Shown: one piece after another, positions 1 through 64,000 of the stretch | How positions within the stretch are numbered: position 1 is the first letter of the stretch | Layout of the letters: every line of letters begins with the position of its first letter | Made by a program: the position numbers and the translations under genes | Source: Accumulibacter sp. | Lineage (GTDB): Bacteria; Pseudomonadota; Gammaproteobacteria; Burkholderiales; Rhodocyclaceae | Assembly (NCBI RefSeq): GCF_023806625.1 | Contig: NZ_JAMTDX010000062.1 | Span: 51,722 to 115,721, forward strand | Length of the DNA stretch: 64,000 nucleotides | Direction: 5' to 3' | Notes under the pieces: model-generated | Databases searched by the model: none | Seen by the model: only the letters and a program-made list of their open reading frames with translations | Told to the model about the DNA's origin: nothing

Positions 1-141
1 CGGGGCGAGAAGCGGCAGGCTCTTGATCGCCAGCCAGGATCCCCCGGGGCTGATCGGCGCCACACTCAGCTCCCAGGCCAGGCCGAGGAAGATCAGCGCG
101 ATCAGCGAGACACAGGCGGTGAGATGGAGTGCGCGAATCAT
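1..141 (-). CDS. DUF2069 family membrane protein (partial)
   Basis: The minus-strand frame opens with ATG at 141 and runs off the left edge, leaving 47 N-terminal codons. The peptide begins MIRALHLTACVSLIALIFLG, a transmembrane segment, and continues with LAWELSVAP and GGSWLAIKSLPLL. The GGSWLA(I/L)K pattern after one helix is typical of DUF2069, a small inner-membrane protein of unknown function common in beta- and gammaproteobacteria. It lies 13 bases downstream of wrbA on the same strand, a pairing often seen for this family and consistent with one transcript. The C-terminal part is outside the window. Confidence 0.75.
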   Translation of the reverse strand, partial: MIRALHLTACVSLIALIFLGLAWELSVAPISPGGSWLAIKSLPLLAP

Positions 142-154
142 TTTCCGGCGTGGA

Positions 155-771
<617 letters not shown>

Positions 772-787
<16 letters not shown>

Positions 788-1614
788 TTCCGTTTCGTCG
801 TTTCGTCGCACGTCTGGGACGCCGCTTCGTCGAGGAGAACTTCGATCAGATCAGCGCCAGTCTCGCCTTCACGACGCTGCTCTCGCTGGTCCCGCTGGTC
901 GCGGTGGTGTTGAGCATCGTCGCCGTCGTGCCGTTCTTTCCCAACCTCGTCGAGCAGCTCGAAATATTCCTGGCGCGAAGCTTCCTGCCCGAACGCAATG
1001 CCGGTCTGATCATCCAGCACGTGCTGCGCTTTTCCAGGCAGGCGGTGAAAGTCACCGCGGTCGGTTCGGTGGCCCTCGTGGCCACCGTCGTGCTGCTCCT
1101 GTTGACCATCGAGCGAGCCTTCAACCACGTCTGGCGAGTAACCGAGCCGCGGAAATGGTGGCGGCGCCTGCGCCTCTACGCGGCGATGGTCGTCATCTGG
1201 CCACTGGTCATTGGCGGGGTGGCCCTGGCCAGCTCCTATGCCGTGACCACCTCGCTCGGTCTGCTCGACGAGCCGCCCTGGGTCAGGCGAATGTTGCTCA
1301 AGGCGCTCGCTCTGATGGTTGCCGGCGCATTCCTCGGCGGCCTGTACCATGCTCTCCCGAACACCCGGGTTGCGCCTCGTGATGCCGGCGTGGCGGGACT
1401 GTGTGCGGCGCTCGGTTTTCTCGTCCTGCAATGGGGTTTCGAGCTGTACCTGGCAAGGTTTCCGTCTTATGCGGCGGTGTACGGCACACTCGCGACGCTG
1501 CCGGTCTTTCTGTTGTGGCTTTATCTGTCCTGGGCCGTCGTGCTCATCGGGGCCCTGATTGCGGCGACTCTGCCCGAGTTCAGGGATTCGCCCGGCGGCT
1601 CCGGGTTCGGCTAG
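772..1614 (+). CDS. YihY/BrkB family inner-membrane protein
   Basis: A 280-residue integral membrane protein of the YihY/BrkB family (once called RNase BN by mistake), whose biochemical role is unsettled. The N-terminal stretch RFVEENFDQISASLAFTTLL is diagnostic of the family. It is followed by about six hydrophobic segments (for example SLVPLVAVVLSIVAVVPFF and VTAVGSVALVATVVLLLL) and the conserved RAFNHVWRV and YHALPNTRV motifs. The ATG at 772 has TAGGAA just upstream and gives a family-length protein. A longer frame from 574 only adds antisense wrbA sequence and is rejected. Its stop overlaps the convergent stop of the PilZ-type gene by four bases. Confidence 0.9.
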
Positions 1615-3131
1615 AACGGATCGTCACTCGTCTCGATCGAGAGGATCTCGACGCTGCCAGTCTGTTCGTCTACCTGGCTGGCGTCGACCTCGCGGACGAC
1701 GACGTTCTGGCCCTCGGTGAGCAGGAGCAGCTTCCGGCGTTCTTCTCTTGGCAATGCCCCGGAGGCGACGACCAGCGACTGGCGGTCGCGCAGCTTGGGG
1801 ATGGCTGGAAGGATCAGCACCTGCAGATACTCGGCTCCTTGGTTTGTTGCCCGGCGTGCGAGAATCGCCGGCTCGGCTCTCGGCGCGAGCAGCTGCAGTC
1901 CGAGTTCGAGGTGCTCGGGGTTTTCCGAGGCTGCCCAGCGAACCATGCAGATCTGCCAGTCCGGGCTGGACCCTGGACGAATGGTGACGACATCACCCAC
2001 GGAGATCGCTCCGGTGTTGCCGGATACATGCATCACCGCATAACCGTCGGGGCTGGCGTTGGTGATCATCCAGGTCGACAGGTCTACGCTCGTCGACTCA
2101 CCTTTCCGGCTCAATTGCCAGAGCCCTTCGATTCCCGTTGCCAGGAGCGTCCGGTGGTCCTGCCTCCGGCGCTGAAAGCGGCGCTTGGCTGGTTCCCCCC
2201 AGCGCCTGACCAGACGCCGCAGGACTCCGAGCCCGCCGGGAGTTCCGGCGAAATCGGGCAGATCGATCGCCGCCGGAAGGGCGCCTGCTTCGAGCTGGGC
2301 GATGTGGCTCCTGAGCAGCATGCACAGGCGGTAACACGAGAAACCGTCGAGCGCAGCCAGTGGCACGATACCCTTGCGCAGCGACGGGATGGCCGGGACG
2401 TCGCGCTGCGGATCGATCAGGAAGGTGTCCGGCTCGGCGGCAGTCACTCTGCTGAGGGCTTCGATCTGGTCGGCGTGCCTCGCGAAACACTCGGAAAGGA
2501 AGACAATCTCGCGCGGCGTCAGCGATGCGGGCTGCGCACAGCCGAGCAGAACCGCCGAATGATACACGTTCTGCAGACTGTGTTTCGCGCCCACAGGAAG
2601 CGCATTCTGGAGCTGCAGGCCACGCGCGGCAGCGTAGGTCTGGTGAAGCTGTTGCCACGTTCCCGGCCGGGCAGGGGAAGCGATCAGGTGGCCGATGAGC
2701 AGCTGCTGGGTGAGTGCATCGACACTCCGCCAGAGTGCCAGAGCAGACGACGCAGACGTGCCGAATCGCTGTTCAGGAAGCTCGGACAGGGTGCGTGTGT
2801 CATCGGCAAGCATCTGCAGCAGGTCGATGACGCTGCGCACGAGCCGCCGCTCCTTCCTGGGGACTGGCAAGACAAGGTCATTGCCCAGCGCCGAGACCAG
2901 GTCGGAGATCACCGTCATGCTCCGCGCGTACAGTCGTCCGAAGGCGTCCGCCCGTTGCGGCGGGCTTGCCTCGACGTCGTGCAGGGCCTTGAGGTGCGAG
3001 CGGAGCGATGGGACTTCCTCTGCCGGGTGAGGCGCCGCAGGCAGTTCCAGCCACTGAAGGATGCTCCTGATCCCGGAATGAGGTAGGGCGCTCTTCTCTT
3101 TGCCCGCAGTGCCAGATAGCATTTCGGTCAT
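1611..3131 (-). CDS. PilZ-type domain protein, putative c-di-GMP effector
   Basis: A protein of about 506 residues with a mostly helical, uncharacterised N-terminal 330 residues and a C-terminal PilZ-like domain. The domain is suggested by an arginine-rich RxxxR-like stretch (RRRQDHR), then ITNASPDGYAV, which fits the (D/N)xSxxG motif, and a beta-rich end (VGDVVTIRPG, then ICMVRWAASE). PilZ domains bind cyclic di-GMP, and a GGDEF-EAL protein is encoded at 19329. Start choice is uncertain: ATG at 3131 is used, but an in-frame GTG at 3179 would add 16 residues. No signal peptide or membrane segment is seen, so a cytoplasmic location is inferred. Confidence 0.6.
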   Translation of the reverse strand: MTEMLSGTAGKEKSALPHSGIRSILQWLELPAAPHPAEEVPSLRSHLKALHDVEASPPQRADAFGRLYARSMTVISDLVSALGNDLVLPVPRKERRLVRSVIDLLQMLADDTRTLSELPEQRFGTSASSALALWRSVDALTQQLLIGHLIASPARPGTWQQLHQTYAAARGLQLQNALPVGAKHSLQNVYHSAVLLGCAQPASLTPREIVFLSECFARHADQIEALSRVTAAEPDTFLIDPQRDVPAIPSLRKGIVPLAALDGFSCYRLCMLLRSHIAQLEAGALPAAIDLPDFAGTPGGLGVLRRLVRRWGEPAKRRFQRRRQDHRTLLATGIEGLWQLSRKGESTSVDLSTWMITNASPDGYAVMHVSGNTGAISVGDVVTIRPGSSPDWQICMVRWAASENPEHLELGLQLLAPRAEPAILARRATNQGAEYLQVLILPAIPKLRDRQSLVVASGALPREERRKLLLLTEGQNVVVREVDASQVDEQTGSVEILSIETSDDPF

Positions 3132-3191
3132 CAGACCACCAGCCGGAAACGGATTGCCTCCCGATGCGGCTGGCTCCACCGGTCACCGCCG

Positions 3192-3269
3192 TCAGGCGGC
3201 AGGTGCCTCCAGCCTCGCCGCGCGCGGCACCCGACGCACGGGATACCGGTCGATCATGTTTGAATTATA
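3192..3269 (-). promoter_or_regulatory. -10 element and 21-codon leader ORF upstream of the PilZ-type gene
   Basis: The minus strand has TATAAT at 3269-3264 followed after 6 bases by ATG (3257), which opens a 21-codon ORF (MIDRYPVRRV..., ending at 3192) just before the PilZ-type coding region. No convincing -35 box was found. The -10/ATG spacing is the same as at wrbA, so a leaderless short peptide is possible. It may equally be a chance ORF in the 5' leader. Confidence 0.3.
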
Positions 3270-3285
3270 GCGCAGAAAGGATCGC

Positions 3286-3804
3286 CTACTTGCACTGCAG
3301 CGCGTGCTGCACTCTGGAGGTCGAATCGGAGAACTTCCACATCTCCGCGGCGGGGTCGGTGAGCGAGGCGTTCACCTTCAGGTAGACGTTTCCATAGCCA
3401 TCGAAGTCATGACCCAGATTGCCCTGGATGCGGCCCTCCCTGTTGCACACGAGCCAGAAGCGCGCCTGGGCTGCCGTTTCGCCCTTGCCGAAGGTGACCA
3501 CGACGGCACTGATGATCGGATCGAAGTCCCAGGTCTTGTTCTCCCGGACGAGGAAGGCCACGGAGATTTCTTCCGGAGCTGGTTCCGACAACTTCGCCGT
3601 GAGCGTGAAATGTCTCCTGTCGGCTTCGCTCGATGCTCGCCGCGGCGGGCCGGGCCAACTCAAGTCGTAGCTGTTCCCTTCGACAGGCGAAAAATCTGCC
3701 GAAACGAGCCTGACGGTTCGTGTCGTCGATCCGAACTGCGCCAGGGCCGCGTCGGCCGCCAAGCCGACGAGCAGCGCGAGGGCAACCAATCTGGTCATGG
3801 CCAT
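3286..3804 (-). CDS. Secreted protein of unknown function
   Basis: A 172-residue protein not recognised as a named family. It starts MAMTRLVALALLVGLAADAALAQ, with the ATG at 3804 preceded by CAGGAGAG at good spacing, and has a clear Sec signal peptide cleaved near ALAQ. The mature part is beta-rich with regularly spaced segments (VRLVSADFSP, HFTLTAKLSEP, VAFLVRENKTWDFDP, ARFWLVCNREG, NVYLKVNASL), suggesting a periplasmic beta-sandwich. One cysteine in the middle and one near the C-terminus could form a disulfide. It lies on the same strand upstream of the PilZ-type gene and downstream of mgtE. Function cannot be assigned. Confidence 0.6.
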   Translation of the reverse strand: MAMTRLVALALLVGLAADAALAQFGSTTRTVRLVSADFSPVEGNSYDLSWPGPPRRASSEADRRHFTLTAKLSEPAPEEISVAFLVRENKTWDFDPIISAVVVTFGKGETAAQARFWLVCNREGRIQGNLGHDFDGYGNVYLKVNASLTDPAAEMWKFSDSTSRVQHALQCK

Positions 3805-3899
3805 GCATCTCTCCTGAGACATCTGCAAAACTTCACGGATCACCCAGCATCCTCGGGTCGGCAGGAGCCGGCGTCGATCTCGTGGCTGCCTGCCGCTCG

Positions 3900-5294
3900 T
3901 CAGCCCAGTCCGTAAATCGCTGTGGCGATGGCGAAATAGTTGAGCACTCCGAGCACGTCGATCGCCGTCGTCACGAAGGGTCCAGTGGCGATCGCGGGGT
4001 CGATCTTCATCCGGTGGAACATCATCGGCAGCACGACGGCGAGGATCGCCGCTCCAGTCATGTTGCCGAGAATCGTGAAGCCGACGACCTGCCCCAGCGC
4101 GAGGCTGTGGTGGACGAAATAGCCGAACAGGCCGAGGCTCGTTCCATAAAGCGCGCCGAGGATCAGCCCGACCCTGAACTCCTTGAACAGGAAACGTCCG
4201 GTATGGCGAAGGTCGATAGCCCCGGTGGCCAGACCACGCACCGCCACCGTCGCAGACTGGACACCGACGTTGCCGGCCATGCCCATGATCACCGGCAGGA
4301 AGGCGCTCAGCGCGAGCACCCTGGCGAGGATACCTTCGAAGTGTTCGATCACGCCGGTTGCCGCAAGCCCTCCGCCAAACGCTGCGAGCAGCCACGGCAG
4401 CCGGATGCGAGCGATCCTGAACGGCGAATGCGCGAGGATCTCGGATTCGCTCGTGCCGGCCATGCGCAACATTTCCTTGGTCGTTTCGCTCTGGATCACG
4501 TCGAGGACGTTATCGACGGTGACCGCTCCGACCAGGACGTTTTCGCCGTCGACGACCGGAAGTGCCAACAGGTTGTGCTTGTCGACGAGACGGGCGACGG
4601 TCTCCTGTTTCGTGTCAGTGGTCACCATGATCGTCTGCGGGTTCATCAGCTCCTCGAGCCTCGCCTCGGGGGGGGCGAGCAGCAATTGCCGAAGCGAGAT
4701 GACGCCAACCAGGCGGCCTCCGAGACCGGTTACGTAGAGGTAGAAGACCGTGTCCTGTTCGTCGCGCGTGCGGATCGCCTTGATTGCCTCTTCAACGGGG
4801 GTGTCGAGGGGCAGCGAAAAGACGTCGGTGGTCATGATTCCGCCCGCCGTGTCGGGCGGGTAGCGAAGAAGGCTCTCGACGTCTTCCTGGTCGTCCTTGG
4901 GCAGGATCGCCAGGAGCCGGTCGCGTTGCGCTTCGTCGAGCGAACCGAGCAGGTCGGTGAGCGCCTCAGGACTCAGGTACAAAACGAGTTCGGAGAGCAC
5001 TGTCGGCGGCAGGTCGGTGAGCAGGAACTCGCGCAATTCGGGGGAGACGAGCTTGAGCACCTCGGCGGCGACTTCCTTCTCCTGGATGTCGCAGAAAACC
5101 CCGGCGACCCGATTCCTGGTCAGGGCCTCGAGTATGCTCGCCAAGTCCTGTGGCGAGATCTTGGCCAGCATGCGCTTCAGCGAACGATGGGCGCTGTAGT
5201 CGTAGAGACGCCCGATCGTCTCGATCAGCAGTTTGGCCTTCGAATCGTCCTCGTCTTCGGGCCTGGGCGCTTTGTTTTCGGTGTCGATGAACAT
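3900..5294 (-). CDS. mgtE: MgtE-type magnesium transporter
   Basis: A 464-residue channel-like Mg2+ importer of the inner membrane. The order is an N-terminal helical superhelix (KLLIETIGRLYDYSAHRSLK to about residue 120), a linker RYPPDTAGGIMTTD into paired CBS domains (about 125-255) that sense cytoplasmic Mg2+, then a five-helix membrane domain with WLLAAFGGGLAATGVIEHFE, VIMGMAGNVGVQSATVAVRG and a C-terminal FVTTAIDVLGVLNYF. The GNxGxQ and PxxTTxxD signatures of the pore are present. Start at ATG 5294 (FIDTENK frame) has GGGAG upstream; an upstream in-frame start adds ten residues without support. Length matches the family. Confidence 0.95.
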   Translation of the reverse strand: MFIDTENKAPRPEDEDDSKAKLLIETIGRLYDYSAHRSLKRMLAKISPQDLASILEALTRNRVAGVFCDIQEKEVAAEVLKLVSPELREFLLTDLPPTVLSELVLYLSPEALTDLLGSLDEAQRDRLLAILPKDDQEDVESLLRYPPDTAGGIMTTDVFSLPLDTPVEEAIKAIRTRDEQDTVFYLYVTGLGGRLVGVISLRQLLLAPPEARLEELMNPQTIMVTTDTKQETVARLVDKHNLLALPVVDGENVLVGAVTVDNVLDVIQSETTKEMLRMAGTSESEILAHSPFRIARIRLPWLLAAFGGGLAATGVIEHFEGILARVLALSAFLPVIMGMAGNVGVQSATVAVRGLATGAIDLRHTGRFLFKEFRVGLILGALYGTSLGLFGYFVHHSLALGQVVGFTILGNMTGAAILAVVLPMMFHRMKIDPAIATGPFVTTAIDVLGVLNYFAIATAIYGLG

Positions 5295-5371
5295 GGCGGA
5301 ACTCCCGTGGTCGCTGGCCGTCACGGCTCGGGAAGCTCGCGCCCCGATGCTCCTCCGGCCAGCGAGGTAGG

Positions 5372-5399
5372 CTTATAGCACAAGCTCGCCGGGTCGCAA
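5372..5399 (-). promoter_or_regulatory. Candidate sigma-70 promoter for mgtE
   Basis: On the minus strand TTGCGA (5399-5394) and TATAAG (5377-5372) are spaced by 16 bases, leaving a leader of about 70 bases before the mgtE ATG at 5294. No Mg2+ riboswitch fold could be recognised by eye in this short leader. Confidence 0.45.
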
Positions 5400-5411
5400 C
5401 AGGAATATGAC

Positions 5412-5432
5412 AAAAACCCGGTCATTCACCGG
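5412..5432 (-). terminator. Weak intrinsic terminator candidate
   Basis: Read on the minus strand, CCGGT-GAATG-ACCGG is followed by GTTTTTG. The stem is only 5 bp, so strength is doubtful, but it is placed to end transcription from rdgC before mgtE. Confidence 0.35.
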
Positions 5433-5739
5433 AAAACATGGCCAAAAACAAGAAAAAATTCTTTCACATCGGTCTGGATATGACAAAGTCGTGATCTGCC
5501 GAGGGCCCGACGGAGGCCTTTCGGGACTCGCGTACCGGGGCGGTCGAGGTGCGCCGGAAGTCATCCGCTGGCCACTCGGCGGTGGCTGTGGGTCGTCGCG
5601 TGGCGGCTCTTTCACGCCGCGGGGAATATCGGTTGCCGCGGCCCTTGGCGAGCGCATTCGTCGCTTCGCCTACGCCCGTGGGCGACGCCCGTTCCTCCGG
5701 TCGGCCGGACCGGCGGGCGCTTCGTTGAGCGCGTCGATG
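5433..5739. other. Intergenic sequence with no recognised gene
   Basis: About 300 bases between the terminator candidate and the 3' end of rdgC. Frames here are GC-driven and lack a family match, signal peptide or ribosome binding site. Several short GC-rich inverted repeats occur but none has a T-tract. Confidence 0.5.
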
Positions 5740-6636
5740 CTAACTGGCCGGGGCTTCGCCGCCGAGCTCGGCGACCAGATCGCCGATCATCTTGCCGAGT
5801 TCGCCGGTCATCAGCGTGAGATCGCTGTCGAAACGCTCATCCGCGTCGTCTGTCTGAGCTTCCGCCTGTTCCCTGAGGATGTCGAGAAAGGCCAGGCGCC
5901 TGATCTGCAGGGATTCACCGAGGACGAACGAAATCCGGTCATTCCAGGTCATCGCCAGGCGCGTCACGGTTTTCCCGGCAGCGATGTGTTGCGGAATCTC
6001 CACTCCTTCGAGTGGGTGATTGAGGTAGCGGACGGTCGCCTTCTCGTTCGATCGCAACTCGACTTCCTGGTCGACGGTGAACCCCGCCGGTGCCTCGCCG
6101 TCGGCGACCCAGGCGGTCATCGCCGCCGACGGTGAGCGGAGCACCTTGAGCGGCTTGACCGGCGGCCGCTCGGTCGACCTGCGCAGATGCTCGAGAAATT
6201 CCTCGGCCTTGGCCGGCGAAGCCGTGTCGACGACCAGCCAGCCTCCGACCCGATCGATCCAGCCAAAAGTCGTTCTCCGGCGGACGAAGGCCCGTGGCAG
6301 AAGTTCGAGGGTCATCGCCTCGACGATCGTGCGCATTTCGCGCCGCCCGACGCTCCGGCCCTCGCTCTCCTCGATTTCCCGGGCGCGGTCAGCGGCAAAG
6401 CGTTTGACCACCGACGCCGGGAGCAACTTCTCCTCGACGCCGAGGGCGAGCAGCCACTGCCGATCCACCGCGTGCACCAAGGGGCCGGGTTCGCGCGGAG
6501 CAACCCAGCCGAGACTGCGCGCCTCGGTTGCCGCACAACACTGGAGGCCATGCCTGGCCAGCTGATCGGCTAATTGCTCGGCGTCGATCGCCCAGTCTGC
6601 CGGCAGGCGGTAGAGTTGCAGGTTCTTGAACCACAT
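5740..6636 (-). CDS. rdgC: Recombination-associated protein RdgC
   Basis: A 298-residue DNA-binding protein that in Escherichia coli forms a ring dimer on double-stranded DNA and restrains RecA. The opening MWFKNLQLYRLPADW is the near-invariant family start, followed by GWVAPRE and LLPASVVKRFA. The C-terminal half carries RLAMTWNDRISFVLGE, also typical. The ATG at 6636 gives the family length of about 300; an upstream in-frame start adds eight residues and is disfavoured. A TATAAT box on the same strand (6665-6660) lies 23 bases upstream and is the likely -10 element. Confidence 0.95.
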   Translation of the reverse strand: MWFKNLQLYRLPADWAIDAEQLADQLARHGLQCCAATEARSLGWVAPREPGPLVHAVDRQWLLALGVEEKLLPASVVKRFAADRAREIEESEGRSVGRREMRTIVEAMTLELLPRAFVRRRTTFGWIDRVGGWLVVDTASPAKAEEFLEHLRRSTERPPVKPLKVLRSPSAAMTAWVADGEAPAGFTVDQEVELRSNEKATVRYLNHPLEGVEIPQHIAAGKTVTRLAMTWNDRISFVLGESLQIRRLAFLDILREQAEAQTDDADERFDSDLTLMTGELGKMIGDLVAELGGEAPAS

Positions 6637-6797
6637 CGTCGGCTCCGAAAAAGCGCTCAATTATAGGCGCCATCGCCCGCCGGCGCGTGGCACGGTCATC
6701 TCGGGCAGCGCGCGTCGCAGGGGACTTGCCGCCGGGAGGAGCGAGTGCCTGTGCTATGATCTACGGCTTGCCTTCGCGCTGTTTGGCGTTTGTCCCG

Positions 6798-7625
6798 ATG
6801 AATTGCGATCTTCATTGTCACTCCACCTGTTCGGATGGGCTGCTGCTGCCAGGGGAAGTCGCGCGCAGGGCTGCGGCGAACGGGGTGACCCTTCTGTCGC
6901 TGACCGACCACGACGATCTTCAGGGTCTGCCGGTGGCGCGCGCGGTTGCCGGCGAGACGGGGATGCGTTTCGTCAGCGGCGTCGAAGTCTCGATCGAGTG
7001 GGGCGGGCTGCAGATCCATGTCCTCGGCTATGCCTTCGACGAGTCCGATGCGCTGCTGCGCGCCGGTCTCGAAGGGATCTGTTCGGGACGGATCGAGCGG
7101 GCGCAGCGGATGTCCGCGGACCTCGAAAGGATAGGCATCACCGGCGCCTTCGACGGCGCGATGCGTTACGCGGCCAACCCGAAGCTGATCAGCCGCGCGC
7201 ATTTCGCACGTTATCTCGTCGAGATCGGGCTGTGCAGGGATCTGCACGCCGTCTTCGACTCGTACCTCGTCCCCGGACGACCGGGCTATGTCGCCCACCG
7301 CTGGGCGACGCTCGCTGATTCGCTGGGCTGGATTCTCGGCGCCGGGGGGGTCGCGGCGGTCGCCCATCCTGGCCGCTACCGCCTGTCGCGTTCCGAGTTG
7401 CGGCGCTTCCTCGGTGAGTTCAGGGATCTCGGCGGGCAGGCGATCGAGGTCCTGTCGGGGAGTCACACTCCCGAGCAGGTCGAGACCTTCTCGCGACTGG
7501 CCAAGGAGTTCGACTTCCTGGCCTCGCGCGGTTCCGACTTTCACGGACCGGGCGAAAGCCATGTCGACCTTGGCCTTTTGCCGCCGCTGCCCGAAACCCT
7601 GAAGCCGGTCTGGGTGCTTTTCTGA
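6798..7625 (+). CDS. PHP-domain phosphoesterase (TrpH/RNase AM type)
   Basis: A 275-residue PHP-superfamily metal-dependent phosphoesterase of the YciV/TrpH group, which hydrolyses 3',5'-nucleoside bisphosphates and trims RNA 5' ends in characterised members. The metal ligands are visible: DLHCHSTCSDG at residues 3-13, LTDHDD near 35, the later GGVAAVAHPGRY, and the C-terminal GSDFHGPG. The ATG at 6798 gives MNCDLHCHS, the usual family start. An in-frame extension back to 6687 overlaps the likely promoter region and is not supported. It heads a collinear run with the YciO, site-2 protease and trpS genes, an arrangement widespread in betaproteobacteria. Confidence 0.9.
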   Translation: MNCDLHCHSTCSDGLLLPGEVARRAAANGVTLLSLTDHDDLQGLPVARAVAGETGMRFVSGVEVSIEWGGLQIHVLGYAFDESDALLRAGLEGICSGRIERAQRMSADLERIGITGAFDGAMRYAANPKLISRAHFARYLVEIGLCRDLHAVFDSYLVPGRPGYVAHRWATLADSLGWILGAGGVAAVAHPGRYRLSRSELRRFLGEFRDLGGQAIEVLSGSHTPEQVETFSRLAKEFDFLASRGSDFHGPGESHVDLGLLPPLPETLKPVWVLF

Positions 7626-7643
7626 CGATGCCGAACGCTGCCG

Positions 7644-8270
7644 ATGGCTGAGTATCTGTTGGTCCATCCCGACAATCCCCAGGGCCGGCTGCTGGTGCGA
7701 GCCGTCGAGGTCATCCGCCAGGGGGGGGTCATCGCCTTGCCGACCGATTCGAGCTATGCGCTGGGCTGTCAGCTCGGCGACAAGGCCCCGGTCGAGAAGA
7801 TTCGCGCGCTGCGTGACGTCGACGAGCGGCATCATCTGACGCTGATGTGCCGCGACCTGTCGCAGATCGGGCAGTTCGCCCGTGTCGACAACGCGCGGTA
7901 CCGCCTGCTCAAGGCGACGACGCCGGGCAGCTACACTTTCATCCTCGAGGGGACCCGCGAACTGCCGCGGCGCGTGCTGCATCCGAAGCGCAAGACGATC
8001 GGCCTGCGCGTGCCCGCGCACACGGTGACGCGGGCCCTGCTCGAGACGCTCGGCGAGCCGCTGCTGACCTCGACGCTGATCGTCGCCGGAGACGATCTGC
8101 CGCTCACCGAAGGCTGGGAGATCAGAGACCGGCTCGGCGCGCAGCTCGACCTGATCCTCGACGGAGGCCGCTGCGGAATCGAGCCGACGACGGTGATCGA
8201 CCTGACCGGAGCGCTGCCCGAACTCGTCCGCGCCGGTCGGGGATCGCTGGCGCCGTTCGGCCTGGATTGA
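7644..8270 (+). CDS. YciO/Sua5/YrdC family protein
   Basis: A 208-residue YrdC-fold protein related to the enzymes that make threonylcarbamoyl-AMP for tRNA t6A. The conserved parts are GGVIALPTDSSYALGCQLGD near residue 32, KIRALRDVDERHHLTLMC (the KxR substrate motif), PGSYTFILEGTRELPRR and LLTSTLIVAG. Overall it fits the YciO branch, whose physiological role is less certain than that of YrdC/TsaC. The ATG at 7644 is 19 bases after the PHP gene, indicating a shared transcript. Confidence 0.85.
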   Translation: MAEYLLVHPDNPQGRLLVRAVEVIRQGGVIALPTDSSYALGCQLGDKAPVEKIRALRDVDERHHLTLMCRDLSQIGQFARVDNARYRLLKATTPGSYTFILEGTRELPRRVLHPKRKTIGLRVPAHTVTRALLETLGEPLLTSTLIVAGDDLPLTEGWEIRDRLGAQLDLILDGGRCGIEPTTVIDLTGALPELVRAGRGSLAPFGLD

Positions 8271-8278
8271 GGAGTCGG

Positions 8279-8941
8279 ATGATGAACCTGTTCGCTTTTG
8301 TCGCGAGCATTGCCATTGCGGCGCTGCCGGTGGTCCTGGCGATCACCCTTCACGAGGCGGCACACGGTTACGCCGCTCGCCATTTCGGCGATCCCACTGC
8401 CTGGCAGGAGGGGCGGATCACCGCCAATCCGTTGAAGCACATCGACCCGATCGGCACGATCCTCGTTCCGGCGCTGATCCTGCTGCTCTCCGGCAACAGT
8501 CTTTTGTTCGGCTGGGCCAAGCCCGTGCCGGTCAATTTCGGCCGTCTGCGGCACCCGAAGCGCGACATGCTCTGGGTCGCCGCTGCCGGACCGGGGGCCA
8601 ATCTGGCGATGCTCCTCGCCTGGGCCGCCGTGTTCAAGCTCGCCTGGCTGCTGCCGGTCAACGTCTTCAGCCTGCCGATGGCCGAGATGGCGAAGATCGG
8701 AATCGGCATCAACATCGCCCTGATGGTCCTCAACCTGTTTCCCCTGCCGCCGCTCGACGGCGGGAGGATCGCGGTCAGCCTGCTGCCGCCCGAAGCCGCG
8801 TGGCGCTTCGCGCAGATCGAGCGCTTCGGCTTTCCGATCCTTCTGCTGCTGCTCTTCACCGGTGTGCTGGGCTCCGTGCTGACCCCGGTGATGCGTGTGG
8901 TCGCCGGCGTAGTCGAAGTCCTCTTCCAGTTACCCTCCTGA
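8279..8941 (+). CDS. Site-2 protease family (M50) membrane metalloprotease
   Basis: A 220-residue inner-membrane protein with the zinc motif HEAAHGYAARHFGD (HExxH) in the first helix pair and the second ligand motif NLFPLPPLDGGRI late in the protein, where the aspartate completes the site. Four to five hydrophobic segments surround them. It belongs to the short M50 group without PDZ domains. The start at ATG 8279 follows TTGAGGAG; an adjacent ATG at 8282 is the only near alternative. It starts 8 bases after the YciO gene and ends 17 bases before trpS, so it is in the same operon. Substrates are unknown. Confidence 0.88.
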   Translation: MMNLFAFVASIAIAALPVVLAITLHEAAHGYAARHFGDPTAWQEGRITANPLKHIDPIGTILVPALILLLSGNSLLFGWAKPVPVNFGRLRHPKRDMLWVAAAGPGANLAMLLAWAAVFKLAWLLPVNVFSLPMAEMAKIGIGINIALMVLNLFPLPPLDGGRIAVSLLPPEAAWRFAQIERFGFPILLLLLFTGVLGSVLTPVMRVVAGVVEVLFQLPS

Positions 8942-8958
8942 ACCGTCTGACGCCCGAC

Positions 8959-10182
8959 ATGTACGCAGAACGAGTCCTCTCCGGAATGCGCCCCACCGGC
9001 AGCCTGCATCTCGGTCATTACCACGGCGTGCTCAAGAACTGGGTCCGCTTGCAGGAAGAGTATCCCTGCCTGTTCTTCGTCGCCGACTGGCACGCGCTGA
9101 CCACCGAGTACGACGACCCGCAGGGGATCGTCGCGGCCTCGTGGGAGATGGTCATCGATTGGCTCGCCGCCGGTGTCGATCCGTCGCGGGCGACGCTGTT
9201 CATTCAGTCGCAGGTTCCCGAGCACGCCGAACTCCATCTGCTGCTCTCGATGATGACGCCGCTTGGCTGGCTCGAGCGCGTGCCGACCTACAAGGACCAG
9301 CAGGAGAAACTCGAGAACAAGGATCTGTCGACCTACGGCTTCCTTGGCTATCCGCTGCTGCAGGCGGCCGACATCCTGATCTATCGCGCCGACAAGGTGC
9401 CGGTCGGTGAGGACCAGGTGCCGCACATCGAGTTTTCGAGAGAGATCGCTCGCCGGTTCAATCATCTCTACGGGCGCGAGTCGGGCTTCGAGGACAAGGC
9501 CCGGGAGGCGGCGCGCAGGCTCGGCGCGCGCCGGGCACGGCGCTTCGACGAACTGCGCACGCGCTTCCAGCAGCAGGGAGAGCAGTCGGCGATCGAACTC
9601 GCGCACGCCCTGCTCGACGAGGTTCACGACCTTTCGCACGCCGACCGCGAGCGGCTCTTCGGCTATCTCGAAGGCACCGGCAAGATGATCCTCGTCGAAC
9701 CCGGCGCGCTGCTCACCGAAGCGTCGCGGATGCCGGGTCTCGACGGGCAGAAGATGTCGAAATCCTACGGCAATACGATCACGCTGCGCGAGGACGCCGC
9801 GTCGGTGACCCAAAAGCTCCGCCGGATGCCCACCGACCCCGCGCGAATCCGGCGTAGCGATCCCGGCGACCCCGGCAAGTGCCCGGTCTGGCCGCTGCAT
9901 CAGGTCTATTCCGATGAGGGCTGCCAAGCGTGGGTGCAGCAGGGCTGCCGGAGCGCTGCGATCGGCTGTCTCGACTGCAAGCAGCCGGTGATCGACGGCA
10001 TCCTGCGTGAGCAGGCGCCGATGCGCGAGCGTTCGCAGCCCTACCTCGACAATCCGGCACTGGTCCGCGAGATCATCGCCGATGGCAACGGCAAGGCGCG
10101 TCACCTGGCCCGCGAGACGATGCGCGACGTACGCCAGGCGATGGGCCTCGATTATGACCGGGGTCGCGTGGGGGGGACCTGA
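8959..10182 (+). CDS. trpS: Tryptophanyl-tRNA synthetase
   Basis: A 407-residue class I aminoacyl-tRNA synthetase that charges tRNA-Trp. The ATP-binding HIGH-type motif is SGMRPTGSLHLGHYHG near residue 6 and the KMSKS loop is DGQKMSKSYGNT near 258. Other family segments include ADWHALTTEY, LLQAADILIYRADKVPVGED and HIEFSREIARRFN. It is longer than the E. coli enzyme (about 334) because of insertions around the GFEDKAREAARRLG region, as in many betaproteobacteria. The start is ATG 8959; the longer frame from 8800 overlaps the protease gene and is rejected. Confidence 0.96.
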   Translation: MYAERVLSGMRPTGSLHLGHYHGVLKNWVRLQEEYPCLFFVADWHALTTEYDDPQGIVAASWEMVIDWLAAGVDPSRATLFIQSQVPEHAELHLLLSMMTPLGWLERVPTYKDQQEKLENKDLSTYGFLGYPLLQAADILIYRADKVPVGEDQVPHIEFSREIARRFNHLYGRESGFEDKAREAARRLGARRARRFDELRTRFQQQGEQSAIELAHALLDEVHDLSHADRERLFGYLEGTGKMILVEPGALLTEASRMPGLDGQKMSKSYGNTITLREDAASVTQKLRRMPTDPARIRRSDPGDPGKCPVWPLHQVYSDEGCQAWVQQGCRSAAIGCLDCKQPVIDGILREQAPMRERSQPYLDNPALVREIIADGNGKARHLARETMRDVRQAMGLDYDRGRVGGT

Positions 10183-10185
10183 GCG

Positions 10186-11037
10186 GTGATCGGCGACGTA
10201 GCGATTCTCGACCAGGGACGGGTCGGCCAGGCTGCCGGCGCGCCGCTCGCGCGCGTCTATGGCGCGCCGCTCGACCAGTTGCCGCACGACCTGTACATCC
10301 CGCCGGACGCGATGGCGGTGATGCTCGAGGCCTTCGAAGGACCTCTGGACCTTCTCCTCTACCTGATCCGCAGGGCGAACGTGAACGTGCTCGACATTCC
10401 GATGGCCTTGCTGACCGAGCAGTACCTCGTCTACGTCGAGGCGATGCGTTCGCAGAACCTCGAACTCGCCGCCGATTACCTGGTCATGGCGGCGATGCTC
10501 ATCGAAATCAAGTCGCGGATGCTTCTGCCCAAACCGAAGGTGGTCACCGGCGATTCGGCCGAAGACCCGCGTGCCGAGCTCGTACGCCGTCTCGTCGAGT
10601 ACGAGCAGATGAAGCGCGCGGCGCAGCGGCTCGGCGAAGTCCCGCAGGCCGAGCGCGATTTCGACTGGGTCGAGGCGTGGGTCGAGAAAGGGCTGCTGCG
10701 CCTGCCGGAGGTCAGCGCCGAAGACCTGCAGAATGCCTGGCGGGGGATCCTGCGCCAGGCCCGACTGCACACCCGGCATCTGGTGCAGCGCGAGGAACTG
10801 TCGGTGCGCGAGCACATGGGCAAGATCCTTCGGTGCCTGCGCGAGGCGAGCGGCTTTGTCGACTTCGTCGATCTCTTCGATCCGGGACAGGACGTTGCGG
10901 TGGTCGTCGTCCATTTTCTCGCGCTGCTCGAACTGGCGCGCGAGCGTCTGCTGGAAATGACCCAGGTCGAAGCCTTTGCCCCGATCTATCTCCGCCTGAC
11001 CGATGAGCGAAGCGATTCCCGACCGGCGTCCGGATGA
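10186..11037 (+). CDS. scpA: Segregation and condensation protein A
   Basis: A 283-residue kleisin that with ScpB and an SMC-family ATPase compacts and segregates the chromosome. The diagnostic stretch [20 protein letters not shown] (about residues 46-65) is followed by [20 protein letters not shown] and [20 protein letters not shown]. The C-terminal winged helix ([19 protein letters not shown]) binds SMC heads. The start is GTG 10186, three bases after trpS stops; residues before about 45 are poorly conserved, so a later start is possible. The gene overlaps scpB by 35 bases, suggesting translational coupling. Confidence 0.93.
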
Positions 11038-11611
11038 TGCCCTGCCGGGCAGCCCGGCAGCGGTCAGGAAGGTGCTCGAGGCGGTATTGCTGAGTGCCCG
11101 CGAGCCGTTGTCGCTGGCCGACCTGCGCAAGGTGTTTGCCGATCAGCTCGCTGGAGATGTCGTGCGGTCGCTGCTCGACGAGTTGCGCGCCGAGTGGGGA
11201 GATCGCCCGCTCGAGTTGCTGCAGGTGGCCAGCGGCTGGCGCTTTCGCACGCGCGCCGAGTTCATGCCTTACCTCGAACGGCTCAATCCCGAACGGCCGC
11301 CGCGCTATTCGCGCGCGGTGCTCGAGACCCTGGCGATCATCGCTTATCGCCAACCGGTCACGCGCGGCGACATCGAGGACATTCGCGGGGTCAGCGTGGC
11401 GACTCAGGTCATCCGCGTCCTCGAGGAGCGTGGCTGGATTGACGTCGTCGGCCACCGCGATACCCCCGGACGACCGGCGCTGCTGGCGACGACCCGCAAG
11501 TTTCTCGACGACCTCGGTCTACGCAGTCTTGCCGATTTGCCGCCACTCGATCAGATCAATCCCGACCTGGACCTCGTCGATGTCAAGCCCCCGACGCAGA
11601 CTTCCTCCTGA
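11003..11611 (+). CDS. scpB: Segregation and condensation protein B
   Basis: A 202-residue partner of ScpA with two winged-helix domains. Typical segments are [20 protein letters not shown] at the start of the first domain, [20 protein letters not shown], and the family signature [20 protein letters not shown] written here as [20 protein letters not shown]. The later [20 protein letters not shown] and [18 protein letters not shown] complete the second domain. It overlaps both scpA (35 bases) and the rluB start at 11580 (32 bases), so all three are probably cotranslated. Confidence 0.95.
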
Positions 11612-12542
11612 TTCCGCTCCCGGCCGACAGCCCGGCAATCCGGCGCGAGGCCAGCCCCGATCGCCGGTCAGGTTAAGCGGTGAAGTCGCTGACCTGGGCA
11701 TTGTCCGGCCGGGTCAGCCTGCGTCGCCGGCCCGCCGGCGTCAGCCGGCGGCGCAGGGCCAGCCAGAGAGACTGCACAAGCTGCTGGCCAACAGCGGAGT
11801 TGGCTCGCGCCGGGAGATGGAGGGGCTGATCGCTGCCGGGCGCGTCGCCGTCAATGGTCAGGCGGCGCATCTCGGCCAGGTGGTCAGCCCGGGCGATCGT
11901 GTCAAGGTCAATGGCAAGCTCGTGCAGCTGCGCTTTTCCGATCGGCTGCCACGGATAATTCTCTATCACAAGCCGGAAGGCGAGATCGTCTCGCGCAACG
12001 ATCCGGGTCGTCGTCCGAACGTGTTCACAGCACTGCCGAAGATTTCGGCCGGGCGCTGGGTGGCTGTCGGCCGCCTGGACTTCAACACCAGCGGCCTGCT
12101 GTTGCTGACCACTTCGGGCGAACTGGCCAACCGGTTGATGCACCCCCGATACGAGCTTGTCCGCGAGTACGCGGTGCGGGTTCTCGGCGAGATCTCCGCC
12201 GACGCCCGGCACCGTCTGATCCAGGGCGTCGGTCTGGCCGACGGCCCGGCACAATTCGCGAGCTTCGAGGATGCCGGGGGTGAAGGAGCCAACCGCTGGT
12301 ACCGGGTCGCGCTCCACGAGGGCCGCAATCGGGAAGTGCGCCGGATGTTCGAGGCCGTCGGCGCGGTCGTCAGCCGGCTGATCCGGGTGCGTTACGGCCC
12401 GTTCTTCCTGCCGCGAGGGCTCAGGCGGGGCCAGGTCGTCGAGCTCGCGGAGGCCGAAGTCCGTCGCCTGCTCGATGACTTCGGGCTATCTACAGGCCAG
12501 CCGGGTCGTTTTCCGGCCGTCCGGCGCAGCCGACCGGGCTGA
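11580..12542 (+). CDS. rluB: RluB-type 23S rRNA pseudouridine synthase
   Basis: A 320-residue RsuA-family enzyme predicted to make pseudouridine 2605 (E. coli numbering) in 23S rRNA. An S4 RNA-binding domain ([20 protein letters not shown]) precedes the catalytic domain, where [15 protein letters not shown] contains the catalytic aspartate. [16 protein letters not shown] and [16 protein letters not shown] are also family marks. The first 55 residues are a low-complexity basic leader ([10 protein letters not shown]..., [10 protein letters not shown]). The ATG at 11580 lies inside scpB; a later start near the S4 domain cannot be excluded. Confidence 0.92.
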
Positions 12543-12563
12543 TCCGGAGGGTCCGCCGACCAA

Positions 12564-12592
12564 TTTACGTCCACAGCGTTTTTCATTATAAT
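12564..12592 (+). promoter_or_regulatory. Sigma-70 promoter of the rimP-nusA-infB operon
   Basis: TTTACG (12564-12569) and a perfect TATAAT (12587-12592) are separated by 17 bases in the gap after rluB. It is the best-scoring promoter by eye in the window and is positioned to drive rimP through truB. Confidence 0.65.
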
Positions 12593-12632
12593 CCAAGGGC
12601 TTTCCGCTGGCCCCACGGGGCATTCTTTCGGG

Positions 12633-12655
12633 ATGGGCTTTTCGCCCATTTTTTG
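12633..12655 (+). terminator. Attenuator-like terminator in the rimP leader
   Basis: ATGGGC (12633-12638), loop TTTTC and GCCCAT (12644-12649) form a 6-bp stem followed by a run of T, ending about 10 bases before the rimP ATG. A GC-rich hairpin (CCCCACGGGG) lies just upstream. Because the promoter at 12564 is upstream of it, the element can act as a leader attenuator rather than only a terminator for rluB. Leader RNAs with terminators before rimP are known in gammaproteobacteria. Confidence 0.6.
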
Positions 12656-12664
12656 TTTGCAGAG

Positions 12665-13132
12665 ATGGATGTCTACGAAGTTCTGGAGAAGACAGTGACC
12701 GGCCTCGGCTATGAACTGGTCGATGTCGAGAGGAGCCCGCGCGGGCGCGTGCTCCGCGTGTTTATCGACAGGCAGCAGAAGCCTGGCGGGGTGGATATCG
12801 ATGATTGCGTTCTGGTCAGCAATCAGCTTTCCCGGGTGCTGGCCGTCGAGAATGTCGACTACGATCGGCTCGAGGTGTCCTCACCGGGTCTCGACAGGCC
12901 GCTGCGCCGCGAGTCGGATTTCGTACGCTTCGCGGGCTCGGTGATCAGCCTCAGGCTGCACCTCGCGCTGAACGGGCGGCGGAACTTCAGCGGAGTTCTG
13001 CAGGGTGTGCTGTCCGGAAAGGTGATCGTTCAGACCGACGGTGGGGAACTGCAGTTTGACCTTGCGAACATCGAGAAGGCGCGGCTCGTGCCCCGGTTCG
13101 AGACACCGAAGTCGGGCGACAGGCTGGTTTAG
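12665..13132 (+). CDS. rimP: Ribosome maturation factor RimP
   Basis: A 155-residue factor needed for 30S subunit maturation. The N-terminal domain shows [20 protein letters not shown] and [20 protein letters not shown], and the family hallmark [20 protein letters not shown] follows near residue 75. The C-terminal Sm-like domain ([20 protein letters not shown]) matches. ATG 12665 is used; the TTG at 12653 lies in the T-tract of the attenuator. It is 14 bases upstream of nusA. Confidence 0.95.
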
Positions 13133-13146
13133 GAGGTGATGAGGAA

Positions 13147-14619
13147 ATGAGCCGAGAAATCCTGCTGCTGGTGGATGTCCTGGCGCGCGAGAAGAACGTG
13201 GCCAAGGACATCGTCTTCGGCGCTCTGGAGCTGGCGCTGGCCTCGGCGACGAAGAAGCGGATTCACGACGAGGCCAACGTTCGCGTGGCGGTCGATCGCG
13301 AGACCGGAGATTTCGAAACGTTCCGTCGCTGGGAGGTCGTCGCCGATGAGGACTTCGTCAGCGAGCAGCATCAGGTTCCACTCTCCGAAGCGTTGACTCA
13401 GGACCCCGAAGTCGAGATCGGGGACTACCTCGAAGAGGCGCTCGAGCCGATCGACTTCGGTCGTATCGGGGCGCAGGCGGCCAAGCAGGTGATCCTGCAG
13501 AAGATTCGCGACGCGGAGCGGGAGCAGGTGCTCAGTGACTTCCTGAGTCGCAAGGAGCATCTGGTCACCGGAACGATCAAGCGCATGGAGCGCGGCAATG
13601 CGATCATCGAAACCGGCAAGATCGAAGCGCTGCTGCCGCGGGACCAGATGATTCCCCGCGAGAACCTGCGCGTCGGCGACCGGGTCAAGGCCTACCTGCT
13701 GCGCATCGACCGCTCGGCGCGCGGCCCGCAGCTGATCCTCTCGCGGACTGCTCCGGAATTCATCATCCAGCTCTTTGCCTTGGAAGTCCCCGAGGTCGAC
13801 GACGGCCTTCTGGAGATCAAGGCCGCAGCGCGGGATCCGGGGATGCGTGCGAAGATCGCGGTCAAGTCGAACGATCAGCGCATCGACCCGATCGGGACTT
13901 GTGTCGGCATGCGTGGCTCGCGCGTGACCGCGGTGACCAACGAGCTTGCTGGCGAAAGGGTGGACATCGTTCTCTGGTCGGCCGATCCGGCGCAGTTCGT
14001 AGTCGGTGCGCTGGCTCCTGCCGAGGTGAGCTCGATCATCGTCGACGAAGACAAGCACAGCATGGACGTCGTCGTCGACGAGCAGAATCTGGCGATTGCC
14101 ATCGGTCGCGGTGGTCAGAATGTCCGCCTTGCTTCGGAACTGACCGGCTGGATAATCAACCTGATGACGGAAGAGGAGTCGAAGACGCTCGTCGAGGCCG
14201 AGGCGGCAGCAGTCCGCGTGCTCTTCATGGAGAAACTCGACGTCGACGAAGACCTGGCCAACGTGCTGATCGACGAGGGGTTCTCGACGATCGAGGAGGT
14301 GGCCTACGTACCGCTGCACGAGATGCTCGAGATCGAGGCCTTCGACGAGGCCACCGTTCAGGAGTTGCGCGAGCGGGCACGCAACGTTCTGCTGACCGAG
14401 GCGATTGCCACCGAGGAGCACCTCGGTGACGTCTCGGAGGACCTGCTGAACCTCGAGGGAATGGACAAGTCGCTGGCCGGCAAGCTCGCTGGCAACGGCG
14501 TCAAGACCCGCGACGAACTCGCGGATCTGGCCGTCGACGAGTTGACCGAGATGACCGGCATCGATGAGCAGCGAGCGAGACAATTGATCACCAAGGCGCG
14601 TGCGCACTGGTTCGAGTGA
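13147..14619 (+). CDS. nusA: Transcription termination/antitermination factor NusA
   Basis: A 490-residue RNA polymerase-binding factor. In order: N-terminal domain ([20 protein letters not shown]), S1 domain ([20 protein letters not shown], with [19 protein letters not shown]), two KH domains ([20 protein letters not shown], and [20 protein letters not shown]), then two C-terminal acidic HhH repeats ([20 protein letters not shown]) as in E. coli. Full length is about that of the E. coli protein (495). An AGGAGG-like site (TTAGGAGGTGATGAGGAA) precedes ATG 13147. Cotranscribed with rimP and infB. Confidence 0.97.
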
Positions 14620-14638
14620 GGGGGGAAGAGGAGTCCAC

Positions 14639-17515
14639 ATGGCGCAAACAAGTGTTGCCCAATTTGCCACGCAGCTGAAGATGCCGGCCAGTTCGCTGCT
14701 CGAGCAACTGCAGCGGGCCGGCGTGGTCAAGAAGCAGGCGGACGACCTGCTCACCGAACAGGACAAGTCCCGGCTGCTCGATTACCTGCGGCGTGCACAC
14801 GGCCCGGCGGACACGCGCACCAAGATCACGCTGACGCGCAAGGAAACGACCGAGATCAGGCAGCAGGATTCGCGCGGCAAATCACATACCGTGCAGGTCG
14901 AGGTGCGCAGGAAGCGGGTTCTGGTCAAGCGCGAAGCACCCGAGCCGAAACCCGAGGCGACGAGCGCGAAGGCGGTCACAGAAGCCGTGCCGGTGGCCGC
15001 GGTCAGTGAAGCCGTCGTTCCGCCGGTTCCCGAGCCGGTTCCCGAGCCGGTCGTCGTGTCTGTCGCTCCACCTGTCGCGGCGCGTGCCGAGGCGGTGGCC
15101 ACGGAAGCAGTCGCCCCACCGCCAGCGGAGGCGCCGGTCCGCGCACCCGAGCCAGTGGCTCAGGAGGTCGCTCCGCCGCCTGCCGAGCCACCGGTCGGCG
15201 CCGCCGGTGGCAGGAAGGGTGAGCAGCCGGCGGCCGAGGCGAAGCCACCCGGCACGCGCAAGGTGGTCACGCGTGCGTCTATCATCGGCGAGGAGCAGGA
15301 GCGCCTGCGCGCCGAGGAGGAGCGGCGCCATGCCGAGCTGCGAGCGATCCAGGAGGCAGAGTTCAAGAGCAAGCAGCAGCGCAGCGTCGAGCTCGCGCGG
15401 CTGAAGCAGGAAGCCGAAGAAAAGGCCGAGGCGGCCAAGGCCGCCGGAGCTGCCAAGCAGGCCGCCGCGCAGACGGCGAGCGACCGGGGGGTCGAGGACA
15501 AGACCCTGCACAAGCCCGCTGCGAAGGCCGCGCCGGGCGACAAGAAGCCCGTCGAGAAGAAGGCGCCCGAGAAGAAGGGCGCCGAGAAGAAGGGCCCGTG
15601 GAAGAGCGAGGGCGCGAGCCGGCGGCCTGGCCTGAAGACTCGCGGAGTCACCGGGGCCACTGGCTGGCGCGATGCGAAGCACGGCAAGCGGCCGGGCCGC
15701 GGGTCGAGCGAGGAAGACGAAGCGCATGCTTTCCAGCTGCCCGTCGAACCCGTCGTGCATCAGGTCTTCGTGCCCGAGACCATTTCGGTGGCCGACCTCG
15801 CGCACAAGATGGCGATCAAGGCAACCGAGGTGATCAAGGCGCTGATGAAGATGGGTTCGATGGTCACCATCAACCAGGTGCTCGACCAGGAGACGGCGAT
15901 GATCATCGTCGAGGAGATGGGCCACAAGGCGTTGGCCGCCAAACTCGACGATCCCGATGCCTTCCTCGCCGAGGTCGTCTCCTCCGACCAGAAGGACGTG
16001 CCGCTCGAACCGCGCGCACCGGTGGTCACGGTGATGGGCCACGTCGACCACGGCAAGACCTCGCTGCTCGACTACATCCGGCGGACGCGTGTGGCCAGCG
16101 GCGAAGCCGGGGGGATCACCCAGCACATTGGCGCCTACCACGTGAAGACGAGTCGCGGAACGGTCACCTTCCTCGACACGCCGGGTCACGAGGCCTTCAC
16201 GGCGATGCGTGCTCGCGGCGCCAAGGCGACCGACCTGGTCATTCTGGTCGTCGCTGCCGACGATGGCGTGATGCCGCAGACCCGCGAGGCGATTCACCAC
16301 GCCAAGGCGGCCGGGGTGCCGATCGTCGTCGCCGTGAACAAGATCGACAAGCCCGGTGCGCAGCCCGACCGGGTGAAGCAGGAGTTGGTTACCGAGCAGG
16401 TGGTTCCCGAGGAGTATGGCGGCGACGCACCGTTCGTCCTGGTCTCGGCGAAGACCGGTGCGGGCATCGACGAGTTGCTCGAGAACGTGCTCCTCCAGGC
16501 CGAGGTGCTCGAACTCAAGGCGCCGAGAAAGGCGCCAGCCAAGGGCCTGATCATCGAAGCCCGGCTCGACCGGGGTCGGGGACCGGTGGCGACGATGCTC
16601 GTCCTTTCGGGATCGCTCCACCAGGGTGACGTGCTGCTCGCCGGGCAGGTCTTTGGCCGGGTGCGCGCGATGCTCGACGAGAACGGCAAGGTCCTCAAGG
16701 AGGCTGGCCCGTCGATCCCCGTCGAGATCCTCGGTCTGTCCGACGTCCCGGCTGCCGGCCAGGAAGCCGTCGTGCTCGCCGACGAGCGGAAGGCACGCGA
16801 GATCGCGCTTTTCCGCCAGGGCAAGTACCGCGACGTGAAGCTGGCCACCAAGCAGGCGGCCAGCCTGGAAAGCATTCTCGAACAGATGACCGAAGCCGAA
16901 GCGAAGGTCCTCGCGCTGATCATCAAGGCCGACGTCCAGGGTTCGCAGGAGGCGCTGGTCCAGTCGCTGCAGAAGCTGTCGACCGGCGAAGTGAAGGTCA
17001 ACGTCATTCACGCGGCGGTCGGCGCGATCAGCGAGTCCGACGTGTACCTGGCGCAGGCCTCGAAGGCGGTGATCATCGGCTTCAACACCCGCGCGGACGC
17101 CGGCGCACGCAAGGCTGCCGAGGCCGCCGGGGTGGACATCCGCTATTACAACATCATTTACGATGCCGTCGATGAGGTCAAGGCCGCGCTGTCCGGCATG
17201 CTCGCGCCCGAGAAGCGTGAGGAAGTCACCGGCCTGGTCGAGATCCGCCAGGTCTTCCGGGCGACGAGGATCGGCACGATCGCCGGCTGCTACGTGCTCG
17301 AGGGGATCGTCAAGCGCAGCTCCCGGGCGCGTCTGCTGCGCAATCACATCGTCGTCTGGGACGGCGAGATCGAGTCGCTCAAGCGTTTCAAGGACGACGT
17401 CAAGGAGGTCAGGGCGGGCTTCGAGTGTGGCCTTTCGCTGCGCAACTTCACCGCCTACGAGGAGGGCGACCAGCTCGAGATCTACGACGTCACGGAAGTC
17501 GCGAGGACGCTCTAG
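14639..17515 (+). CDS. infB: Translation initiation factor IF-2
   Basis: A 958-residue GTPase that brings initiator tRNA to the 30S subunit. An IF2-N domain ([20 protein letters not shown]) is followed by a long Pro/Ala/Glu/Lys-rich linker (about residues 95-370), a second IF2-N-like region ([20 protein letters not shown]), and the G domain with [14 protein letters not shown] near 466, DTPGHEAF, and NKIDKPGA. Domains II, III and C2 complete the protein. GAGGAG precedes ATG 14639; the frame opening at 14600 overlaps nusA. The long antisense frames here come from the biased linker codons. Confidence 0.97.
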
Positions 17516-17902
17516 GTGGCCGGCAACAGGGGATTCTCGCGCAGCGACCGGATCGCCGAGCAGATCCGTCGCGAGCTGGCCGAACTGATCCGCAGCGAGC
17601 TTCGCGATCCTCGCGTCGGCATGGTCAGTCTGACGGAAGTGCAGATCAGTCCCGACTACGCGCACGCCAGGGTCTATTTCAGTACGCTCGCCGGCAGCGA
17701 GGGACTCGCCGAGGTCCAGGCCGGTCTGGACAAGGCCTCCGGGTTCCTGCGCAGCGAACTTGGCAAGCGGATCACCATCCACATGACGCCGCAACTGCAT
17801 TTCGTCTTCGACGAGTCTCTCGAAAGAGGGGCCCAGCTCTCGAAGCTGATCGGCGAGGCGGCAGCGATTTCCGGACACGGCGATCCCCCGGACAGGGGGT
17901 AA
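17516..17902 (+). CDS. rbfA: Ribosome-binding factor A
   Basis: A 128-residue KH-fold protein binding the 17S rRNA 5' helix during 30S maturation. Family segments are RSDRIAEQIRRELAELIRSE (written here as FSRSDRIAEQIRRELAEL), VSLTEVQISPDYAHARVYFS, and HMTPQLHFVFDESLERGAQL near the C-terminus. The GTG start at 17516 follows the infB stop directly, so coupled translation is likely. Length is normal (about 130). Confidence 0.95.
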   Translation: MAGNRGFSRSDRIAEQIRRELAELIRSELRDPRVGMVSLTEVQISPDYAHARVYFSTLAGSEGLAEVQAGLDKASGFLRSELGKRITIHMTPQLHFVFDESLERGAQLSKLIGEAAAISGHGDPPDRG

Positions 17903-17903
17903 C

Positions 17904-18815
17904 TTGGCTGCACGCAGGCACTGGCGCCGGGTCGACGGCGTCCTGTTGCTCGACAAGTCCTGCGGGATGTCGTCCAACGCCGCCCTGCAGGCTGCGCGGC
18001 GCCTGTTCGGCGCGGCCAGGGCCGGACACACCGGAACCCTCGATCCGCTGGCCAGCGGTCTGCTGCCGCTGTGTTTTGGCGAGGCGACGAAATTTTCCTC
18101 CGACCTGCTCGGTGCCGACAAGAGTTATCAGGCCGAAGTGTGCTTCGGCGTACGGACCGACACGGGCGACGCGGAAGGTGCCGTTCTCTCGCGCCAGACA
18201 GTCAGCCTGTTGCCCACCGAGCTCGACGCGGCTCTGGGGCGCTTTCGTGGTCCGATCACGCAGGTGCCGCCGATGTATTCGGCGCTCAAACGGGACGGTC
18301 GGCCTCTCTACGAACTGGCCCGGCGGGGAATCACGGTGGACAGGGAAGCGCGCCAGGTCTGCATCCACGAACTCCGGTTGCTCGCCTTCACCGGTGACTC
18401 GTGCCGCCTTTATGTCTCGTGCAGCAAGGGGACCTACGTGCGCACCCTGGCCGTCGATCTCGGTGAAGCGCTCGGCTGCGGCGCCCATGTCAGCGCGCTG
18501 CGGCGAGTCGCCGTCGGCGCGCTCGCTATCGCCGACGCATGGACGATCGAGCGCATCGCGGCGCTTCCCGAAGAACGGCGACACGACTGCCTGCTTGCTG
18601 CCGATACCCTGGTGCAGACGCTGCCGGCGGTCGACCTCGACGAGGCAGAGGGCAGGCGCTTTGCCCGCGGCAATCCGGTGCCAGCCTCCGGGACGGGCGG
18701 CAGAAGGCGCGTCTACTCCGTCGGGCGCTTCCTCGGCGTCGGCGAACTCGATCCGCTCGGCAAGCTCCACCCACGCCGCGTCGTCGACAGCTCGTCGCCT
18801 TCCGCCGGCGACTGA
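17904..18815 (+). CDS. truB: tRNA pseudouridine 55 synthase TruB
   Basis: A 303-residue enzyme forming pseudouridine 55 in the T-loop of tRNAs. DGVLLLDKSCGMSSNAALQA opens the domain, and the catalytic aspartate lies in HTGTLDPLASGLLPLCFGEA. KSYQAEVCFGVRTDTGDAEG and QVPPMYSALKRDGRPLYELA are also invariant TruB segments, and VSCSKGTYVRTLAVDLGEAL is the later motif. The start is TTG 17904, two bases after the rbfA stop; no closer ATG exists. It is the last recognisable gene of the rimP operon here. Confidence 0.94.
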   Translation: MAARRHWRRVDGVLLLDKSCGMSSNAALQAARRLFGAARAGHTGTLDPLASGLLPLCFGEATKFSSDLLGADKSYQAEVCFGVRTDTGDAEGAVLSRQTVSLLPTELDAALGRFRGPITQVPPMYSALKRDGRPLYELARRGITVDREARQVCIHELRLLAFTGDSCRLYVSCSKGTYVRTLAVDLGEALGCGAHVSALRRVAVGALAIADAWTIERIAALPEERRHDCLLAADTLVQTLPAVDLDEAEGRRFARGNPVPASGTGGRRRVYSVGRFLGVGELDPLGKLHPRRVVDSSSPSAGD

Positions 18816-19328
18816 TTGCGAAGGGCGCAGGCGTTCGAGTCGTCCGGTTCAAGAGGAAGCGTCCGGGTCTGTTGGCAACCAGCCGTCCGCTGACTGACCG
18901 TGACGTCGTCGAGCGTGCCGGTTGCAGCGGAACCGGGAACGGTTGTGCTGCCGCCGGACCGCCGCCCCAGGGAAGAGGACCGACCTCGGGCCGGCTGCCC
19001 CGTTGCGCCTCCGGAACTGCGCGATCACGATGATTTAAGGTGCAAGTTGTCACGCCGCTGTATTACCATGTTGGTCTGCTCGGGAGCGGGGGCGGCCGGT
19101 GGGGAAGTCGGAGAATCGTCGAAACATCAGGAGCGGCGGAAGCGGTTGCGGGAGTCGTGCGCGCTCGTCGGGCCGGGCGTCCCCCGCGGCGAGGCGGGGT
19201 TTTCCTTGGGGCTGCGTCGTCGGTGGTGCTCCTCCAGTGCCGGTGGTCGATCTGGGGGCAGTCCGGTGAGGCGGTCGACGCTCAGTGCCGGAAGGGCGAC
19301 CGGCGATCACCAGGGCGGCGCTGTCGAC
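18816..19328 (+). other. Intergenic stretch before the GGDEF-EAL gene
   Basis: About 510 bases with no family-like protein. A frame continuous with the downstream regulator is open from 18900, but its translation is low-complexity (RRPREEDRPRAG, GSPVRRSTL) and resembles no domain, so it is treated as noncoding. No intrinsic terminator was found after truB. Confidence 0.4.
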
Positions 19329-21509
19329 GTGTCGGATCTCGAACTGGCCAGCGAACTGTGTCGCGCCGCTCTCCATTCACCACTAGGCTTCTGCCGCCAG
19401 ACGATCGGCTCACTGTTCAGGAGGGCGCTGGCGAGCGGCGAAGCGGTCGTCGAACTGTCCGGCCAGATCCGGTGCAGCGGCGAGCACTGGCAGCGGGCGT
19501 TCGCCAGCGCGACCGAAAGAAGGGGGGTGGTCGGTGGCGAGACGATCGCAGGTGGTGGTCGCTGCGCCTGGCTCGCCGCCCCCCTGCTGGGCTACCGGGG
19601 AGTTATCGGATTCGTCGGCGTTTCCGGCAGGCGAGGCGGTTACGATGCTGCTGCGCAGAGCCGATTTTCGGCGCTCGCGTCGCTGCTGGCGAATGCCCTG
19701 TCGGCGCGCGACAAGGTGCCGCGCGCACCCGCGGCGCCGCCTGGAGTCGCCAAGCCGTCTCCGCTCCGAGGCACGCAGGTCGACCGCGGGAGCGCTGCCG
19801 CACACCCGGCCAGCTGGCCGGGCGGCGCGAGCGAAGTCGAGCAAACCCTGCGCCTGCACGCAGCGATCGTCGAATGCAGCGGTGAGGCGGTTCTGGTGAC
19901 CGACCGTGAGGAACGCATCGTCTCGATCAATCGCGCGTTCTCGGACATGACCGGCTATCCGGAGAGTGAAGTGCTCGGCAGGTCGCCGGGCATGCTGCTT
20001 CACCGGGACGGACAGTCGACGCTGCTCGCGCGGATCGCCGACAGGATGGGCGTCGCGGGAGAATGGCGAGGCGAGCTCCAATTCACGCGCAAGGACGGAA
20101 ATCCATTTCCGGCGCGAACCCTGATTGCCGCGGTGCGGGATGCCGTTGGCCGGGTGCAGAACTACTTCTTCGTGTTTTCCGATGTCAGCGAACGGAAAGA
20201 GGCGGAGCGCCAGATTCATCAGCTCGCCTACTACGATGCGCTGACCGGTCTGCCCAATCGCAGTCTGCTGTACTCGCTGCTCGACAAGGCGCTGAGCATC
20301 GCCGTGCGCAGTCGCACACATGTCGCCGTACTCTTTCTCGACCTCAACCGCTTCAAGCACATCGTCGATTCGTTCGGCCACACTCAGGCAGACCTGATTC
20401 TCAAGGAAGTGAGCCGTCGCCTCAGCGCGACGCTCAGAGCCGAAGACATCGTCGCGCGCCTCGGCGGCGACGAGTTCGTCATCGCGTTGCCGGACATCGG
20501 TCGTCGCGAGCATGCCGGTCAGGTGGCCAGGAAGCTGCTCGCCGTACTCGCCGAAGCATACTTCCTCGAAACCCAGGAGATCCTGCTCTCGGGAAGCATC
20601 GGGATCAGCATCTTCCCCGAGGACGGACGCGACACCGAGGCCCTGCTCAAGAACGCCGACGTGGCCATGTACCGGGCCAAGGGCAGGGGCAGCAGCGCGC
20701 TCGTCTACTACTCGCAGGAGATGAATCAGCGTTCCTTGGAGCAGCTGAAGATCGAAGGGGCGCTGCGCCGGGCGAGCGAGCGCGGCGAATTCCACCTGGT
20801 CTATCAGCCGCAACTCGACCTCGGCAGCGGCCGCATCGTCGGCGCCGAAGCGCTTCTGCGCTGGAATCATCCCGAGCACGGGCCGATATCGCCGGCACAG
20901 TTCATCCCGGTCGCCGAGGAGACCGGGCTGATCCAGCCGATCGGCGAATGGGTGATCGACGCGGCCTGCCGGCAGATTCGCGAATGGCTCGATCTCGGAC
21001 TGAGCAAGGTGCGTGTGGCGGTAAACCTCTCGGCGCGTCAGTTCAGCGCTTCGCTGCCGAAGCGGGTCGTCACGATCATCGCCCGGCAGGCGATTCCGCA
21101 CGATTCGCTGGAACTGGAGATCACCGAGAGCATGCTGATGCACAGCGCCGACTCGGTGGTCGCGATGATGCGCGAGTTTGGCGAGGCCGGGCTGCTGATG
21201 ACTCTCGACGACTTTGGAACCGGTTACTCGAGCCTCTCCTATCTCAAGCGGTTTCCGATCACCAACCTGAAGATCGACCGCTCGTTCGTGCGCGGGATTC
21301 CCTGCGACAGGAACGATTCGGCGATCGCTCGCGCGATCATCAGTATGGCCCGGAGCCTGCGCATGTCGGTGATCGCCGAGGGGGTCGAAACGGCAGCCCA
21401 GATGGAATTCCTGCGTGGTGCGGGCTGCGAAGAAATCCAGGGTTTCTACTTCAGTCGGCCATTGCCGCCCAACGAGTTCGCCGAGCTGCTGCTCCGGACG
21501 AACCTCTGA
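19329..21509 (+). CDS. GAF-PAS-GGDEF-EAL cyclic di-GMP regulator
   Basis: A protein of about 726 residues that may make and/or break cyclic di-GMP. Order: GAF-like N-terminus (about 1-125), PAS domain (about 175-290, IVSINRAFSDMTGYPESEVL), GGDEF domain with intact RLGGDEFVIALP near 378 and substrate motif ALTGLPNRSLLYSLLD, then EAL domain with GAEALLRWNHPEHGPISP near 506, ITESMLMH, TLDDFGTGYSSLSYLKRFP and VIAEGVET. Both catalytic motifs are intact, so either activity is possible. No membrane helix is seen. The start is uncertain: GTG 19329 begins the conserved part; 18900 or ATG 19068 are alternatives. The PilZ-type protein at 1611 may respond to the same messenger. Confidence 0.88.
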   Translation: MSDLELASELCRAALHSPLGFCRQTIGSLFRRALASGEAVVELSGQIRCSGEHWQRAFASATERRGVVGGETIAGGGRCAWLAAPLLGYRGVIGFVGVSGRRGGYDAAAQSRFSALASLLANALSARDKVPRAPAAPPGVAKPSPLRGTQVDRGSAAAHPASWPGGASEVEQTLRLHAAIVECSGEAVLVTDREERIVSINRAFSDMTGYPESEVLGRSPGMLLHRDGQSTLLARIADRMGVAGEWRGELQFTRKDGNPFPARTLIAAVRDAVGRVQNYFFVFSDVSERKEAERQIHQLAYYDALTGLPNRSLLYSLLDKALSIAVRSRTHVAVLFLDLNRFKHIVDSFGHTQADLILKEVSRRLSATLRAEDIVARLGGDEFVIALPDIGRREHAGQVARKLLAVLAEAYFLETQEILLSGSIGISIFPEDGRDTEALLKNADVAMYRAKGRGSSALVYYSQEMNQRSLEQLKIEGALRRASERGEFHLVYQPQLDLGSGRIVGAEALLRWNHPEHGPISPAQFIPVAEETGLIQPIGEWVIDAACRQIREWLDLGLSKVRVAVNLSARQFSASLPKRVVTIIARQAIPHDSLELEITESMLMHSADSVVAMMREFGEAGLLMTLDDFGTGYSSLSYLKRFPITNLKIDRSFVRGIPCDRNDSAIARAIISMARSLRMSVIAEGVETAAQMEFLRGAGCEEIQGFYFSRPLPPNEFAELLLRTNL

Positions 21510-21587
21510 GTGGCCAGCCCGCCGTGGACGGCTCGGCCGTTCAGGTCCTCGCCGGTCGCCGTCCGCTAGGGCATGCCCGGAAAACGC

Positions 21588-21615
21588 TTGCAGTCGCAGG
21601 GCGAGCAGCTAAACT
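21588..21615 (+). promoter_or_regulatory. Candidate promoter of the cytochrome c gene
   Basis: TTGCAG (21588-21593) and TAAACT (21610-21615) are spaced by 16 bases, 53 bases before the ATG at 21668. Consensus match only. Confidence 0.35.
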
Positions 21616-21667
21616 GAAGTCTGTGTCATACTGCTGCAGTTCCCATCAGCCACCAAGGAGAGCGATC

Positions 21668-22090
21668 ATGAGCGGGAAGTTGTTGCGCGCCTGCATAGCG
21701 GTGTCGGTAAGCGTGTTCGCGGCGAACGCCGCGGCTGCCGAGCGCCTCGATATCGGAAAGCGGGAGTACGAGGCGAACTGCGTCGTCTGCCACGGCACCA
21801 AGGGGCGGGGCGACGGACCGTTCAGCGACCTGCTCACCGTGAAGGTGCCCGACCTGACCGTGCTCACGAAGAACAACGGCGGACTGTTCCCGGTGAACCG
21901 GGTCGTCGAGATCATCGACGGCCGGAACATGGTCAAGGGGCACGGGACACGCGAGATGCCGATCTGGGGTGACGTCTACAACGCCGAGGCGGTTCCGCAG
22001 TTCGACGACTATCCTTACAACGCGGCGATCTTCGTCTGGGCGAGGACGCTGGCGCTGATTGATTACCTGAATCGGTTGCAGGTCAAGTAG
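21668..22090 (+). CDS. Periplasmic c-type cytochrome
   Basis: A 140-residue monoheme cytochrome c. A signal peptide (LLRACIAVSVSVFAANAAAA) exports it to the periplasm, and the heme site CVVCHGTKGRGDG is at about residue 38. A distal methionine ligand is probably in TREMPIWGDVY. The mature domain is about 115 residues, suitable for a class I electron carrier. AAGGAG precedes ATG 21668. It stands alone between the GGDEF-EAL gene and pyrD, so its partner oxidase or dehydrogenase is not indicated. Confidence 0.88.
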   Translation: MSGKLLRACIAVSVSVFAANAAAAERLDIGKREYEANCVVCHGTKGRGDGPFSDLLTVKVPDLTVLTKNNGGLFPVNRVVEIIDGRNMVKGHGTREMPIWGDVYNAEAVPQFDDYPYNAAIFVWARTLALIDYLNRLQVK

Positions 22091-22276
22091 GCGCCGCTGC
22101 CCAGCGGGCCGCACCCGCCGCAGGCTGTTCCGGCTGCGCCCGTCAAGCGGGCTCCCCGGGCCGAAATGCGCCAGGCGAGCCGGGCTGCGCCCGATGGCCG
22201 TGGCGGCGGTTCCGCACGCCGCGACAGTCTGCCGGTCCGTTCGCCGACCGGCTGGTCTGCGGTAAAATCGCGGATC

Positions 22277-23326
22277 ATGTTCTATCCGCTTCTGCGCCGG
22301 CTGCTCTTTTCCCTCGACCCGGAGACGGCCCACGGCGTGGCAATGGCCGGAATCGACTGGATCAATGCCTTGCGGGCGGGCGCTCTGCTGGCCGGTCCAG
22401 TGTCTGCCGACCCGGTCGAGGCGATGGGGCTCAGCTTCCCGAACCCGGTCGGACTCGCTGCCGGTCTCGACAAGAACGGCGAACACGTCGATTCCCTGGC
22501 CGCGCTGGGTTTCGGCTTCATCGAGGTTGGCACGGTCACGCCACGTCGGCAACCAGGGAATCCCCGGCCGCGGCTGTTTCGCCTGCCCGAGCGACAGGCG
22601 CTGATCAACCGGATGGGGTTCAACAACGCGGGCGTCGACCGCCTGCTGGCCAACGTCGCGCGCACCGACTTCGTCCGCCGCGGCGGCATTCTCGGGATCA
22701 ACATCGGCAAGAACTTCGACACGCCGATCGAGCGGGCGGCTGACGACTACCTGATCGGTCTCGAGCGCGTCTACGCTCTGGCCAGCTACGTGACCGTCAA
22801 CATCTCGAGCCCGAACACGAAGAACCTGCGCGAGCTGCAGCAGGACGAAGCGCTCGACGCGCTGCTCGGCGAGATAGCCAGCGCCCGGTCGCGTCTTGCC
22901 GATCGCCACGGTCGCTACGTGCCGGTCGCCGTGAAGATCGCTCCCGACCTCGACGAAGCGCAGGTTCAGGCGATCGCCGATCTGCTGCGCAGGCACCGCA
23001 TGGATGCGGTCGTGGCCACCAATACCACGCTCTCGCGGGCCGGCGTCGAGGGTCTGCCGAACGCCAGCGAGGCCGGTGGACTGTCGGGCGCTCCGCTGCT
23101 CGCTGCGGCGACGGCCGTTGTCGGCAAACTCGCCGCGGCGCTGGCCGGCGAGTTGCCGATCATCGCCGTCGGCGGAATCACGACTGGCGCGGATGCGGCC
23201 GCCAAGATCGCCGCAGGCGCAACGCTGGTCCAGCTGTATACCGGTTTCGTCTATCGCGGACCGGAGCTGATCGGCGAGGCGGCGGCAGCGATCGCCGGAG
23301 CGCGCCACCGGCCGGACGCCGGATGA
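22277..23326 (+). CDS. pyrD: Dihydroorotate dehydrogenase (quinone), class 2
   Basis: A 349-residue membrane-associated flavoenzyme oxidising dihydroorotate to orotate with quinone, the fourth step of pyrimidine synthesis. The N-terminal amphipathic region [20 protein letters not shown] is the class 2 mark. [20 protein letters not shown] binds [23 protein letters not shown] and NRMGFNNAG follow, and the catalytic serine is in [17 protein letters not shown]. The C-terminal phosphate site is [27 protein letters not shown] box lies at 22263-22268, so the 5' leader may be very short. Confidence 0.96.
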
Positions 23327-23413
23327 CGTACCCGACGAAAGGGTTGAACACGTGCACCCGGCGGGCGATAATCGGCAGGCTAGCGACTGCGCCGAACTGA
23401 TTGCCCGCGAACC

Positions 23414-23998
23414 ATGACTCACTACCTGTTCATCATCGTCGGCGCGGTCCTCGTGAACAACGTCGTCCTCGTCAGGATTCTCGGACTTTGCCCGTTCATG
23501 GGCGTCTCGAAAAAGCTCGACACGGCGATCGGCATGGGTGCGGCGACGACCTTCGTGCTGACCGTCTCGACCGGGGCGAGTTACGTCATCGACCACTACC
23601 TGCTGATGCCCTTCGGGCTCGAATACCTGCGCACGCTGTCGTTCATCGTGACGATCGCCGCGCTGGTCCAGCTCACCGAGATGGTCATCCAGAAGGCCAG
23701 CCCGGTGCTGCACCAGGTTCTCGGCATCTACCTGCCGCTGATCACGACCAACTGCGCGGTCCTCGGCGTGCCGCTGCTCAACGTCGGCAACCGGCACGAT
23801 TTCATCGAGTCGCTGCTTTTCGGCGCGGGCAGCGCGGTCGGATTCTCACTCGTCCTCGTCCTCTTTGCCGGGATCCGCGAGCGGATCGAAGGCGCAGACG
23901 TGCCTCCGTGCTTCCAGGGGGTGGCGATCGCGATGGTCACCGCGGGGCTGATGAGCCTCGCGTTCATGGGCTTCGCCGGTCTGGACAAATACCAGTGA
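23414..23998 (+). CDS. rsxA: Rnf/Rsx electron transport complex subunit A
   Basis: A 194-residue, six-helix inner-membrane subunit of the ion-pumping ferredoxin:NAD oxidoreductase (Rnf), which in E. coli (Rsx) also reduces Sox[21 protein letters not shown] at the start and [20 protein letters not shown] mid-protein hold the conserved cysteines and charges of the RnfA/E pair. It is homologous to rsxE at 28121. The six genes follow the usual order A-B-C-D-G-E. Its TGA overlaps the rsxB GTG. Confidence 0.96.
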
Positions 23999-24537
23999 TC
24001 AGTGCGCTGGCGATCATGGCGCTCGGCGCGGTCGTTCTCGGCGCAGCGCTCGGCTACGCGGCGATCCGCTTCAAGGTCGAGGGCGATCCGCTGGTCGAGA
24101 AGATCGACGCGATCCTCCCGCAGACCCAGTGCGGCCAGTGCGGCTATCCGGGCTGCCGACCCTATGCCGAGGCGATTTCCGCGGGCGAGGCCGAGATCAA
24201 CCTTTGCCCACCGGGTGGCCTCGACGGCGTACGCAAGCTGGCTGACCTGCTGGGTCGGGAGGTCAAGCCGCTGGCTGCCGAGGAGAAGCCGAAGCAAGTG
24301 GCAATCATCGACGAACAGACGTGCATCGGCTGCACGCTGTGCATCCAGGCGTGCCCGGTCGACGCGATCGTCGGCGCGGCCAAACAGATGCACACGGTCG
24401 TCGAATCGCTGTGTACCGGTTGCGAGCTGTGCGTCAAGCCTTGCCCCGTCGAATGCATCACCATGGAGCCGCTGACCGAGAAGCTCGATAACTGGAAGTG
24501 GAAGTACCCGGTGATCGAAATCAGGCGGGTGGCCTGA
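23995..24537 (+). CDS. rsxB: Rnf/Rsx electron transport complex subunit B
   Basis: A 180-residue iron-sulfur subunit anchored by one N-terminal helix ([20 protein letters not shown]). A first cluster motif [16 protein letters not shown] lies near residue 45 with a further cysteine in NLCPPGG. Two ferredoxin-type 4Fe-4S motifs follow, [16 protein letters not shown] and [16 protein letters not shown]. It hands electrons between the soluble donor and the membrane. The GTG start at 23995 overlaps the rsxA stop (GTGA). Its length is normal for the short RsxB group. Confidence 0.95.
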
Positions 24538-24685
24538 GATTCGGCGAGGCCATGTGTCGAGCACTGCGACAGGCGCTTGGGCAAGCCCGGCGGCAAAGAA
24601 AAAACCGACCGATTGGAGCGGCTGCGTGACGAAGAGCGGGCAGCGCGGGTGCCTTGAGGCAAGCCGCGTCCGCTGAAGGAGGGGG

Positions 24686-26434
24686 ATGCTCCAACGACTG
24701 TTTTCGTTCCGCGGCGGGGTCAAGCCCGAAACGAACAAGGCGCCTTCGGTGCAGGTGCCGATCGGCCTCGCGCCGCTGCCGGAGCGCCTCTACGTGCCGT
24801 TGCACCAGCATATCGGGGGGCACCCGAATCCGCTCGTCGAGGCGGGTCAGCGCGTGCTCAAGGGAGAACTGATCGGCGGAGCCGAGGGCTGGGTTTCGGC
24901 GGCAGTCCATGCGCCGACCTCGGGGACCGTCATCGCCGTCGAAGAGCACGTTGCTGCCCACCCCTCAGGCCTGACGACGCTGACCGTGGTCATCGAGCCT
25001 GACGGCCGGGAAGAATGGATCGAACGCCAGGTTGTCGATCACCGCAGCCTGCCGCCCGAGCGCGTCCGCGAGTTCCTGCGCGACGCCGGTGTCGTCGGTC
25101 TCGGTGGCGCCGTCTTCCCGAGCCATGCCAAACTGACCGCAGCGAAGGCCGTGGCCATGGAGGACCTGGTCATCAACGGCGCCGAATGCGAACCGTTCAT
25201 GACCTGCGACGACGTGCTGATGCGCGAGCGCGCCGACGAGATCGTCCGTGGCATCGCGATCTTCCGTGACCTGCTCGGCGCACGGCGTGTGCTGATCGGC
25301 ATCGAGGACAACAAGCCCGAGGCGGTCGCCGCGATGCACGAGGCGGTGGGGCGACTCGGCGAGGACTATCAGGTCGTCGCCGTGCCGACGCGTTATCCGG
25401 CTGGCGGCGCCAAGCAGCTGATCCGCGTGCTGACCGGCAAGGAAGTTCCGGCCAGCAAGCGGTCGACCGAACTCGGCGTGCAGTGTTTCAACGTTGCCAC
25501 GGTCTATACGGCGTATCGGGCGCTGGCCTTCGGAGAGCCGGTGCTCTCGCGGATCGTCACCCTGACCGGGAACGTTGAACAGCCTCGCAACTGGGAGGTC
25601 CGTCTCGGTACGCCGATGCGTGATCTCGTCGCGCTCGGCCGCCCGAAACCCGACACGACTCGCTTTCTGATGGGCGGGCCGATGATGGGATTCGAGATTC
25701 CCGACCTCGCCGCTCCGGTGGTCAAGGCGACCAACTGCATCATCGCCGGGTCGCCGGCGCTTTTCCCGCCGGCGCCGCCGGAAATGCCGTGCATCCGCTG
25801 CGGGGCCTGCGCCGAAGCCTGCCCGCACGAGTTGCAGCCTTTCGATCTGTACTGGTTCGCCCGGGCGAGGAACTTCGGCAAGACTCAGGAGTACTCGCTG
25901 TTCGACTGTATCGAGTGCGGCTGCTGCAGTTACGTCTGTCCCTCGCACATTCCGCTCGTCCAGTACTTCCGCTTCGCGAAGAGCGAGATCTGGGCACGCG
26001 AACGCGAGAAACAGGCGGCCGACGCGGCGAAGGCGCGCTTCGAGCGCCGGAACTCGCGCGAAGAACGCGAACAGGCCGAGAAGGCCGAGCGCCTGGCCAA
26101 GGCTTCTGTGGCCCGGACGTCCGGGAGCAGGCCCGCGGCGACGGACGCCGGGCCGCCCGCCCGCCCGCGGGGCTCATCCGCTGAAGCCGGGTCGGGCAGT
26201 CGGGCAGAATCGCCGACCGATGCCGCAGCCGCCCCCGCGGTCGGCGACGCCGAGGCGCTCAGAAAGGCGACTATCGTCGCGGCGATGGAGCGCGCCCGCG
26301 CCCAGCGCGAGTCGGCCCAGCCGAAGAACACCGACCACCTGAGCGCCGCGCAGCTGCGCGAAATCGCGGCCATCGACGCGCGCCGGGCGGTGCTCGGGTC
26401 AGCCGGCGAGTCGCCGAAAGGTCCCGACGAGTGA
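24686..26434 (+). CDS. rsxC: Rnf/Rsx electron transport complex subunit C
   Basis: A 582-residue peripheral subunit related to NuoF, expected to bind NADH, FMN and two 4Fe-4S clusters. GGVKPETNKAPSVQVP begins the conserved region; GLGGAVFPSHAKLTAAKAVA and INGAECEPFMTCDDVLMRER form the nucleotide site; CIRCGACAEACPHELQP near 368 and CIECGCCSYVCPSHIPLVQY near 408 are the cluster motifs. The last 130 residues are an Ala/Glu/Arg-rich tail without clear fold, as in many proteobacterial RsxC proteins. The 148-base gap after rsxB has no gene. The stop overlaps the rsxD ATG. Confidence 0.96.
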   Translation: MLQRLFSFRGGVKPETNKAPSVQVPIGLAPLPERLYVPLHQHIGGHPNPLVEAGQRVLKGELIGGAEGWVSAAVHAPTSGTVIAVEEHVAAHPSGLTTLTVVIEPDGREEWIERQVVDHRSLPPERVREFLRDAGVVGLGGAVFPSHAKLTAAKAVAMEDLVINGAECEPFMTCDDVLMRERADEIVRGIAIFRDLLGARRVLIGIEDNKPEAVAAMHEAVGRLGEDYQVVAVPTRYPAGGAKQLIRVLTGKEVPASKRSTELGVQCFNVATVYTAYRALAFGEPVLSRIVTLTGNVEQPRNWEVRLGTPMRDLVALGRPKPDTTRFLMGGPMMGFEIPDLAAPVVKATNCIIAGSPALFPPAPPEMPCIRCGACAEACPHELQPFDLYWFARARNFGKTQEYSLFDCIECGCCSYVCPSHIPLVQYFRFAKSEIWAREREKQAADAAKARFERRNSREEREQAEKAERLAKASVARTSGSRPAATDAGPPARPRGSSAEAGSGSRAESPTDAAAAPAVGDAEALRKATIVAAMERARAQRESAQPKNTDHLSAAQLREIAAIDARRAVLGSAGESPKGPDE

Positions 26435-27456
26435 TCGACTTCTCCACACCGCCGTACCTCCTCCAGGCACACACGAGCGTGCGCCGGGTCATGGTCCAGG
26501 TGCTCGTCGCGCTGCTGCCCGGGATTGGCGCTTACGTCTGGCTGATCGGCCCGAGCATCCTGCTGCAGTTGCTGGTCGCGTCGCTCGCCGCACTGCTTGC
26601 CGAGGCGCTGATGCTGCGCCTGCGCGGCAGACCGCTGGGTCTGTTCCTCAGCGACGGCAGTGCGCTGGTCACCGCCTGGCTGATCGCCCTGACCTTCCCG
26701 CCACTGGCCCCGTGGTGGCTGATCACCGTCGGCACGCTGCTGGCGATCGTCGTCGCCAAGCATCTGTACGGCGGCCTGGGCCAGAACCCGTTCAACCCGG
26801 CGATGATCGCTTTCGCGGCCTGCATCGTCTCGTTTCCGGCGCTGATGTCGCAGTGGCCGGTCCTCGGTCTCAAGCTGACCCTGGTCGAGCAGCTCGAGAT
26901 GATCTTCGGACTCGCCCCGCGGATCGATGCGCTGAGCGGCGCGACGCCGCTCGACGCGCTGAAGACCGCGCTGAAGATCGGCGAGGGGAACATCGACATA
27001 CCGACGCTGCTGGCCACGCAGGAGGTCTTCGGAACCTTCGCCGGTCGTGGCTGGGAGTGGGTGACCGCCGGCTATCTGCTTGGCGGACTCTGGCTCTGGC
27101 AGCGGAAGGTCATTCACTGGCAGGCGCCCGCCGGCTTCATCTGCGGTCTGTCGCTGCTCGCGGGTGCCCTCTGGCTGTGGAATCCCGAGCGCTTCGCCAG
27201 CCCGCTGTTCCATCTGTTCTCCGGCGGTGCGATGCTCGGCGCGTTCTTCATCGTCACCGACCCGGTCTCCGGGTGCACGACGACCCGCGGCCGGTTGATC
27301 TTCGGCTTCCTAGCCGGGGTGATCGCGTACACGATCCGCGTCTTCGGCGGCTATCCGGACGGCGTCGCGTTCGCCGTTCTGCTGCTCAACCTCTGTGTGC
27401 CGCTGATCGACATGTATACCCGGCCGCCGATTTTCGGCATGAAGGACGGAAAGTGA
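26431..27456 (+). CDS. rsxD: Rnf/Rsx electron transport complex subunit D
   Basis: A 341-residue inner-membrane subunit with about nine helices and a covalently bound FMN. HTSVRRVMVQVLVALLPGI is the family start, FNPAMIAFAACIVSFPALM lies mid-protein, and the flavinylated threonine is expected in DALSGATPLDALK (SGAT). FIVTDPVSGCTTTRGRLIFG is the second conserved loop. It overlaps rsxC (ATGA) and rsxG (GTGA) by four bases each. Confidence 0.96.
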   Translation: MIDFSTPPYLLQAHTSVRRVMVQVLVALLPGIGAYVWLIGPSILLQLLVASLAALLAEALMLRLRGRPLGLFLSDGSALVTAWLIALTFPPLAPWWLITVGTLLAIVVAKHLYGGLGQNPFNPAMIAFAACIVSFPALMSQWPVLGLKLTLVEQLEMIFGLAPRIDALSGATPLDALKTALKIGEGNIDIPTLLATQEVFGTFAGRGWEWVTAGYLLGGLWLWQRKVIHWQAPAGFICGLSLLAGALWLWNPERFASPLFHLFSGGAMLGAFFIVTDPVSGCTTTRGRLIFGFLAGVIAYTIRVFGGYPDGVAFAVLLLNLCVPLIDMYTRPPIFGMKDGK

Positions 27457-28124
27457 CGCCGCAGGTGAGGAAGCCAACGGCTGCCCGGATGGCGCTGCGC
27501 ACGGCGGTGATCCTGCTGCTCTTCGTCGTCGTGTTCACCAGCCTGCTCGCCGGCGCGTATCTGTGGACCAGACCGGCGGTCGAAGCGGCTGCCGCCGAGG
27601 AGAAGATGAAGTCGATCAGCGAAGTGCTGCCCGGTGAACTGTTCGACAACGATCTCTTGAAAAGCAGCCTGCGCATCGCCCCTGATCCCGCGCTCGGGCT
27701 CGAAGACGAATCGCTCGCTTACCAGGCGCGCAGGGGCGGCCAGGTGACCGGGCTGGTCTTCGAGGCCGTCGCTCCCGACGGCTACTCGGGCAGGATCCGC
27801 CTGTTGATCGGCGTTGGTGTCGACGGGTCGCTGCTCGGCGTGCGCGTGACGCAGCACAAGGAGACGCCAGGGCTCGGCGATTACATCGACCCGCGCAAGG
27901 ACAGGAACCGCGAGCGACCGTGGATCCGCCAGTTCGACGGCCTGTCGCTGGCCAGTGTGCCCGAGCGCGAGTGGCGGGTGCGCAAGGACGGCGGTCGCTT
28001 CGACTCGCTGGCCGGCGCGACGGTCAGCCCACGCGCCGTGATCCGCGCGGTGCACAAGGCGCTGCGTTACGTGGAAGACAATCGCCAGCGGCTGTTTGCG
28101 GCGAATTCAGGAGAGGACGGATGA
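27453..28124 (+). CDS. rsxG: Rnf/Rsx electron transport complex subunit G
   Basis: A 223-residue subunit with one N-terminal helix (AVILLLFVVVFTSLLAGAYL) and a periplasmic FMN-binding domain. The flavinylation motif is FDSLAGATVSPRAVIRAVHK (S/T-GAT) near residue 193, and VTQHKETPGLGDYID is the usual upstream element. GTG 27453 overlaps the rsxD stop; ATG 27489 is an alternative. It overlaps the rsxE start by four bases. Confidence 0.95.
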   Translation: MTPQVRKPTAARMALRTAVILLLFVVVFTSLLAGAYLWTRPAVEAAAAEEKMKSISEVLPGELFDNDLLKSSLRIAPDPALGLEDESLAYQARRGGQVTGLVFEAVAPDGYSGRIRLLIGVGVDGSLLGVRVTQHKETPGLGDYIDPRKDRNRERPWIRQFDGLSLASVPEREWRVRKDGGRFDSLAGATVSPRAVIRAVHKALRYVEDNRQRLFAANSGEDG

Positions 28125-28819
28125 TCAGTCGTGAAGAATTCGCCCAGATCCGGAACAACGGCGTCTGGAGCCAGAACACCAGTCTCGTGCAGATCCTCGG
28201 GCTTTGCCCGCTGCTCGCCGTGACGACCAACCTGGTCAACGGCGTGATGCTGTCGCTGGCGACGATCCTCGTCATGGCCGTCTCGAACGTCGCCGTCGCC
28301 TCGCTGCGCAATCTGATCCCGCACGAGATCCGCATTCCGGTCTTCATCCTGATCGTCGCCGCGCTGGTCACCGTCGTCGATCTCGTCTTAAATGCCCAGC
28401 TCCATCAGCTCTATCTGGTCCTGGGCATCTTCATTCCGTTGATCGTGACAAACTGCATCGTTCTCGCTCGCGTCGAGGCCTTCGCCAACCGCAACCCGCC
28501 GCTGCAGTCGCTGTTCGACGGTGTGTTCATGGGTGTCGGCATGTTGTGGACGCTTGCCCTGCTCGGCGGGCTTCGCGAGCTGATCGGCGCGGGCACGCTG
28601 TTCTCGGGAATCGACATGGTCCTTCCCGGCGTGCAGCCGCTGCAGCTGCTGCCGGCCGACTACCCGGGCTTCCTGCTCGCGATCCTGCCGCCCGGGGCGT
28701 TCATCCTGCTTGGCTGCCTGATCGCCTGGAAGAACTGGATCGAAGCGCGGATGGCCGCGCGCGCGCGCCGCCCGGGCCATCGCCAGACTGCCACGCCGGC
28801 CGTCGCCGACGGCAGGTAG
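28121..28819 (+). CDS. rsxE: Rnf/Rsx electron transport complex subunit E
   Basis: A 232-residue six-helix membrane subunit paired with RsxA. NNGVWSQNTSLVQILGLCPL and LAVTTNLVNGVMLSLATILV, then LIVTNCIVLARVEAFANRNP, are diagnostic. The C-terminus is basic (MAARARRPGHRQ). CAGGAGAGGACGG precedes ATG 28121. The downstream nth gene starts 20 bases later; an rnf-nth arrangement is common in proteobacteria. Confidence 0.96.
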   Translation: MISREEFAQIRNNGVWSQNTSLVQILGLCPLLAVTTNLVNGVMLSLATILVMAVSNVAVASLRNLIPHEIRIPVFILIVAALVTVVDLVLNAQLHQLYLVLGIFIPLIVTNCIVLARVEAFANRNPPLQSLFDGVFMGVGMLWTLALLGGLRELIGAGTLFSGIDMVLPGVQPLQLLPADYPGFLLAILPPGAFILLGCLIAWKNWIEARMAARARRPGHRQTATPAVADGR

Positions 28820-28839
28820 CCCGTGGAGATGCGGAGCCG

Positions 28840-29496
28840 ATGACCGACGCCGATTGCCGAGAAGTCTTCGCGCGCCTGCGTGCGGCGAACCCCGAACCGG
28901 CGAGCGAGCTCGAGTACGCGACGCCCTTCGAACTGCTCGTCGCGGTCATCCTCTCGGCGCAGGCCACCGACCGGAGCGTCAACCTGGCCACGCGAAGACT
29001 CTTCGCCGTTGCGCCGACTCCCGAGGCGATGCTCGTGCTCGGCGAGGATGGACTGATTGGCTACATTAGCCGCATCGGCCTGTACCAGAGCAAGGCGAAG
29101 AACATCATCGCTACCTCCCGGCAGCTGATCGAGCAGCACAACGGCGAGGTCCCGCGCGCCAGGGCGGCGCTCGAGGCCCTCCCGCGGGTCGGCCGGAAGA
29201 CCGCGAACGTCGTCCTGAACGTTGCCTTCGGCGAGGCGACGATTGCCGTGGACACGCACATCTTCCGCGTCGCCAACCGCACCGGCCTGGCCCCGGGGAA
29301 GACGCCGCTGGCCGTCGAGCGCGCGCTTCTGCAAGTGGTTCCCGAAGAGTTTCGCCGGTCGGCGCACCATTGGCTGATTCTCCACGGTCGCTACGTGTGC
29401 AAGGCGCGGCGACCCGAGTGCTCGCGCTGCGTGATCGCCGATCTGTGCGTCTACCCCGAGAAGGCCGCCGGGGTTGCGGGAACTGCTCGGCGGTGA
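28840..29496 (+). CDS. nth: Endonuclease III
   Basis: A 218-residue DNA glycosylase/AP lyase removing oxidised pyrimidines. The helix-hairpin-helix LPRVGRKTANVVLNVAFG holds the catalytic lysine and VDTHIFRVANRTGLAPGK the catalytic aspartate. The C-terminal 4Fe-4S site is C-x6-C-x2-C-x5-C in CKARRPECSRCVIADLC. AVILSAQATDRSVN is the N-terminal signature. Start at ATG 28840, 20 bases after rsxE. Confidence 0.97.
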   Translation: MTDADCREVFARLRAANPEPASELEYATPFELLVAVILSAQATDRSVNLATRRLFAVAPTPEAMLVLGEDGLIGYISRIGLYQSKAKNIIATSRQLIEQHNGEVPRARAALEALPRVGRKTANVVLNVAFGEATIAVDTHIFRVANRTGLAPGKTPLAVERALLQVVPEEFRRSAHHWLILHGRYVCKARRPECSRCVIADLCVYPEKAAGVAGTARR

Positions 29497-29565
29497 TCGC
29501 AGACTAAGACCGCGTCGCCGTGCGCAGCTGCTTCCCCGAAACCGTCCGCCGCCCCGAGATCCGCA

Positions 29566-29994
29566 ATGTTCAACCCCAGCCGCGATCAGGTTCGCCAGTT
29601 CTTCTGTGAGTCGTGGCGCAAGTATCGCCAGCGTCTGCCGCTGCAGGGGGCCGAAATGACCGCGGCTGAGCTGATCCTCGAACATCCCGAGTATCACGCG
29701 TTGCTCGAGAACCTCGAACGGGCTCTCGAGGAGGAGTTTCTTCCCGAGCGCGGGCAGACGAATCCATTTCTCCACCTCTCGCTGCATCTCGCCGTCGCCG
29801 AACAACTGAGCATCGACCAGCCGCACGGAATACTCGCCGCCTACCAGGCCCTGCGCTCGCGGCTCGATGTGCACGACGCCGAGCACGTCGTCGTCGAGTG
29901 CCTCGGTGAAGCGCTGTTCAATGCCCAGCGCCGCGGTGGCGCGATCGACGGTGCCGCCTACCTCGATGCGCTGCGCCGCGCTGCCGGCAGTTGA
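29566..29994 (+). CDS. DUF1841 family protein
   Basis: A 142-residue soluble protein of a betaproteobacterial/gammaproteobacterial family of unknown function. MFNPSRDQVRQFFCESWRKY, LILEHPEYHALLENLE and FLHLSLHLAVAEQLSIDQP are the conserved parts; the two histidines of FLHLSLHLA could bind a metal, but this is inference. It often follows nth, as here (69 bases). Predicted mostly helical and cytoplasmic. Confidence 0.88.
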   Translation: MFNPSRDQVRQFFCESWRKYRQRLPLQGAEMTAAELILEHPEYHALLENLERALEEEFLPERGQTNPFLHLSLHLAVAEQLSIDQPHGILAAYQALRSRLDVHDAEHVVVECLGEALFNAQRRGGAIDGAAYLDALRRAAGS

Positions 29995-30003
29995 GTCTTC
30001 GCG

Positions 30004-31161
30004 ATGTCCGCGCAACTGTCGATCCGCTGTCTGAGCGCAGCGAGTTCCCTGCCGCGCGCCGTGTGGCAGCGACTGTGTCCTCCGGATCATCCGTTCCTGA
30101 ACGGCGACTTCCTGGCGATCGTCGAGCAGCACGGAGCGGCGGCTCCAGAGTCGGGCTGGACAGCGCGGCATCTGCTCGCGCTTGACGGTAGTGGTGCCGC
30201 GGTCGGCCTGTTGCCGCTCTATCTCAAACGGCATTCGCACGGCGACTTCATCCACGACTGGTCGTGGGCTGCGGCGTACCGGCAACTCGGCCGCGCGTAT
30301 TATCCCAAGCTGATGACCTGCCTGCCGCACACGCCGGTCGGCGGGCCACGCCTGCTGACCGTGGATAGCCCCGAACGCGTGCCGATCAGGTCAGCGCTGA
30401 TCGAAGCGGCGATCGAGCTGGCCAAGGCCTCTGCGGCTTCCTCGTGGCACGTCGCCCTGCCGAGCGCAGAGGAGGTTCCCTTCCTGGCCAGCGCCGGCCT
30501 GCTGATCAGCGATGACGTCCAGTTTCACTGGCGCAATCCCGGTTGCGCCGACTTCGATGGCTATCTCGCCGGCTTCACTTCGGAGAAGCGGCGCAAGGTC
30601 CGCGCCGAGCGGCGGCGGGTCGCCGAAAGCGGCCTGCACGTCGAGACCCGCCACGGCGACCAGATCGATGCCGGCGAATGGCCCCGACTGCACGCGCTCT
30701 ACGCCAGCACCTTCGACAGGTTCGGCAATTACGCGGCCCTCTCGGCCGAGTGCTTCGCTGCCCTTGCCGACGCCCTCGGGCGGCGTCTGGTCGCGTTCAT
30801 TGCCCGCGAGGCCGGAGTCCCGGTGGCCGTCGCGATCTGCTTCCGCAGCGACCGCGCGCTGTACGGGCGCTACTGGGGCTGTCGGGGCGAATACCACAGC
30901 CTGCACTTCGAACTCTGCTTCTACCAGGGAATCGCCTACTGTCTGCGCGAGGGGCTCGACCGCTTCGAACCGGGTGCGGGCGGCGAGCACAAGATCGCGC
31001 GCGGCTTCGTCCCGTCGGTCGTGCACTCGGCGCACTGGATCGCCGATCCGGCGATGCGTCAGCTGCTGCAGCGGCATCTCGCCGTGCAGCGTCGCGAGGT
31101 CTCCGCCTATCGCGAAGACGCTGCGCGGCACCTGCCTTTCCGGCTCTCTGCGGCGCACTGA
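30004..31161 (+). CDS. GNAT-fold acyltransferase, DUF482 (FemAB-like)
   Basis: A 385-residue protein of the DUF482 group, annotated elsewhere as peptidoglycan-biosynthesis-like or GNAT acyltransferase. LYLKRHSHGDFIHDWSWAAA, LMTCLPHTPVGGPRLL and SEKRRKVRAERRRVAESGLH are typical, and the C-terminal FEPGAGGEHKIARGFVP is the most conserved motif. No signal peptide is present. The true substrate is unknown. It begins 9 bases after the DUF1841 gene, so both are probably on one transcript. Confidence 0.82.
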   Translation: MSAQLSIRCLSAASSLPRAVWQRLCPPDHPFLNGDFLAIVEQHGAAAPESGWTARHLLALDGSGAAVGLLPLYLKRHSHGDFIHDWSWAAAYRQLGRAYYPKLMTCLPHTPVGGPRLLTVDSPERVPIRSALIEAAIELAKASAASSWHVALPSAEEVPFLASAGLLISDDVQFHWRNPGCADFDGYLAGFTSEKRRKVRAERRRVAESGLHVETRHGDQIDAGEWPRLHALYASTFDRFGNYAALSAECFAALADALGRRLVAFIAREAGVPVAVAICFRSDRALYGRYWGCRGEYHSLHFELCFYQGIAYCLREGLDRFEPGAGGEHKIARGFVPSVVHSAHWIADPAMRQLLQRHLAVQRREVSAYREDAARHLPFRLSAAH

Positions 31162-31222
31162 GGGACACGGTGTCCGGTGATCCCGGGGCACGGCGGCACT
31201 CCGGGGGTGCCCGAGCTCGCGG

Positions 31223-32707
31223 TCAGCGGCCGGGGAAGCGGCAGTCGATCGCCTTGCGCGAAGCGTCGATCCGGCAGTCGCTGATCGTTTTTCCTTCGGC
31301 GTCGAGCAGCGCTCCGCTCCACCCGGCATCGCTTCGTTCGAGGAGCAGGAAGCCGTAGCGGTTGACGACGATGCCGCTGCTCGCCCGGATGCCGTCGTAC
31401 AACCGGCTGTCGGGCTCTGCGCTCTCCCTGCTGCCCGGGCCATCGCGGCCCTCGTAGAGCGGTGACGCCGGGTCGAGCGCTTCGAGCTGGGTGCCGCCGT
31501 TGCCGACGATCAGCTGCGCCGGTCGCCCCTCGGGGTAGCGCAGCGGGTCGGCGCTGCGATCGAAATTGATCGTCTCGAAAGCGTGTTCGTGGCCGGAGAC
31601 GATCAGCTGGACCTGCGTGGGCATCCTTGCCGCAAGGACGCGCTGCAGCGCATTGGCTTGTGCCGACGCGTCGATCAGCGGGTACCACAGCGGGCGGTGG
31701 ACGAGCAGCCAGGCCGTTCTCTGGGGGGGCAGTTCCTCGAGCGCCGCGAGCGACCTCTCGAGCATCGCCGAGTCGTCGGGTGTCGCGTCCGCCGCGAGGA
31801 AGTCGCGCTGCGCGGCATTGTCGGCGACGACGAGCGTCAGGTTGTCGTCGAGGTCGACCCGGTACGCGTCGGCGGTCAGGTTGTTGGCCAGAACTGACGC
31901 GCTGGCTGTCCGGTACTGCTGGTCAGGGCAGGGCTGATACCCCGACGGAGCGAGAAAGCGCATCCAGCCTTCGCCGCCGCGGTCGCAGTCTTCGTGGTTG
32001 CCGCGCACGAAGATCCACGGAGCTGCGGCGAGCAGCGGTGCCGCCGGCGCGAAGAAGTCGGCCTTCCAGCCAGCCCAGTCGTAGCCGATGATCTCGCCAC
32101 GCGCGCGGAGTAGCGCGCAGAGCGCCGGGCTGTCGCAGTACTCGCGGTAGTGATAGTCGCCGACGTGAATCACCAGATCGGGGCGGGTGCGCGCGGCGGC
32201 CGCGGCGATTGACGGCCATGGCCAGTTGGCCGCGCTCGTGCAGTCCTGAAGCGGATCGCCGGGACCGTTCGCGGGAACCTTGATCCGGCAGCCGGTATCG
32301 CCGACTACGACGATCCGCCGGACCGCGTCGCGCGGCATCGGCACGAGCCGTCCGGCGACGCTGGCCTGCCGTGCCGAAGCTGGCAGCGTCAGCTCGCAGG
32401 CGGTCACCGGGAAGGCTGGCCGGTACGCCGGATTGTCGCGGAGCTTTCCGACTTCCTCGCCCGAAGTCGCCCGGGCGCGCTCGGCGAGGGCTTGGGGCTG
32501 GCCGTCGACGCTTGCCGACGGGCATTCGCTGCCGGCCGTGACGACCGCGCGCAGGCTGGTTCGGCCGTCGGGAGCGAGTTGCGTCCATCCGGCCAGCGGC
32601 GGAATCCGCCCGTTCGGCGGCGTCACGCAGCCGGCGAGCACGACCAGGCTCGCGGCGACCGCCGGCCGTCGCCAGCACGAGGGCGGAGCGGATGGCGAGC
32701 GCAGCAT
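31223..32707 (-). CDS. Calcineurin-like metallophosphoesterase lipoprotein
   Basis: A 494-residue envelope phosphoesterase. A lipoprotein signal (AVAASLVVLAGCVTPP) with lipobox LAGC suggests membrane anchoring. The two-metal site is laid out in the usual order: VVVGDTGCR, LVIHVGDYHY, WIFVRGNHEDCDR, and LIVSGHEHAFE. An N-terminal region of about 130 residues before the domain may be a beta-sandwich as in purple acid phosphatases. The ATG at 32707 is used. The substrate is unknown. It precedes the convergent end of the acyltransferase gene. Confidence 0.85.
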   Translation of the reverse strand: MLRSPSAPPSCWRRPAVAASLVVLAGCVTPPNGRIPPLAGWTQLAPDGRTSLRAVVTAGSECPSASVDGQPQALAERARATSGEEVGKLRDNPAYRPAFPVTACELTLPASARQASVAGRLVPMPRDAVRRIVVVGDTGCRIKVPANGPGDPLQDCTSAANWPWPSIAAAAARTRPDLVIHVGDYHYREYCDSPALCALLRARGEIIGYDWAGWKADFFAPAAPLLAAAPWIFVRGNHEDCDRGGEGWMRFLAPSGYQPCPDQQYRTASASVLANNLTADAYRVDLDDNLTLVVADNAAQRDFLAADATPDDSAMLERSLAALEELPPQRTAWLLVHRPLWYPLIDASAQANALQRVLAARMPTQVQLIVSGHEHAFETINFDRSADPLRYPEGRPAQLIVGNGGTQLEALDPASPLYEGRDGPGSRESAEPDSRLYDGIRASSGIVVNRYGFLLLERSDAGWSGALLDAEGKTISDCRIDASRKAIDCRFPGR

Positions 32708-32733
32708 CGACCGATTTCCGCCGGCCCGGGAGG

Positions 32734-33309
32734 TCAGAGGTGCAGGTAACCCGCTGCGCCGGCGACGACGCCGAGCGCGGCCGCACCATAGACGCCGAAG
32801 AGCATCCAGCGCTTGCGCGTCAACAGGGTGATCGCGGCCATCGCGATGGCGATCTGCAGCAGCGTCGTGGCCATCGCCCAGCGCTCATGGACGTGCATCT
32901 CCTGGTCGCTCCTGCGGTCGGCCTCCTTGGCGAGGTCTTCGAGCTTCTCGGCGTCGACCTTGATCTCCTGCTTCTCCCGCTTGTAGCGCTCGACTTCCTG
33001 GACGTAGCGCTCGCGCGCTTCACCGCTGGTCAGGGCGATCGACAGTTCGGCGAGGTTCTGCTTGTTGCTCTTCGCCTGATAGTAATTCCACTGGTTGGAC
33101 GCGGCGGTCTTCTGGATCGCCGCCTCGTTCTTGTAGATCAGCGCGGCATTCTGCGAATGGCCGCCGAGGTAGCCGAAGATCGCGCCGATCGTCGACAGCA
33201 CGGCGGTCAGCACGGCGATCCGCGAAGTGAAGCTGTCGCCGCCGTGCTGCGCGACGTGCTCGACTTCGTGGTCGTGCGGGCCATGTACGTGGAATCCGTG
33301 ACCAGACAT
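32734..33309 (-). CDS. DUF4337 family membrane protein
   Basis: A 191-residue protein with a His-rich start (MSGHGFHVHGPHDHEVEHVA), one helix near residue 30 (RIAVLTAVLSTIGAIFGYLG), a charged coiled-coil middle (YVQEVERYKREKQEIKVDAE), and two C-terminal helices. The NQWNYYQAKSNKQNL stretch is characteristic of DUF4337, whose function is unknown. The start is ATG 33309; an upstream in-frame start lacks a good ribosome site. Histidines suggest metal contact, by inference only. Confidence 0.8.
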   Translation of the reverse strand: MSGHGFHVHGPHDHEVEHVAQHGGDSFTSRIAVLTAVLSTIGAIFGYLGGHSQNAALIYKNEAAIQKTAASNQWNYYQAKSNKQNLAELSIALTSGEARERYVQEVERYKREKQEIKVDAEKLEDLAKEADRRSDQEMHVHERWAMATTLLQIAIAMAAITLLTRKRWMLFGVYGAAALGVVAGAAGYLHL

Positions 33310-33443
33310 GCTGATTGCTCTCCGTGGATCGTTGGGGGTGCGCATTCTAACGCGGACGGGCGCCCGGCGAGCAGCTTCTCATGTCTTGAGATCTGCGCGC
33401 CATCGTGTCATCCTGACACACGCTTCGATCAGGGGAAAGAGCC

Positions 33444-34151
33444 ATGGCTGAACGATCGTGGCGCGCCGTCTGCGCCGCGTTGCTGCTCGTCGTCGTCGGC
33501 CTCGGTCAGCTGCACGCCGAGTCACGCCATCTCGCTCCGGGTTTCTCGTCGCTGCCCAAGGGCGCAGCGATCGTCGTCATGCCGCCGGACATCGAACTCT
33601 TCTCGCTGTCTGCCGGCGGTGTCACCGAGCCACGAGCCGACTGGACGACGGCGGCGATGACCCATGTCGAAGCCGCTCTGCAGGCCAGGGCGGCCGAGCT
33701 CGGCGTCCAGGTTCGCACGGTTTCGGAGAGTCAGGCCGACGATCTCGCCGAAGTCAACGCGCTGCACGCTGCGGTGGCGCGGTCGATTGCCATCCATCAC
33801 CTGTGGGGCGGCAACAACGCACTGCCGACCAAGGAGGGCAAGCTCGACTGGTCGCTTGGCGATGCCGTGTTGCCGATCCGCGAGGCGACCGGCGGCGACT
33901 ACGCACTGTTCATCTGGATTCGCGACAGCTACGCGAGCGCCGAGCGCAAGGCGGCGATCGTCGTCTTCGCGCTGCTCGGCGTCAGCATGAGTGGCGGCTT
34001 CCAGGTTGGCTACGCGTCGCTGGTCGACCTGCGCAGCGGCCAAGTGCTCTGGTTCAACCAGTTGATCCGCGGCACCGGCGACCTGCGCGAAGCAGAGCCG
34101 GCAAAGGAAGCGGTGTCTGCGTTGCTCAAGGATTTCCCGACCAGCCAATGA
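33444..34151 (+). CDS. Secreted protein of unknown function
   Basis: A 235-residue protein with signal peptide AVCAALLLVVVGLGQLHA cleaved near HAES. The mature part has a first strand AAIVVMPPDIELFSLSAGGV, reminiscent of lipoprotein-associated periplasmic domains, and YALFIWIRDSYASAERKAAI, followed by a glycine-rich hydrophobic stretch and LVDLRSGQVLWFNQLIRG. No named family was recognised. Its stop overlaps the start of the M48 protease gene, and a small lipoprotein follows, so the three form a likely envelope operon. Confidence 0.65.
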   Translation: MAERSWRAVCAALLLVVVGLGQLHAESRHLAPGFSSLPKGAAIVVMPPDIELFSLSAGGVTEPRADWTTAAMTHVEAALQARAAELGVQVRTVSESQADDLAEVNALHAAVARSIAIHHLWGGNNALPTKEGKLDWSLGDAVLPIREATGGDYALFIWIRDSYASAERKAAIVVFALLGVSMSGGFQVGYASLVDLRSGQVLWFNQLIRGTGDLREAEPAKEAVSALLKDFPTSQ

Positions 34152-35308
34152 AGCGACGCGACCTGCTCGCCGGTGGGGCCGCATGCTGGGCCTGCTCGCT
34201 CGTGCACAGCGCCTGGGCGCAGACGCCAGCGGATCTCGATTATGCGATGCCCGATCGGCTGACCCAGCCCGATCCGGCTTCGGACGAAGGCGGGCTCTGG
34301 GCGCTGATGGACCGCGAAGAGCGAAGCCTTCGGCGCAGCCCGTTCGCCGTTCGCGACGGCGGGCTCAAGGCCTACGTCCAGGACGTGGCCTGCCGGCTCG
34401 GCGGCGATCACTGTCCGGACTTGCGCATCCATCTCGTCCGCACACCGGTCTTCAACGCGACGATGTCGCCGAACGGCATGATGCAGCTGTGGACCGGGCT
34501 GTTGCTGCGGATCGAGAACGAGGCCCAGCTGGCCGCCGTCGTCGGCCATGAGATCGGTCACTACCTGCAGCGCCACACCGTCGATCGGCTGCGCGACATC
34601 AAGGCCAGGTCGGCATTCGGGCAGTTTCTCGGGCTCTTCGGGCTCGCCGGAGCCGTCGGGCAGCTCGCCGTGCTGGCCAGTGCCTTCGCCTACAGCCGCG
34701 ATCACGAGCGTGAAGCCGATCGCATCGGGGCGATTCTGATGCACCAGGCCGGTTACGACGTCGCCGAGGCGTCCCGCGTGTGGGGCAACCTGCTCGACGA
34801 ACTCAAGGCGCGCGGCCAGGATCCCGAGCTGATCAGCCCGCTGTTCGCCACCCATCCGGCGCCACCCGAACGCCGCGAGACCCTCGCCGCATACGCCGCG
34901 GCGTTGCCCGGCGGCTCCGCCGGCGACGCGGCCTACGAGACGGGTACGGGCCGCTTCCTCGACGAGTGGCTCGACGACGAGGTGAAAAGGGCCCAGTACG
35001 CCGAGACGCTGGTGCTGCTCTCGCGCCTGCTCACCCGGCGCAGTGGCCAGGGGGTGATCCACCTGCATCGTGGCGACGTCTACCGGCTGCGCGGGGAGAA
35101 GGGCGACGTCGACCTGGCTATGGCCGATTACCAGGCGGCGATCCGCTCGGCCGATGCGCCTCCGCGGGCCTATCGCGGCATCGGGCTGACCGCGCGCCAA
35201 CTCGGCCAGAAAACGGAGGCCGTCGCTGCCCTGTCCCGGTACCTCGAACTGGCGCCCGACGCACCCGATGCCAGACTGATCGGGACCTATGTCGCGGAGC
35301 TACGCTGA
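34148..35308 (+). CDS. M48 family zinc metalloprotease with TPR-like tail
   Basis: A 386-residue periplasmic protease of the BepA/LoiP type. A signal peptide MKRRDLLAGGAACWACSLVH (with RR, possibly Tat) leads the protein. The zinc site is AAVVGHEIGHYLQRHTVDRL (HExxH) at about 134, with the third ligand in YSRDHEREADRIGAILM. The C-terminal 90 residues (LHRGDVYRLRGEKGDVDLAM, PPRAYRGIGLTARQLGQK) look like TPR repeats. Such enzymes control outer-membrane protein quality. The ATG overlaps the preceding gene and the stop overlaps the next start by one base. Confidence 0.88.
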   Translation: MKRRDLLAGGAACWACSLVHSAWAQTPADLDYAMPDRLTQPDPASDEGGLWALMDREERSLRRSPFAVRDGGLKAYVQDVACRLGGDHCPDLRIHLVRTPVFNATMSPNGMMQLWTGLLLRIENEAQLAAVVGHEIGHYLQRHTVDRLRDIKARSAFGQFLGLFGLAGAVGQLAVLASAFAYSRDHEREADRIGAILMHQAGYDVAEASRVWGNLLDELKARGQDPELISPLFATHPAPPERRETLAAYAAALPGGSAGDAAYETGTGRFLDEWLDDEVKRAQYAETLVLLSRLLTRRSGQGVIHLHRGDVYRLRGEKGDVDLAMADYQAAIRSADAPPRAYRGIGLTARQLGQKTEAVAALSRYLELAPDAPDARLIGTYVAELR

Positions 35309-35880
35309 TGAACAAGCTGCTCGTCGTCGCCCTGGCCGTCGTTCTCGCCGCCTGCGCGACCGTCCGGAAGGTCGAGTCCGGTAGCCGGCCGGTCGGCGAG
35401 CGGATGACGATGACCATCGAAGGCGACTGGAACCATCTCGACTATCCGGGAATCCGTCCTGCCCAGATCTGGACGATGGAAGGAGTGACGATCGACGAGT
35501 TCCTGATCTACTCGGGGATCCGCGACGGACAGGTGATGCATCCGGAGACACCGGCCAGCAGCCAGAAAAAGAATATCGTCTTTCGCAGCAACATGCAGAT
35601 CGAGGACGTCGTGGCCATGTTCGAGGGCCTGCTGACTCGCGACGGCTCGACGTTCAGAGTGATCAGCGTCGAACCCTACCCGTTCGCTGGTGGTCAGGGC
35701 TTTCGCTTCGAGTACGAGCGGATCCGCAAGGTCGACAACGTCCAGCAGCGCGGCGTCGGCTTCGGGGCGGTCGACCGTGGCGAACTCTTCGCGCTGATCT
35801 ACCAGGCTCCGCGGCTGACCTTCTTTCCGCGTCACAAGGATCGCGTCGAGGCGATCGCCAGGACCGTCTCGATTCGCTGA
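35308..35880 (+). CDS. Lipoprotein of unknown function
   Basis: A 190-residue lipoprotein, signal MNKLLVVALAVVLAACATVR with lipobox LAAC. The mature protein has GERMTMTIEGDWNHLDYPG, TMEGVTIDEFLIYSGIRDG and QGFRFEYERIRKVDNVQQRG. It resembles small lipoproteins found next to M48 proteases, but a specific name cannot be given. Start ATG 35308 shares a base with the TGA of the protease gene. Confidence 0.7.
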   Translation: MNKLLVVALAVVLAACATVRKVESGSRPVGERMTMTIEGDWNHLDYPGIRPAQIWTMEGVTIDEFLIYSGIRDGQVMHPETPASSQKKNIVFRSNMQIEDVVAMFEGLLTRDGSTFRVISVEPYPFAGGQGFRFEYERIRKVDNVQQRGVGFGAVDRGELFALIYQAPRLTFFPRHKDRVEAIARTVSIR

Positions 35881-35920
35881 TCGCCACCGGCCAGCTTCGC
35901 CGGTTGCCCGGAGAAAGCCT

Positions 35921-36733
35921 TCAGCCGAGTTGGCCGGCGATTGCGCGCAACGCGGCGAGTCCGCCTTCGGCGAGCGACACGCCCTTGCCCGGTGGCATCT
36001 GCGGCTCGGTCGGGTTGATCCGGATCAGCCGGCCCGGCAGGCGCTCGCCGATCAGCCGCGCGGTCGGGATGCGGGTTCCTGCGCCGATCTCGATGACCAG
36101 CAGGCGATCGACCGTCCGCAGCCAGGCGTCGAGCCGTCGCTCCTGCGCGTCGCTGCGTTCGGAGAGCCATCCCCAGTCGCCGAACATCAGGATGTTCGGT
36201 CGGGCGATCCCGCTGCAGCGCGGGCAGCACGGGAAATCGCCGGTGAGCAGGCACTCGTCGTCGTCGATCTGCGGCGCGAAGTCGTCTGCCGGCCAGATTC
36301 CCTCGTGACAGCCGGCGAGGCACTGCAGGTGATGGATCGAGCCGTGGAATTCGCTGATCCGTTCGCTGGCGAAGCCGGCCTTCTGGAACTGACCGTCGAC
36401 GTTACTCGTAAACACGAACGCGCCGTGTCCCATTCGTTCGCCGATCCGGCGCAGGATCGCGAAGCCCTCGTGCGGGACGGTTCGTCGATAGAGCGCCAGG
36501 CGGTGTCCGTAGAAACCCCAGGCGAGGCGAGGTCGTGCGGCGAAGGCCGCCGGATTGGCGATCTGTTCGAAAGCGATCCGCGCGCGTCCGAGTGCCGGGT
36601 AAGCGCCCCAGAAGCCCTGTGGGCCACGGAAATCGGGCAGCCCCGAATCGACCCCGATGCCGGCGCCGGCGGTGACCAGCAGGCCGTCGGCCTCGCCGAT
36701 CAACTCGGCGCAGCGCCGGTAGTCGCCGCTCAT
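35921..36733 (-). CDS. SIR2 family NAD-dependent deacetylase
   Basis: A 270-residue sirtuin. NAD-binding parts are LLVTAGAGIGVDSGLPDFRG and VFTSNVDGQFQKAGF; the catalytic histidine is in SEFHGSIHHLQCLAGC. A zinc site is suggested by CLAGC and CCPRCSG. LLVIEIGAGTRIPTARL and IRINPTEPQMP complete the Rossmann fold. The GAGIGVDSG variant, instead of GAGISAESG, marks an atypical bacterial group whose targets are unknown. Adjacent to the radical SAM gene on the same strand, with no gap. Confidence 0.88.
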   Translation of the reverse strand: MSGDYRRCAELIGEADGLLVTAGAGIGVDSGLPDFRGPQGFWGAYPALGRARIAFEQIANPAAFAARPRLAWGFYGHRLALYRRTVPHEGFAILRRIGERMGHGAFVFTSNVDGQFQKAGFASERISEFHGSIHHLQCLAGCHEGIWPADDFAPQIDDDECLLTGDFPCCPRCSGIARPNILMFGDWGWLSERSDAQERRLDAWLRTVDRLLVIEIGAGTRIPTARLIGERLPGRLIRINPTEPQMPPGKGVSLAEGGLAALRAIAGQLG

Positions 36734-37633
36734 CTACAGTCCGCGGGCCCAGGCCGGCCGCAGCGGCGCCGCTTCCGGATCGTCGATCGCCTGGTGCAAC
36801 TCGCCGAGCAGCCGTGCCTTGTCGGCGCCGAGCATTCCCTTGAGGATCAGCCAGTTCGAAGCATGGTCGCTGCGGAAGACCGTTCGTTCGAGTTCGAGCC
36901 CGGCGATGAAGCGCTCCATCTCGACGAACAGCTCGCGCTGACTCAGCGGCCGCCAGCCGGGAAAGGCCTCGCGGAAGCGCTGCTCGCCGAGCGGAAAACT
37001 GACCACCAGCGTGGCCAGGTACTCGGGCGGGCTGGCGTTGACCAGCCGTGCCGAGTTCTCCGCGTGGCGCAGCGACAGCGCCGGTCCGGCGAGGCCGTTG
37101 ACGATCATCACCGAGCGCGTGATCCCCGCTTGCGCGAGCTTGTCGAGCGCTGCGAGCGTCGAGGCGAAAGTCTCGCCCTTGTGGACACGTTCGAGGACCT
37201 CGTCGTCACCCGACTCGGCACCGACGTAGGCGATCGCCAGCCCCGCCGAGGCGAGCTCGCGCAGTTCGCCGACCGACTTGCGGCGCAGGTTGCGCGGCAG
37301 GCAGTAGCTCGACACGCGGCGCACGGCCGGCAAGTGCTTGCGGATGGCCTCGAGGATCGCCAGCAGGCGGCGGGTCGGCAACACCAGCGCGTCGCCGTCG
37401 GCGAGAAAGACCCGGCGCACGACGCTGCCGAAGCGCTCGCCGGTGAGCCGGACGCTCTCGAGCACTTCGCCCTCGTCGCGCGCACGGAAGCGCTTCTCGG
37501 GCGCCGTGTACATCTCGCAGAAGGTGCAGCGGTTCCACGAACAGCCGTCGGTGACCGGAAGGATCAGCGATTCGGCCTCGCTCGGCGGACGGTAGACGGG
37601 TTCGACGTAGCGGATGGGTACGGTCGGGAACAT
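36734..37633 (-). CDS. Radical SAM protein
   Basis: A 299-residue radical SAM enzyme. The cluster motif is TDGCSWNRCTFCEMYT, a C-x4-C-x2-C variant rather than the common C-x3-C-x2-C, near residue 30. AYVGAESGDDEVLERVHKGE and the N-terminal RPPSEAESLILPVTDGC match a proteobacterial group annotated only as radical SAM protein. The product has no B12 or SPASM domain visible. It is translated just upstream of the sirtuin gene, probably as one transcript. The substrate is unknown. Confidence 0.85.
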   Translation of the reverse strand: MFPTVPIRYVEPVYRPPSEAESLILPVTDGCSWNRCTFCEMYTAPEKRFRARDEGEVLESVRLTGERFGSVVRRVFLADGDALVLPTRRLLAILEAIRKHLPAVRRVSSYCLPRNLRRKSVGELRELASAGLAIAYVGAESGDDEVLERVHKGETFASTLAALDKLAQAGITRSVMIVNGLAGPALSLRHAENSARLVNASPPEYLATLVVSFPLGEQRFREAFPGWRPLSQRELFVEMERFIAGLELERTVFRSDHASNWLILKGMLGADKARLLGELHQAIDDPEAAPLRPAWARGL

Positions 37634-37730
37634 GCGCGGTCAGCTCCGGTGAGGCTTTGGGCAGGCGCGCAGTGTAGCGCACTGCGGCGTCGCCGCCGCC
37701 CGTCCGAGTCGCCGCGCACGTTGCACGAGC

Positions 37731-39473
37731 TCAGCGATCGGCTTCGGCGCGTTCGGGCGAGTTGCTCTCCGGGCCGACGCGGACCAGCGCATAGTCGGTG
37801 CTGCGCAGGCCACGCAACAGCATTTCGGTTTCCGCGGACGGGATGCCCAGCGATTCGAGGCTTTCCGCGGCGAGGCGCAGGCTCGCTTCGAGCGTCTCGG
37901 GGAAGGCCTTGGTCACTCCCGCGCGCAGCAGCGCGTCACAGGTGACGAGGTCGCGGGCACGGGCGACGATGGTCACCTCCGGGAGCCGCGAACGGATCAG
38001 CGTCGCAGCCCGGACCGCTGCCTGGCGGTCGTCGATCGTCAGCACGACGAGATCGACGTTCTGCAGCGACGCGCTGCCGAGCAGCCCCGGATCGCCGATG
38101 TCGCCGTAGAAGACCGGGTGGCCCTCGCTGCGCCAGCGCGCGACGAGTTGCGCGTCGGTCTCGAAGGCGAGGTAGCGGATGCCGCAGCTCGCCAGGATCG
38201 TGCCGACCGCATGCCCGACGCGGCCATAACCGCCGATCACCACGCGTGGCTCGCTGTCGTCGCGGGCAGAGTGGCGGAAGCGTTCGTGGACTTCAGCCCC
38301 TTCGTCGGTAAGGTGCCTGGCCAGCGCATTGCCGAGTCGGGCGAGCAGCGGCGTGAGCAGCATGGTCAGCGAAATCACCGCCACGGACATCACGAAAAGT
38401 CGATCGTCGATCACGCCGAGCGCCTTGGCCGCGCCGAAGACGACGAATCCGAACTCGCCGCTCTGCGAGAGCAGGAAAGCGACGCGCACGGCCGTGCCGC
38501 GACCCGTACCGAAGCCCAGACACAGCAGGTAGAGTGCGACGATCTTGAGCAAGACGATGGCCACGACATGCAGCGCAAAGCGTCCAGGATTCGCAGCCAG
38601 TGCGCCGAGGTCGATGGACATCCCGACCGCAACGAAGAACAGGCTCATCAGCAGGCCCTTGTGCGGTTCCATCGTCGCTTCGATCTGCAAACTGTAACGC
38701 GAGGTCGACAGCAACATGCCGATCAGGAAAGCACCGAGGGCCATCGACATGCCGGCGTCGTCCATCGCCCAGGCCGCGGCGAAGACCGCGGCCATCGCCG
38801 CGAGGAAGAAGGCTTCGCGGTTGTTCTGTCGGGCGAGCCGGTCGAGCAGGCGCGGGACGACGTAGCGGCCACCGACGACGACCAGTGCGACGTCGGCGAC
38901 CGCGCGCGCGATCTGCTCCCAGAGCGGCATCTCGCTCGGCAGTGGCCCGTGCTCGGCGAGGATCGGGACCAGCGCGAGCAGCGGCACGACGGCGAGGTCC
39001 TGCATCAGCAGGACGGCGAAGGCCGTCTGGCCGTGGCGGCTGGCGATTTCCCCCTGGTCCCTGAGCATCTGGACGACGAAAGCCGTCGACGAGAGCGCGA
39101 AACTGGCGCCGAGCAGCAGCGCCGTCGACCATAGCGGCAGGAAGAGGCGCAGGTACGCACCGATCAGCACCGTCGACACGACGATCTGCAGCGAGCCGAG
39201 ACCGAACAGCGTTCTCCGAAGATCCCAGAGCCGGCGGGGCTTCATCTCCAGGCCGATCAGGAAGAGCAGCAACACGACGCCGAGTTCGGTGAAGTGGCGC
39301 ACGTCCTCGACGTGCGTGGTCACCAGGGGGCCCGGCGTGTGCGGTCCGACGACGACGCCGGCGACCAGCAGACCGAGGATCGAGCCGAGCCCGAAATGCC
39401 GGAAGACGGCGACGGCGATCGACGCGACGACGAGCAGCAGGACGGCAGAGTAGACGAACGATTTCGGGTCCAT
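37731..39473 (-). CDS. KefC-type monovalent cation:proton antiporter (CPA2)
   Basis: A 580-residue inner-membrane antiporter. About twelve helices span residues 5-390, with LGLLVAGVVVGPHTPG, VLLLFLIGLEMKPRRLWDLR, LLMQDLAVVPLLALVP and LLSQSGEFGFVVFGAAKALG as conserved CPA2 motifs. A C-terminal RCK/TrkA-N domain begins near 415 (PRVVIGGYGRVGHAVGTILA) and would bind nucleotide or glutathione adducts. It resembles glutathione-gated KefB/KefC. ATG 39473 gives MDPKSFVYSAVLLL; the earlier frame start lies in noncoding DNA. Confidence 0.92.
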   Translation of the reverse strand: MDPKSFVYSAVLLLVVASIAVAVFRHFGLGSILGLLVAGVVVGPHTPGPLVTTHVEDVRHFTELGVVLLLFLIGLEMKPRRLWDLRRTLFGLGSLQIVVSTVLIGAYLRLFLPLWSTALLLGASFALSSTAFVVQMLRDQGEIASRHGQTAFAVLLMQDLAVVPLLALVPILAEHGPLPSEMPLWEQIARAVADVALVVVGGRYVVPRLLDRLARQNNREAFFLAAMAAVFAAAWAMDDAGMSMALGAFLIGMLLSTSRYSLQIEATMEPHKGLLMSLFFVAVGMSIDLGALAANPGRFALHVVAIVLLKIVALYLLCLGFGTGRGTAVRVAFLLSQSGEFGFVVFGAAKALGVIDDRLFVMSVAVISLTMLLTPLLARLGNALARHLTDEGAEVHERFRHSARDDSEPRVVIGGYGRVGHAVGTILASCGIRYLAFETDAQLVARWRSEGHPVFYGDIGDPGLLGSASLQNVDLVVLTIDDRQAAVRAATLIRSRLPEVTIVARARDLVTCDALLRAGVTKAFPETLEASLRLAAESLESLGIPSAETEMLLRGLRSTDYALVRVGPESNSPERAEADR

Positions 39474-39663
39474 GGCAATCCCTTGCTCTGCCCCGAAGCG
39501 GTGACGCCGCTCGCGGTCGAGCCTGCGGGTGGCGGAGCAGACGGCAATACTAACCGATCGCGGGGGGCCCACCGTTCCGGCCGACTCGCGGGCAATGCTA
39601 ACATGCGCGCTGGTCAGGCGCTGCGCCGGCCAATCGCCCGCATCCGTTCCGTGAGGAGTCCCC

Positions 39664-40107
39664 GTGAGTCTACGCCTGGTCTTCGCTAGCTGCCTGATCG
39701 TGCTGGTCTCGCCGCCGTCGCTCGCCCAGACCCCGCTGCGCCTGCCGAGCAGTGCGCAGGATTACCGCGACCTGCTGCATGACCCGCGCGGCGGGCTCTG
39801 CGCGCAGTGCGGCGTGGTCACCGCGATTCAGACGCGCAGCCACGAGGGGCCCGTACCACGCAACCTCGCGCCGGCAGCCGGCGACGGCGCGGGCCTCGGC
39901 GGCAACCTCAAGACGACGCCGATCCTCGGCACCGGCGATGTGGTCGCCGACGCGCGCAAGGGCAGTGCGCCGGTGGTCAGCTACGTGATCACCGTGCGCT
40001 ACCTCGACGGCAGCTACGGGTTCATCGACGAAGACCGTGAGCCGGTCGTCCGCCGCGGCGATCCGGTCCGGGTCGTCGAAGGCCGCGTCGAGCTGCGCAA
40101 CGACTGA
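39664..40107 (+). CDS. Secreted protein of unknown function with CAQC motif
   Basis: A 147-residue protein beginning at GTG 39664, with signal peptide RLVFASCLIVLVSPPSLAQ. The mature part has GGLCAQCGVVTAIQTRSHEG, a CxxC pair that could bind heme, metal or form a disulfide, then a Gly-rich stretch and YVITVRYLDGSYGFIDEDRE. It resembles glycine-zipper-free relatives of SlyB-type periplasmic proteins, but the similarity is weak. It converges on the NlpC/P60 gene with a 13-base gap. Confidence 0.6.
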   Translation: MSLRLVFASCLIVLVSPPSLAQTPLRLPSSAQDYRDLLHDPRGGLCAQCGVVTAIQTRSHEGPVPRNLAPAAGDGAGLGGNLKTTPILGTGDVVADARKGSAPVVSYVITVRYLDGSYGFIDEDREPVVRRGDPVRVVEGRVELRND

Positions 40108-40120
40108 AGCGGCCGCCGGA

Positions 40121-40615
40121 CTAGTCGAAGTAGGTCCGCGCGGTTTCGAAGCGCTGCGCGAAGTAGCGCGCGCCGAGCTGATCGATGCGTACCCGGCCGT
40201 TGCTCGACGGCGCGTGCACGAAACGGTCGTCGCCGATGTAGATCCCGACGTGCGAATACCCGGCGTTGCGCGTATTGAAGAAGACGAGATCCCCGGGGCG
40301 CAGCGACTCGCGCTCGATGGGCCGGCCGCGCCGGGCGATGTCCGCGGCGCTGCCGGTGATCCGCAGCCCGGCTGCCCGCCCGTAAATGTACGAGACCATG
40401 CCGCTGCAGTCGAGGCCGGCGTCGGGGTTCTTGCCGCCGAAGCGGTAGCCGGTATCGACGAGGCTCAGCGCGAAGATCACCACGTCGTTGCCCTGCGCGC
40501 TGCTCGCCAGCCGGTCGGCTGGCCGCCGTGAGGCATCGACCGGCGCCGGCGGTCTGCCCGCACACGCGGCGAGGACGATGGCGATCGAGCAGCTGACGAG
40601 CAGGTGGACACGCAT
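40121..40615 (-). CDS. NlpC/P60 (C40) peptidoglycan endopeptidase lipoprotein
   Basis: A 164-residue cell-wall hydrolase. Lipoprotein signal LLVSCSIAIVLAACAG with lipobox LAAC; catalytic cysteine in GLDCSGMVSYIYGRA, histidine in AGYSHVGIYIGDDRFVH, third residue histidine in FVHAPSSN. These match the D,L-endopeptidases of the Spr type. Length is normal. ATG 40615 is used because the upstream start lacks a signal peptide. Confidence 0.92.
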   Translation of the reverse strand: MRVHLLVSCSIAIVLAACAGRPPAPVDASRRPADRLASSAQGNDVVIFALSLVDTGYRFGGKNPDAGLDCSGMVSYIYGRAAGLRITGSAADIARRGRPIERESLRPGDLVFFNTRNAGYSHVGIYIGDDRFVHAPSSNGRVRIDQLGARYFAQRFETARTYFD

Positions 40616-40776
40616 GGTGCACAGTATAAACTGCGGCTCTCGCAATGGCGGAGTGCCGCCAGCCGCAAGACGGGTCGTCCGACGGCGCTTCGTCGGTGCC
40701 GGTTGGCGGTCGCCTCACGAAGAGCGACGCTCAGCGTTCGGTGAGGTCAGCGAGGGCTGGGGAAGAGGAAATCCGG

Positions 40777-41439
40777 ATGAAGATCGTCATCGTGCTGGCC
40801 TTCGCCGGCCTGATCGTCGCGTCGATTCTCTGGTGGCGAGCGCTGCTCAGAAAGCGCGTGGCGTATATCGAGAGCTACCCGTACGCCAGGCTTCTCGACC
40901 GGCGGCTCGCCGACCGCCGGCCGGAACTCGGCGAGGCGCAGCGCGCGCTCGTCTTCGAGGGGCTGCGCGAATACTTCCAGCTCTGCCGCCAGGCCGGGAA
41001 CCGACTCGTGGCGATGCCTTCGCAGGCCGTCGACGACGCCTGGCACGAATTCATCCTGTTCACGCGGCACTACCAGCAGTTCTGCACGCGCGGTCTCGGT
41101 CGCTTCCTGCACCACACCCCGGCCGAGGCGATGCGTTCGCCGACCGAAGCTCAGCAAGGAATCCGGCGGGCGTGGCGCCTGGCCTGCCGGCGCGAGGGGA
41201 TCGACCCACGCGCGCCGAACTCGCTGCCGACGCTCTTCGCGCTCGATGCGCTGCTCGGCATCAGCGGCGGCTTCATCTACCAGCTCGACTGCCTGGCCGC
41301 CGCGCAGACGGGCGCCGGAACCGCGTTCTGCGCCGGGCATATCGGCTGCGCTGGGTCGGGCGACGCCGGGTGCAGCGGCGGTGATGGCGACTCAAGTGCG
41401 GGTGACGGCTGCGGCGGGGGCGGCTGCGGCGGCGACTAG
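40777..41439 (+). CDS. GRDP-like protein with Cys/Gly-rich tail
   Basis: A 220-residue protein with one N-terminal helix (IVIVLAFAGLIVASILWW) and a soluble region containing SQAVDDAWHEFILFTRHYQQ followed by GRFLHHTP. This W-H-x(n)-Y-x2-FC...HH pattern resembles glycine-rich domain-containing (GRDP) proteins. The last 40 residues are Gly/Cys-rich (SGGDGDSSAGDGCGGGGC). Function is unknown. ATG 40777 follows GAGGAAATCCGG. The stop is 8 bases before the 65-bp palindrome. Confidence 0.65.
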   Translation: MKIVIVLAFAGLIVASILWWRALLRKRVAYIESYPYARLLDRRLADRRPELGEAQRALVFEGLREYFQLCRQAGNRLVAMPSQAVDDAWHEFILFTRHYQQFCTRGLGRFLHHTPAEAMRSPTEAQQGIRRAWRLACRREGIDPRAPNSLPTLFALDALLGISGGFIYQLDCLAAAQTGAGTAFCAGHIGCAGSGDAGCSGGDGDSSAGDGCGGGGCGGD

Positions 41440-41447
41440 CTAGAAAT

Positions 41448-41512
41448 CGGTAAAAACGGGGACAGACCCCTATTTTCTCCGAGAAAATAGGGGTCTGTCC
41501 CCGTTTTTACCG
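41448..41512. repeat. 65-bp perfect palindrome (REP/REPIN-like hairpin)
   Basis: Arms 41448-41479 and 41481-41512 are exact inverse complements with a single C at 41480. The core reads GGGGACAGACCCC in one arm and GGGGTCTGTCCCC in the other. It sits between two convergent genes, where it could end both transcripts. The core resembles motifs that recur in betaproteobacterial genomes near REP-associated transposases, but no transposase is in the window. Degenerate relatives occur at 48585 and 49349. Confidence 0.85.
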
Positions 41513-41528
41513 TTCTTGCAGTTCTTCT

Positions 41529-42410
41529 TCAGACGCCGTGCTGCCTGAACCACGCGATCAGGCGGCGCCAGCCGTCCTCAGCCTCGTCCTTGCCGTAGCT
41601 CGGCCGGTAGTCGGCGTGAAAGGCGTGCGGTGCCTGCGCGTAAACCTGAATCGTCGACGCCCGGCTCGCCGGGCTGACTCCCTCGGCGAGTGCCACGCGC
41701 ATCCGGTCCACCGTGTCGAGCGGAATCCCCTTATCGGCGCCGCCGTAGAGCCCGAGGATCGGCGCGTAGAGTTTGCCGGCGACGTCGATCGGCTGTTTCG
41801 GGGTCAGCTCGCTGGCCTGGCCGACGAGTCGGCCGTACCACGCGACGCCGGCTCTGAGCTGCGGGTTGTGCGCCGCGTAAAGCCAGGTGATCCGCCCGCC
41901 CCAGCAAAAGCCGGTGATCCCGAGGCGTGCGGTATTGCCGCCGTGCGCGCCCGCCCAGGCGACGCAGGCGTCGAGGTCGGCGAGCACCTGCGCGTCGGGA
42001 ACGCGGCTGACGAGTTTCTCGATCAGTTCGGGAACCGCCGTGTACTGCCGGGGATCGCCCTGCCGAGCGAAGAGTTCGGCTGCGATGGCCAGGTAGCCAA
42101 CCTTGGCGAGGCGGCGGCAGACGTCGCGGATGTATTCGTGCACCCCGAAAATCTCCTGGACGACGAGGATCACCGGCCAGTCGCTGCCGCTCGCCGGCTG
42201 CGCGCGATACGCCGGCACCGCGCCGCCGTCGGTCGTCGGAATGCGCAGTTCGCCGGCAGTCAGACCCGAGCTGTCGGTCGAGATCGCCGTCTGCGCCTCG
42301 ATCGGCTGCACCGAGAGTGCGAAGCCGGCACCGAGAGCGCTGACGACGAACTCGCGGCGGCTGATCTGCCGGGCAGGAAAGAGGCTGTCGAAATCGCTGT
42401 CTGGGCTCAC
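41529..42410 (-). CDS. Dienelactone hydrolase family protein (exported)
   Basis: A 293-residue alpha/beta hydrolase with a Tat-type signal (SRREFVVSALGAGFAL). The nucleophile motif is GITGFCWGGRITWLYAA (cysteine as in dienelactone hydrolase), the acid is probably in LYGGADKGIPLD, and histidine in YAQAPHAFHADYRP. VILVVQEIFGVHEYIRDVCR is the family start. GTG 42410 is preferred over ATG 42449 because AGAGGAG lies 4 bases upstream. In the DLH family the cysteine, aspartate and histidine hydrolyse cyclic esters; the real substrate is unknown. Confidence 0.88.
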   Translation of the reverse strand: MSPDSDFDSLFPARQISRREFVVSALGAGFALSVQPIEAQTAISTDSSGLTAGELRIPTTDGGAVPAYRAQPASGSDWPVILVVQEIFGVHEYIRDVCRRLAKVGYLAIAAELFARQGDPRQYTAVPELIEKLVSRVPDAQVLADLDACVAWAGAHGGNTARLGITGFCWGGRITWLYAAHNPQLRAGVAWYGRLVGQASELTPKQPIDVAGKLYAPILGLYGGADKGIPLDTVDRMRVALAEGVSPASRASTIQVYAQAPHAFHADYRPSYGKDEAEDGWRRLIAWFRQHGV

Positions 42411-42507
42411 ACGCGTCTCCTCTGGATCGGCCGGGATATTGTGTATCATGCCACGAAGAGCACCACGCCCGGCGCCCGCACCGCAACCCATTTTCCTGGA
42501 GGAACCG

Positions 42508-42606
42508 ATGAATTCACCGGCAGGCCACACCATAGAAGATCTGGCCGGCATCGAGCCGAGCATCGCCGGCCCCGCGACGCGCTGTTTCACGACGGCGAGG
42601 GGCTGA
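42508..42606 (+). CDS. 32-codon ORF with strong ribosome binding site
   Basis: ATG 42508 is preceded by TGGAGGAACC and opens a 32-codon frame (MNSPAGHTIEDLAGIEPSIA...) ending 3 bases before the next gene. The ribosome site and tight spacing suggest it is translated and coupled to that gene. The peptide matches no known small protein. It may be a leader peptide, a truncated gene or an unannotated small protein. Confidence 0.4.
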   Translation: MNSPAGHTIEDLAGIEPSIAGPATRCFTTARG

Positions 42607-42609
42607 GCG

Positions 42610-43188
42610 ATGGGCGCCCCGATCAGCCGCTTCCCGGTCCCCGAACTCGACGAACTGCCCGAGGACGTGCGCAGCCGGATCCTCGAAGTCCAGGAGAAGG
42701 CCGGTTTCGTGCCCAACGTCTTCCTTACCCTGGCGCATCGCCCCGACGAGTTCCGCGCCTTCTTCGCCTACCACGATGCGCTTATGGAGAAGGCGAGCGG
42801 TCTCAGCAAGGCCGAGCGCGAGATGATCGTCGTCGCGACGAGCGGCGCCAACCAGTGCCTCTACTGCGTCGTCGCGCATGGCGCGATCCTGCGCGTGCGC
42901 GCGAAGAACCCGTGGATCGCCGACCAGGTTGCGGTCAACCACCGCAAGGCCGATCTTTCACCGCGCCAGCACGCGATGCTCGACTTCGCGCTGAAGGTCG
43001 CGCTGCGCTCGTCCGGGATCGTCGATGCCGATTTCGCCGCGCTGCGTGAACACGGTTTTTCCGATCAGGACATCTGGGACATCGGGGCCGTGGCGGCGTT
43101 CTTCGCGATGTCCAACCGTCTCGCCAACCTGTCTTCGATGCGGCCCAACGACGAGTTCTTCCTGATGGGCAGGCTGCCGAAGGCCTAG
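42610..43188 (+). CDS. Peroxidase-related AhpD-like (carboxymuconolactone decarboxylase family) protein
   Basis: A 192-residue protein of the CMD/AhpD superfamily. The thiol motif is SGANQCLYCVVAHGAILRVR (CxxC plus histidine), as in peroxidase-related enzymes using two cysteines to reduce hydroperoxides. QEKAGFVPNVFLTLAHRPDE and LSKAEREMIVVATSG are the family flanks. The C-terminal SMRPNDEFFLMGRLPKA is typical. It begins 3 bases after the small ORF, and heat-shock gene hsp20 follows. Confidence 0.88.
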   Translation: MGAPISRFPVPELDELPEDVRSRILEVQEKAGFVPNVFLTLAHRPDEFRAFFAYHDALMEKASGLSKAEREMIVVATSGANQCLYCVVAHGAILRVRAKNPWIADQVAVNHRKADLSPRQHAMLDFALKVALRSSGIVDADFAALREHGFSDQDIWDIGAVAAFFAMSNRLANLSSMRPNDEFFLMGRLPKA

Positions 43189-43227
43189 CGCGGCGGCCCC
43201 GCGGGCAGTCATTCTTGTCGTGCGGGG

Positions 43228-43254
43228 CTTGAATTCCTCGCTTCGACCGCTATT
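43228..43254 (+). promoter_or_regulatory. Sigma-32-type heat-shock promoter for the Hsp20 gene
   Basis: CTTGAA (43228-43233) and CCGCTATT (43247-43254) with 13 bases between match the sigma-32 consensus CTTGAA-N13-15-CCCCATnT at most positions. It lies about 175 bases before the hsp20 ATG, downstream of the AhpD-like gene. A shorter heat-shock leader with RNA thermometer was looked for; none is evident. Confidence 0.5.
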
Positions 43255-43429
43255 CTGAAGTTGAGACCTGTCGTCGTTCCGGGCGCGGCGCACCAGGCAG
43301 CTTCGCCGTAACCGCGACGCGCAGGTCGGGCAAGTGTCGGTCGTCAGCCCCCGCTGCCCGGCAGCCCGCGGCACTCATGTGGCGGGCCTTCCGGCGAGCG
43401 GCAGGGCGCAATTTGCTGAGGAGAGTCCC

Positions 43430-43957
43430 ATGGCAGACAAGGAAGCCAAGTCGGAAGCGAATGAAGAGAAGGGCGGCAAGGCCCTGCAGGTTCAGCGCGG
43501 TGTCCTCGCTCCGTTCAAGAACCTCGAAGACCGCTTCGAACAGATGGAGCGATTCATGGACCGGATGATGGGCGGCTTCTCGCCGAGCCGCTGGATGCGG
43601 CCCTTCGAGCGTGAATGGTCCGAGCTGGCCGAGTTCCGGGCTCCGGCGGTCGACCTGATCGACCGCGAAACCGAGATCGTCGTTCGTGCCGAATTGCCCG
43701 GAGTGAGCAAGGAAGACATCTCGATTTCGCTGAGCGGCGACTCGATCACCATCGAGGCGACGAGCCGCAAGGAAGAAAACGAGGAGAAAGGCAACTACCG
43801 GCGGCGCGAGATCAGCTCGTCGGCGTTCTCGCGCTCGATGTGGCTGCCCGCGGAAGTCGATTCCGAGAAGGCCAAGGCGGCGTTCAAGGACGGCGTCCTC
43901 GAAGTGACCCTGCCCAAGCTCGCCGGCGCCAAAGGCCGGAAGGTGCCGATCGACTGA
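43430..43957 (+). CDS. Small heat shock protein (Hsp20/alpha-crystallin)
   Basis: A 175-residue chaperone of the IbpA/Hsp20 type that holds unfolded proteins. The alpha-crystallin domain starts near residue 75 (APAVDLIDRETEIVVRAELP), and its end has FKDGVLEVTLPKLAGAKGRK. An N-terminal region with FMDRMMGGFSPSRW is typical of the class A-like bacterial proteins. A GAGGAG ribosome site precedes ATG 43430. A sigma-32-type promoter lies upstream. Confidence 0.93.
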   Translation: MADKEAKSEANEEKGGKALQVQRGVLAPFKNLEDRFEQMERFMDRMMGGFSPSRWMRPFEREWSELAEFRAPAVDLIDRETEIVVRAELPGVSKEDISISLSGDSITIEATSRKEENEEKGNYRRREISSSAFSRSMWLPAEVDSEKAKAAFKDGVLEVTLPKLAGAKGRKVPID

Positions 43958-44038
43958 TCCCGCCCCTTCGCTGGTTCACCCGCGCCGGCGGACTGCCGGC
44001 GCTGCCCTTCGGCCGGACGAGCCCCCGGGCAGCGGGAG

Positions 44039-45151
44039 CTAGCGCCCGCCGCTGCGCACCGCTCCGAAGATTCCTTCGCAACCCGCCGGCAGGCATCGCC
44101 AGTACTGGGCAGGCGCGCTCACCTGGGCGCCGAGCCGGGCGGCCGCGTGCCACGGCCAGCGCGGGTCGTAGAGGATTCCGCGGGCCAGCGCGACGAGGTC
44201 GGCCTGACCCGCAGCGACGATCGCTTCGGCGTGCTCCGGGTCGCTGATCATTCCGACGGCGACGACCGGAACGCCGACTGCCTCGCGGATCCGCGCGGCG
44301 AGCGGCACCTGGAAGCCCGGAGCCGGGCTGATCCGCTGCGCCGGCGACAGCCCGCCGCTCGACACGTGGATGTACGCGCAGCCGATCGCTTCGAGCTCTC
44401 GGCAGAAGCGTACGCTCTGCTCGAGGTCCCAGCCGCCATCGACCCAGTCGGTCGCCGAAATGCGCACCCCGACGGGCCTTCCGGCCGGAAACGCCGAGCG
44501 CACCGCGGCGAAGACCTCGAGCGGGAACCGGCAGCGGGCGTCGAGTGAGCCGCCGTAGCGATCGTCACGCCGGTTCGACAGCGGCGACAGGAACTCGTGC
44601 AACAGGTAGCCGTGCGCGGCGTGCACCTCGATCGCCTCGGCGCCGATCCGCGCCGCGCGGCGCGCGGCTTCAGCGAAGGCGTCGATGATCCGGGCGATGT
44701 TCGCGTCGTCGAGCGCGGCCGGCGGCTCCTCGCTGTCGGCGTGGGCGATCGCCGACGGTGCGAGCGCGGTCCACCCGCCGCGGCCACTCGGGATCTGCGC
44801 GCCGCCGTCCCAGGGCAGCTCACTCGAGGCCTTGCGTCCCGCATGCGCGAGCTGGATCGCCAGCGGCGTGTCGGCGTAGCGGCGGACGCTCGCCAGGACC
44901 CGCCCGAGTGCGGCTTCGCAATGGTCCGAATAGAGGCCGAGGTCGCCGGGCGTGATCCGGCCCTCGGGCGAAACCGCGGTCGCCTCGACGATCACCAGGC
45001 CCGCGCCGGAGATCGCCAGTTGGCCGAGGTGGATCAGGTGCCAGTCGCTGGCCACTCCGTCGTCGGCCGAGTACTGGCACATCGGCGCGACGACGATGCG
45101 GTTCTCCAGGGCCAGGGTTCCGATGCTCATCGGAGAGAACAGCGCGCTCAT
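44039..45151 (-). CDS. NADH:flavin oxidoreductase (old yellow enzyme family)
   Basis: A 370-residue FMN enzyme of the YqjM/xenobiotic reductase type that reduces activated C=C bonds. NRIVVAPMCQYSADDGVASD binds FMN and holds the class II cysteine; QLAHAGRKASSELPWDGG and EVHAAHGYLLHEFLSPLSN contain substrate histidines; NRRDDRYGGSLDARCRF is the family signature. GMISDPEHAEAIVAAGQADLVAL is near the end. The frame before ATG 45151 has a basic leader with no support. Confidence 0.92.
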   Translation of the reverse strand: MSALFSPMSIGTLALENRIVVAPMCQYSADDGVASDWHLIHLGQLAISGAGLVIVEATAVSPEGRITPGDLGLYSDHCEAALGRVLASVRRYADTPLAIQLAHAGRKASSELPWDGGAQIPSGRGGWTALAPSAIAHADSEEPPAALDDANIARIIDAFAEAARRAARIGAEAIEVHAAHGYLLHEFLSPLSNRRDDRYGGSLDARCRFPLEVFAAVRSAFPAGRPVGVRISATDWVDGGWDLEQSVRFCRELEAIGCAYIHVSSGGLSPAQRISPAPGFQVPLAARIREAVGVPVVAVGMISDPEHAEAIVAAGQADLVALARGILYDPRWPWHAAARLGAQVSAPAQYWRCLPAGCEGIFGAVRSGGR

Positions 45152-45300
45152 TGGCAAGCTCCTCGATCGGCGGCGCGGCCGCGACGACGCCAATGATGCC
45201 CGGCGTTTCCCGCTTCGTGCAACAGGATTCCGCGCCTTTCGGCCGCGGGGGTCACGCTTGCGCGGGAAGCTGCTGCCGCCGGCTCCGCCGGCCTGCCCGC

Positions 45301-46449
45301 TCAGTTAGGACCTCGGGCGAGCCGGAAGCCGATGTTGACGTTGCGGTAGCCCGCCTCGAAGTGGTAGCGGAGGGCGGAACGCAGGACCCTGCCGTCGTCG
45401 TACCACGAGCCGCCGCGCAACACGCGGTGGGCGCCCGACGGAGGCCCCTGCGGGTCCACCTGCGCCGTCGCCGGGTACTTGCCGTACCAGTCGGCACACC
45501 ATTCCCAGACGTTGCCGTGCATCTCGCAAAAGCCCCACGGATTTGCTGGTAGCGAGCCGACCGGCACCGTCTTCTGCCGAGACACGCCTTGCTCGCCGCC
45601 CGCGTACGGGCGGCGGCCATCGTAGTTCACCTGCTCGGGGGTGATGTTCGCGCCGAACGAGAACGGCGTCGTCGTCCCGGCGCGGCACGCGTACTCCCAT
45701 TCGGCTTCGCTCGGCAGGCGCTCGTCCAGCCCCCGGCGCGCTCGTCGCGCGGCGGCTGCCAGTCGAGCCGGCAGCGCTCGCCGAGCCAGAACACTTCGGC
45801 GTACAGGCCGCGCGCGTCCCGGCCGATCGCCCTTGCCCAGCCGGGCCTGGTCAGCGGCGCGATGGTCAGCTCGAGATGCTCGCCGTGCAGCGTAATCTGC
45901 GCCGGCTCGCCGAATCGGCGCGCCCGGCAGCCGCAACGACGCTCACCTCGATCGCCTGGTCGACGAGCGTCAGTTCGGCAAGCGGGCTGCCGGCGACGAG
46001 CGCTGGCGCGTCACCGGTCGCCGCGGCCTCGAGCCGAAGTTCGTCGCCGCGCTGCCGCAACACGCACTCGCTGCGCGGCGCCACCTCGCCGGCATCGCGC
46101 AGGGAGTAGGCGAGATCTTCGCCCCTGACGCCGGCCAGCCGCGCGCGTTGCGCGCGCTCGGCGAGTTCGCACGGCACGGCTTCGGCAGCCAGGTGGCAGC
46201 AGGCGAGCACTTCGGCGTGGCGCACCGAATCGGGCCGCGAGTCGTTTGCGAGGACTCGCGCACCGGCGAGCCACGCGGGCGGCGCCGGGCCGACGTCGGT
46301 GGCCGGATCGGGCTTGTGCTGGCGATGTTCGACGACTCGGTAGAAGCGCGTCTTCGGCAGTTCCGGCGGGCGCTCGGGAAGGGGCGGGGCACCCGCCAAT
46401 GCCCGTGCTTCGCCGATCGGCTCGACGACCGCGTCGGCGACTGCTGCTT
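45301..46449 (-). pseudogene. Decayed vWA-like/FGE-domain gene of a conflict cassette
   Basis: Fragments in different minus-strand frames, read 3'-to-5' of the plus strand: RFYRVVEHRQHKPDPATDVG near 46330, then the region equivalent to the middle of the intact protein at 52464 (LTRPGWARAIGRDARGLYAE, matching WALAWGRDRQGLFA), and finally the C-terminal half of an FGE domain (LPSEAEWEYACRAG, EMHGNVWEWCADWY, RVLRGGSWYDDGRVLRSALR). The middle of the vWA region and the first FGE strand are deleted, and a frameshift lies near 45740. Its C-terminus resembles a DGR variable region but differs from the template at non-adenine bases, so it is not a target. It follows the broken MoxR gene. Confidence 0.75.
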
Positions 46450-46989
46450 CACGCCTTGGCAGGGGCGTGTAGCCGAGTGCGGCCGCCGCCTGGGCGAGTC
46501 CGTCGTCGCCGTGCGCAGCCCAGACGCGCAGCAGGTCGGCGCGGCCGACCGCCGCTGTGCTCGTACTGGCGCTCTGCCGAAAGCCAGTCGAACACCCACC
46601 ACACCGCGCCCGGACTCAGGTCGTTGCGCTGCTCGAGGCGCTGCCGGACCTCTTCGGCGCTGCAGTGGTGTGCACCCATCGCCTGCGCGTCGCCGAGGCG
46701 GCCGAGCGCGTCGAAGCGCCATTGCAGGGCCTGACTCTCGCTGCGCGCATGCACGACCTCGGCGACGAACAGCCGGCCGAGCGCCTCGGCGGCCGCGCGG
46801 GCGAGCTGGCTCTTCCCCGATCCGGGTTCGCCGCGGACGAGCAGCGGCCGCTGCGCGGCGAGCGCCGAGCGCCGAGCGCACCGCCCACGCCGATTCGTCG
46901 TCGAAGCGGTGCACGGACTCGGGCCACGAGCCTCGTTGCGGCAGCGGGATTTCGGTCAGCGGAAGGTCGGGGATCGGGGTCAGGCTCAT
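46450..46989 (-). pseudogene. Decayed MoxR AAA+ ATPase gene of the TIR cassette
   Basis: ATG 46989 overlaps the TGA of the TIR gene (ATGA), as between the intact protease and MoxR genes at 51484. The first frame (PLTEIPLPQRGSWPESVHRF) matches the intact MoxR start DLPAIGSWPASRHRF, then a frameshift near 46870 moves the Walker A region (GEPGSGKSQLA) to another frame. The tail ends near VWWVFDWLSAERQYEHS, where the intact protein goes on to Walker B, so about half is missing. It joins directly onto remnants of the vWA-FGE gene. Confidence 0.8.
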
Positions 46990-48377
46990 CGCTTCTTGGC
47001 CAGCACTTCGGGAATCGTCAGGAACTCGCGCATCAGGCTCATGAAATAGTACTCGTCGCTGACCAGTAGCGCAGGTGTGCCGGCGTCGTCGTGGAAGACG
47101 ATCACCGCGAGATCGGGCAACTCGGCGACCAGGCGGGTTATCAGCCCGGGGCTGGCGAGCGCCGTGCTCTCGCCTCCAGGCAGCGCGATGTAATGGTGAA
47201 AGGTCTTCTGCTCGCGGCGCACGCGCAGCGTCGCGCCAAGGATGCGCCGGTCGGCCGCCGAGAGTTGCGCGCGCGATTCCTCGGGGAAGACGCATCGCCA
47301 CACTTCGAGCAGCAGATTCTCGAAAGCGGCGTCCTCGTCCCAGCCGCTTTCGCCCACCGGCACGCCGATCGCTCCCTCGCCGACGACCCCGCTCTTGTCG
47401 ATGCGCAGGCGGGGCGCCATCTCGCGCGAGCGCGAACTGACGATCTCGACGCCGAGCGGCGTGCTGACGCAGATCTCGAACGCCAGCCTGCCGGCGGCCA
47501 GCGCCTTGCGCGCGCCGCCGGCGAGCGACCGACTGTCGACGGCGAGCAGCGTCAGCCAGGCGAGCAGCGACTTGGCGGAGTTCCAGATGTCGGTGAAGCC
47601 GCCGGAGGAAGCGGCCGCAAGCGCAGCGAGACAGGCGCGCGTCGCCGGAAAGAGCACCTCGCCGATCGCCTGCTCGGGCGGCAGCGCACAGAGCGCCGCG
47701 GCGAGATCGCCGGCCGGCGTTCCTCCGGACGCCGGCAGACGGCTGCCCAGCGCGCCGCCGAGGCGAGCATCCCGCGCCAGAATCTCGCGTACTTCGCCGG
47801 CGATCGTCTGGCGAAACTCGTCCGGCGCGATGCGCTCGAGCAGCGCCGCAAAGTCACTGCCGAGATGGACGTCTTCGGTCAGCGCGTTCATGTCGGCGAG
47901 GATGCTCGTCAGCTGGTCCATCAGCCGGTGGAAGTCGGCGTAGTCTTCGAGGCTCCTGCGCAGTTCGAGCGTGTGCTTCGGGTCTCTGAGCCCATTGAGC
48001 GCCTGCTCGAGCTTCTCCTCTTCGGCGATCCAGTGCTTGATGAAGGCGATCCGGTCGCCCGGCTTGTGCAGGTGCGTTCCGGCGAGGACGACCGGATGGA
48101 CGCGCGCGCGGAAGTCGCGGAAATGTCGGTGCCTGTAGATGCCGCGCAACTCGTACATGCACGAATCGGAGCGGAAGTAGCTGTTGCTGAGCACGAGCAC
48201 GATGTGCTCGGCGGCGCTCAGCTCATCCATGAACTTGCGGATCGAGTCGCCGTAGCCAATCCTCCCCGTGTCGCGCACGAGTTCGATGCCGCGCTTGGCA
48301 CACGCCTCGGCGAGCTTGTCGACGAGCCGGTTCTGTCGTTCCTCGTTCCACGCATACGAAACGTAGACGCTGACCAT
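46986..48377 (-). CDS. TIR-domain effector fused to VMAP-like C-terminus
   Basis: A 463-residue protein. The TIR domain covers about residues 1-150: MVSVYVSYAWNEERQNRLVD, SAAEHIVLVLSNSYFRSDSC and the likely catalytic glutamate in CMYELRGIYRHRH. Bacterial TIR domains usually cleave NAD+ in defence. A linker and a second module of about 250 residues follow, ending YYFMSLMREFLTIPEVL, which resembles the end of the protease-VMAP protein at 50060 (LLLARICEFLTLL). This suggests a VMAP-type C-terminus that would contact a MoxR partner. The frame is intact, although its own MoxR and vWA-FGE partners are decayed. Confidence 0.75.
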   Translation of the reverse strand: MVSVYVSYAWNEERQNRLVDKLAEACAKRGIELVRDTGRIGYGDSIRKFMDELSAAEHIVLVLSNSYFRSDSCMYELRGIYRHRHFRDFRARVHPVVLAGTHLHKPGDRIAFIKHWIAEEEKLEQALNGLRDPKHTLELRRSLEDYADFHRLMDQLTSILADMNALTEDVHLGSDFAALLERIAPDEFRQTIAGEVREILARDARLGGALGSRLPASGGTPAGDLAAALCALPPEQAIGEVLFPATRACLAALAAASSGGFTDIWNSAKSLLAWLTLLAVDSRSLAGGARKALAAGRLAFEICVSTPLGVEIVSSRSREMAPRLRIDKSGVVGEGAIGVPVGESGWDEDAAFENLLLEVWRCVFPEESRAQLSAADRRILGATLRVRREQKTFHHYIALPGGESTALASPGLITRLVAELPDLAVIVFHDDAGTPALLVSDEYYFMSLMREFLTIPEVLAKKR

Positions 48378-48704
48378 TGCCGCCTTCCCGCCAGGACTCG
48401 AACGACCGGCCGCCGGATTCGACGACCGCGCCCCTGTTCGCCGGAACCTCGTGCGCTGCGCCGATCACGACCCGGCAGCCGTGCAGTATCGACACTCGCC
48501 CACCGTGCGTCAAACATCAGTTCGCTGATCTCGCGCGCAGCAGTCCAGGCGCTCCGGAATGTTGCAGAGGACGCGTGGAAACACTGGATTTGGGGTCTGA
48601 CCGCGTTTTCTCCTGCTTCGCGGCCGCCGACGACTTGGGCGCTGACCCGGTTTTTTATTCTTCGCTGCCGCCGCCGACTGGTCGTGGATTGGCGCTGGCC
48701 GTCG
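48378..48704. other. Gap with degenerate palindrome-derived repeat
   Basis: No gene was recognised between the TIR and Uma2 genes. At 48585-48656 two T-rich repeats occur (TTTGGGGTCTGACCGCGTTTT and, 40 bases on, GCGCTGACCCGGTTTTTTA), resembling half-arms of the 65-bp palindrome at 41448. Confidence 0.5.
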
Positions 48705-49298
48705 TCATTCGCCGGCGCCCGTTTCGATCCACAGGGCGCCGAGCTCGAGCGTGACTTCGCCGAACGGCTCGACGCTGACCAGATCGTTCTCCTGCAACAG
48801 TCCGATCACCGTCCAGCTCCCGTCGCGCAGCGCGAAGGCTTCGAGCGTCCTCGCGAGCGGGTCCACCAGCCAGAGATGCGGGACGCCGTAGCGCGCGTAC
48901 ACCGGCATCTTGAGCCCCCGGTCCTGGCGCGCCGTCGATGGCGAAACGATCTCGCAGACCCAGTCCGGAACCACTTCGAAGCGCTGATCCACGGGAGGAC
49001 GCGGCATCCGGGAGCGGCGCCAGCCGGCGAGATCGGGAACCAGAACTTCGCGATCGCGCACGAAGTGCAGCTCGGGCTCGTCGAGGATCCACCAGCCGCC
49101 CGGCCCGCCGCGTCCGCGCTGGTACGCCGAACCGAGGTCCATTCCCAGCACCGAGCCTGCGACGGCGTGGGGCGAAGCCGGACGCGGCTGAGTGTACAGT
49201 CGGCCGCCAATGATTTCGCCGGTCAGGTCTTGCGGCAAGGCTTCGAGTTGCGCGTAGAGCGCCTCCATACTCGCGGTGGCTTCGCTGGTGGAGTGCAT
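48705..49298 (-). CDS. Uma2 family (DUF820) PD-(D/E)XK-like protein
   Basis: A 197-residue protein of the Uma2 family, which has a restriction-endonuclease-like fold. LTGEIIGGRLYTQPRPASPH, ELHFVRDREVLVPDLAGWRR and VVPDWVCEIVSPSTARQDRG carry the D...ExV acidic triad pattern; LKMPVYARYGVPHLWLVDP follows. Members are abundant in multicellular or complex bacteria, and their targets are largely unknown. ATG 49298 starts the conserved part; the longer frame is repeat-rich. It faces away from the trypsin operon. Confidence 0.85.
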   Translation of the reverse strand: MHSTSEATASMEALYAQLEALPQDLTGEIIGGRLYTQPRPASPHAVAGSVLGMDLGSAYQRGRGGPGGWWILDEPELHFVRDREVLVPDLAGWRRSRMPRPPVDQRFEVVPDWVCEIVSPSTARQDRGLKMPVYARYGVPHLWLVDPLARTLEAFALRDGSWTVIGLLQENDLVSVEPFGEVTLELGALWIETGAGE

Positions 49299-49686
49299 CG
49301 TTGGCTCGTTTGATGGGCGCTGACGAATGCCTGGTGTGCCAATTTGTGCTTCTTGGGGTCTGCCCCCTTTTTTGGCCGACCCCGTTTTTTTCGCCGGCAG
49401 CGGGCAACCCGGTTCGCCGGTCGCCGTGCGTCCGCGCACGAAACCGCGGCCGCAGGAATGATAGCGCTGGCGGCCGGCGGGTGGCAATTCTCCCCTTCGC
49501 GCGTCTTCCCCGTCGCCGATTCGCCAGGCCGCCTGGCTCAGCGAGCTGCTGCCGCCGGTCATCGCCGGGTCGCACCGACGGCCACGCTGCGAAGTCCGGA
49601 CGAGTCGGCGCGAGGGCGAGTGCACGGACCTGCGTTTGGCCGTACACTTCGCTCTTGTTTACCATCCTGTCGATGAGGAGAAGACG
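49299..49686. other. Gap with second degenerate repeat upstream of the conflict operon
   Basis: About 390 bases without a recognised gene before the Trypco1-like gene. At 49349-49385 a T-rich repeat pair (TTGGGGTCTGCCCCCTTTTTT, then GACCCCGTTTTTTTC) again resembles arms of the palindrome at 41448. A promoter for the operon should lie here; none with a clear consensus was identified. Confidence 0.5.
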
Positions 49687-50052
49687 ATGCCAGTCAGCCT
49701 GCAGCAGATCGAAATCGACGGCCAGCCGATCTGGGTCGAGGTCGCCGAAGTCAATGTCGTGCCGGTGCGCGGAGGCGCCGCGAGAGACGAGCGCTTTGCG
49801 CCGACTACGGCGACGAGCGCCGTTACCGACGAGCTCGCCCGCGTCGACCTGAGCGCAACTCTCGCGGCGGTCGTCGGGCCGGTGCGCGCCGCGCTCGATC
49901 GCTTCACTCCCGACGAGGTCACCCTCGAACTGGCGCTCGGCTTAAAGGCCGAGGTTGGCGTCTTCGTCGCCAAGGGCGAGGCGAACGCGCAGGTCAGGAT
50001 CAGCGCCAAGTGGAAACCGGCGCCGGCGGCGCCCACCAGCGGCCGCGACTGA
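49687..50052 (+). CDS. Trypco1-like (trypsin-co-occurring) protein
   Basis: A 121-residue protein with a beta-rich fold: LQQIEIDGQPIWVEVAEVNV, then a variable linker, a helical segment LSATLAAVVGPVRAALDRFT and the strand-like DEVTLELALGLKAEVGVFVA. This order matches the trypsin-co-occurring domain 1 (CU044_2847 type) that accompanies trypsin-like proteases in conflict operons. ATG 49687 follows GAGGAG. Seven bases separate it from the protease gene. It is the first gene of the operon. Confidence 0.8.
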   Translation: MPVSLQQIEIDGQPIWVEVAEVNVVPVRGGAARDERFAPTTATSAVTDELARVDLSATLAAVVGPVRAALDRFTPDEVTLELALGLKAEVGVFVAKGEANAQVRISAKWKPAPAAPTSGRD

Positions 50053-50059
50053 GCGCGCG

Positions 50060-51487
50060 ATGGTCAGGGATGCGCTCGTCTCGCTCTGGCGCTCGAAGGA
50101 TTCGACGGCGCTGGCCGACTTCGTGGCCAGCGGCTTCTTCGTCGCGCCGGCGACGGTCCTGACCGCCAGGCACGTCCTCGACGGCGGTGCGCTGCTGTGG
50201 GTGCGCGCGGCTGCTGACGCGACGACGGCGTATCCGGTCCTTGCGCCACTCTGCCACTCCGACCTCGATGTCGCGCTGCTGCGCATCGAGGCGGTGCCAA
50301 GCGGCTCGCGCTGGCTGGAGGCGAACAGCGCAGCGCAAGCCCCAGGCGATCTGTCGCTGAACGGTTTCTTCGAAGGCGGGTACGAAAACCCGCAGAAAGT
50401 CACCGCACTCCAGTTCGATCCCCAGGCCCGTCACTGGCTGATCGAGCCCAAGCAGCCGCCGGGGCACAGCGGCAGCGCGATCTGCTCCGGCGACCGCGTC
50501 TGGGGAATCGCCGTGCGCCACTACTCCGACCCCAACGTCCATCGCGGCTGCGTGCTCGGAATCCATCAGTTCGCCGACTGGCTGCGCGAGCAGTTGCCTG
50601 CACGCCCCGACCTTCTGCGGCGTCCGCCGCCGACTTGGGACGAGTGGCTCGCACGCTGGCGGGAGGTCATGACGAAGGCTTTCCGGAAGCCGGCCTTCGA
50701 AAAATTCGACGCCGTCGTCCGGCGTGACGGCGGCGGGCTGCCCGAGGCGCTCAACGACGCGCTCACCGGCGCGCAGCCCGAGCGTGCAGGTGACGCCTGC
50801 GTCGACGCGCTGATCGACCTCGTCGAGCACTGTGGCGAGGCCTTGCGCGACGACGAGCTGCTGCCCGCGGCGCACGAGCGTGGCTCGGCACGCGAAGCCT
50901 TCCTCGTGGCGATGGGCGCCGCCGCTCGACTGTGTCTCGACCCGGGGCACTTGCAGGCGCTGGGCATCGACCCGGCCGGCGAACTCGCGTCGGTCCTCGA
51001 CGTCGAGGCCAGCCGGGTCGCCGGTGCGGGAATCGCCGTGCGTCCGGCACCGCAGCATGCCTGGAAAATCGGAGACGATCGCGGCATACCGGTCGTGCGC
51101 GACCAATTCGCGCACGAACTGCCGCTCGAACTCGGCGCCGGCGAGAACCGCAAGCGCAAGTTGGCCAAGGCCGCGTTTCTCAGCGTCTCCCATCTCGACC
51201 AAGCGCCCGAGAAGATCGACGACGCGCTGCAGGGGACGATCCGTGGTCGAGCGAAGATCCTCGCGCGCAAGGGCCAGGCGCGGCTGCTCGTCCTCGGCCA
51301 GCGCCTGCCCGAGGAAGAACGGCGCGAGCTGCAGGAATGGGTGGCCAGCCAACTCGGCGTCAATCTGCTGACCCTGACGCCACCGGCCGCCGGCAAGGGG
51401 CTGTTCGTCTGCGACGAGGATCTGTTGCTCGCGCGGATCTGCGAATTCCTGACCCTGCTCTCCAACCCCGAATGGAACGTGAAATGA
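50060..51487 (+). CDS. Trypsin-like protease fused to VMAP-like module
   Basis: A 475-residue cytoplasmic protein (no signal peptide). The protease domain (about 1-185) has an apparently complete triad: His in VLTARHVLDGG, Asp in HSDLDVALLRI, Ser in PPGHSGSAICSG. The C-terminal half (WDEWLARWREVMTKAFRKPA to LLLARICEFLTLLSNP) resembles the VMAP partner of MoxR/vWA ternary systems. Known family: such systems hold an effector under control of MoxR ATPase and a vWA protein. Its stop overlaps the MoxR start (ATGA). Target of proteolysis is unknown. Confidence 0.8.
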   Translation: MVRDALVSLWRSKDSTALADFVASGFFVAPATVLTARHVLDGGALLWVRAAADATTAYPVLAPLCHSDLDVALLRIEAVPSGSRWLEANSAAQAPGDLSLNGFFEGGYENPQKVTALQFDPQARHWLIEPKQPPGHSGSAICSGDRVWGIAVRHYSDPNVHRGCVLGIHQFADWLREQLPARPDLLRRPPPTWDEWLARWREVMTKAFRKPAFEKFDAVVRRDGGGLPEALNDALTGAQPERAGDACVDALIDLVEHCGEALRDDELLPAAHERGSAREAFLVAMGAAARLCLDPGHLQALGIDPAGELASVLDVEASRVAGAGIAVRPAPQHAWKIGDDRGIPVVRDQFAHELPLELGAGENRKRKLAKAAFLSVSHLDQAPEKIDDALQGTIRGRAKILARKGQARLLVLGQRLPEEERRELQEWVASQLGVNLLTLTPPAAGKGLFVCDEDLLLARICEFLTLLSNPEWNVK

Positions 51488-52467
51488 ACACGACGCTTCC
51501 CGCCTACGACCAGAGCGAAATCGACCTGCCGGCGATCGGCTCGTGGCCGGCGAGCCGGCACCGCTTCAACGCGCAGCAGACCGGCGCGTTGCGCGCTGCC
51601 GAAGCCGCGGGCCGGCCGCTGCTCGTGCGCGGCGACCCGGGAACCGGCAAGAGCCAGCTCGCCCATGCCGCGGCGGTGGCCAGCGGCCGGCTGTTCCTTT
51701 CGGTCGTCGTCGACTCGCGCAGCGAGGCGAGCGACCTGCTCTGGCGCTTCGACGCCGTCGCCCGGCTCGCCGACGCGCAGCTCGCGGCGCTTCCGGGCGG
51801 CTGGGCACCGCGCGACCTCAGACCGGCGCGCTACGTCGAACCCGGCGTACTCTGGTGGGCGTTCAACTGGGAGGGGGCGGCAGAGCAACTCGCACACTGC
51901 CGTACCAGCGGCGTCGCTCCGGCCGATCCTGAAGAAGCTCCCGCCGACTGGAAGCCTGAGCGCGGCACGGTCGTGCTGATCGACGAGATCGACAAGGCCG
52001 AAGCCGATCTGCCGAACGGGCTGCTCGAAGCGCTCGGCAACGGCCGCTTCGGCGTGCCGCCGCTCGGTCGCGTCGTCTCGAGGCCGAAGAACGTTCCGGC
52101 GCCGCTGGTGATCGTCACCTCGAACGAGGAACGCGAGCTGCCGCCGGCGTTCGTGCGCCGCTGTCTGGTGCTGACGCTGGCGCTGCCGAAGGCGCCGGCC
52201 GAACTCGCCGAATACCTCGTCGACCTCGGTCGGCTGCATTTCTCGGCGCTGTACGCCCGCCACCCTGGCGTCCTCGCCACCGCCGCCGAACAGCTCATCG
52301 GCGATCGCCGCAGCGCTGCCGAAGCCGGTGCGTACACGCCGGGCCTCGCCGAGTATCTCGACCTGCTGCGCGTGCTCGAGCGGATCACCTTCGAGGGCGG
52401 CGGCGACCCGTCGGCCCATCTGCAGGCGCTGCGCGCCTTCTTCTTCGACAAGCAACCGCCAGAATGA
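51484..52467 (+). CDS. MoxR-type AAA+ ATPase
   Basis: A 327-residue ATPase. Walker A is VRGDPGTGKSQLAHAA near residue 50, Walker B LIDEIDKAEADLPNGLLEAL near 165, sensor 1 VIVTSNEERELPPAFVRRC with arginine finger candidates. The GVLWWAFNWEGAAEQL segment is shared with the broken MoxR copy. In MoxR-vWA-VMAP systems the ATPase is thought to license or release the effector after the sensor binds its ligand. Both ends overlap neighbours by ATGA, giving strict cotranslation. Confidence 0.9.
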   Translation: MNTTLPAYDQSEIDLPAIGSWPASRHRFNAQQTGALRAAEAAGRPLLVRGDPGTGKSQLAHAAAVASGRLFLSVVVDSRSEASDLLWRFDAVARLADAQLAALPGGWAPRDLRPARYVEPGVLWWAFNWEGAAEQLAHCRTSGVAPADPEEAPADWKPERGTVVLIDEIDKAEADLPNGLLEALGNGRFGVPPLGRVVSRPKNVPAPLVIVTSNEERELPPAFVRRCLVLTLALPKAPAELAEYLVDLGRLHFSALYARHPGVLATAAEQLIGDRRSAAEAGAYTPGLAEYLDLLRVLERITFEGGGDPSAHLQALRAFFFDKQPPE

Positions 52468-55394
52468 AGGCTGTGCGCCGTGCCCGCACGCGCCCCGGCG
52501 TGCTGCCGCCGCGGGCCAGCGCGGTCAGTCGTGCCGACCTCGCCTGGCTGCTCTACGTGCTGCCAGCCGGAGAAGCGCAGGGCTGTGCGGCGCTGCTCGG
52601 CTTCGCGCGCGAGGAAGAAGTGGTCGTGCAGCCAACATCGCCAGTGCCAACGGCGCCGCGCCCGCTGCAGCCACGCGAAGAGCAGGCAGCCCGTCGGCCG
52701 TTGCGCGCCGTTCACTTCGCGGTCATCGAACTGCAGCGGGTGCCCGCCGAAGGTGCAGAAGACGCGAGTCGCGCCGACGAATCCACCAAAGAACAGGCCG
52801 ATGACGTTTTCGCGACGCTGCAGCCCGAGCCGGGCGCCGTCGTCCCGGCTGCGTTGGCACTCAGCCCGCCGGCGCGGCTGGCCAGCTTCCTGCGCCGCAC
52901 GCTGCGTACCCCGGGCCGCGGGCGTGAAGTCGACGTCGATCGACTGCTCGCGCGTCTCGCTCGCGTCTCGCTGCCGCGGCGGTTGCCATTGCGCCGCTGG
53001 CTGCACTGGAGCGACGAAGCCGCGCTGATCGTCGACCTTTCACCGGCCGTCTGGCCGCTGCGCGAAGACCTCATCGACCTCGCCTGGCAGGCTGCTCGAG
53101 TTTCCGCCGGTCGGCTGCCGGTCTACGCGCGCCCGCCCGGCTCGGGCTGGTTGTGCCGACGCGCCGGCCGGCGCGGCGAATGGGTACCGGTCGACGAGGC
53201 GGTGCTCTCGAGCGCTCACCACTGGCTGCTCGCCGGTGACCCGGGCCATGCGTCCGCCGATTGCGCTGCTGGTCGCGAGTGGCAGAACCGCTGCCGCCGG
53301 CACCTCGCGACTGGCGGCACGCTGACCGTTCTTTGCGCCGGCTCGCCGTCGGAATGGCTGCGCCGCTTGCCGCGTCGCGGTCGCTGCGTCGGCTGGGATT
53401 ACGGCCGGCCGTTGCGCGCGCGCCGCCCCGGCGCGGCCGCCGCCGGCAGCGGCGCAGAGGCGGGCAGCGAGCGCCTGCTCGCTGCGCTGTCGCTGGCGGT
53501 CGTCGTCGAGCCGCCACTGCTGCGCGCGATCCGCGTCGCGCTCGGGCTGCCGCTGGCCGACGAACTCGCCGCCTGGAACCACGCCGACAGCGAAGCATGC
53601 GTCCTCGGGATGCAACTGCGCCAGGATCGGCTGTCCGCGCACCGGGGTCGGCTTGCCGGCGAGCCGCTGGCCGACCGGCAGCGCGTCGCGGCGCTGATCG
53701 CCGGCCATCATGTCGGCCATTACCGGGCGATCCGTTCCGAAGAGGCGGCGCTCGCCGTCGATCTCGCCGGTGTCGACGCCGACGAGGCCCGGGGCGACTG
53801 GGCGCGCGCGGTGCGCACGCTGCAGCGCGCGCCGCAGAGCGAGGCGGCGTGCGAGCTCGCCGCGTATCTCGGGCGCGCCGGGGGGCGCGCGCACGAGTCT
53901 CTGTGGCAGGCGCTGCCGGCACTTGCCGACGCCTACGTGATTGCCCGGCGCGCCGAGTTGCGCGCCGGTGAGGCGGTTCCCCCGGGGTTGCCCGGGCGCA
54001 GCCTCGAGCGCCTGCTCGCGCTGCCGGAAGAGACCGCCGTGCGTCGCCGCTGGTCGCTGCGTCTCTGCGGCCCGGCGCTCATCGCCGGCGTCGGTGCGCC
54101 ACAGGTGGGCGAGTTCGTTCTCGCCGAAGGCGAAGCCGTGACCGGGGTCGCGGTCGAGGCCGCTCGCGCGGCCAGGTTCTGGCAGTCGCTGCCGGCGAGC
54201 GACGCGGACCGCGTCCGGCTCGCTGCGTTGCGTTCCGGGGGCGGACCCTGGGTCGTGGCCAGCGCCCGCGAGCGGATCGTCGTCGCCGAAGTACCGCGGC
54301 CGTCGTGGGCGCTGGCCTGGGGGCGCGACCGGCAGGGCCTGTTCGCGGTGGCGCCGTCGCTGGCCGGCGAGCCGCTGCGACTGTACTGGTCGGCCGACGG
54401 CGAGGCACCGGCGGTCTGGCCGCCACCTCCCCGCGGATTCCGCTCGTCGGGGCAGGCAGTCGGGCGGGGTGTCCGGGTCGGTGCCGACCTCGAATACGGC
54501 CTCTGGCTCGACGTCGACATCGCCGGAGTCGTCCAGCGCTTCCGCTGGATCGAGCCCGGCGAGTTCTCGATGGGCTCGCCGGCGGACGAAGCGGGGCGCG
54601 ACGATGACGAAGGTCCGCGCCACCGCGTCCGGCTGACGAGCGGTTTCTGGCTCGCCGACACGGCGTGCACGCAGGGGCTTTGGGAGGCGGTAACCGGCAG
54701 CAACCCGAGTGTCTTAAGCGACGATCCGCGGAAGCCGGTCGAGACCGTGAGCTGGGACGACGTGCAAGAGTTCCTGCGCCGCGTCGAGGGTTTGCTGCCC
54801 GGCGTCCGTGCGGAGCTGCCGAGCGAAGCCGAGTGGGAATACGCGTGCCGGGCGGGCAGCGAAACCGCGTACAGCTGGGGCGACGAGCCGACGCCCGAAC
54901 GCGCCAACTACGGCACGGGCGGAACGGTACCGGTGAAGTCGTTCGCGGCGAACGCGTGGGGTCTGTACGAAATGCACGGCAACGTCTGGGAGTGGTGCGC
55001 CGACGGGAAGAGGACGTACGACGAAGCAGTGGTCGACGATCCGCGGGGTCCGGAAGGCGCGGATGCCCTGCGCGTCGAGCGCGGCGGCTCGTGGCTCAGC
55101 GGGGCCGGGTGGCTTCGCTCCGCGTCCCGCTTCCGGGGGCACCGCGTCGAGCGCTACGTCGACCTGGGCTTCCGTCTCTCCCTGAGGTCCACAGCCGCGG
55201 AGCGGGCGCCGGGCACGGAGCGCCTGGCGCAGGGTTCGCCGCCGGCCCCGGAGGGGTCGGCGGAGGCGGCGGCCGCCGCCGGAGGCGAAGGCCGCCGCGC
55301 GTCCGGAGCGGACGAAGGGGGCGAGCCAGGCGGGTTCGGGCGCGGGTCGCAGGCGAGCGCCGGTGCGTTTCGTCGTCCGCGCGCGAAGCGATGA
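52464..55394 (+). CDS. vWA-like protein fused to FGE (C-type-lectin-fold) domain; DGR target 1
   Basis: A 976-residue protein. The N-terminal 330 residues contain a degenerate SAV_2336/vWA-type region (LHWSDEAALIVDLSPAVWPL, PVYARPPG). A middle region of about 350 residues follows. The C-terminal FGE-like domain (about 690-908) has RFRWIEPGEFSMGSPADEAG, LPSEAEWEYACRAGSE and NVWEWCADGK. It lacks the catalytic cysteines of true formylglycine-generating enzyme in the GGSW segment, so it is probably a ligand-binding lectin-like domain. Residues about 868-908 are VR1. A 68-residue Ala/Gly/Arg-rich tail ends the protein. Its ATG overlaps the MoxR stop, and its own stop overlaps an ATG at 55391. Confidence 0.85.
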   Translation: MKAVRRARTRPGVLPPRASAVSRADLAWLLYVLPAGEAQGCAALLGFAREEEVVVQPTSPVPTAPRPLQPREEQAARRPLRAVHFAVIELQRVPAEGAEDASRADESTKEQADDVFATLQPEPGAVVPAALALSPPARLASFLRRTLRTPGRGREVDVDRLLARLARVSLPRRLPLRRWLHWSDEAALIVDLSPAVWPLREDLIDLAWQAARVSAGRLPVYARPPGSGWLCRRAGRRGEWVPVDEAVLSSAHHWLLAGDPGHASADCAAGREWQNRCRRHLATGGTLTVLCAGSPSEWLRRLPRRGRCVGWDYGRPLRARRPGAAAAGSGAEAGSERLLAALSLAVVVEPPLLRAIRVALGLPLADELAAWNHADSEACVLGMQLRQDRLSAHRGRLAGEPLADRQRVAALIAGHHVGHYRAIRSEEAALAVDLAGVDADEARGDWARAVRTLQRAPQSEAACELAAYLGRAGGRAHESLWQALPALADAYVIARRAELRAGEAVPPGLPGRSLERLLALPEETAVRRRWSLRLCGPALIAGVGAPQVGEFVLAEGEAVTGVAVEAARAARFWQSLPASDADRVRLAALRSGGGPWVVASARERIVVAEVPRPSWALAWGRDRQGLFAVAPSLAGEPLRLYWSADGEAPAVWPPPPRGFRSSGQAVGRGVRVGADLEYGLWLDVDIAGVVQRFRWIEPGEFSMGSPADEAGRDDDEGPRHRVRLTSGFWLADTACTQGLWEAVTGSNPSVLSDDPRKPVETVSWDDVQEFLRRVEGLLPGVRAELPSEAEWEYACRAGSETAYSWGDEPTPERANYGTGGTVPVKSFAANAWGLYEMHGNVWEWCADGKRTYDEAVVDDPRGPEGADALRVERGGSWLSGAGWLRSASRFRGHRVERYVDLGFRLSLRSTAAERAPGTERLAQGSPPAPEGSAEAAAAAGGEGRRASGADEGGEPGGFGRGSQASAGAFRRPRAKR
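55065..55186 (+). repeat. DGR variable repeat 1 (VR1)
   Basis: 122 bases aligned without gaps to the TR at 56998-57119. They differ at 17 positions, and in all 17 the template base is A; the changes are 9 to T, 7 to G and 1 to C. The other 99 non-A template positions in the repeat are identical. The last 20 bases (GGCTTCCGTCTCTCCCTGAG) are the shared initiation-of-mutagenic-homing (IMH) core. The next 55 bases are nearly the same as after VR2 but differ from TR. Confidence 0.95.
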
Positions 55395-55459
55395 GCGAAG
55401 CGCGGCAAGTGCTGGCGAAGTCTGCGGATTCCCGGTTCGATCGGGAGAGAGGTCAGTCG

Positions 55460-55930
55460 ATGAGTTTTCGTTTCTTCGTGATTCCGGTGATGCAGCCGCG
55501 TCCGGCCGAGGACGAACTCAACGACTGTCTGGCGAAGAACCGCGTGCTGGCCGTCGAACGCCATCTCGTCGACGCCGGGATGGCGTCGTTCTGGGCGGTC
55601 TGTGTCAGCCTCGCGCCCGGGCCCGGCCGGCTGCCGGAATCGCTGAAGGCCGACGCGCCAGGCGGGCGGCGGATCGATTATCGGGAAGTGCTCAACGAGG
55701 CCGACTTCGCGGTCTTCGCGCAGTTGCGCGCGCTGCGCAAGCAGATCGCCGAAAGCGAGGGCGTTGCCCAGTACGCGGTGTTCACCAACGAACAGCTGGC
55801 GAGCATGGTCCGCGCGCGCGTGCGGACGCGCGAAGCGCTCGGGGCGATCGATGGCGTCGGCGAGACCCGGCTCGACCGCTACGCGGAGCGCTTTCTCGCG
55901 CTGCTCGCCGAAGCGTCGGGCGATCGCTGA
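55460..55930 (+). CDS. DGR accessory protein with HRDC domain
   Basis: A 156-residue protein. MSFRFFVIPVMQPRPAEDEL begins a domain typical of DGR-associated HRDC proteins, followed by RVLAVERHLVDAGMASFWAV and the HRDC part (EGVAQYAVFTNEQLASMVRA, IDGVGETRLDRYAERFLALL). HRDC domains bind nucleic acid in RecQ helicases; in many DGRs such a protein occurs where phage elements encode Avd. ATG 55460 has GAGAGG upstream; ATG 55391, overlapping the target stop, would add 23 residues. It sits 11 bases before the reverse transcriptase. Confidence 0.85.
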   Translation: MSFRFFVIPVMQPRPAEDELNDCLAKNRVLAVERHLVDAGMASFWAVCVSLAPGPGRLPESLKADAPGGRRIDYREVLNEADFAVFAQLRALRKQIAESEGVAQYAVFTNEQLASMVRARVRTREALGAIDGVGETRLDRYAERFLALLAEASGDR

Positions 55931-55941
55931 GGGCAGCGCGG

Positions 55942-56964
55942 ATGCAGCGCCAGACGATCACCCTCGAAGCTCTGGCCGCGCGCGACAACCTCGCGCTGGC
56001 GACGTGGAAGGCAGCGAAGGGAAAGAGCAGCCGGCCGGCGGTCGCGCGCTTCCTCGCGGACCTCGACCGACAACTGGCGGCGCTCGCGGAAGCGATTCTC
56101 GAAGAGCGCGCGCCGCTCGGACGGGCGACTTGTTTCACGATTCACGATCCGAAGCGGCGAACGATTCACGCGGCGTGTTTTGCCGACCGCGTGCTGCACC
56201 ACGCAATCCTCAACCTCGCCGAGGCGCGCTTCGAGCGCATGCTCGTCGATGGCACGTACGCCTGCCGGCCGGGGAAGGGCGTGCACGCCGCGGTGCTCGC
56301 CGTGCAGCGCGGCCTGCGCTCGCGACCGTGGTTCGTGCAGGTCGACGTCGATGCGTACTTTCCGTCGATCCGCCACGACTTGCTGCTCGAGTTGCTGCGC
56401 CGCCGTTTCCGCGGCGAGCCTTTCCTCCGCCTGCTCGAACGAATTCTCGACCGGGCTGCAACCAACGGGCCTAGTGTCGGCCTGCCGATCGGTTCGCTGA
56501 CCTCGCAACACTTCGCGAACGCCTTTCTCGACAGTGCCGACCGTCTGCTGCTCGCCGAGCCGGGCTGCGGCTGCGTCGTCCGTTACATGGACGACCTCTT
56601 CTGGGTGTGTGACGACCGGCGGGTCGCCGAAACGAGCCTGGCCGCACTGCGCGCGCACCTGCTCGAGCAGCGCGGGCTGACGCTGAAGTCGAGCGTGCGG
56701 ATCGCGCGCAGCGAACAAGGGACCCGCTTCTGTGGCTTCCGCGTTCGGCAGGGCGTCGTGCTCGCCAGTCCGCGCAGGATGAGCCGCTATCGCGCGGCGC
56801 TGGCGCGCATCGGGCGCGCGGCGGACGAAGGTGTGGCCAGCGACGGCGAACTGCAGCGGGCGGTCGATGCGGCGCTGGCGACGCTTTGCGGCTGCCGGAG
56901 CGACGCCTTTCGCCGCCGCGTGCTCGAGGAGCTCGGCGCTGCGCGCGCGGATGCGGTGCTATAG
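55942..56964 (+). CDS. DGR reverse transcriptase
   Basis: A 340-residue reverse transcriptase. RT motifs in order: KRRTIHAACFADRVLHHAI, GTYACRPGKGVHAAVLAVQR, FVQVDVDAYFPSIRHDLLLE (catalytic D-x-D), LPIGSLTSQHFANAFLDSAD near 180, and RYMDDLFWVCDD near 213 with the YxDD box. The GxxxSQ form in motif 4, instead of QGxxxSP of retrons and group II introns, is diagnostic of DGR enzymes. No maturase or nuclease domain is present. It would copy the TR RNA with errors at A. The stop TAG is 33 bases before TR. Confidence 0.95.
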   Translation: MQRQTITLEALAARDNLALATWKAAKGKSSRPAVARFLADLDRQLAALAEAILEERAPLGRATCFTIHDPKRRTIHAACFADRVLHHAILNLAEARFERMLVDGTYACRPGKGVHAAVLAVQRGLRSRPWFVQVDVDAYFPSIRHDLLLELLRRRFRGEPFLRLLERILDRAATNGPSVGLPIGSLTSQHFANAFLDSADRLLLAEPGCGCVVRYMDDLFWVCDDRRVAETSLAALRAHLLEQRGLTLKSSVRIARSEQGTRFCGFRVRQGVVLASPRRMSRYRAALARIGRAADEGVASDGELQRAVDAALATLCGCRSDAFRRRVLEELGAARADAVL

Positions 56965-56997
56965 TGTGCGCCGGGATGTCCGTCGTCAGAGAGAAAG

Positions 56998-57119
56998 GCC
57001 CTGCGCGTCGAGCGCGGCGGCTCGTGGAACAACGAGGCCAGGAGGCTTCGCTCCGCGACCCGCAACCAGAGGCACCGCGACAAGCGCAACGACAACCAGG
57101 GCTTCCGTCTCTCCCTGAG
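56998..57119 (+). repeat. DGR template repeat (TR)
   Basis: A 122-base template between the RT gene and the second target. It contains 23 adenines before the IMH* region, including five AAC codons (in phase with the VRs), a typical DGR design that avoids stop codons after A mutagenesis. The flanking gap 56965-57366 contains no other recognised gene; the frame is open through it but lacks domain similarity. The TR RNA is expected to begin upstream (near the RT stop) and to end past 57150. Downstream, GAGCTCGATGGCCCGGAGCG replaces the VR flank (IMH* versus IMH). Confidence 0.95.
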
Positions 57120-57366
57120 CTCGATGGCCCGGAGCGCGACGACCGTCGCCGGATGGCGACGCCGCCCAGCGAAGCTGGCGCGAATCGGGAAGCCCGCGGG
57201 ACCGGCATGGATTTGTCGGAAGCCATGGACCAGACGCGACGTCCTGCCGCCGTGCGGCTGCGCGGCGGCGAACTGCAAGGCGCCCGGGGCGCCGGTAGGC
57301 GCGAACGGGGGATGCCGGCGCCGACAGCCTCCCGGGTCGCCGTCCTTTCCCGATCGGGGGGCGCCG

Positions 57367-58311
57367 ATGCCTGAAGCGCCTGTTCGTCCGCCGGCGGGCG
57401 AGGGGCCCCCGGCGCCCGGACGAGACGACGAGGACGGGCTCCCCGACGAGCGGCGCTGCCCGCCGCTGTGGCCACCTCCCTTTGTCTGCGCTTTCGGCGA
57501 CGACGCGTACGGGCTGTGGATCGACGTCGAGATCTCCGGAGTCGTCCAGCGCTTCCGCTGGATCGAACCCGGTGAGTTCTCGATGGGCTCTCCGGACAAC
57601 GAAACCGAGCGGTCCGACGGCGAAGGCCCGCGTCACCGCGTGCGGCTGACGGCCGGATTCTGGCTCGCCGACACCGCCTGCACGCAGCAACTCTGGCAGG
57701 CAGTGATGGGAAGCAACCCGAGCCGGTTCCAGGACGAAGCGCAGAATCCGGTCGAGAACGTGAGCTGGGACGACGTGCAGGACTTCCTCGGTGGAGTGCG
57801 GTCGAGCGTACCCGGAGTCACCGCCGATTTGCCGAGCGAAGCCGAGTGGGAGTACGCGTGCCGCGCGGGAAGCGAAACGCCGTTCTCGACGGGGCCGACG
57901 ATCGATACCGCGCAGGCGAACTTCGACGGCAACTACCCTTACGCGGGCGGCGAGCGAGGGATTGACCGCGAGAGGACCGTGCCGGTGAAGTCGTTCGCGC
58001 CGAACGCCTGGGGCCTGTACGAAATGCACGGCAACGTCTGGGAATGGTGCGCCGACGGGATGCGCGAGTACACGGACGAGACCGTCGACGACCCACGGGG
58101 TCCCGAAGGCGCCGGCGACTGGCGCGTCGTGCGCGGCGGCTCGTGGGGCCGCGGGGCCGGGGGGCTTCGCTCCGCGACCCGCTGCCGGTGGCGCCGCGGC
58201 GAGCGCCTCGACCTCCGGGGCTTCCGTCTCTCCCTGAGGTCCATAGCCGCGGAGCGGGCGCCGGGCGCGGAGCGCCTGGCGCAGCGTGCGCCGGTCGAGC
58301 GGGACGCGTGA
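57367..58311 (+). CDS. FGE-like C-type-lectin protein; DGR target 2
   Basis: A 314-residue protein. A proline-rich N-terminus of about 50 residues ends in CPPLWPPPFVCAF, resembling the AVWPPPPRGF stretch before the FGE domain of target 1, so it may derive from duplication of that 3' end. The FGE domain (about 58-291) has RFRWIEPGEFSMGSPDNETE, VMGSNPSRFQDEAQNPVENV, LPSEAEWEYACRAGSE, EMHGNVWEWCADGMREY and VVRGGSWGRGAGGLRSATR. The catalytic cysteines of genuine FGE are not conserved. Residues 252-291 are VR2. ATG 57367 follows a G-rich site; the frame from 57124 reads through TR flank. Confidence 0.85.
   Translation: MPEAPVRPPAGEGPPAPGRDDEDGLPDERRCPPLWPPPFVCAFGDDAYGLWIDVEISGVVQRFRWIEPGEFSMGSPDNETERSDGEGPRHRVRLTAGFWLADTACTQQLWQAVMGSNPSRFQDEAQNPVENVSWDDVQDFLGGVRSSVPGVTADLPSEAEWEYACRAGSETPFSTGPTIDTAQANFDGNYPYAGGERGIDRERTVPVKSFAPNAWGLYEMHGNVWEWCADGMREYTDETVDDPRGPEGAGDWRVVRGGSWGRGAGGLRSATRCRWRRGERLDLRGFRLSLRSIAAERAPGAERLAQRAPVERDA
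58122..58238 (+). repeat. DGR variable repeat 2 (VR2)
   Basis: 117 bases aligned to TR 57003-57119 without gaps. They differ at 20 positions, each an A in the template; 12 become G, 5 T and 3 C. Only three of the 23 template adenines are unchanged. The 20-base IMH core at the end is identical. Together with VR1 it shows two targets fed by one template. Confidence 0.95.
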
Positions 58312-58415
58312 CCGGCGCCGGCGCGGCTGGCTCGGGAACACGCGGGTCGCCTCGTCAGGCCCGGCGGCGGGCGGGGCTCACCAGCAACGTCCTTTCCGGA
58401 ATTCGCAATCGTCAG

Positions 58416-59189
58416 GTGCCCGGCGACGCTTTGCGCGATGCCCCCGCCTGTCCGCCTGGCCGATCGCCACAGACCCCGGGGCGCGGCGGGTTCGGCTGGC
58501 TGGCCTGCGGACTGCTGCTCGCGCACACCGCAGTCGCCGGCGACCTGCCGCTGTGTCTGAACCGCGCCGCGGATCAGGCGCCACAGGCCGCGGTGCTCGC
58601 CGTCCGGCCGTCCAACCAAGATCTGCTCGCCCGGCTGGTGTACGCCGAGACGCGGTCGACGGGCTTCGCCGATGATCCGCGCGTCGCGCGCGGAATCGCC
58701 TGGGGAGCGATGAACCGCGTGCGGCTCGGCGAAGTGTCGGCGAGCGCTCGTCGCCGCTATGGCAGCGGGGTCGCCGGAGTGATCTTCCAGCCGCAGCAGT
58801 TCAACCCGGCCGTCTCGCGACGTTCGCCGTTCGCCGGCGACTTCCTCTGCCCGAAGGATGCGGCGGCGTGGCAGCTCGCCGTCGACGCGGCCGGCGCCGC
58901 GCTGCGCGGACACGACAATCCGCTGATCGAAACACCGTGGGAGCGGCGCCATGGTCTCTCGCTGGTGGTCAACTTCTACTATCCGCGATCCCCGCAGGCG
59001 CGTGGTCCGCTCGCCCCCTGGGAAGGCAGCGCCGGGCTGAGCTTCATTGGCAAGCCGGAGTCGGTCGATCTGCCGCCGGCCGCGCGTGTCCGCTTCTACC
59101 GTCTCGATCGGCCGCCCGCCGACCTGGATCCCGCGCTGCGCCGTTCTTCGCCACCGGCTTCTGGACGGGAGGTGACGAACTCGCCTTGA
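58416..59189 (+). CDS. SleB-like cell wall hydrolase (secreted)
   Basis: A protein of about 257 residues with signal-like segment GFGWLACGLLLAHTAVAG. The domain LLARLVYAETRSTGFADDPR, IAWGAMNRVRLGE and YGSGVAGVIFQPQQFNP fits the SleB/Hydrolase_2 family of lytic transglycosylase-type enzymes, with glutamate in YAETR as a likely catalytic residue. A C-terminal GLSLVVNFYYPRSPQARGP follows. The start is uncertain: GTG 58416 or GTG 58308, which overlaps the stop of target 2. It may belong to the same transcript as the DGR. Confidence 0.6.
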   Translation: MPGDALRDAPACPPGRSPQTPGRGGFGWLACGLLLAHTAVAGDLPLCLNRAADQAPQAAVLAVRPSNQDLLARLVYAETRSTGFADDPRVARGIAWGAMNRVRLGEVSASARRRYGSGVAGVIFQPQQFNPAVSRRSPFAGDFLCPKDAAAWQLAVDAAGAALRGHDNPLIETPWERRHGLSLVVNFYYPRSPQARGPLAPWEGSAGLSFIGKPESVDLPPAARVRFYRLDRPPADLDPALRRSSPPASGREVTNSP

Positions 59190-59236
59190 GGCGCCGCGCG
59201 ACGACTGCCGGGCCGGGGTTGGTCGCCGGTTTCGTG

Positions 59237-60223
59237 TCAGGACGGAGCGAAAACGTCGTCGAGAGACGTCGCGTCGAGCACCCGAATCGCCCAATGTTCG
59301 AGCTGATCGGTCGTCGCCGCGGACAGCCGAGCCTGCACCGCTTCAGGCAGCGGCCCGAAGCGACGGGCCATCTGGCGCGCGAGAACGGCTGCTTCGCCGC
59401 GCTGCAGTCCCTGCTCGAGTCCCTGCTGCAGCCCCTGCTGCAGCCCCTGCTGCAGCCCCTTTTCGATGCCCAAGCGTTCGGCGGACGTGACGTACGGCAT
59501 GCTGACCTTCCTTTCGAGTTCATAGACCTCGTGCAGGAGTTGTCGTTCGAGTTCCTTCGGCAGGCGCAGCAACCAGTCGATGACGCCGAAGAGGTCGAGG
59601 ATTCGCTGGCGGTCCCAGTCGCGCTCGTAGAGCAACCGGGCGAGGCGCCACTTCGCCGCGTAGCGCCGCTGCATGTCGCCTCTGGTCTCGCGCGTATAGA
59701 GGTGGGCCGCGGTGACCAGCGCAAACGGATTCGGATCGGCGAGCAGCGGCTCGATCCGGTCCGCGTAATCGACGAGCTTGACCGCCGGAAAACGGATGCC
59801 CATCCGGCAACCGAAGAGCTCGTAGCCGTACGAAGTCGGCTTCCAGTCGGCGCGCTCGTCGGCGAGAACGGCCAGACTGGCGACCGGACGCCGGTAGCGA
59901 TCGTAGATCCGGTAGTTGTAGGTGAACAACCGCTCGGGGAAATCCCGGTCGGGTTCGCCCTGGACTTCGACATGGATGTAGACCCAGCGCTCTCCGTCGG
60001 CCAGCGTCGCCACCTGCACGAGCCGGTCGACGAGCCGCCGGCCGAGCGCGGCGTCCTGGACGACCTGTGCGAGCTCCTGGTCGAGAAAGACGTGCGGTCG
60101 TCGCCAGTCGATCCCGGCGTGGGCCTGCGGGAAGTAGAAGGCCATGAACTCCGGGAAGTAGCGCGCCAGCGCTTCCTTCCACGGAGTGTCGTAGTCGTCG
60201 TGAGGCAGGGTCTCGGGGTCCAT
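59237..60223 (-). CDS. Rpn/YhgA-like PD-(D/E)XK nuclease family protein
   Basis: A 328-residue protein of the recombination-promoting nuclease/transposase-like group. DYDTPWKEALARYFPEFMAF begins it; the nuclease core is ELAQVVQDAALGRRLVDRLV and GERWVYIHVEVQGEPDRDFP (E-x-Q type). AERLGIEKGLQQGLQQGLQQ starts a Gly-Leu-Gln repeat and a DUF4351-like C-terminus (RFGPLPEAVQARLSAATTDQ) ends it. Homologues cause RecA-independent recombination in E. coli. It is opposite to the DGR operon and close to decayed genes. Confidence 0.82.
   Translation of the reverse strand: MDPETLPHDDYDTPWKEALARYFPEFMAFYFPQAHAGIDWRRPHVFLDQELAQVVQDAALGRRLVDRLVQVATLADGERWVYIHVEVQGEPDRDFPERLFTYNYRIYDRYRRPVASLAVLADERADWKPTSYGYELFGCRMGIRFPAVKLVDYADRIEPLLADPNPFALVTAAHLYTRETRGDMQRRYAAKWRLARLLYERDWDRQRILDLFGVIDWLLRLPKELERQLLHEVYELERKVSMPYVTSAERLGIEKGLQQGLQQGLQQGLEQGLQRGEAAVLARQMARRFGPLPEAVQARLSAATTDQLEHWAIRVLDATSLDDVFAPS
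59410..59460 (-). repeat. 12-bp tandem repeat encoding GLQQ
   Basis: Four to five copies of a 12-base unit (CTGCTGCAGCCC on the plus strand) encode repeated GLQQ in the Rpn-like protein. Such repeats can expand or contract by slippage in steps of four residues, keeping frame. Confidence 0.7.
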
Positions 60224-60464
60224 CGTCGGTCGGTGCGCCCGGCGCGTCGGAAGAGTCGCGGCGATGCAGTCGGCAGCGCCATCGCCGCCGCCGATTCGCA
60301 GGCGATGTGGCTATGGTAGCGCAGCGCGGCCGTCCCGGGATCTGCGCGCGCTATACTTGCGGTGAGCGAGCGGGGGAGGGCGAGCGAGGGATCCTCGCCG
60401 GGCAGCGTCCGGCCACCGATCGCGCTTTCGATTGCTTTCCCCGGCCGATCAGCCGCCGACTCCG

Positions 60465-61685
60465 ATGAGCCTCCTTCTCCGTGCCGTCACTCTGCTCCAG
60501 CCACACCTCGGCGGGGACAAGCGCGCGACCTGGCTCGCGCTCGCCTTCGACGAGCAGCGGGCGATCTTCGACGCGATCGATCGCAGCGGCGCGCCGGACG
60601 ATTTCACCGTGCGCTGCGTCCGCGGCCTGCTCGACCGCGGCTGTGTCGGCTCGCGGCACGCGCTGTCGCTGCTCCTCGAAGTCGTCGCGAAGGCCGCGGG
60701 CAGCGAGGTCCAGGGCGAATTCCGCGCGCTGATCGACGAACTCGACCGCCGCTGCGCCGCGCCAACGCAGGCCGACCAAGGCCAGATCGGGCCGGCGACG
60801 CAGGTCGCGCCGTCGAGTCCCGTCGTTGCCGCGGCCACCGGCTCGCGACCGGCTGCCGCCGGTCGCCCGTTCGCCTCCACGCGCCGACAGCGGCGCTCGA
60901 CGATCCTGATGCTCGCCGCCAATCCCGGCGACACGACGCGCCTCGCGCTCGACCACGAGGCGCGGGAGATCGAACGGAAAATCCGCGCGGCCGAACGCCG
61001 CGACGCGCTCGACCTGCGCACGCAGTGGGCGGTCAGCCTGGATGACCTGCTGCAATACCTCAACCAGTACCGGCCGCAGGTCGTGCATTTCAGCGGGCGC
61101 GGCCAGGGGCAGGCGATCGTCCTCGACGACGGCACAGGCCACACCCGGCTAGTCGGAACGGCGGCGTTGGGCGCGCTGTTCGCGCTGCATCGCACATCCG
61201 TTCGCCTCGTCGTGCTCAACGCCTGCTACTCGAAGGGCCAGGCGGAGGCGGTCGTCGAGGCGGTCGACTGCGCGGTCGGGATGAACGACGCGATCGGCGA
61301 CCGGGCGGCGATCGTCTTTGCCGCCGCCTTCTACCGCAAGCTCGGCTTCGGCGCTTCGGTCGCCGATGCCTTTGCCGAAGCGCGCGTGGCGCTGCTGCTC
61401 GAAGGGATCGCCGAAGAGGACACGCCAGAGTTGCTGGTCCGCAAAGGGGTCGACGCAGCGACGGTCTTTCTCGCCGGGCAGGCGACGCGCCGCCGGCTGC
61501 CGCGGCGCTGGCCGCGCTGCGCGCGACGATCGTCGCTGGCGGCGCGGATCCGCTCGCCCTGCCCGAAGGCGAACTGCAGCGTGTCCTCCGTCACTCGCCA
61601 CGCGACCTCGACGAATACCGCCTGCTGCGCGTCGCCGAATGGTCGCAGCCGCGCTACGCGCTCGACCGCCGGTTCACCCGGCTGA
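60465..61685 (+). CDS. EAD1-CHAT protease-like protein with frameshifted C-terminus
   Basis: The first 340 or so residues hold an effector-associated domain 1 (SLLLRAVTLLQPHLGGDKRA, PDDFTVRCVRGLLDRGCVGS) and a CHAT caspase-like domain (RSTILMLAANPGDTTRLALD; His in VVHFSGRGQGQ; Cys in RLVVLNACYSKGQAEAVVEA). Near 61480 the frame shifts, and the last 65 residues are junk. The normal continuation (LRATIVAGGADPLALPEGEL) is in another frame, leading to a STAND NTPase. A TATACT at 60352-60357 is a possible -10. The protease part might still be made. Confidence 0.7.
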   Translation: MSLLLRAVTLLQPHLGGDKRATWLALAFDEQRAIFDAIDRSGAPDDFTVRCVRGLLDRGCVGSRHALSLLLEVVAKAAGSEVQGEFRALIDELDRRCAAPTQADQGQIGPATQVAPSSPVVAAATGSRPAAAGRPFASTRRQRRSTILMLAANPGDTTRLALDHEAREIERKIRAAERRDALDLRTQWAVSLDDLLQYLNQYRPQVVHFSGRGQGQAIVLDDGTGHTRLVGTAALGALFALHRTSVRLVVLNACYSKGQAEAVVEAVDCAVGMNDAIGDRAAIVFAAAFYRKLGFGASVADAFAEARVALLLEGIAEEDTPELLVRKGVDAATVFLAGQATRRRLPRRWPRCARRSSLAARIRSPCPKANCSVSSVTRHATSTNTACCASPNGRSRATRSTAGSPG

Positions 61686-62810
61686 CGCTGCTGCTCGACC
61701 AGGGGCCCGACGCGCAGGGTTCGCGCTGGCAGGCATAGGCGCGTCGGCAACCGTTCGACGACCTGCGCGACGTCCTCGCCGAGACACCCGACTCGCCGGC
61801 GCTGGTCGTGCTGGGACCGCCGGGCTGCGGCAAGAGCACGCTGCTGCGCCGGCGAAGTTCCACCGGCGGGTGCGGGTCCCGGCGATCCGCCCCCGATCAG
61901 CTTTTTCGTCCCGCTCAACCGCCATCGACCGCCGGCGGCCGGTGGCGAACCGCCGGCCCCGCGCGACTGGCTCGCCGACGAATGGGCGCGGCGCAACGCG
62001 AAGTCCGTGTCTCGCCTTCGCTGCGCGAGCGGCTGCAGCAGGCGCTCGTCGAACGCAGCCGGGACCCGGCGGCCGACCTGCGCGCGCGGATCGCTGCCGC
62101 CGGTCGTCGAGATTCCGGCAGGCGAGTACCCGATCGGCAGCGACGAGGGTCCCTACCATGACGAGGCGCCGGTCGATGAGGTGAAACTCGCGCCGTTCGC
62201 GATCGGGCGCTTCCCGGTGACCAACGCCGAAAGGCGGCTGTTCGTCGATGCCGGCGGCTACCAAGACGAGCGCTGGTGGCAGGGTGAGGCGGCGAAGCGC
62301 TGGCAGCGCGGCGAAGCGACCGACGAGGGGCCAAAGGAGCACTGGCGAACGGACCGCCGCTACCTGCGCTAGCACCCCGATTGGGCGGCGACCGCGTTGC
62401 GCGAAGGCCGGATCACCTCCCGACAGGCCGAACTCTGGGACGAGATCCGGCAGATGTCCGACGACGAGTTCGAGAGAACGCTGCGCGACTGGTATCCCGG
62501 CGGGCGGCAGCGCGAACCCGCGCACTGGAACGACCCGGCGTACCACGACGCGAGCCAGCCGGTAGTCGGCGTCTTCCCCGGCGGCGACACTCCCGAAGGC
62601 GTGTCGGACTTGACCGGCAACGTCTGGGAATGGACGAGCAGCGCGTACGAAGCGTACCCTTACCGAGCCGATCGCCGGCGCGAAGACCCCGAGCGGACCG
62701 ATGCCCGGCGCGTGGTGCGCGGCGCCTTCCGCTACGTCGACGTTCCAGGCTACCGGAACCACTACCTGGGGTTGCGGTTGGTGTGTTTCTCCCCGATCCT
62801 GGACCGCTGA
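61686..62810 (+). pseudogene. Broken STAND NTPase and FGE-domain remnant
   Basis: This continues the EAD1-CHAT gene. A stop (TAG) follows GSRWQA near 61737; the P-loop [12 protein letters not shown] lies at 61813 in another frame; the rest of the NTPase is lost. From 62098 an FGE-like domain ([40 protein letters not shown]) is interrupted by TAG at 62370-62372 and then resumes (YPGGRQREPAHWNDPAYHD, LTGNVWEWTSSAYEAYPY). The end resembles FGE but not the DGR variable repeats. Confidence 0.8.
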
Positions 62811-62941
62811 TCACTGTTACTCTGATCTCTGACGCCTCTGGCCCGCTGACCCTCTGCGCGCCGTGCAGCGGCGCGTCTTTTTTTTTCGCGCCGTCGGCAG
62901 TGGTCGGACGGGCGGTTGGCGGGCAATGTGGAGGATTCTCG

Positions 62942-63607
62942 ATGCGCGTCGATCATCTTTTCGCGGGCGGGGTCCGCTTTCTCGAGCCCGAGGGGCAGCG
63001 CACCGGCCTGTTCAAGGAGCCAAGGCTGCGGGTGCTGGTCACCCGCCAGGGAATCGCCGGCGACTTCCAGGCCGACCGGCGCCATCACGGCGGCGCGGAG
63101 AAGGCGATCTGCCAGTACGCCGCCGCGAACTACCGGCGGATCGCCGCGCGTTTCGCGATGGCCGCCGTCCCGAAAGCGGGGTCGTTCGGCGAGAACGTCG
63201 GCGCGTCGGCAATGGACGAGTTGTCGGTGTGCATCGGCGACCGCTATCAGGTCGGCGGTGCGCAGATCGAGGTGTCGCAGCCGAGAACGCCGTGCTGGAA
63301 GCTCAACCACCGCTTCGCCGAGCGCGAACTGTCGCGCTTCGTCCTCGCCGAGCGGATCACCGGCTGGTACTATCGGGTGATCGGCGAAGGGGCGATCGCC
63401 GTCGGCGACGCGTTCAGCCTGATCGCCCGGCCGAATCCGCGATGGACGATCGATCGAATGTGGCGCGCGGTTAACGAGCACCGTCCCGACCCGGCCGAGC
63501 TGCGCGAGCTGGCCGGGATCGCCGGCCTCGCGCCCGACTGGGCGCGGCGGTTGGGCGAGCGCGCGGATTTTCTCGAACGCGCGGCGCCTGGCACCCGAGG
63601 CGCGTAG
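62942..63607 (+). CDS. MOSC-domain protein (YiiM-like)
   Basis: A 221-residue MOSC protein. RQGIAGDFQADRRHHGGAEK near 35 and GSFGENVGASAMDELSVCIG, then VSQPRTPCWKLNHRFAERE with the reactive cysteine, are typical. Such proteins (YiiM, YcbX) reduce N-hydroxylated compounds using molybdenum cofactor. The C-terminal GITGWYY-like segment ITGWYYRVIGEGAIAVGD follows. The ATG at 62942 is preferred to earlier frame starts, which are in the pseudogene. It is independent of the conflict genes. Confidence 0.85.
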   Translation: MRVDHLFAGGVRFLEPEGQRTGLFKEPRLRVLVTRQGIAGDFQADRRHHGGAEKAICQYAAANYRRIAARFAMAAVPKAGSFGENVGASAMDELSVCIGDRYQVGGAQIEVSQPRTPCWKLNHRFAERELSRFVLAERITGWYYRVIGEGAIAVGDAFSLIARPNPRWTIDRMWRAVNEHRPDPAELRELAGIAGLAPDWARRLGERADFLERAAPGTRGA

Positions 63608-63830
63608 TCGAAGAACCGGCCCGGTCGCGCGTCGCCGGGGGCCGAAGCTGCGCGGCGAGAATCTGGAGGCGCTGGCCGGCAGACAGACGCGGCGCTCTCG
63701 GGTATCATCGGCCAGCGAGTCGGGTGAGGGTCGGCCGGGAGTGTCGGCCGGTTTCGCTGCGCGGCGTGCCCGCAGCTGCGATGTGCCGGCCAGGGACGAA
63801 AGGGCCGCGGTCAGCGGGGGCGGCAGAATG
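63608..63830. other. Intergenic sequence with no recognised gene
   Basis: Between the MOSC gene and the tRNA terminator. Frames are unsupported; no further RNA gene was recognised. Confidence 0.5.
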
Positions 63831-63856
63831 AAAAAGCCGCCCGGAGATGGCGGCTT
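63831..63856 (-). terminator. Intrinsic terminator downstream of tRNA-Leu
   Basis: On the minus strand AAGCCGCC (856-849), loop of 7 and GGCGGCTT (841-834) form an 8-bp stem followed by a T run (positions 835-831). It is about 90 bases past the tRNA 3' end, at the right place to end that transcript. Confidence 0.75.
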
Positions 63857-63947
63857 CTCTGTGGCGGCTTGTGTGCGGCGGTTCCTCGTTGGCGGCTCAT
63901 GCCGGACGGTCTGGCCGGGCGGTCCGCTGATCGCTGCAATCGCTTGC

Positions 63948-64000
63948 TGGTGCCCAAGAGAGGAATCGAACCTCCACGGTGTTGCCACCACTAGGACCTG
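63948..64000 (-). tRNA. tRNA-Leu(CAG), 3' part
   Basis: The minus strand reads anticodon CAG (64000-63998), GT, a long variable arm (CTAGTGGTGGCAACACC), a T-arm with GGTTCGATTCC, acceptor half CTTGGGC and encoded CCA (63950-63948). The long variable arm and sequence fit tRNA-Leu. The 5' half lies beyond the window, so the anticodon is inferred from alignment of the visible loop. Confidence 0.85.

Follow-up and report, generated by a model that had tools for sequence, protein, structure and literature searches.

The window analysed here, a 64,000-nucleotide stretch of Accumulibacter sp. DNA, holds a complete diversity-generating retroelement (DGR) with two targets in cis and adenine-only variation, as the initial annotation had proposed. 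The comparison of its template repeat (TR) with two variable repeats (VR1 and VR2), its reverse transcriptase (RT), its HRDC-domain accessory protein and its FGE-domain targets together confirm this reading. The DGR probably makes up the 3' end of a conflict operon of MoxR type, in which genes for a trypsin-like protein, a MoxR-type ATPase, the long target, the HRDC protein and the RT are followed by the TR and the short target (Table 1). The HRDC identity of the accessory gene, the operon, a second DGR in the genome and a relic module in the window go beyond the initial annotation.

Table 1. Features of the DGR operon and of the decayed second module (window coordinates).
Feature	Position	Strand	Evidence
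Trypsin-like peptidase protein (putative effector)	50060..51487	+	Pfam Trypsin_2 9e-7; first gene of the operon
MoxR-type AAA ATPase	51484..52467	+	Pfam AAA_5 6e-12
Long DGR target, 976 aa	52464..55394	+	FGE-sulfatase 2e-40
VR1	55065..55186	+	17/24 template adenines changed, 0/98 non-A
HRDC-domain accessory protein, 156 aa	55460..55930	+	Pfam HRDC 4e-18
DGR reverse transcriptase, 340 aa	55942..56964	+	Pfam RVT_1 4e-13; GxxxSQ and YMDD motifs
TR	56998..57119	+	24 A
Short DGR target, 314 aa, FGE domain	57367..58311	+	FGE-sulfatase 1e-41
VR2	58122..58238	+	20/24 template adenines changed, 0/93 non-A
Open TIR protein gene, head of decayed module	46989..48377	-	TIR_2 5e-12
MoxR gene remnant, N-terminal part only	46533..46989	-	Similarity to L093 MoxR
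Broken long-target gene, ends in FGE fragment	45307..46552	-	Four tblastn pieces to L093 long target
Orphaned relic VR	45309..45435	-	Comparison with L093 TR

Three repeat copies lie in register at 55065, 56998 and 58117. Compared over TR positions 56998–57119 for VR1 and 57003–57119 for VR2, the repeats show the same 17 and 20 differences that had been reported before, all at template adenines (Fisher's exact test over TR 57003–57118: p = 3e-15 for VR1 and 8e-19 for VR2). Substitutions at non-adenine sites at a frequency like that of adenine sites are absent (0/98 and 0/93). The statement that no non-adenine difference exists therefore holds for the repeat core and fails beyond it, where such differences begin immediately: from 57120 on the 3' side, and on the 5' side before 56998 (VR1) and before 57003 (VR2). 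Likewise, the 23 available adenines become 24 when the adenine at 57118 is counted, which lies within the constant 3' end and is the same in both VRs. The TR and the VRs agree up to 57119 and diverge directly after it, at the 3' end where the IMH is expected; the hairpin predicted after both VRs is no stronger than in shuffled sequences (z = +1.4 and -0.4). All 24 TR adenines fall on first or second codon positions in the target frame, and a stop codon is possible at just one of the 17 variable codons.

Upstream of the VRs, the two target genes are paralogues with 447 of 580 aligned bases identical, and they differ at 107 of 477 aligned non-adenine sites (22%). Such paralogy would suit a model without reverse transcription, in which the three FGE 3' ends are simply paralogues shaped by ordinary gene conversion or duplication. 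We consider this extremely improbable, given that every one of the 37 differences corresponds to an adenine in one copy (with the Fisher p-values above), that neither target gene contains the template copy, which adjoins a DGR-type RT, and that a like pattern is seen in 16 of 19 related loci. From the sequence comparison, recent DGR activity is the best reading and is well supported, in line with the earlier preference for recent activity over ancient divergence: the VR cores equal the TR at all 93 non-adenine sites, against 22% divergence outside, and at that mean rate 0 differences among 92 core sites has a probability of 7e-11. With 17–20 of 24 changed, the fraction is close to the 75% that full randomisation would give, and it therefore does not reveal how many rounds took place. 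The VRs also track their own template, since the TR of the nearest relative (L081), which differs from the window TR at 9 of 92 non-adenine and 2 of 24 adenine sites, differs about as much from the two VRs of the window (10/98 and 8/92 non-adenine sites).

The DGR might instead have been active until not long ago and be silent now, with the VRs as frozen products of its last rounds. The relic VR and decayed module in the same window would fit such an outcome, as would the decayed appearance of some relatives' loci (shortened HRDC and RT matches in L094; no TR/VR in L084 and L094). We nevertheless judge present silence unlikely: the absence of non-adenine changes in two separate VRs contrasts with the divergence of the same genes outside the repeats, and the RT and HRDC genes are open, with low dN/dS against L081 (about 0.18 and 0.19, respectively; dS near 1).

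The RT motifs named in the initial annotation are present in the translation as GLPIGSLTSQ and YMDD, of which IGSLTSQ fits the DGR motif (I/V/L)GxxxSQ and YMDD fits YxDD. The best solved relative of the RT is 8ub7_A (3e-31), named a reverse transcriptase, which we take to be the Bordetella DGR RT. Assignments to other RT classes were rejected against curated cut-offs: group II intron RT (98 bits vs 300), Drt3a (35 vs 200), Drt5 (21 vs 550) and retron St85 (29 vs 235). In PADLOC, 49 families match the RT, the best at 1e-36, all of them entries without curated cut-offs. A phage or plasmid origin was rejected as well, with no confirmed RT relative found in viral contigs; the matching phage (94) and plasmid (176) records all stay under 60% identity, and hence no close mobile source was seen. 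The accessory gene, previously noted as such, is confirmed and encodes the HRDC-domain protein.

Within the operon, the MoxR gene shares 4 bases with each of its neighbours, the preceding gene and the long target, stop over start at both junctions. Placement of the ATPase in the MoxR group draws on weak matches, namely bpMoxR at 0.019 (below cut-off) and the NCBIfam MadB ATPase at 3e-18 (66 bits vs a cut-off of 475). The trypsin-like protein, whose translation was taken from 50069 for the Trypsin_2 scan, gave no Pfam match to VMAP at E 10, and its C-terminal part was not typable as VMAP; its structure model (mean pLDDT 42) was too poor and was discarded. The start codon of the short target is uncertain, the frame being open from 57124.

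Alternatively, the protein diversified by the DGR might act at the surface or in adhesion, and the MoxR and protease genes might be neighbours by chance. C-type-lectin DGR targets elsewhere are indeed also display proteins, as in Treponema TvpA and Bordetella Mtd. The double gene overlap argues against incidental neighbours, as does the operon order: relatives preserve it, yet their first gene (10 of 14 such genes scanned) has TIR, SEFIR, CHAT-like or DUF4062 domains; we therefore regard the surface-protein explanation as improbable and retain the conflict operon. The MoxR gene is present in 15 of the 19 related loci, the other four being short contigs or beginning at the DGR, and in 13 relatives the long target begins at the end of the MoxR gene.

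The scan for TR/VR pairs in these loci accepted up to 2 non-adenine mismatches per 90 bases and then printed the longest mismatch-free stretch, so the zero non-adenine counts of the relatives hold by construction. The clean stretch reaches at least 110 bases in 14 of the 16 loci with pairs, and 78 and 96 bases in L083 and L086; three loci, L084 and L094 among them, gave no pair. Four matches in L090, L093, L091 and L031 (48–84 bases, 2–4 adenine changes) were dropped because they fall on the opposite strand or within conserved regions of paralogous targets. The set of 32 pairs leaves out an inverted VR in L033 (19 of 24 adenines changed, 0/87 non-adenine sites) and, from the second DGR, the third VR, which is gapped. 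L095, which is C41 of the same genome, yielded nothing in the scan; it is not a DGR locus and stands outside the 19.

Only two RTs of the DGR kind were found in the genome. Its second DGR, also of HRDC type, has three targets, with its TR and third VR on C56. The genome search for further VRs of the window TR that the initial annotation had suggested found none that fits beyond TR, VR1 and VR2. At E below 0.001, the window TR matched four other places: the second DGR's TR, its third VR, the relic (position 97036 in contig numbering) and a stretch on C9. The C9 stretch was rejected as a VR, since it shows the opposite of a VR pattern against the L093 TR, differing at 1 of 24 adenines but at 24 of the 84 remaining sites. 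Too many non-adenine differences from the best-scoring TR likewise excluded an FGE gene on C41 (27/94) and an FGE stretch near 62.6 kb (20/67). Also present in the window is a second module, now decayed, whose VR has been left orphaned (Table 1). Its TIR protein is 54% identical to that of the L093 operon, its MoxR remnant matches L093 MoxR residues 1–150 in two pieces (75% and 70% identity), and its relic VR differs from the L093 TR at 15 of 29 adenine and 9 of 95 non-adenine sites.

Both VRs lie at the C-terminal end of FGE/C-type-lectin domains, VR1 within the domain at residues 695–905 of the long target. The short target's best solved relative is 2y3c, Treponema denticola variable protein 1 (1e-20). 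The N-terminal part of the long target probably contains a degenerate vWA domain, at about residues 130–420. In favour of this assignment, VWA_CoxE matches 2 of 16 members at colinear places, below the Pfam cut-off, and a profile of the N-terminus matched one CoxE-like protein (hhalign, E 2e-4, probability 44%). In a Foldseek search, the moderate structure model of the long target (mean pLDDT 63.5) matched chain G of a NorQD complex (E 8e-5), the output giving neither the matched region of the model nor the protein name of that chain. A second CoxE-like protein did not match the N-terminal profile (E 0.17). The window's own long target has no Pfam vWA match at E 10, and its N-terminal stretch none at E 1. 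Against solved structures, the N-terminal profile found no vWA chain and one chance-level match (E 0.07). Nor did comparisons with solved structures name chain G: the CoxE-like protein gave two unrelated matches (E above 0.5), and the window's MoxR protein gave 35 weak ones (Midasin best at 0.001, NorQ at 0.5).

From general DGR biology, the RT, being error-prone and assisted by the HRDC protein, would copy TR RNA into cDNA with adenines misread, and this cDNA would replace VR1 or VR2, anchored at the constant 3' end; about 1.7e13 protein variants would be allowed per target. The architecture suggests that the long target is a putative sensor whose variable lectin tip may bind ligands, a phage antigen or other. 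Its degenerate vWA domain would dock it to the MoxR ATPase, and ligand binding would unleash the trypsin-like effector; the short target could serve as a second variable binding module. We tentatively propose a modular anticipatory immune receptor, in which a DGR-diversified lectin sensor on a degenerate vWA domain is driven by MoxR and its executioners (trypsin-like, TIR, SEFIR, CHAT-like or DUF4062) are swapped between lineages, and give it a little under an even chance. If the sensor reading is true, bacteria of this family would possess receptors that reverse transcription diversifies in advance and that are coupled to exchangeable killing modules. Related genomes, with their conserved cassette (one TR, two VRs and a varying effector gene), offer a comparative set for asking what selects the variants.

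The element type is already known. Like the Treponema denticola HRDC-type DGR (PMC4891356), the present element has an HRDC accessory gene adjoining the RT, and the best solved match of its short target is a T. denticola variable protein. The part of that account considered here places the accessory gene between TR and RT, unlike in the window, and describes no MoxR operon. The portion of the DiGReF survey drawn on (Schillinger et al. 2012, PMC3521204) shares the SQ motif and DGRs with more than one VR (19 with two VRs), describes no conflict-operon context, and names Candidatus Accumulibacter as an example of different DGR types in one organism. The vWA-MoxR-VMAP ternary conflict systems, in the sections consulted of Kaur et al. 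2020 (PMC7159879), share a MoxR ATPase, DGR association, a peptidase or nucleotide-signal effector protein and a vWA protein that carries an FGE domain at its C-terminus, whereas the window's own proteins have no Pfam vWA or VMAP match at E 10. In operon architecture, the locus matches the clade 5A type of the 'ternary' DGR conflict systems associated with MoxR in multicellular bacteria (Doré et al. 2024, PMC10907252). The passages considered of that study report several DGRs per genome and name Accumulibacter among the organisms. What is new here is mostly detail on what the rewritten protein is attached to: the clade 5A targets are described there with an N-terminal extension without predicted domains, where we find a probable degenerate vWA domain. 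If this assignment is true, the 'domainless' N-termini of the published targets would be vWA domains, giving a mechanical link to the MoxR partner and making these loci true MoxR-vWA systems.

Both targets of the diversity-generating retroelement (DGR) are FGE-sulfatase proteins (2e-40 and 1e-41), the accessory gene product is an HRDC protein (4e-18), and the reverse transcriptase (RT) matches RVT_1 (4e-13), scoring far below the cut-offs of group II, retron and DRT models. The top solved relatives are Treponema denticola variable protein 1 for the short target (2y3c, 1e-20) and 8ub7_A for the RT (3e-31), which we take to be the Bordetella DGR RT. The variable repeat of the long target gene (VR1), the template repeat (TR) and the variable repeat of the short target gene (VR2) lie in register at 55065, 56998 and 58117, respectively, where the initial annotation had placed them. 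Its counts of 17 (VR1) and 20 (VR2) differences, every one at a template adenine, were likewise recovered (Fisher p = 3e-15 and 8e-19 for A versus non-A differences; Table). It had reported 23 available adenines and we count 24, a gap that may be explained by the last one (57118), identical in all three repeats. In the reading frame of the targets, each of the 24 occupies the first or second position of a codon; the remaining 23 are spread over 17 codons, allowing ~1.7e13 protein variants, with a stop codon reachable in only one of these codons. VR1 carries nine A>T, seven A>G and one A>C substitution; the changes in VR2 are 12 A>G, five A>T and three A>C.

Divergence between the two target genes upstream of the VR reaches 22% of aligned non-A sites (107/477), a mean rate at which 0/92 differences would have p = 7e-11. 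In the nearest relative found, L081 (RT 75% identical), the TR differs from the window TR at 9/92 non-A and 2/24 A sites, and from VR1 and VR2 at 10/98 and 8/92 non-A sites, respectively. Because of this comparison and the absence of non-A differences from the window TR, the VRs follow their own TR, the outcome expected of recurrent rewriting. The pattern supports the activity proposed in the initial annotation but does not date it. Relative to L081, dN and dS are 0.19 and 1.05 for the RT and 0.17 and 0.89 for the HRDC gene.

Features of the window and of related loci. Coordinates are window positions unless a contig, locus or protein is named.
Feature	Location	Strand	Details
Trypsin-like protein gene	50060-51487		Upstream of DGR; 4-base overlap with MoxR gene
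MoxR-type ATPase gene	51484-52467		Upstream of DGR; 4-base overlap with following gene
TR versus VR1	TR 56998-57119		17 differing sites, all at 24 template A; non-A 0/98
TR versus VR2	TR 57003-57119		20 differing sites, all at 24 template A; non-A 0/93
DUF4351 protein	59237-60223	minus	Adjoins DGR
CHAT-EAD8 protein	60432-61685	plus	
FGE stretch with in-frame TAG	~62097-62738	plus	After CHAT-EAD8 protein
Decayed second module	45307-48377	minus	Ends ~1.7 kb before operon
Relic VR of decayed module	45309-45435	minus	Versus L093 TR: A 15/29, non-A 9/95 differ
Second DGR, RT and HRDC gene	L050:3392-4956	minus	Contig C56; RT 38% identical to window RT
Second DGR, TR	C56 ~85391-85517		
VWA_CoxE match, L092	residues 35-100		Profile 19-86
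VWA_CoxE match, L087	residues 140-204		Profile 143-205

A search of 395 family genomes, the window's own among them, yielded 59 RT matches at E 1e-20 or better in 34 genomes (two in its own), the weaker of these possibly representing other RT types. Nineteen related loci were compared, namely 14 of the 57 outside matches (E 1e-70 or better) and five distinct loci from a named collection; L032 and L034 were taken as L086 and L085 and not counted separately. When TR/VR pairs were defined by at least five A changes and at most two non-A changes per 90 bases, 16 of the 19 loci contained them, 14 with a clean stretch of at least 110 bases and 12 with one VR 1.8-2.0 kb before and another 0.9-1.0 kb after the TR. 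The scan found no pair in L084, L085/L034 (contig ending at the RT) and L094 (HRDC and RT matches shortened). Of 838 adenines in 32 pairs, including two pairs from the second DGR of the window's own genome, 527 were changed, giving G in 251 cases, T in 207 and C in 69. In relative L033, a second VR (~3470-3580, reverse strand; changed at 19/24 A and 0/87 non-A sites) lies opposite to the strand of TR and RT and so marks an inverted target.

Fifteen of the 19 loci contain a MoxR gene, and the four exceptions (L031, L033, L037, L086) are short or start at the HRDC or target gene. The long target begins at the MoxR gene end in 13 relatives and some hundred bases away in L035 and L036. A gene before MoxR was found in 14 relatives, and Pfam scans of ten assigned it to TIR (L093, L091), SEFIR/TIR (L082, L087), DUF4062 (L083, L084), CHAT just under the cut-off (L090) or trypsin under the cut-off (L035), with no match in L089 and L081. 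In two of the remaining four (L092 and L094), this gene matches the TIR protein of the window along its length.

That TIR gene is open in the decayed module, which, matched with relative L093, also retains a partial MoxR gene and a long-target gene broken into four. Since the genome yielded only two RTs of this type, we read its relic VR as an orphan from another DGR lineage, drifting at ordinary sites; set against 0/93, its non-A differences show how a VR without its TR may look. The second DGR has three FGE targets (in L050 and L049 of the same genome). In two of its VRs, 25 and 20 of the 30 adenines are changed and 0/97 non-A sites, and the third, ~13 kb from the TR, is changed at 15/27 A and 0/95 non-A sites with a 3-base gap. 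Hsp70, GrpE and AAA genes lie near these targets, one AAA being fused to a protein kinase. On contig C9 of this genome, an AAC-codon-rich, TR-like stretch (L051:6695-6815) lies between two genes resembling, by eye, purM and an endonuclease-family gene; neither an RT nor a VR for it was seen. Within the window, the DUF4351 protein resembles Rpn-type transposase-like nucleases, and the CHAT-EAD8 gene and FGE stretch make up another conflict-type module. As a VR, this stretch fits none of the TRs compared.

For the long target, Pfam returned nothing but FGE, even at E 10. A structure model built from 16 orthologues (mean pLDDT 63.5 overall, mostly 70-90 at residues 130-420) hit four PDB chains with E no higher than 0.001: the Treponema variable protein, two PvdO chains and, from a NorQD complex, chain G (E 8e-5, in search output giving neither the matched region nor the chain's name), followed by a further NorQD entry (E 0.002). 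NorD is a vWA protein and NorQ its MoxR-type partner. Because NorQ has about six chains per entry listed (29 over five entries of the series), we take chain G to be NorD. VWA_CoxE was matched by 2 of the 16 members (best E 0.0009), both under the Pfam cut-off and at colinear places. The 16-sequence profile matched one CoxE-like protein (E 2e-4, probability 44%) over a segment including its DISGSM motif; a second CoxE-like protein gave no match (E 0.17), and an unrelated AAA protein gave E 0.64. Aspartates 80 and 148 of the N-terminal stretch are invariant, and L092 retains DYSRS, a DxSxS-like motif. We regard a degenerate vWA domain in the long target as probable but unproven.

Relative to the cited papers, the added details are this vWA reading, the swapping of effectors within a single cassette, the orphan TR and the relic module, none of which was found in the passages and literature listings compared. 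The window system itself is of a type already known from the literature. In the passages compared, MoxR-vWA ternary systems and their association with FGE and DGRs are defined by Kaur et al. 2020 (PMC7159879), HRDC accessories are described in Treponema (PMC4891356), and the SQ motif, multiple VRs and mixed DGR types in Accumulibacter appear in PMC3521204; the window operon matches the MoxR-associated DGR conflict systems of Doré et al. 2024 (PMC10907252).
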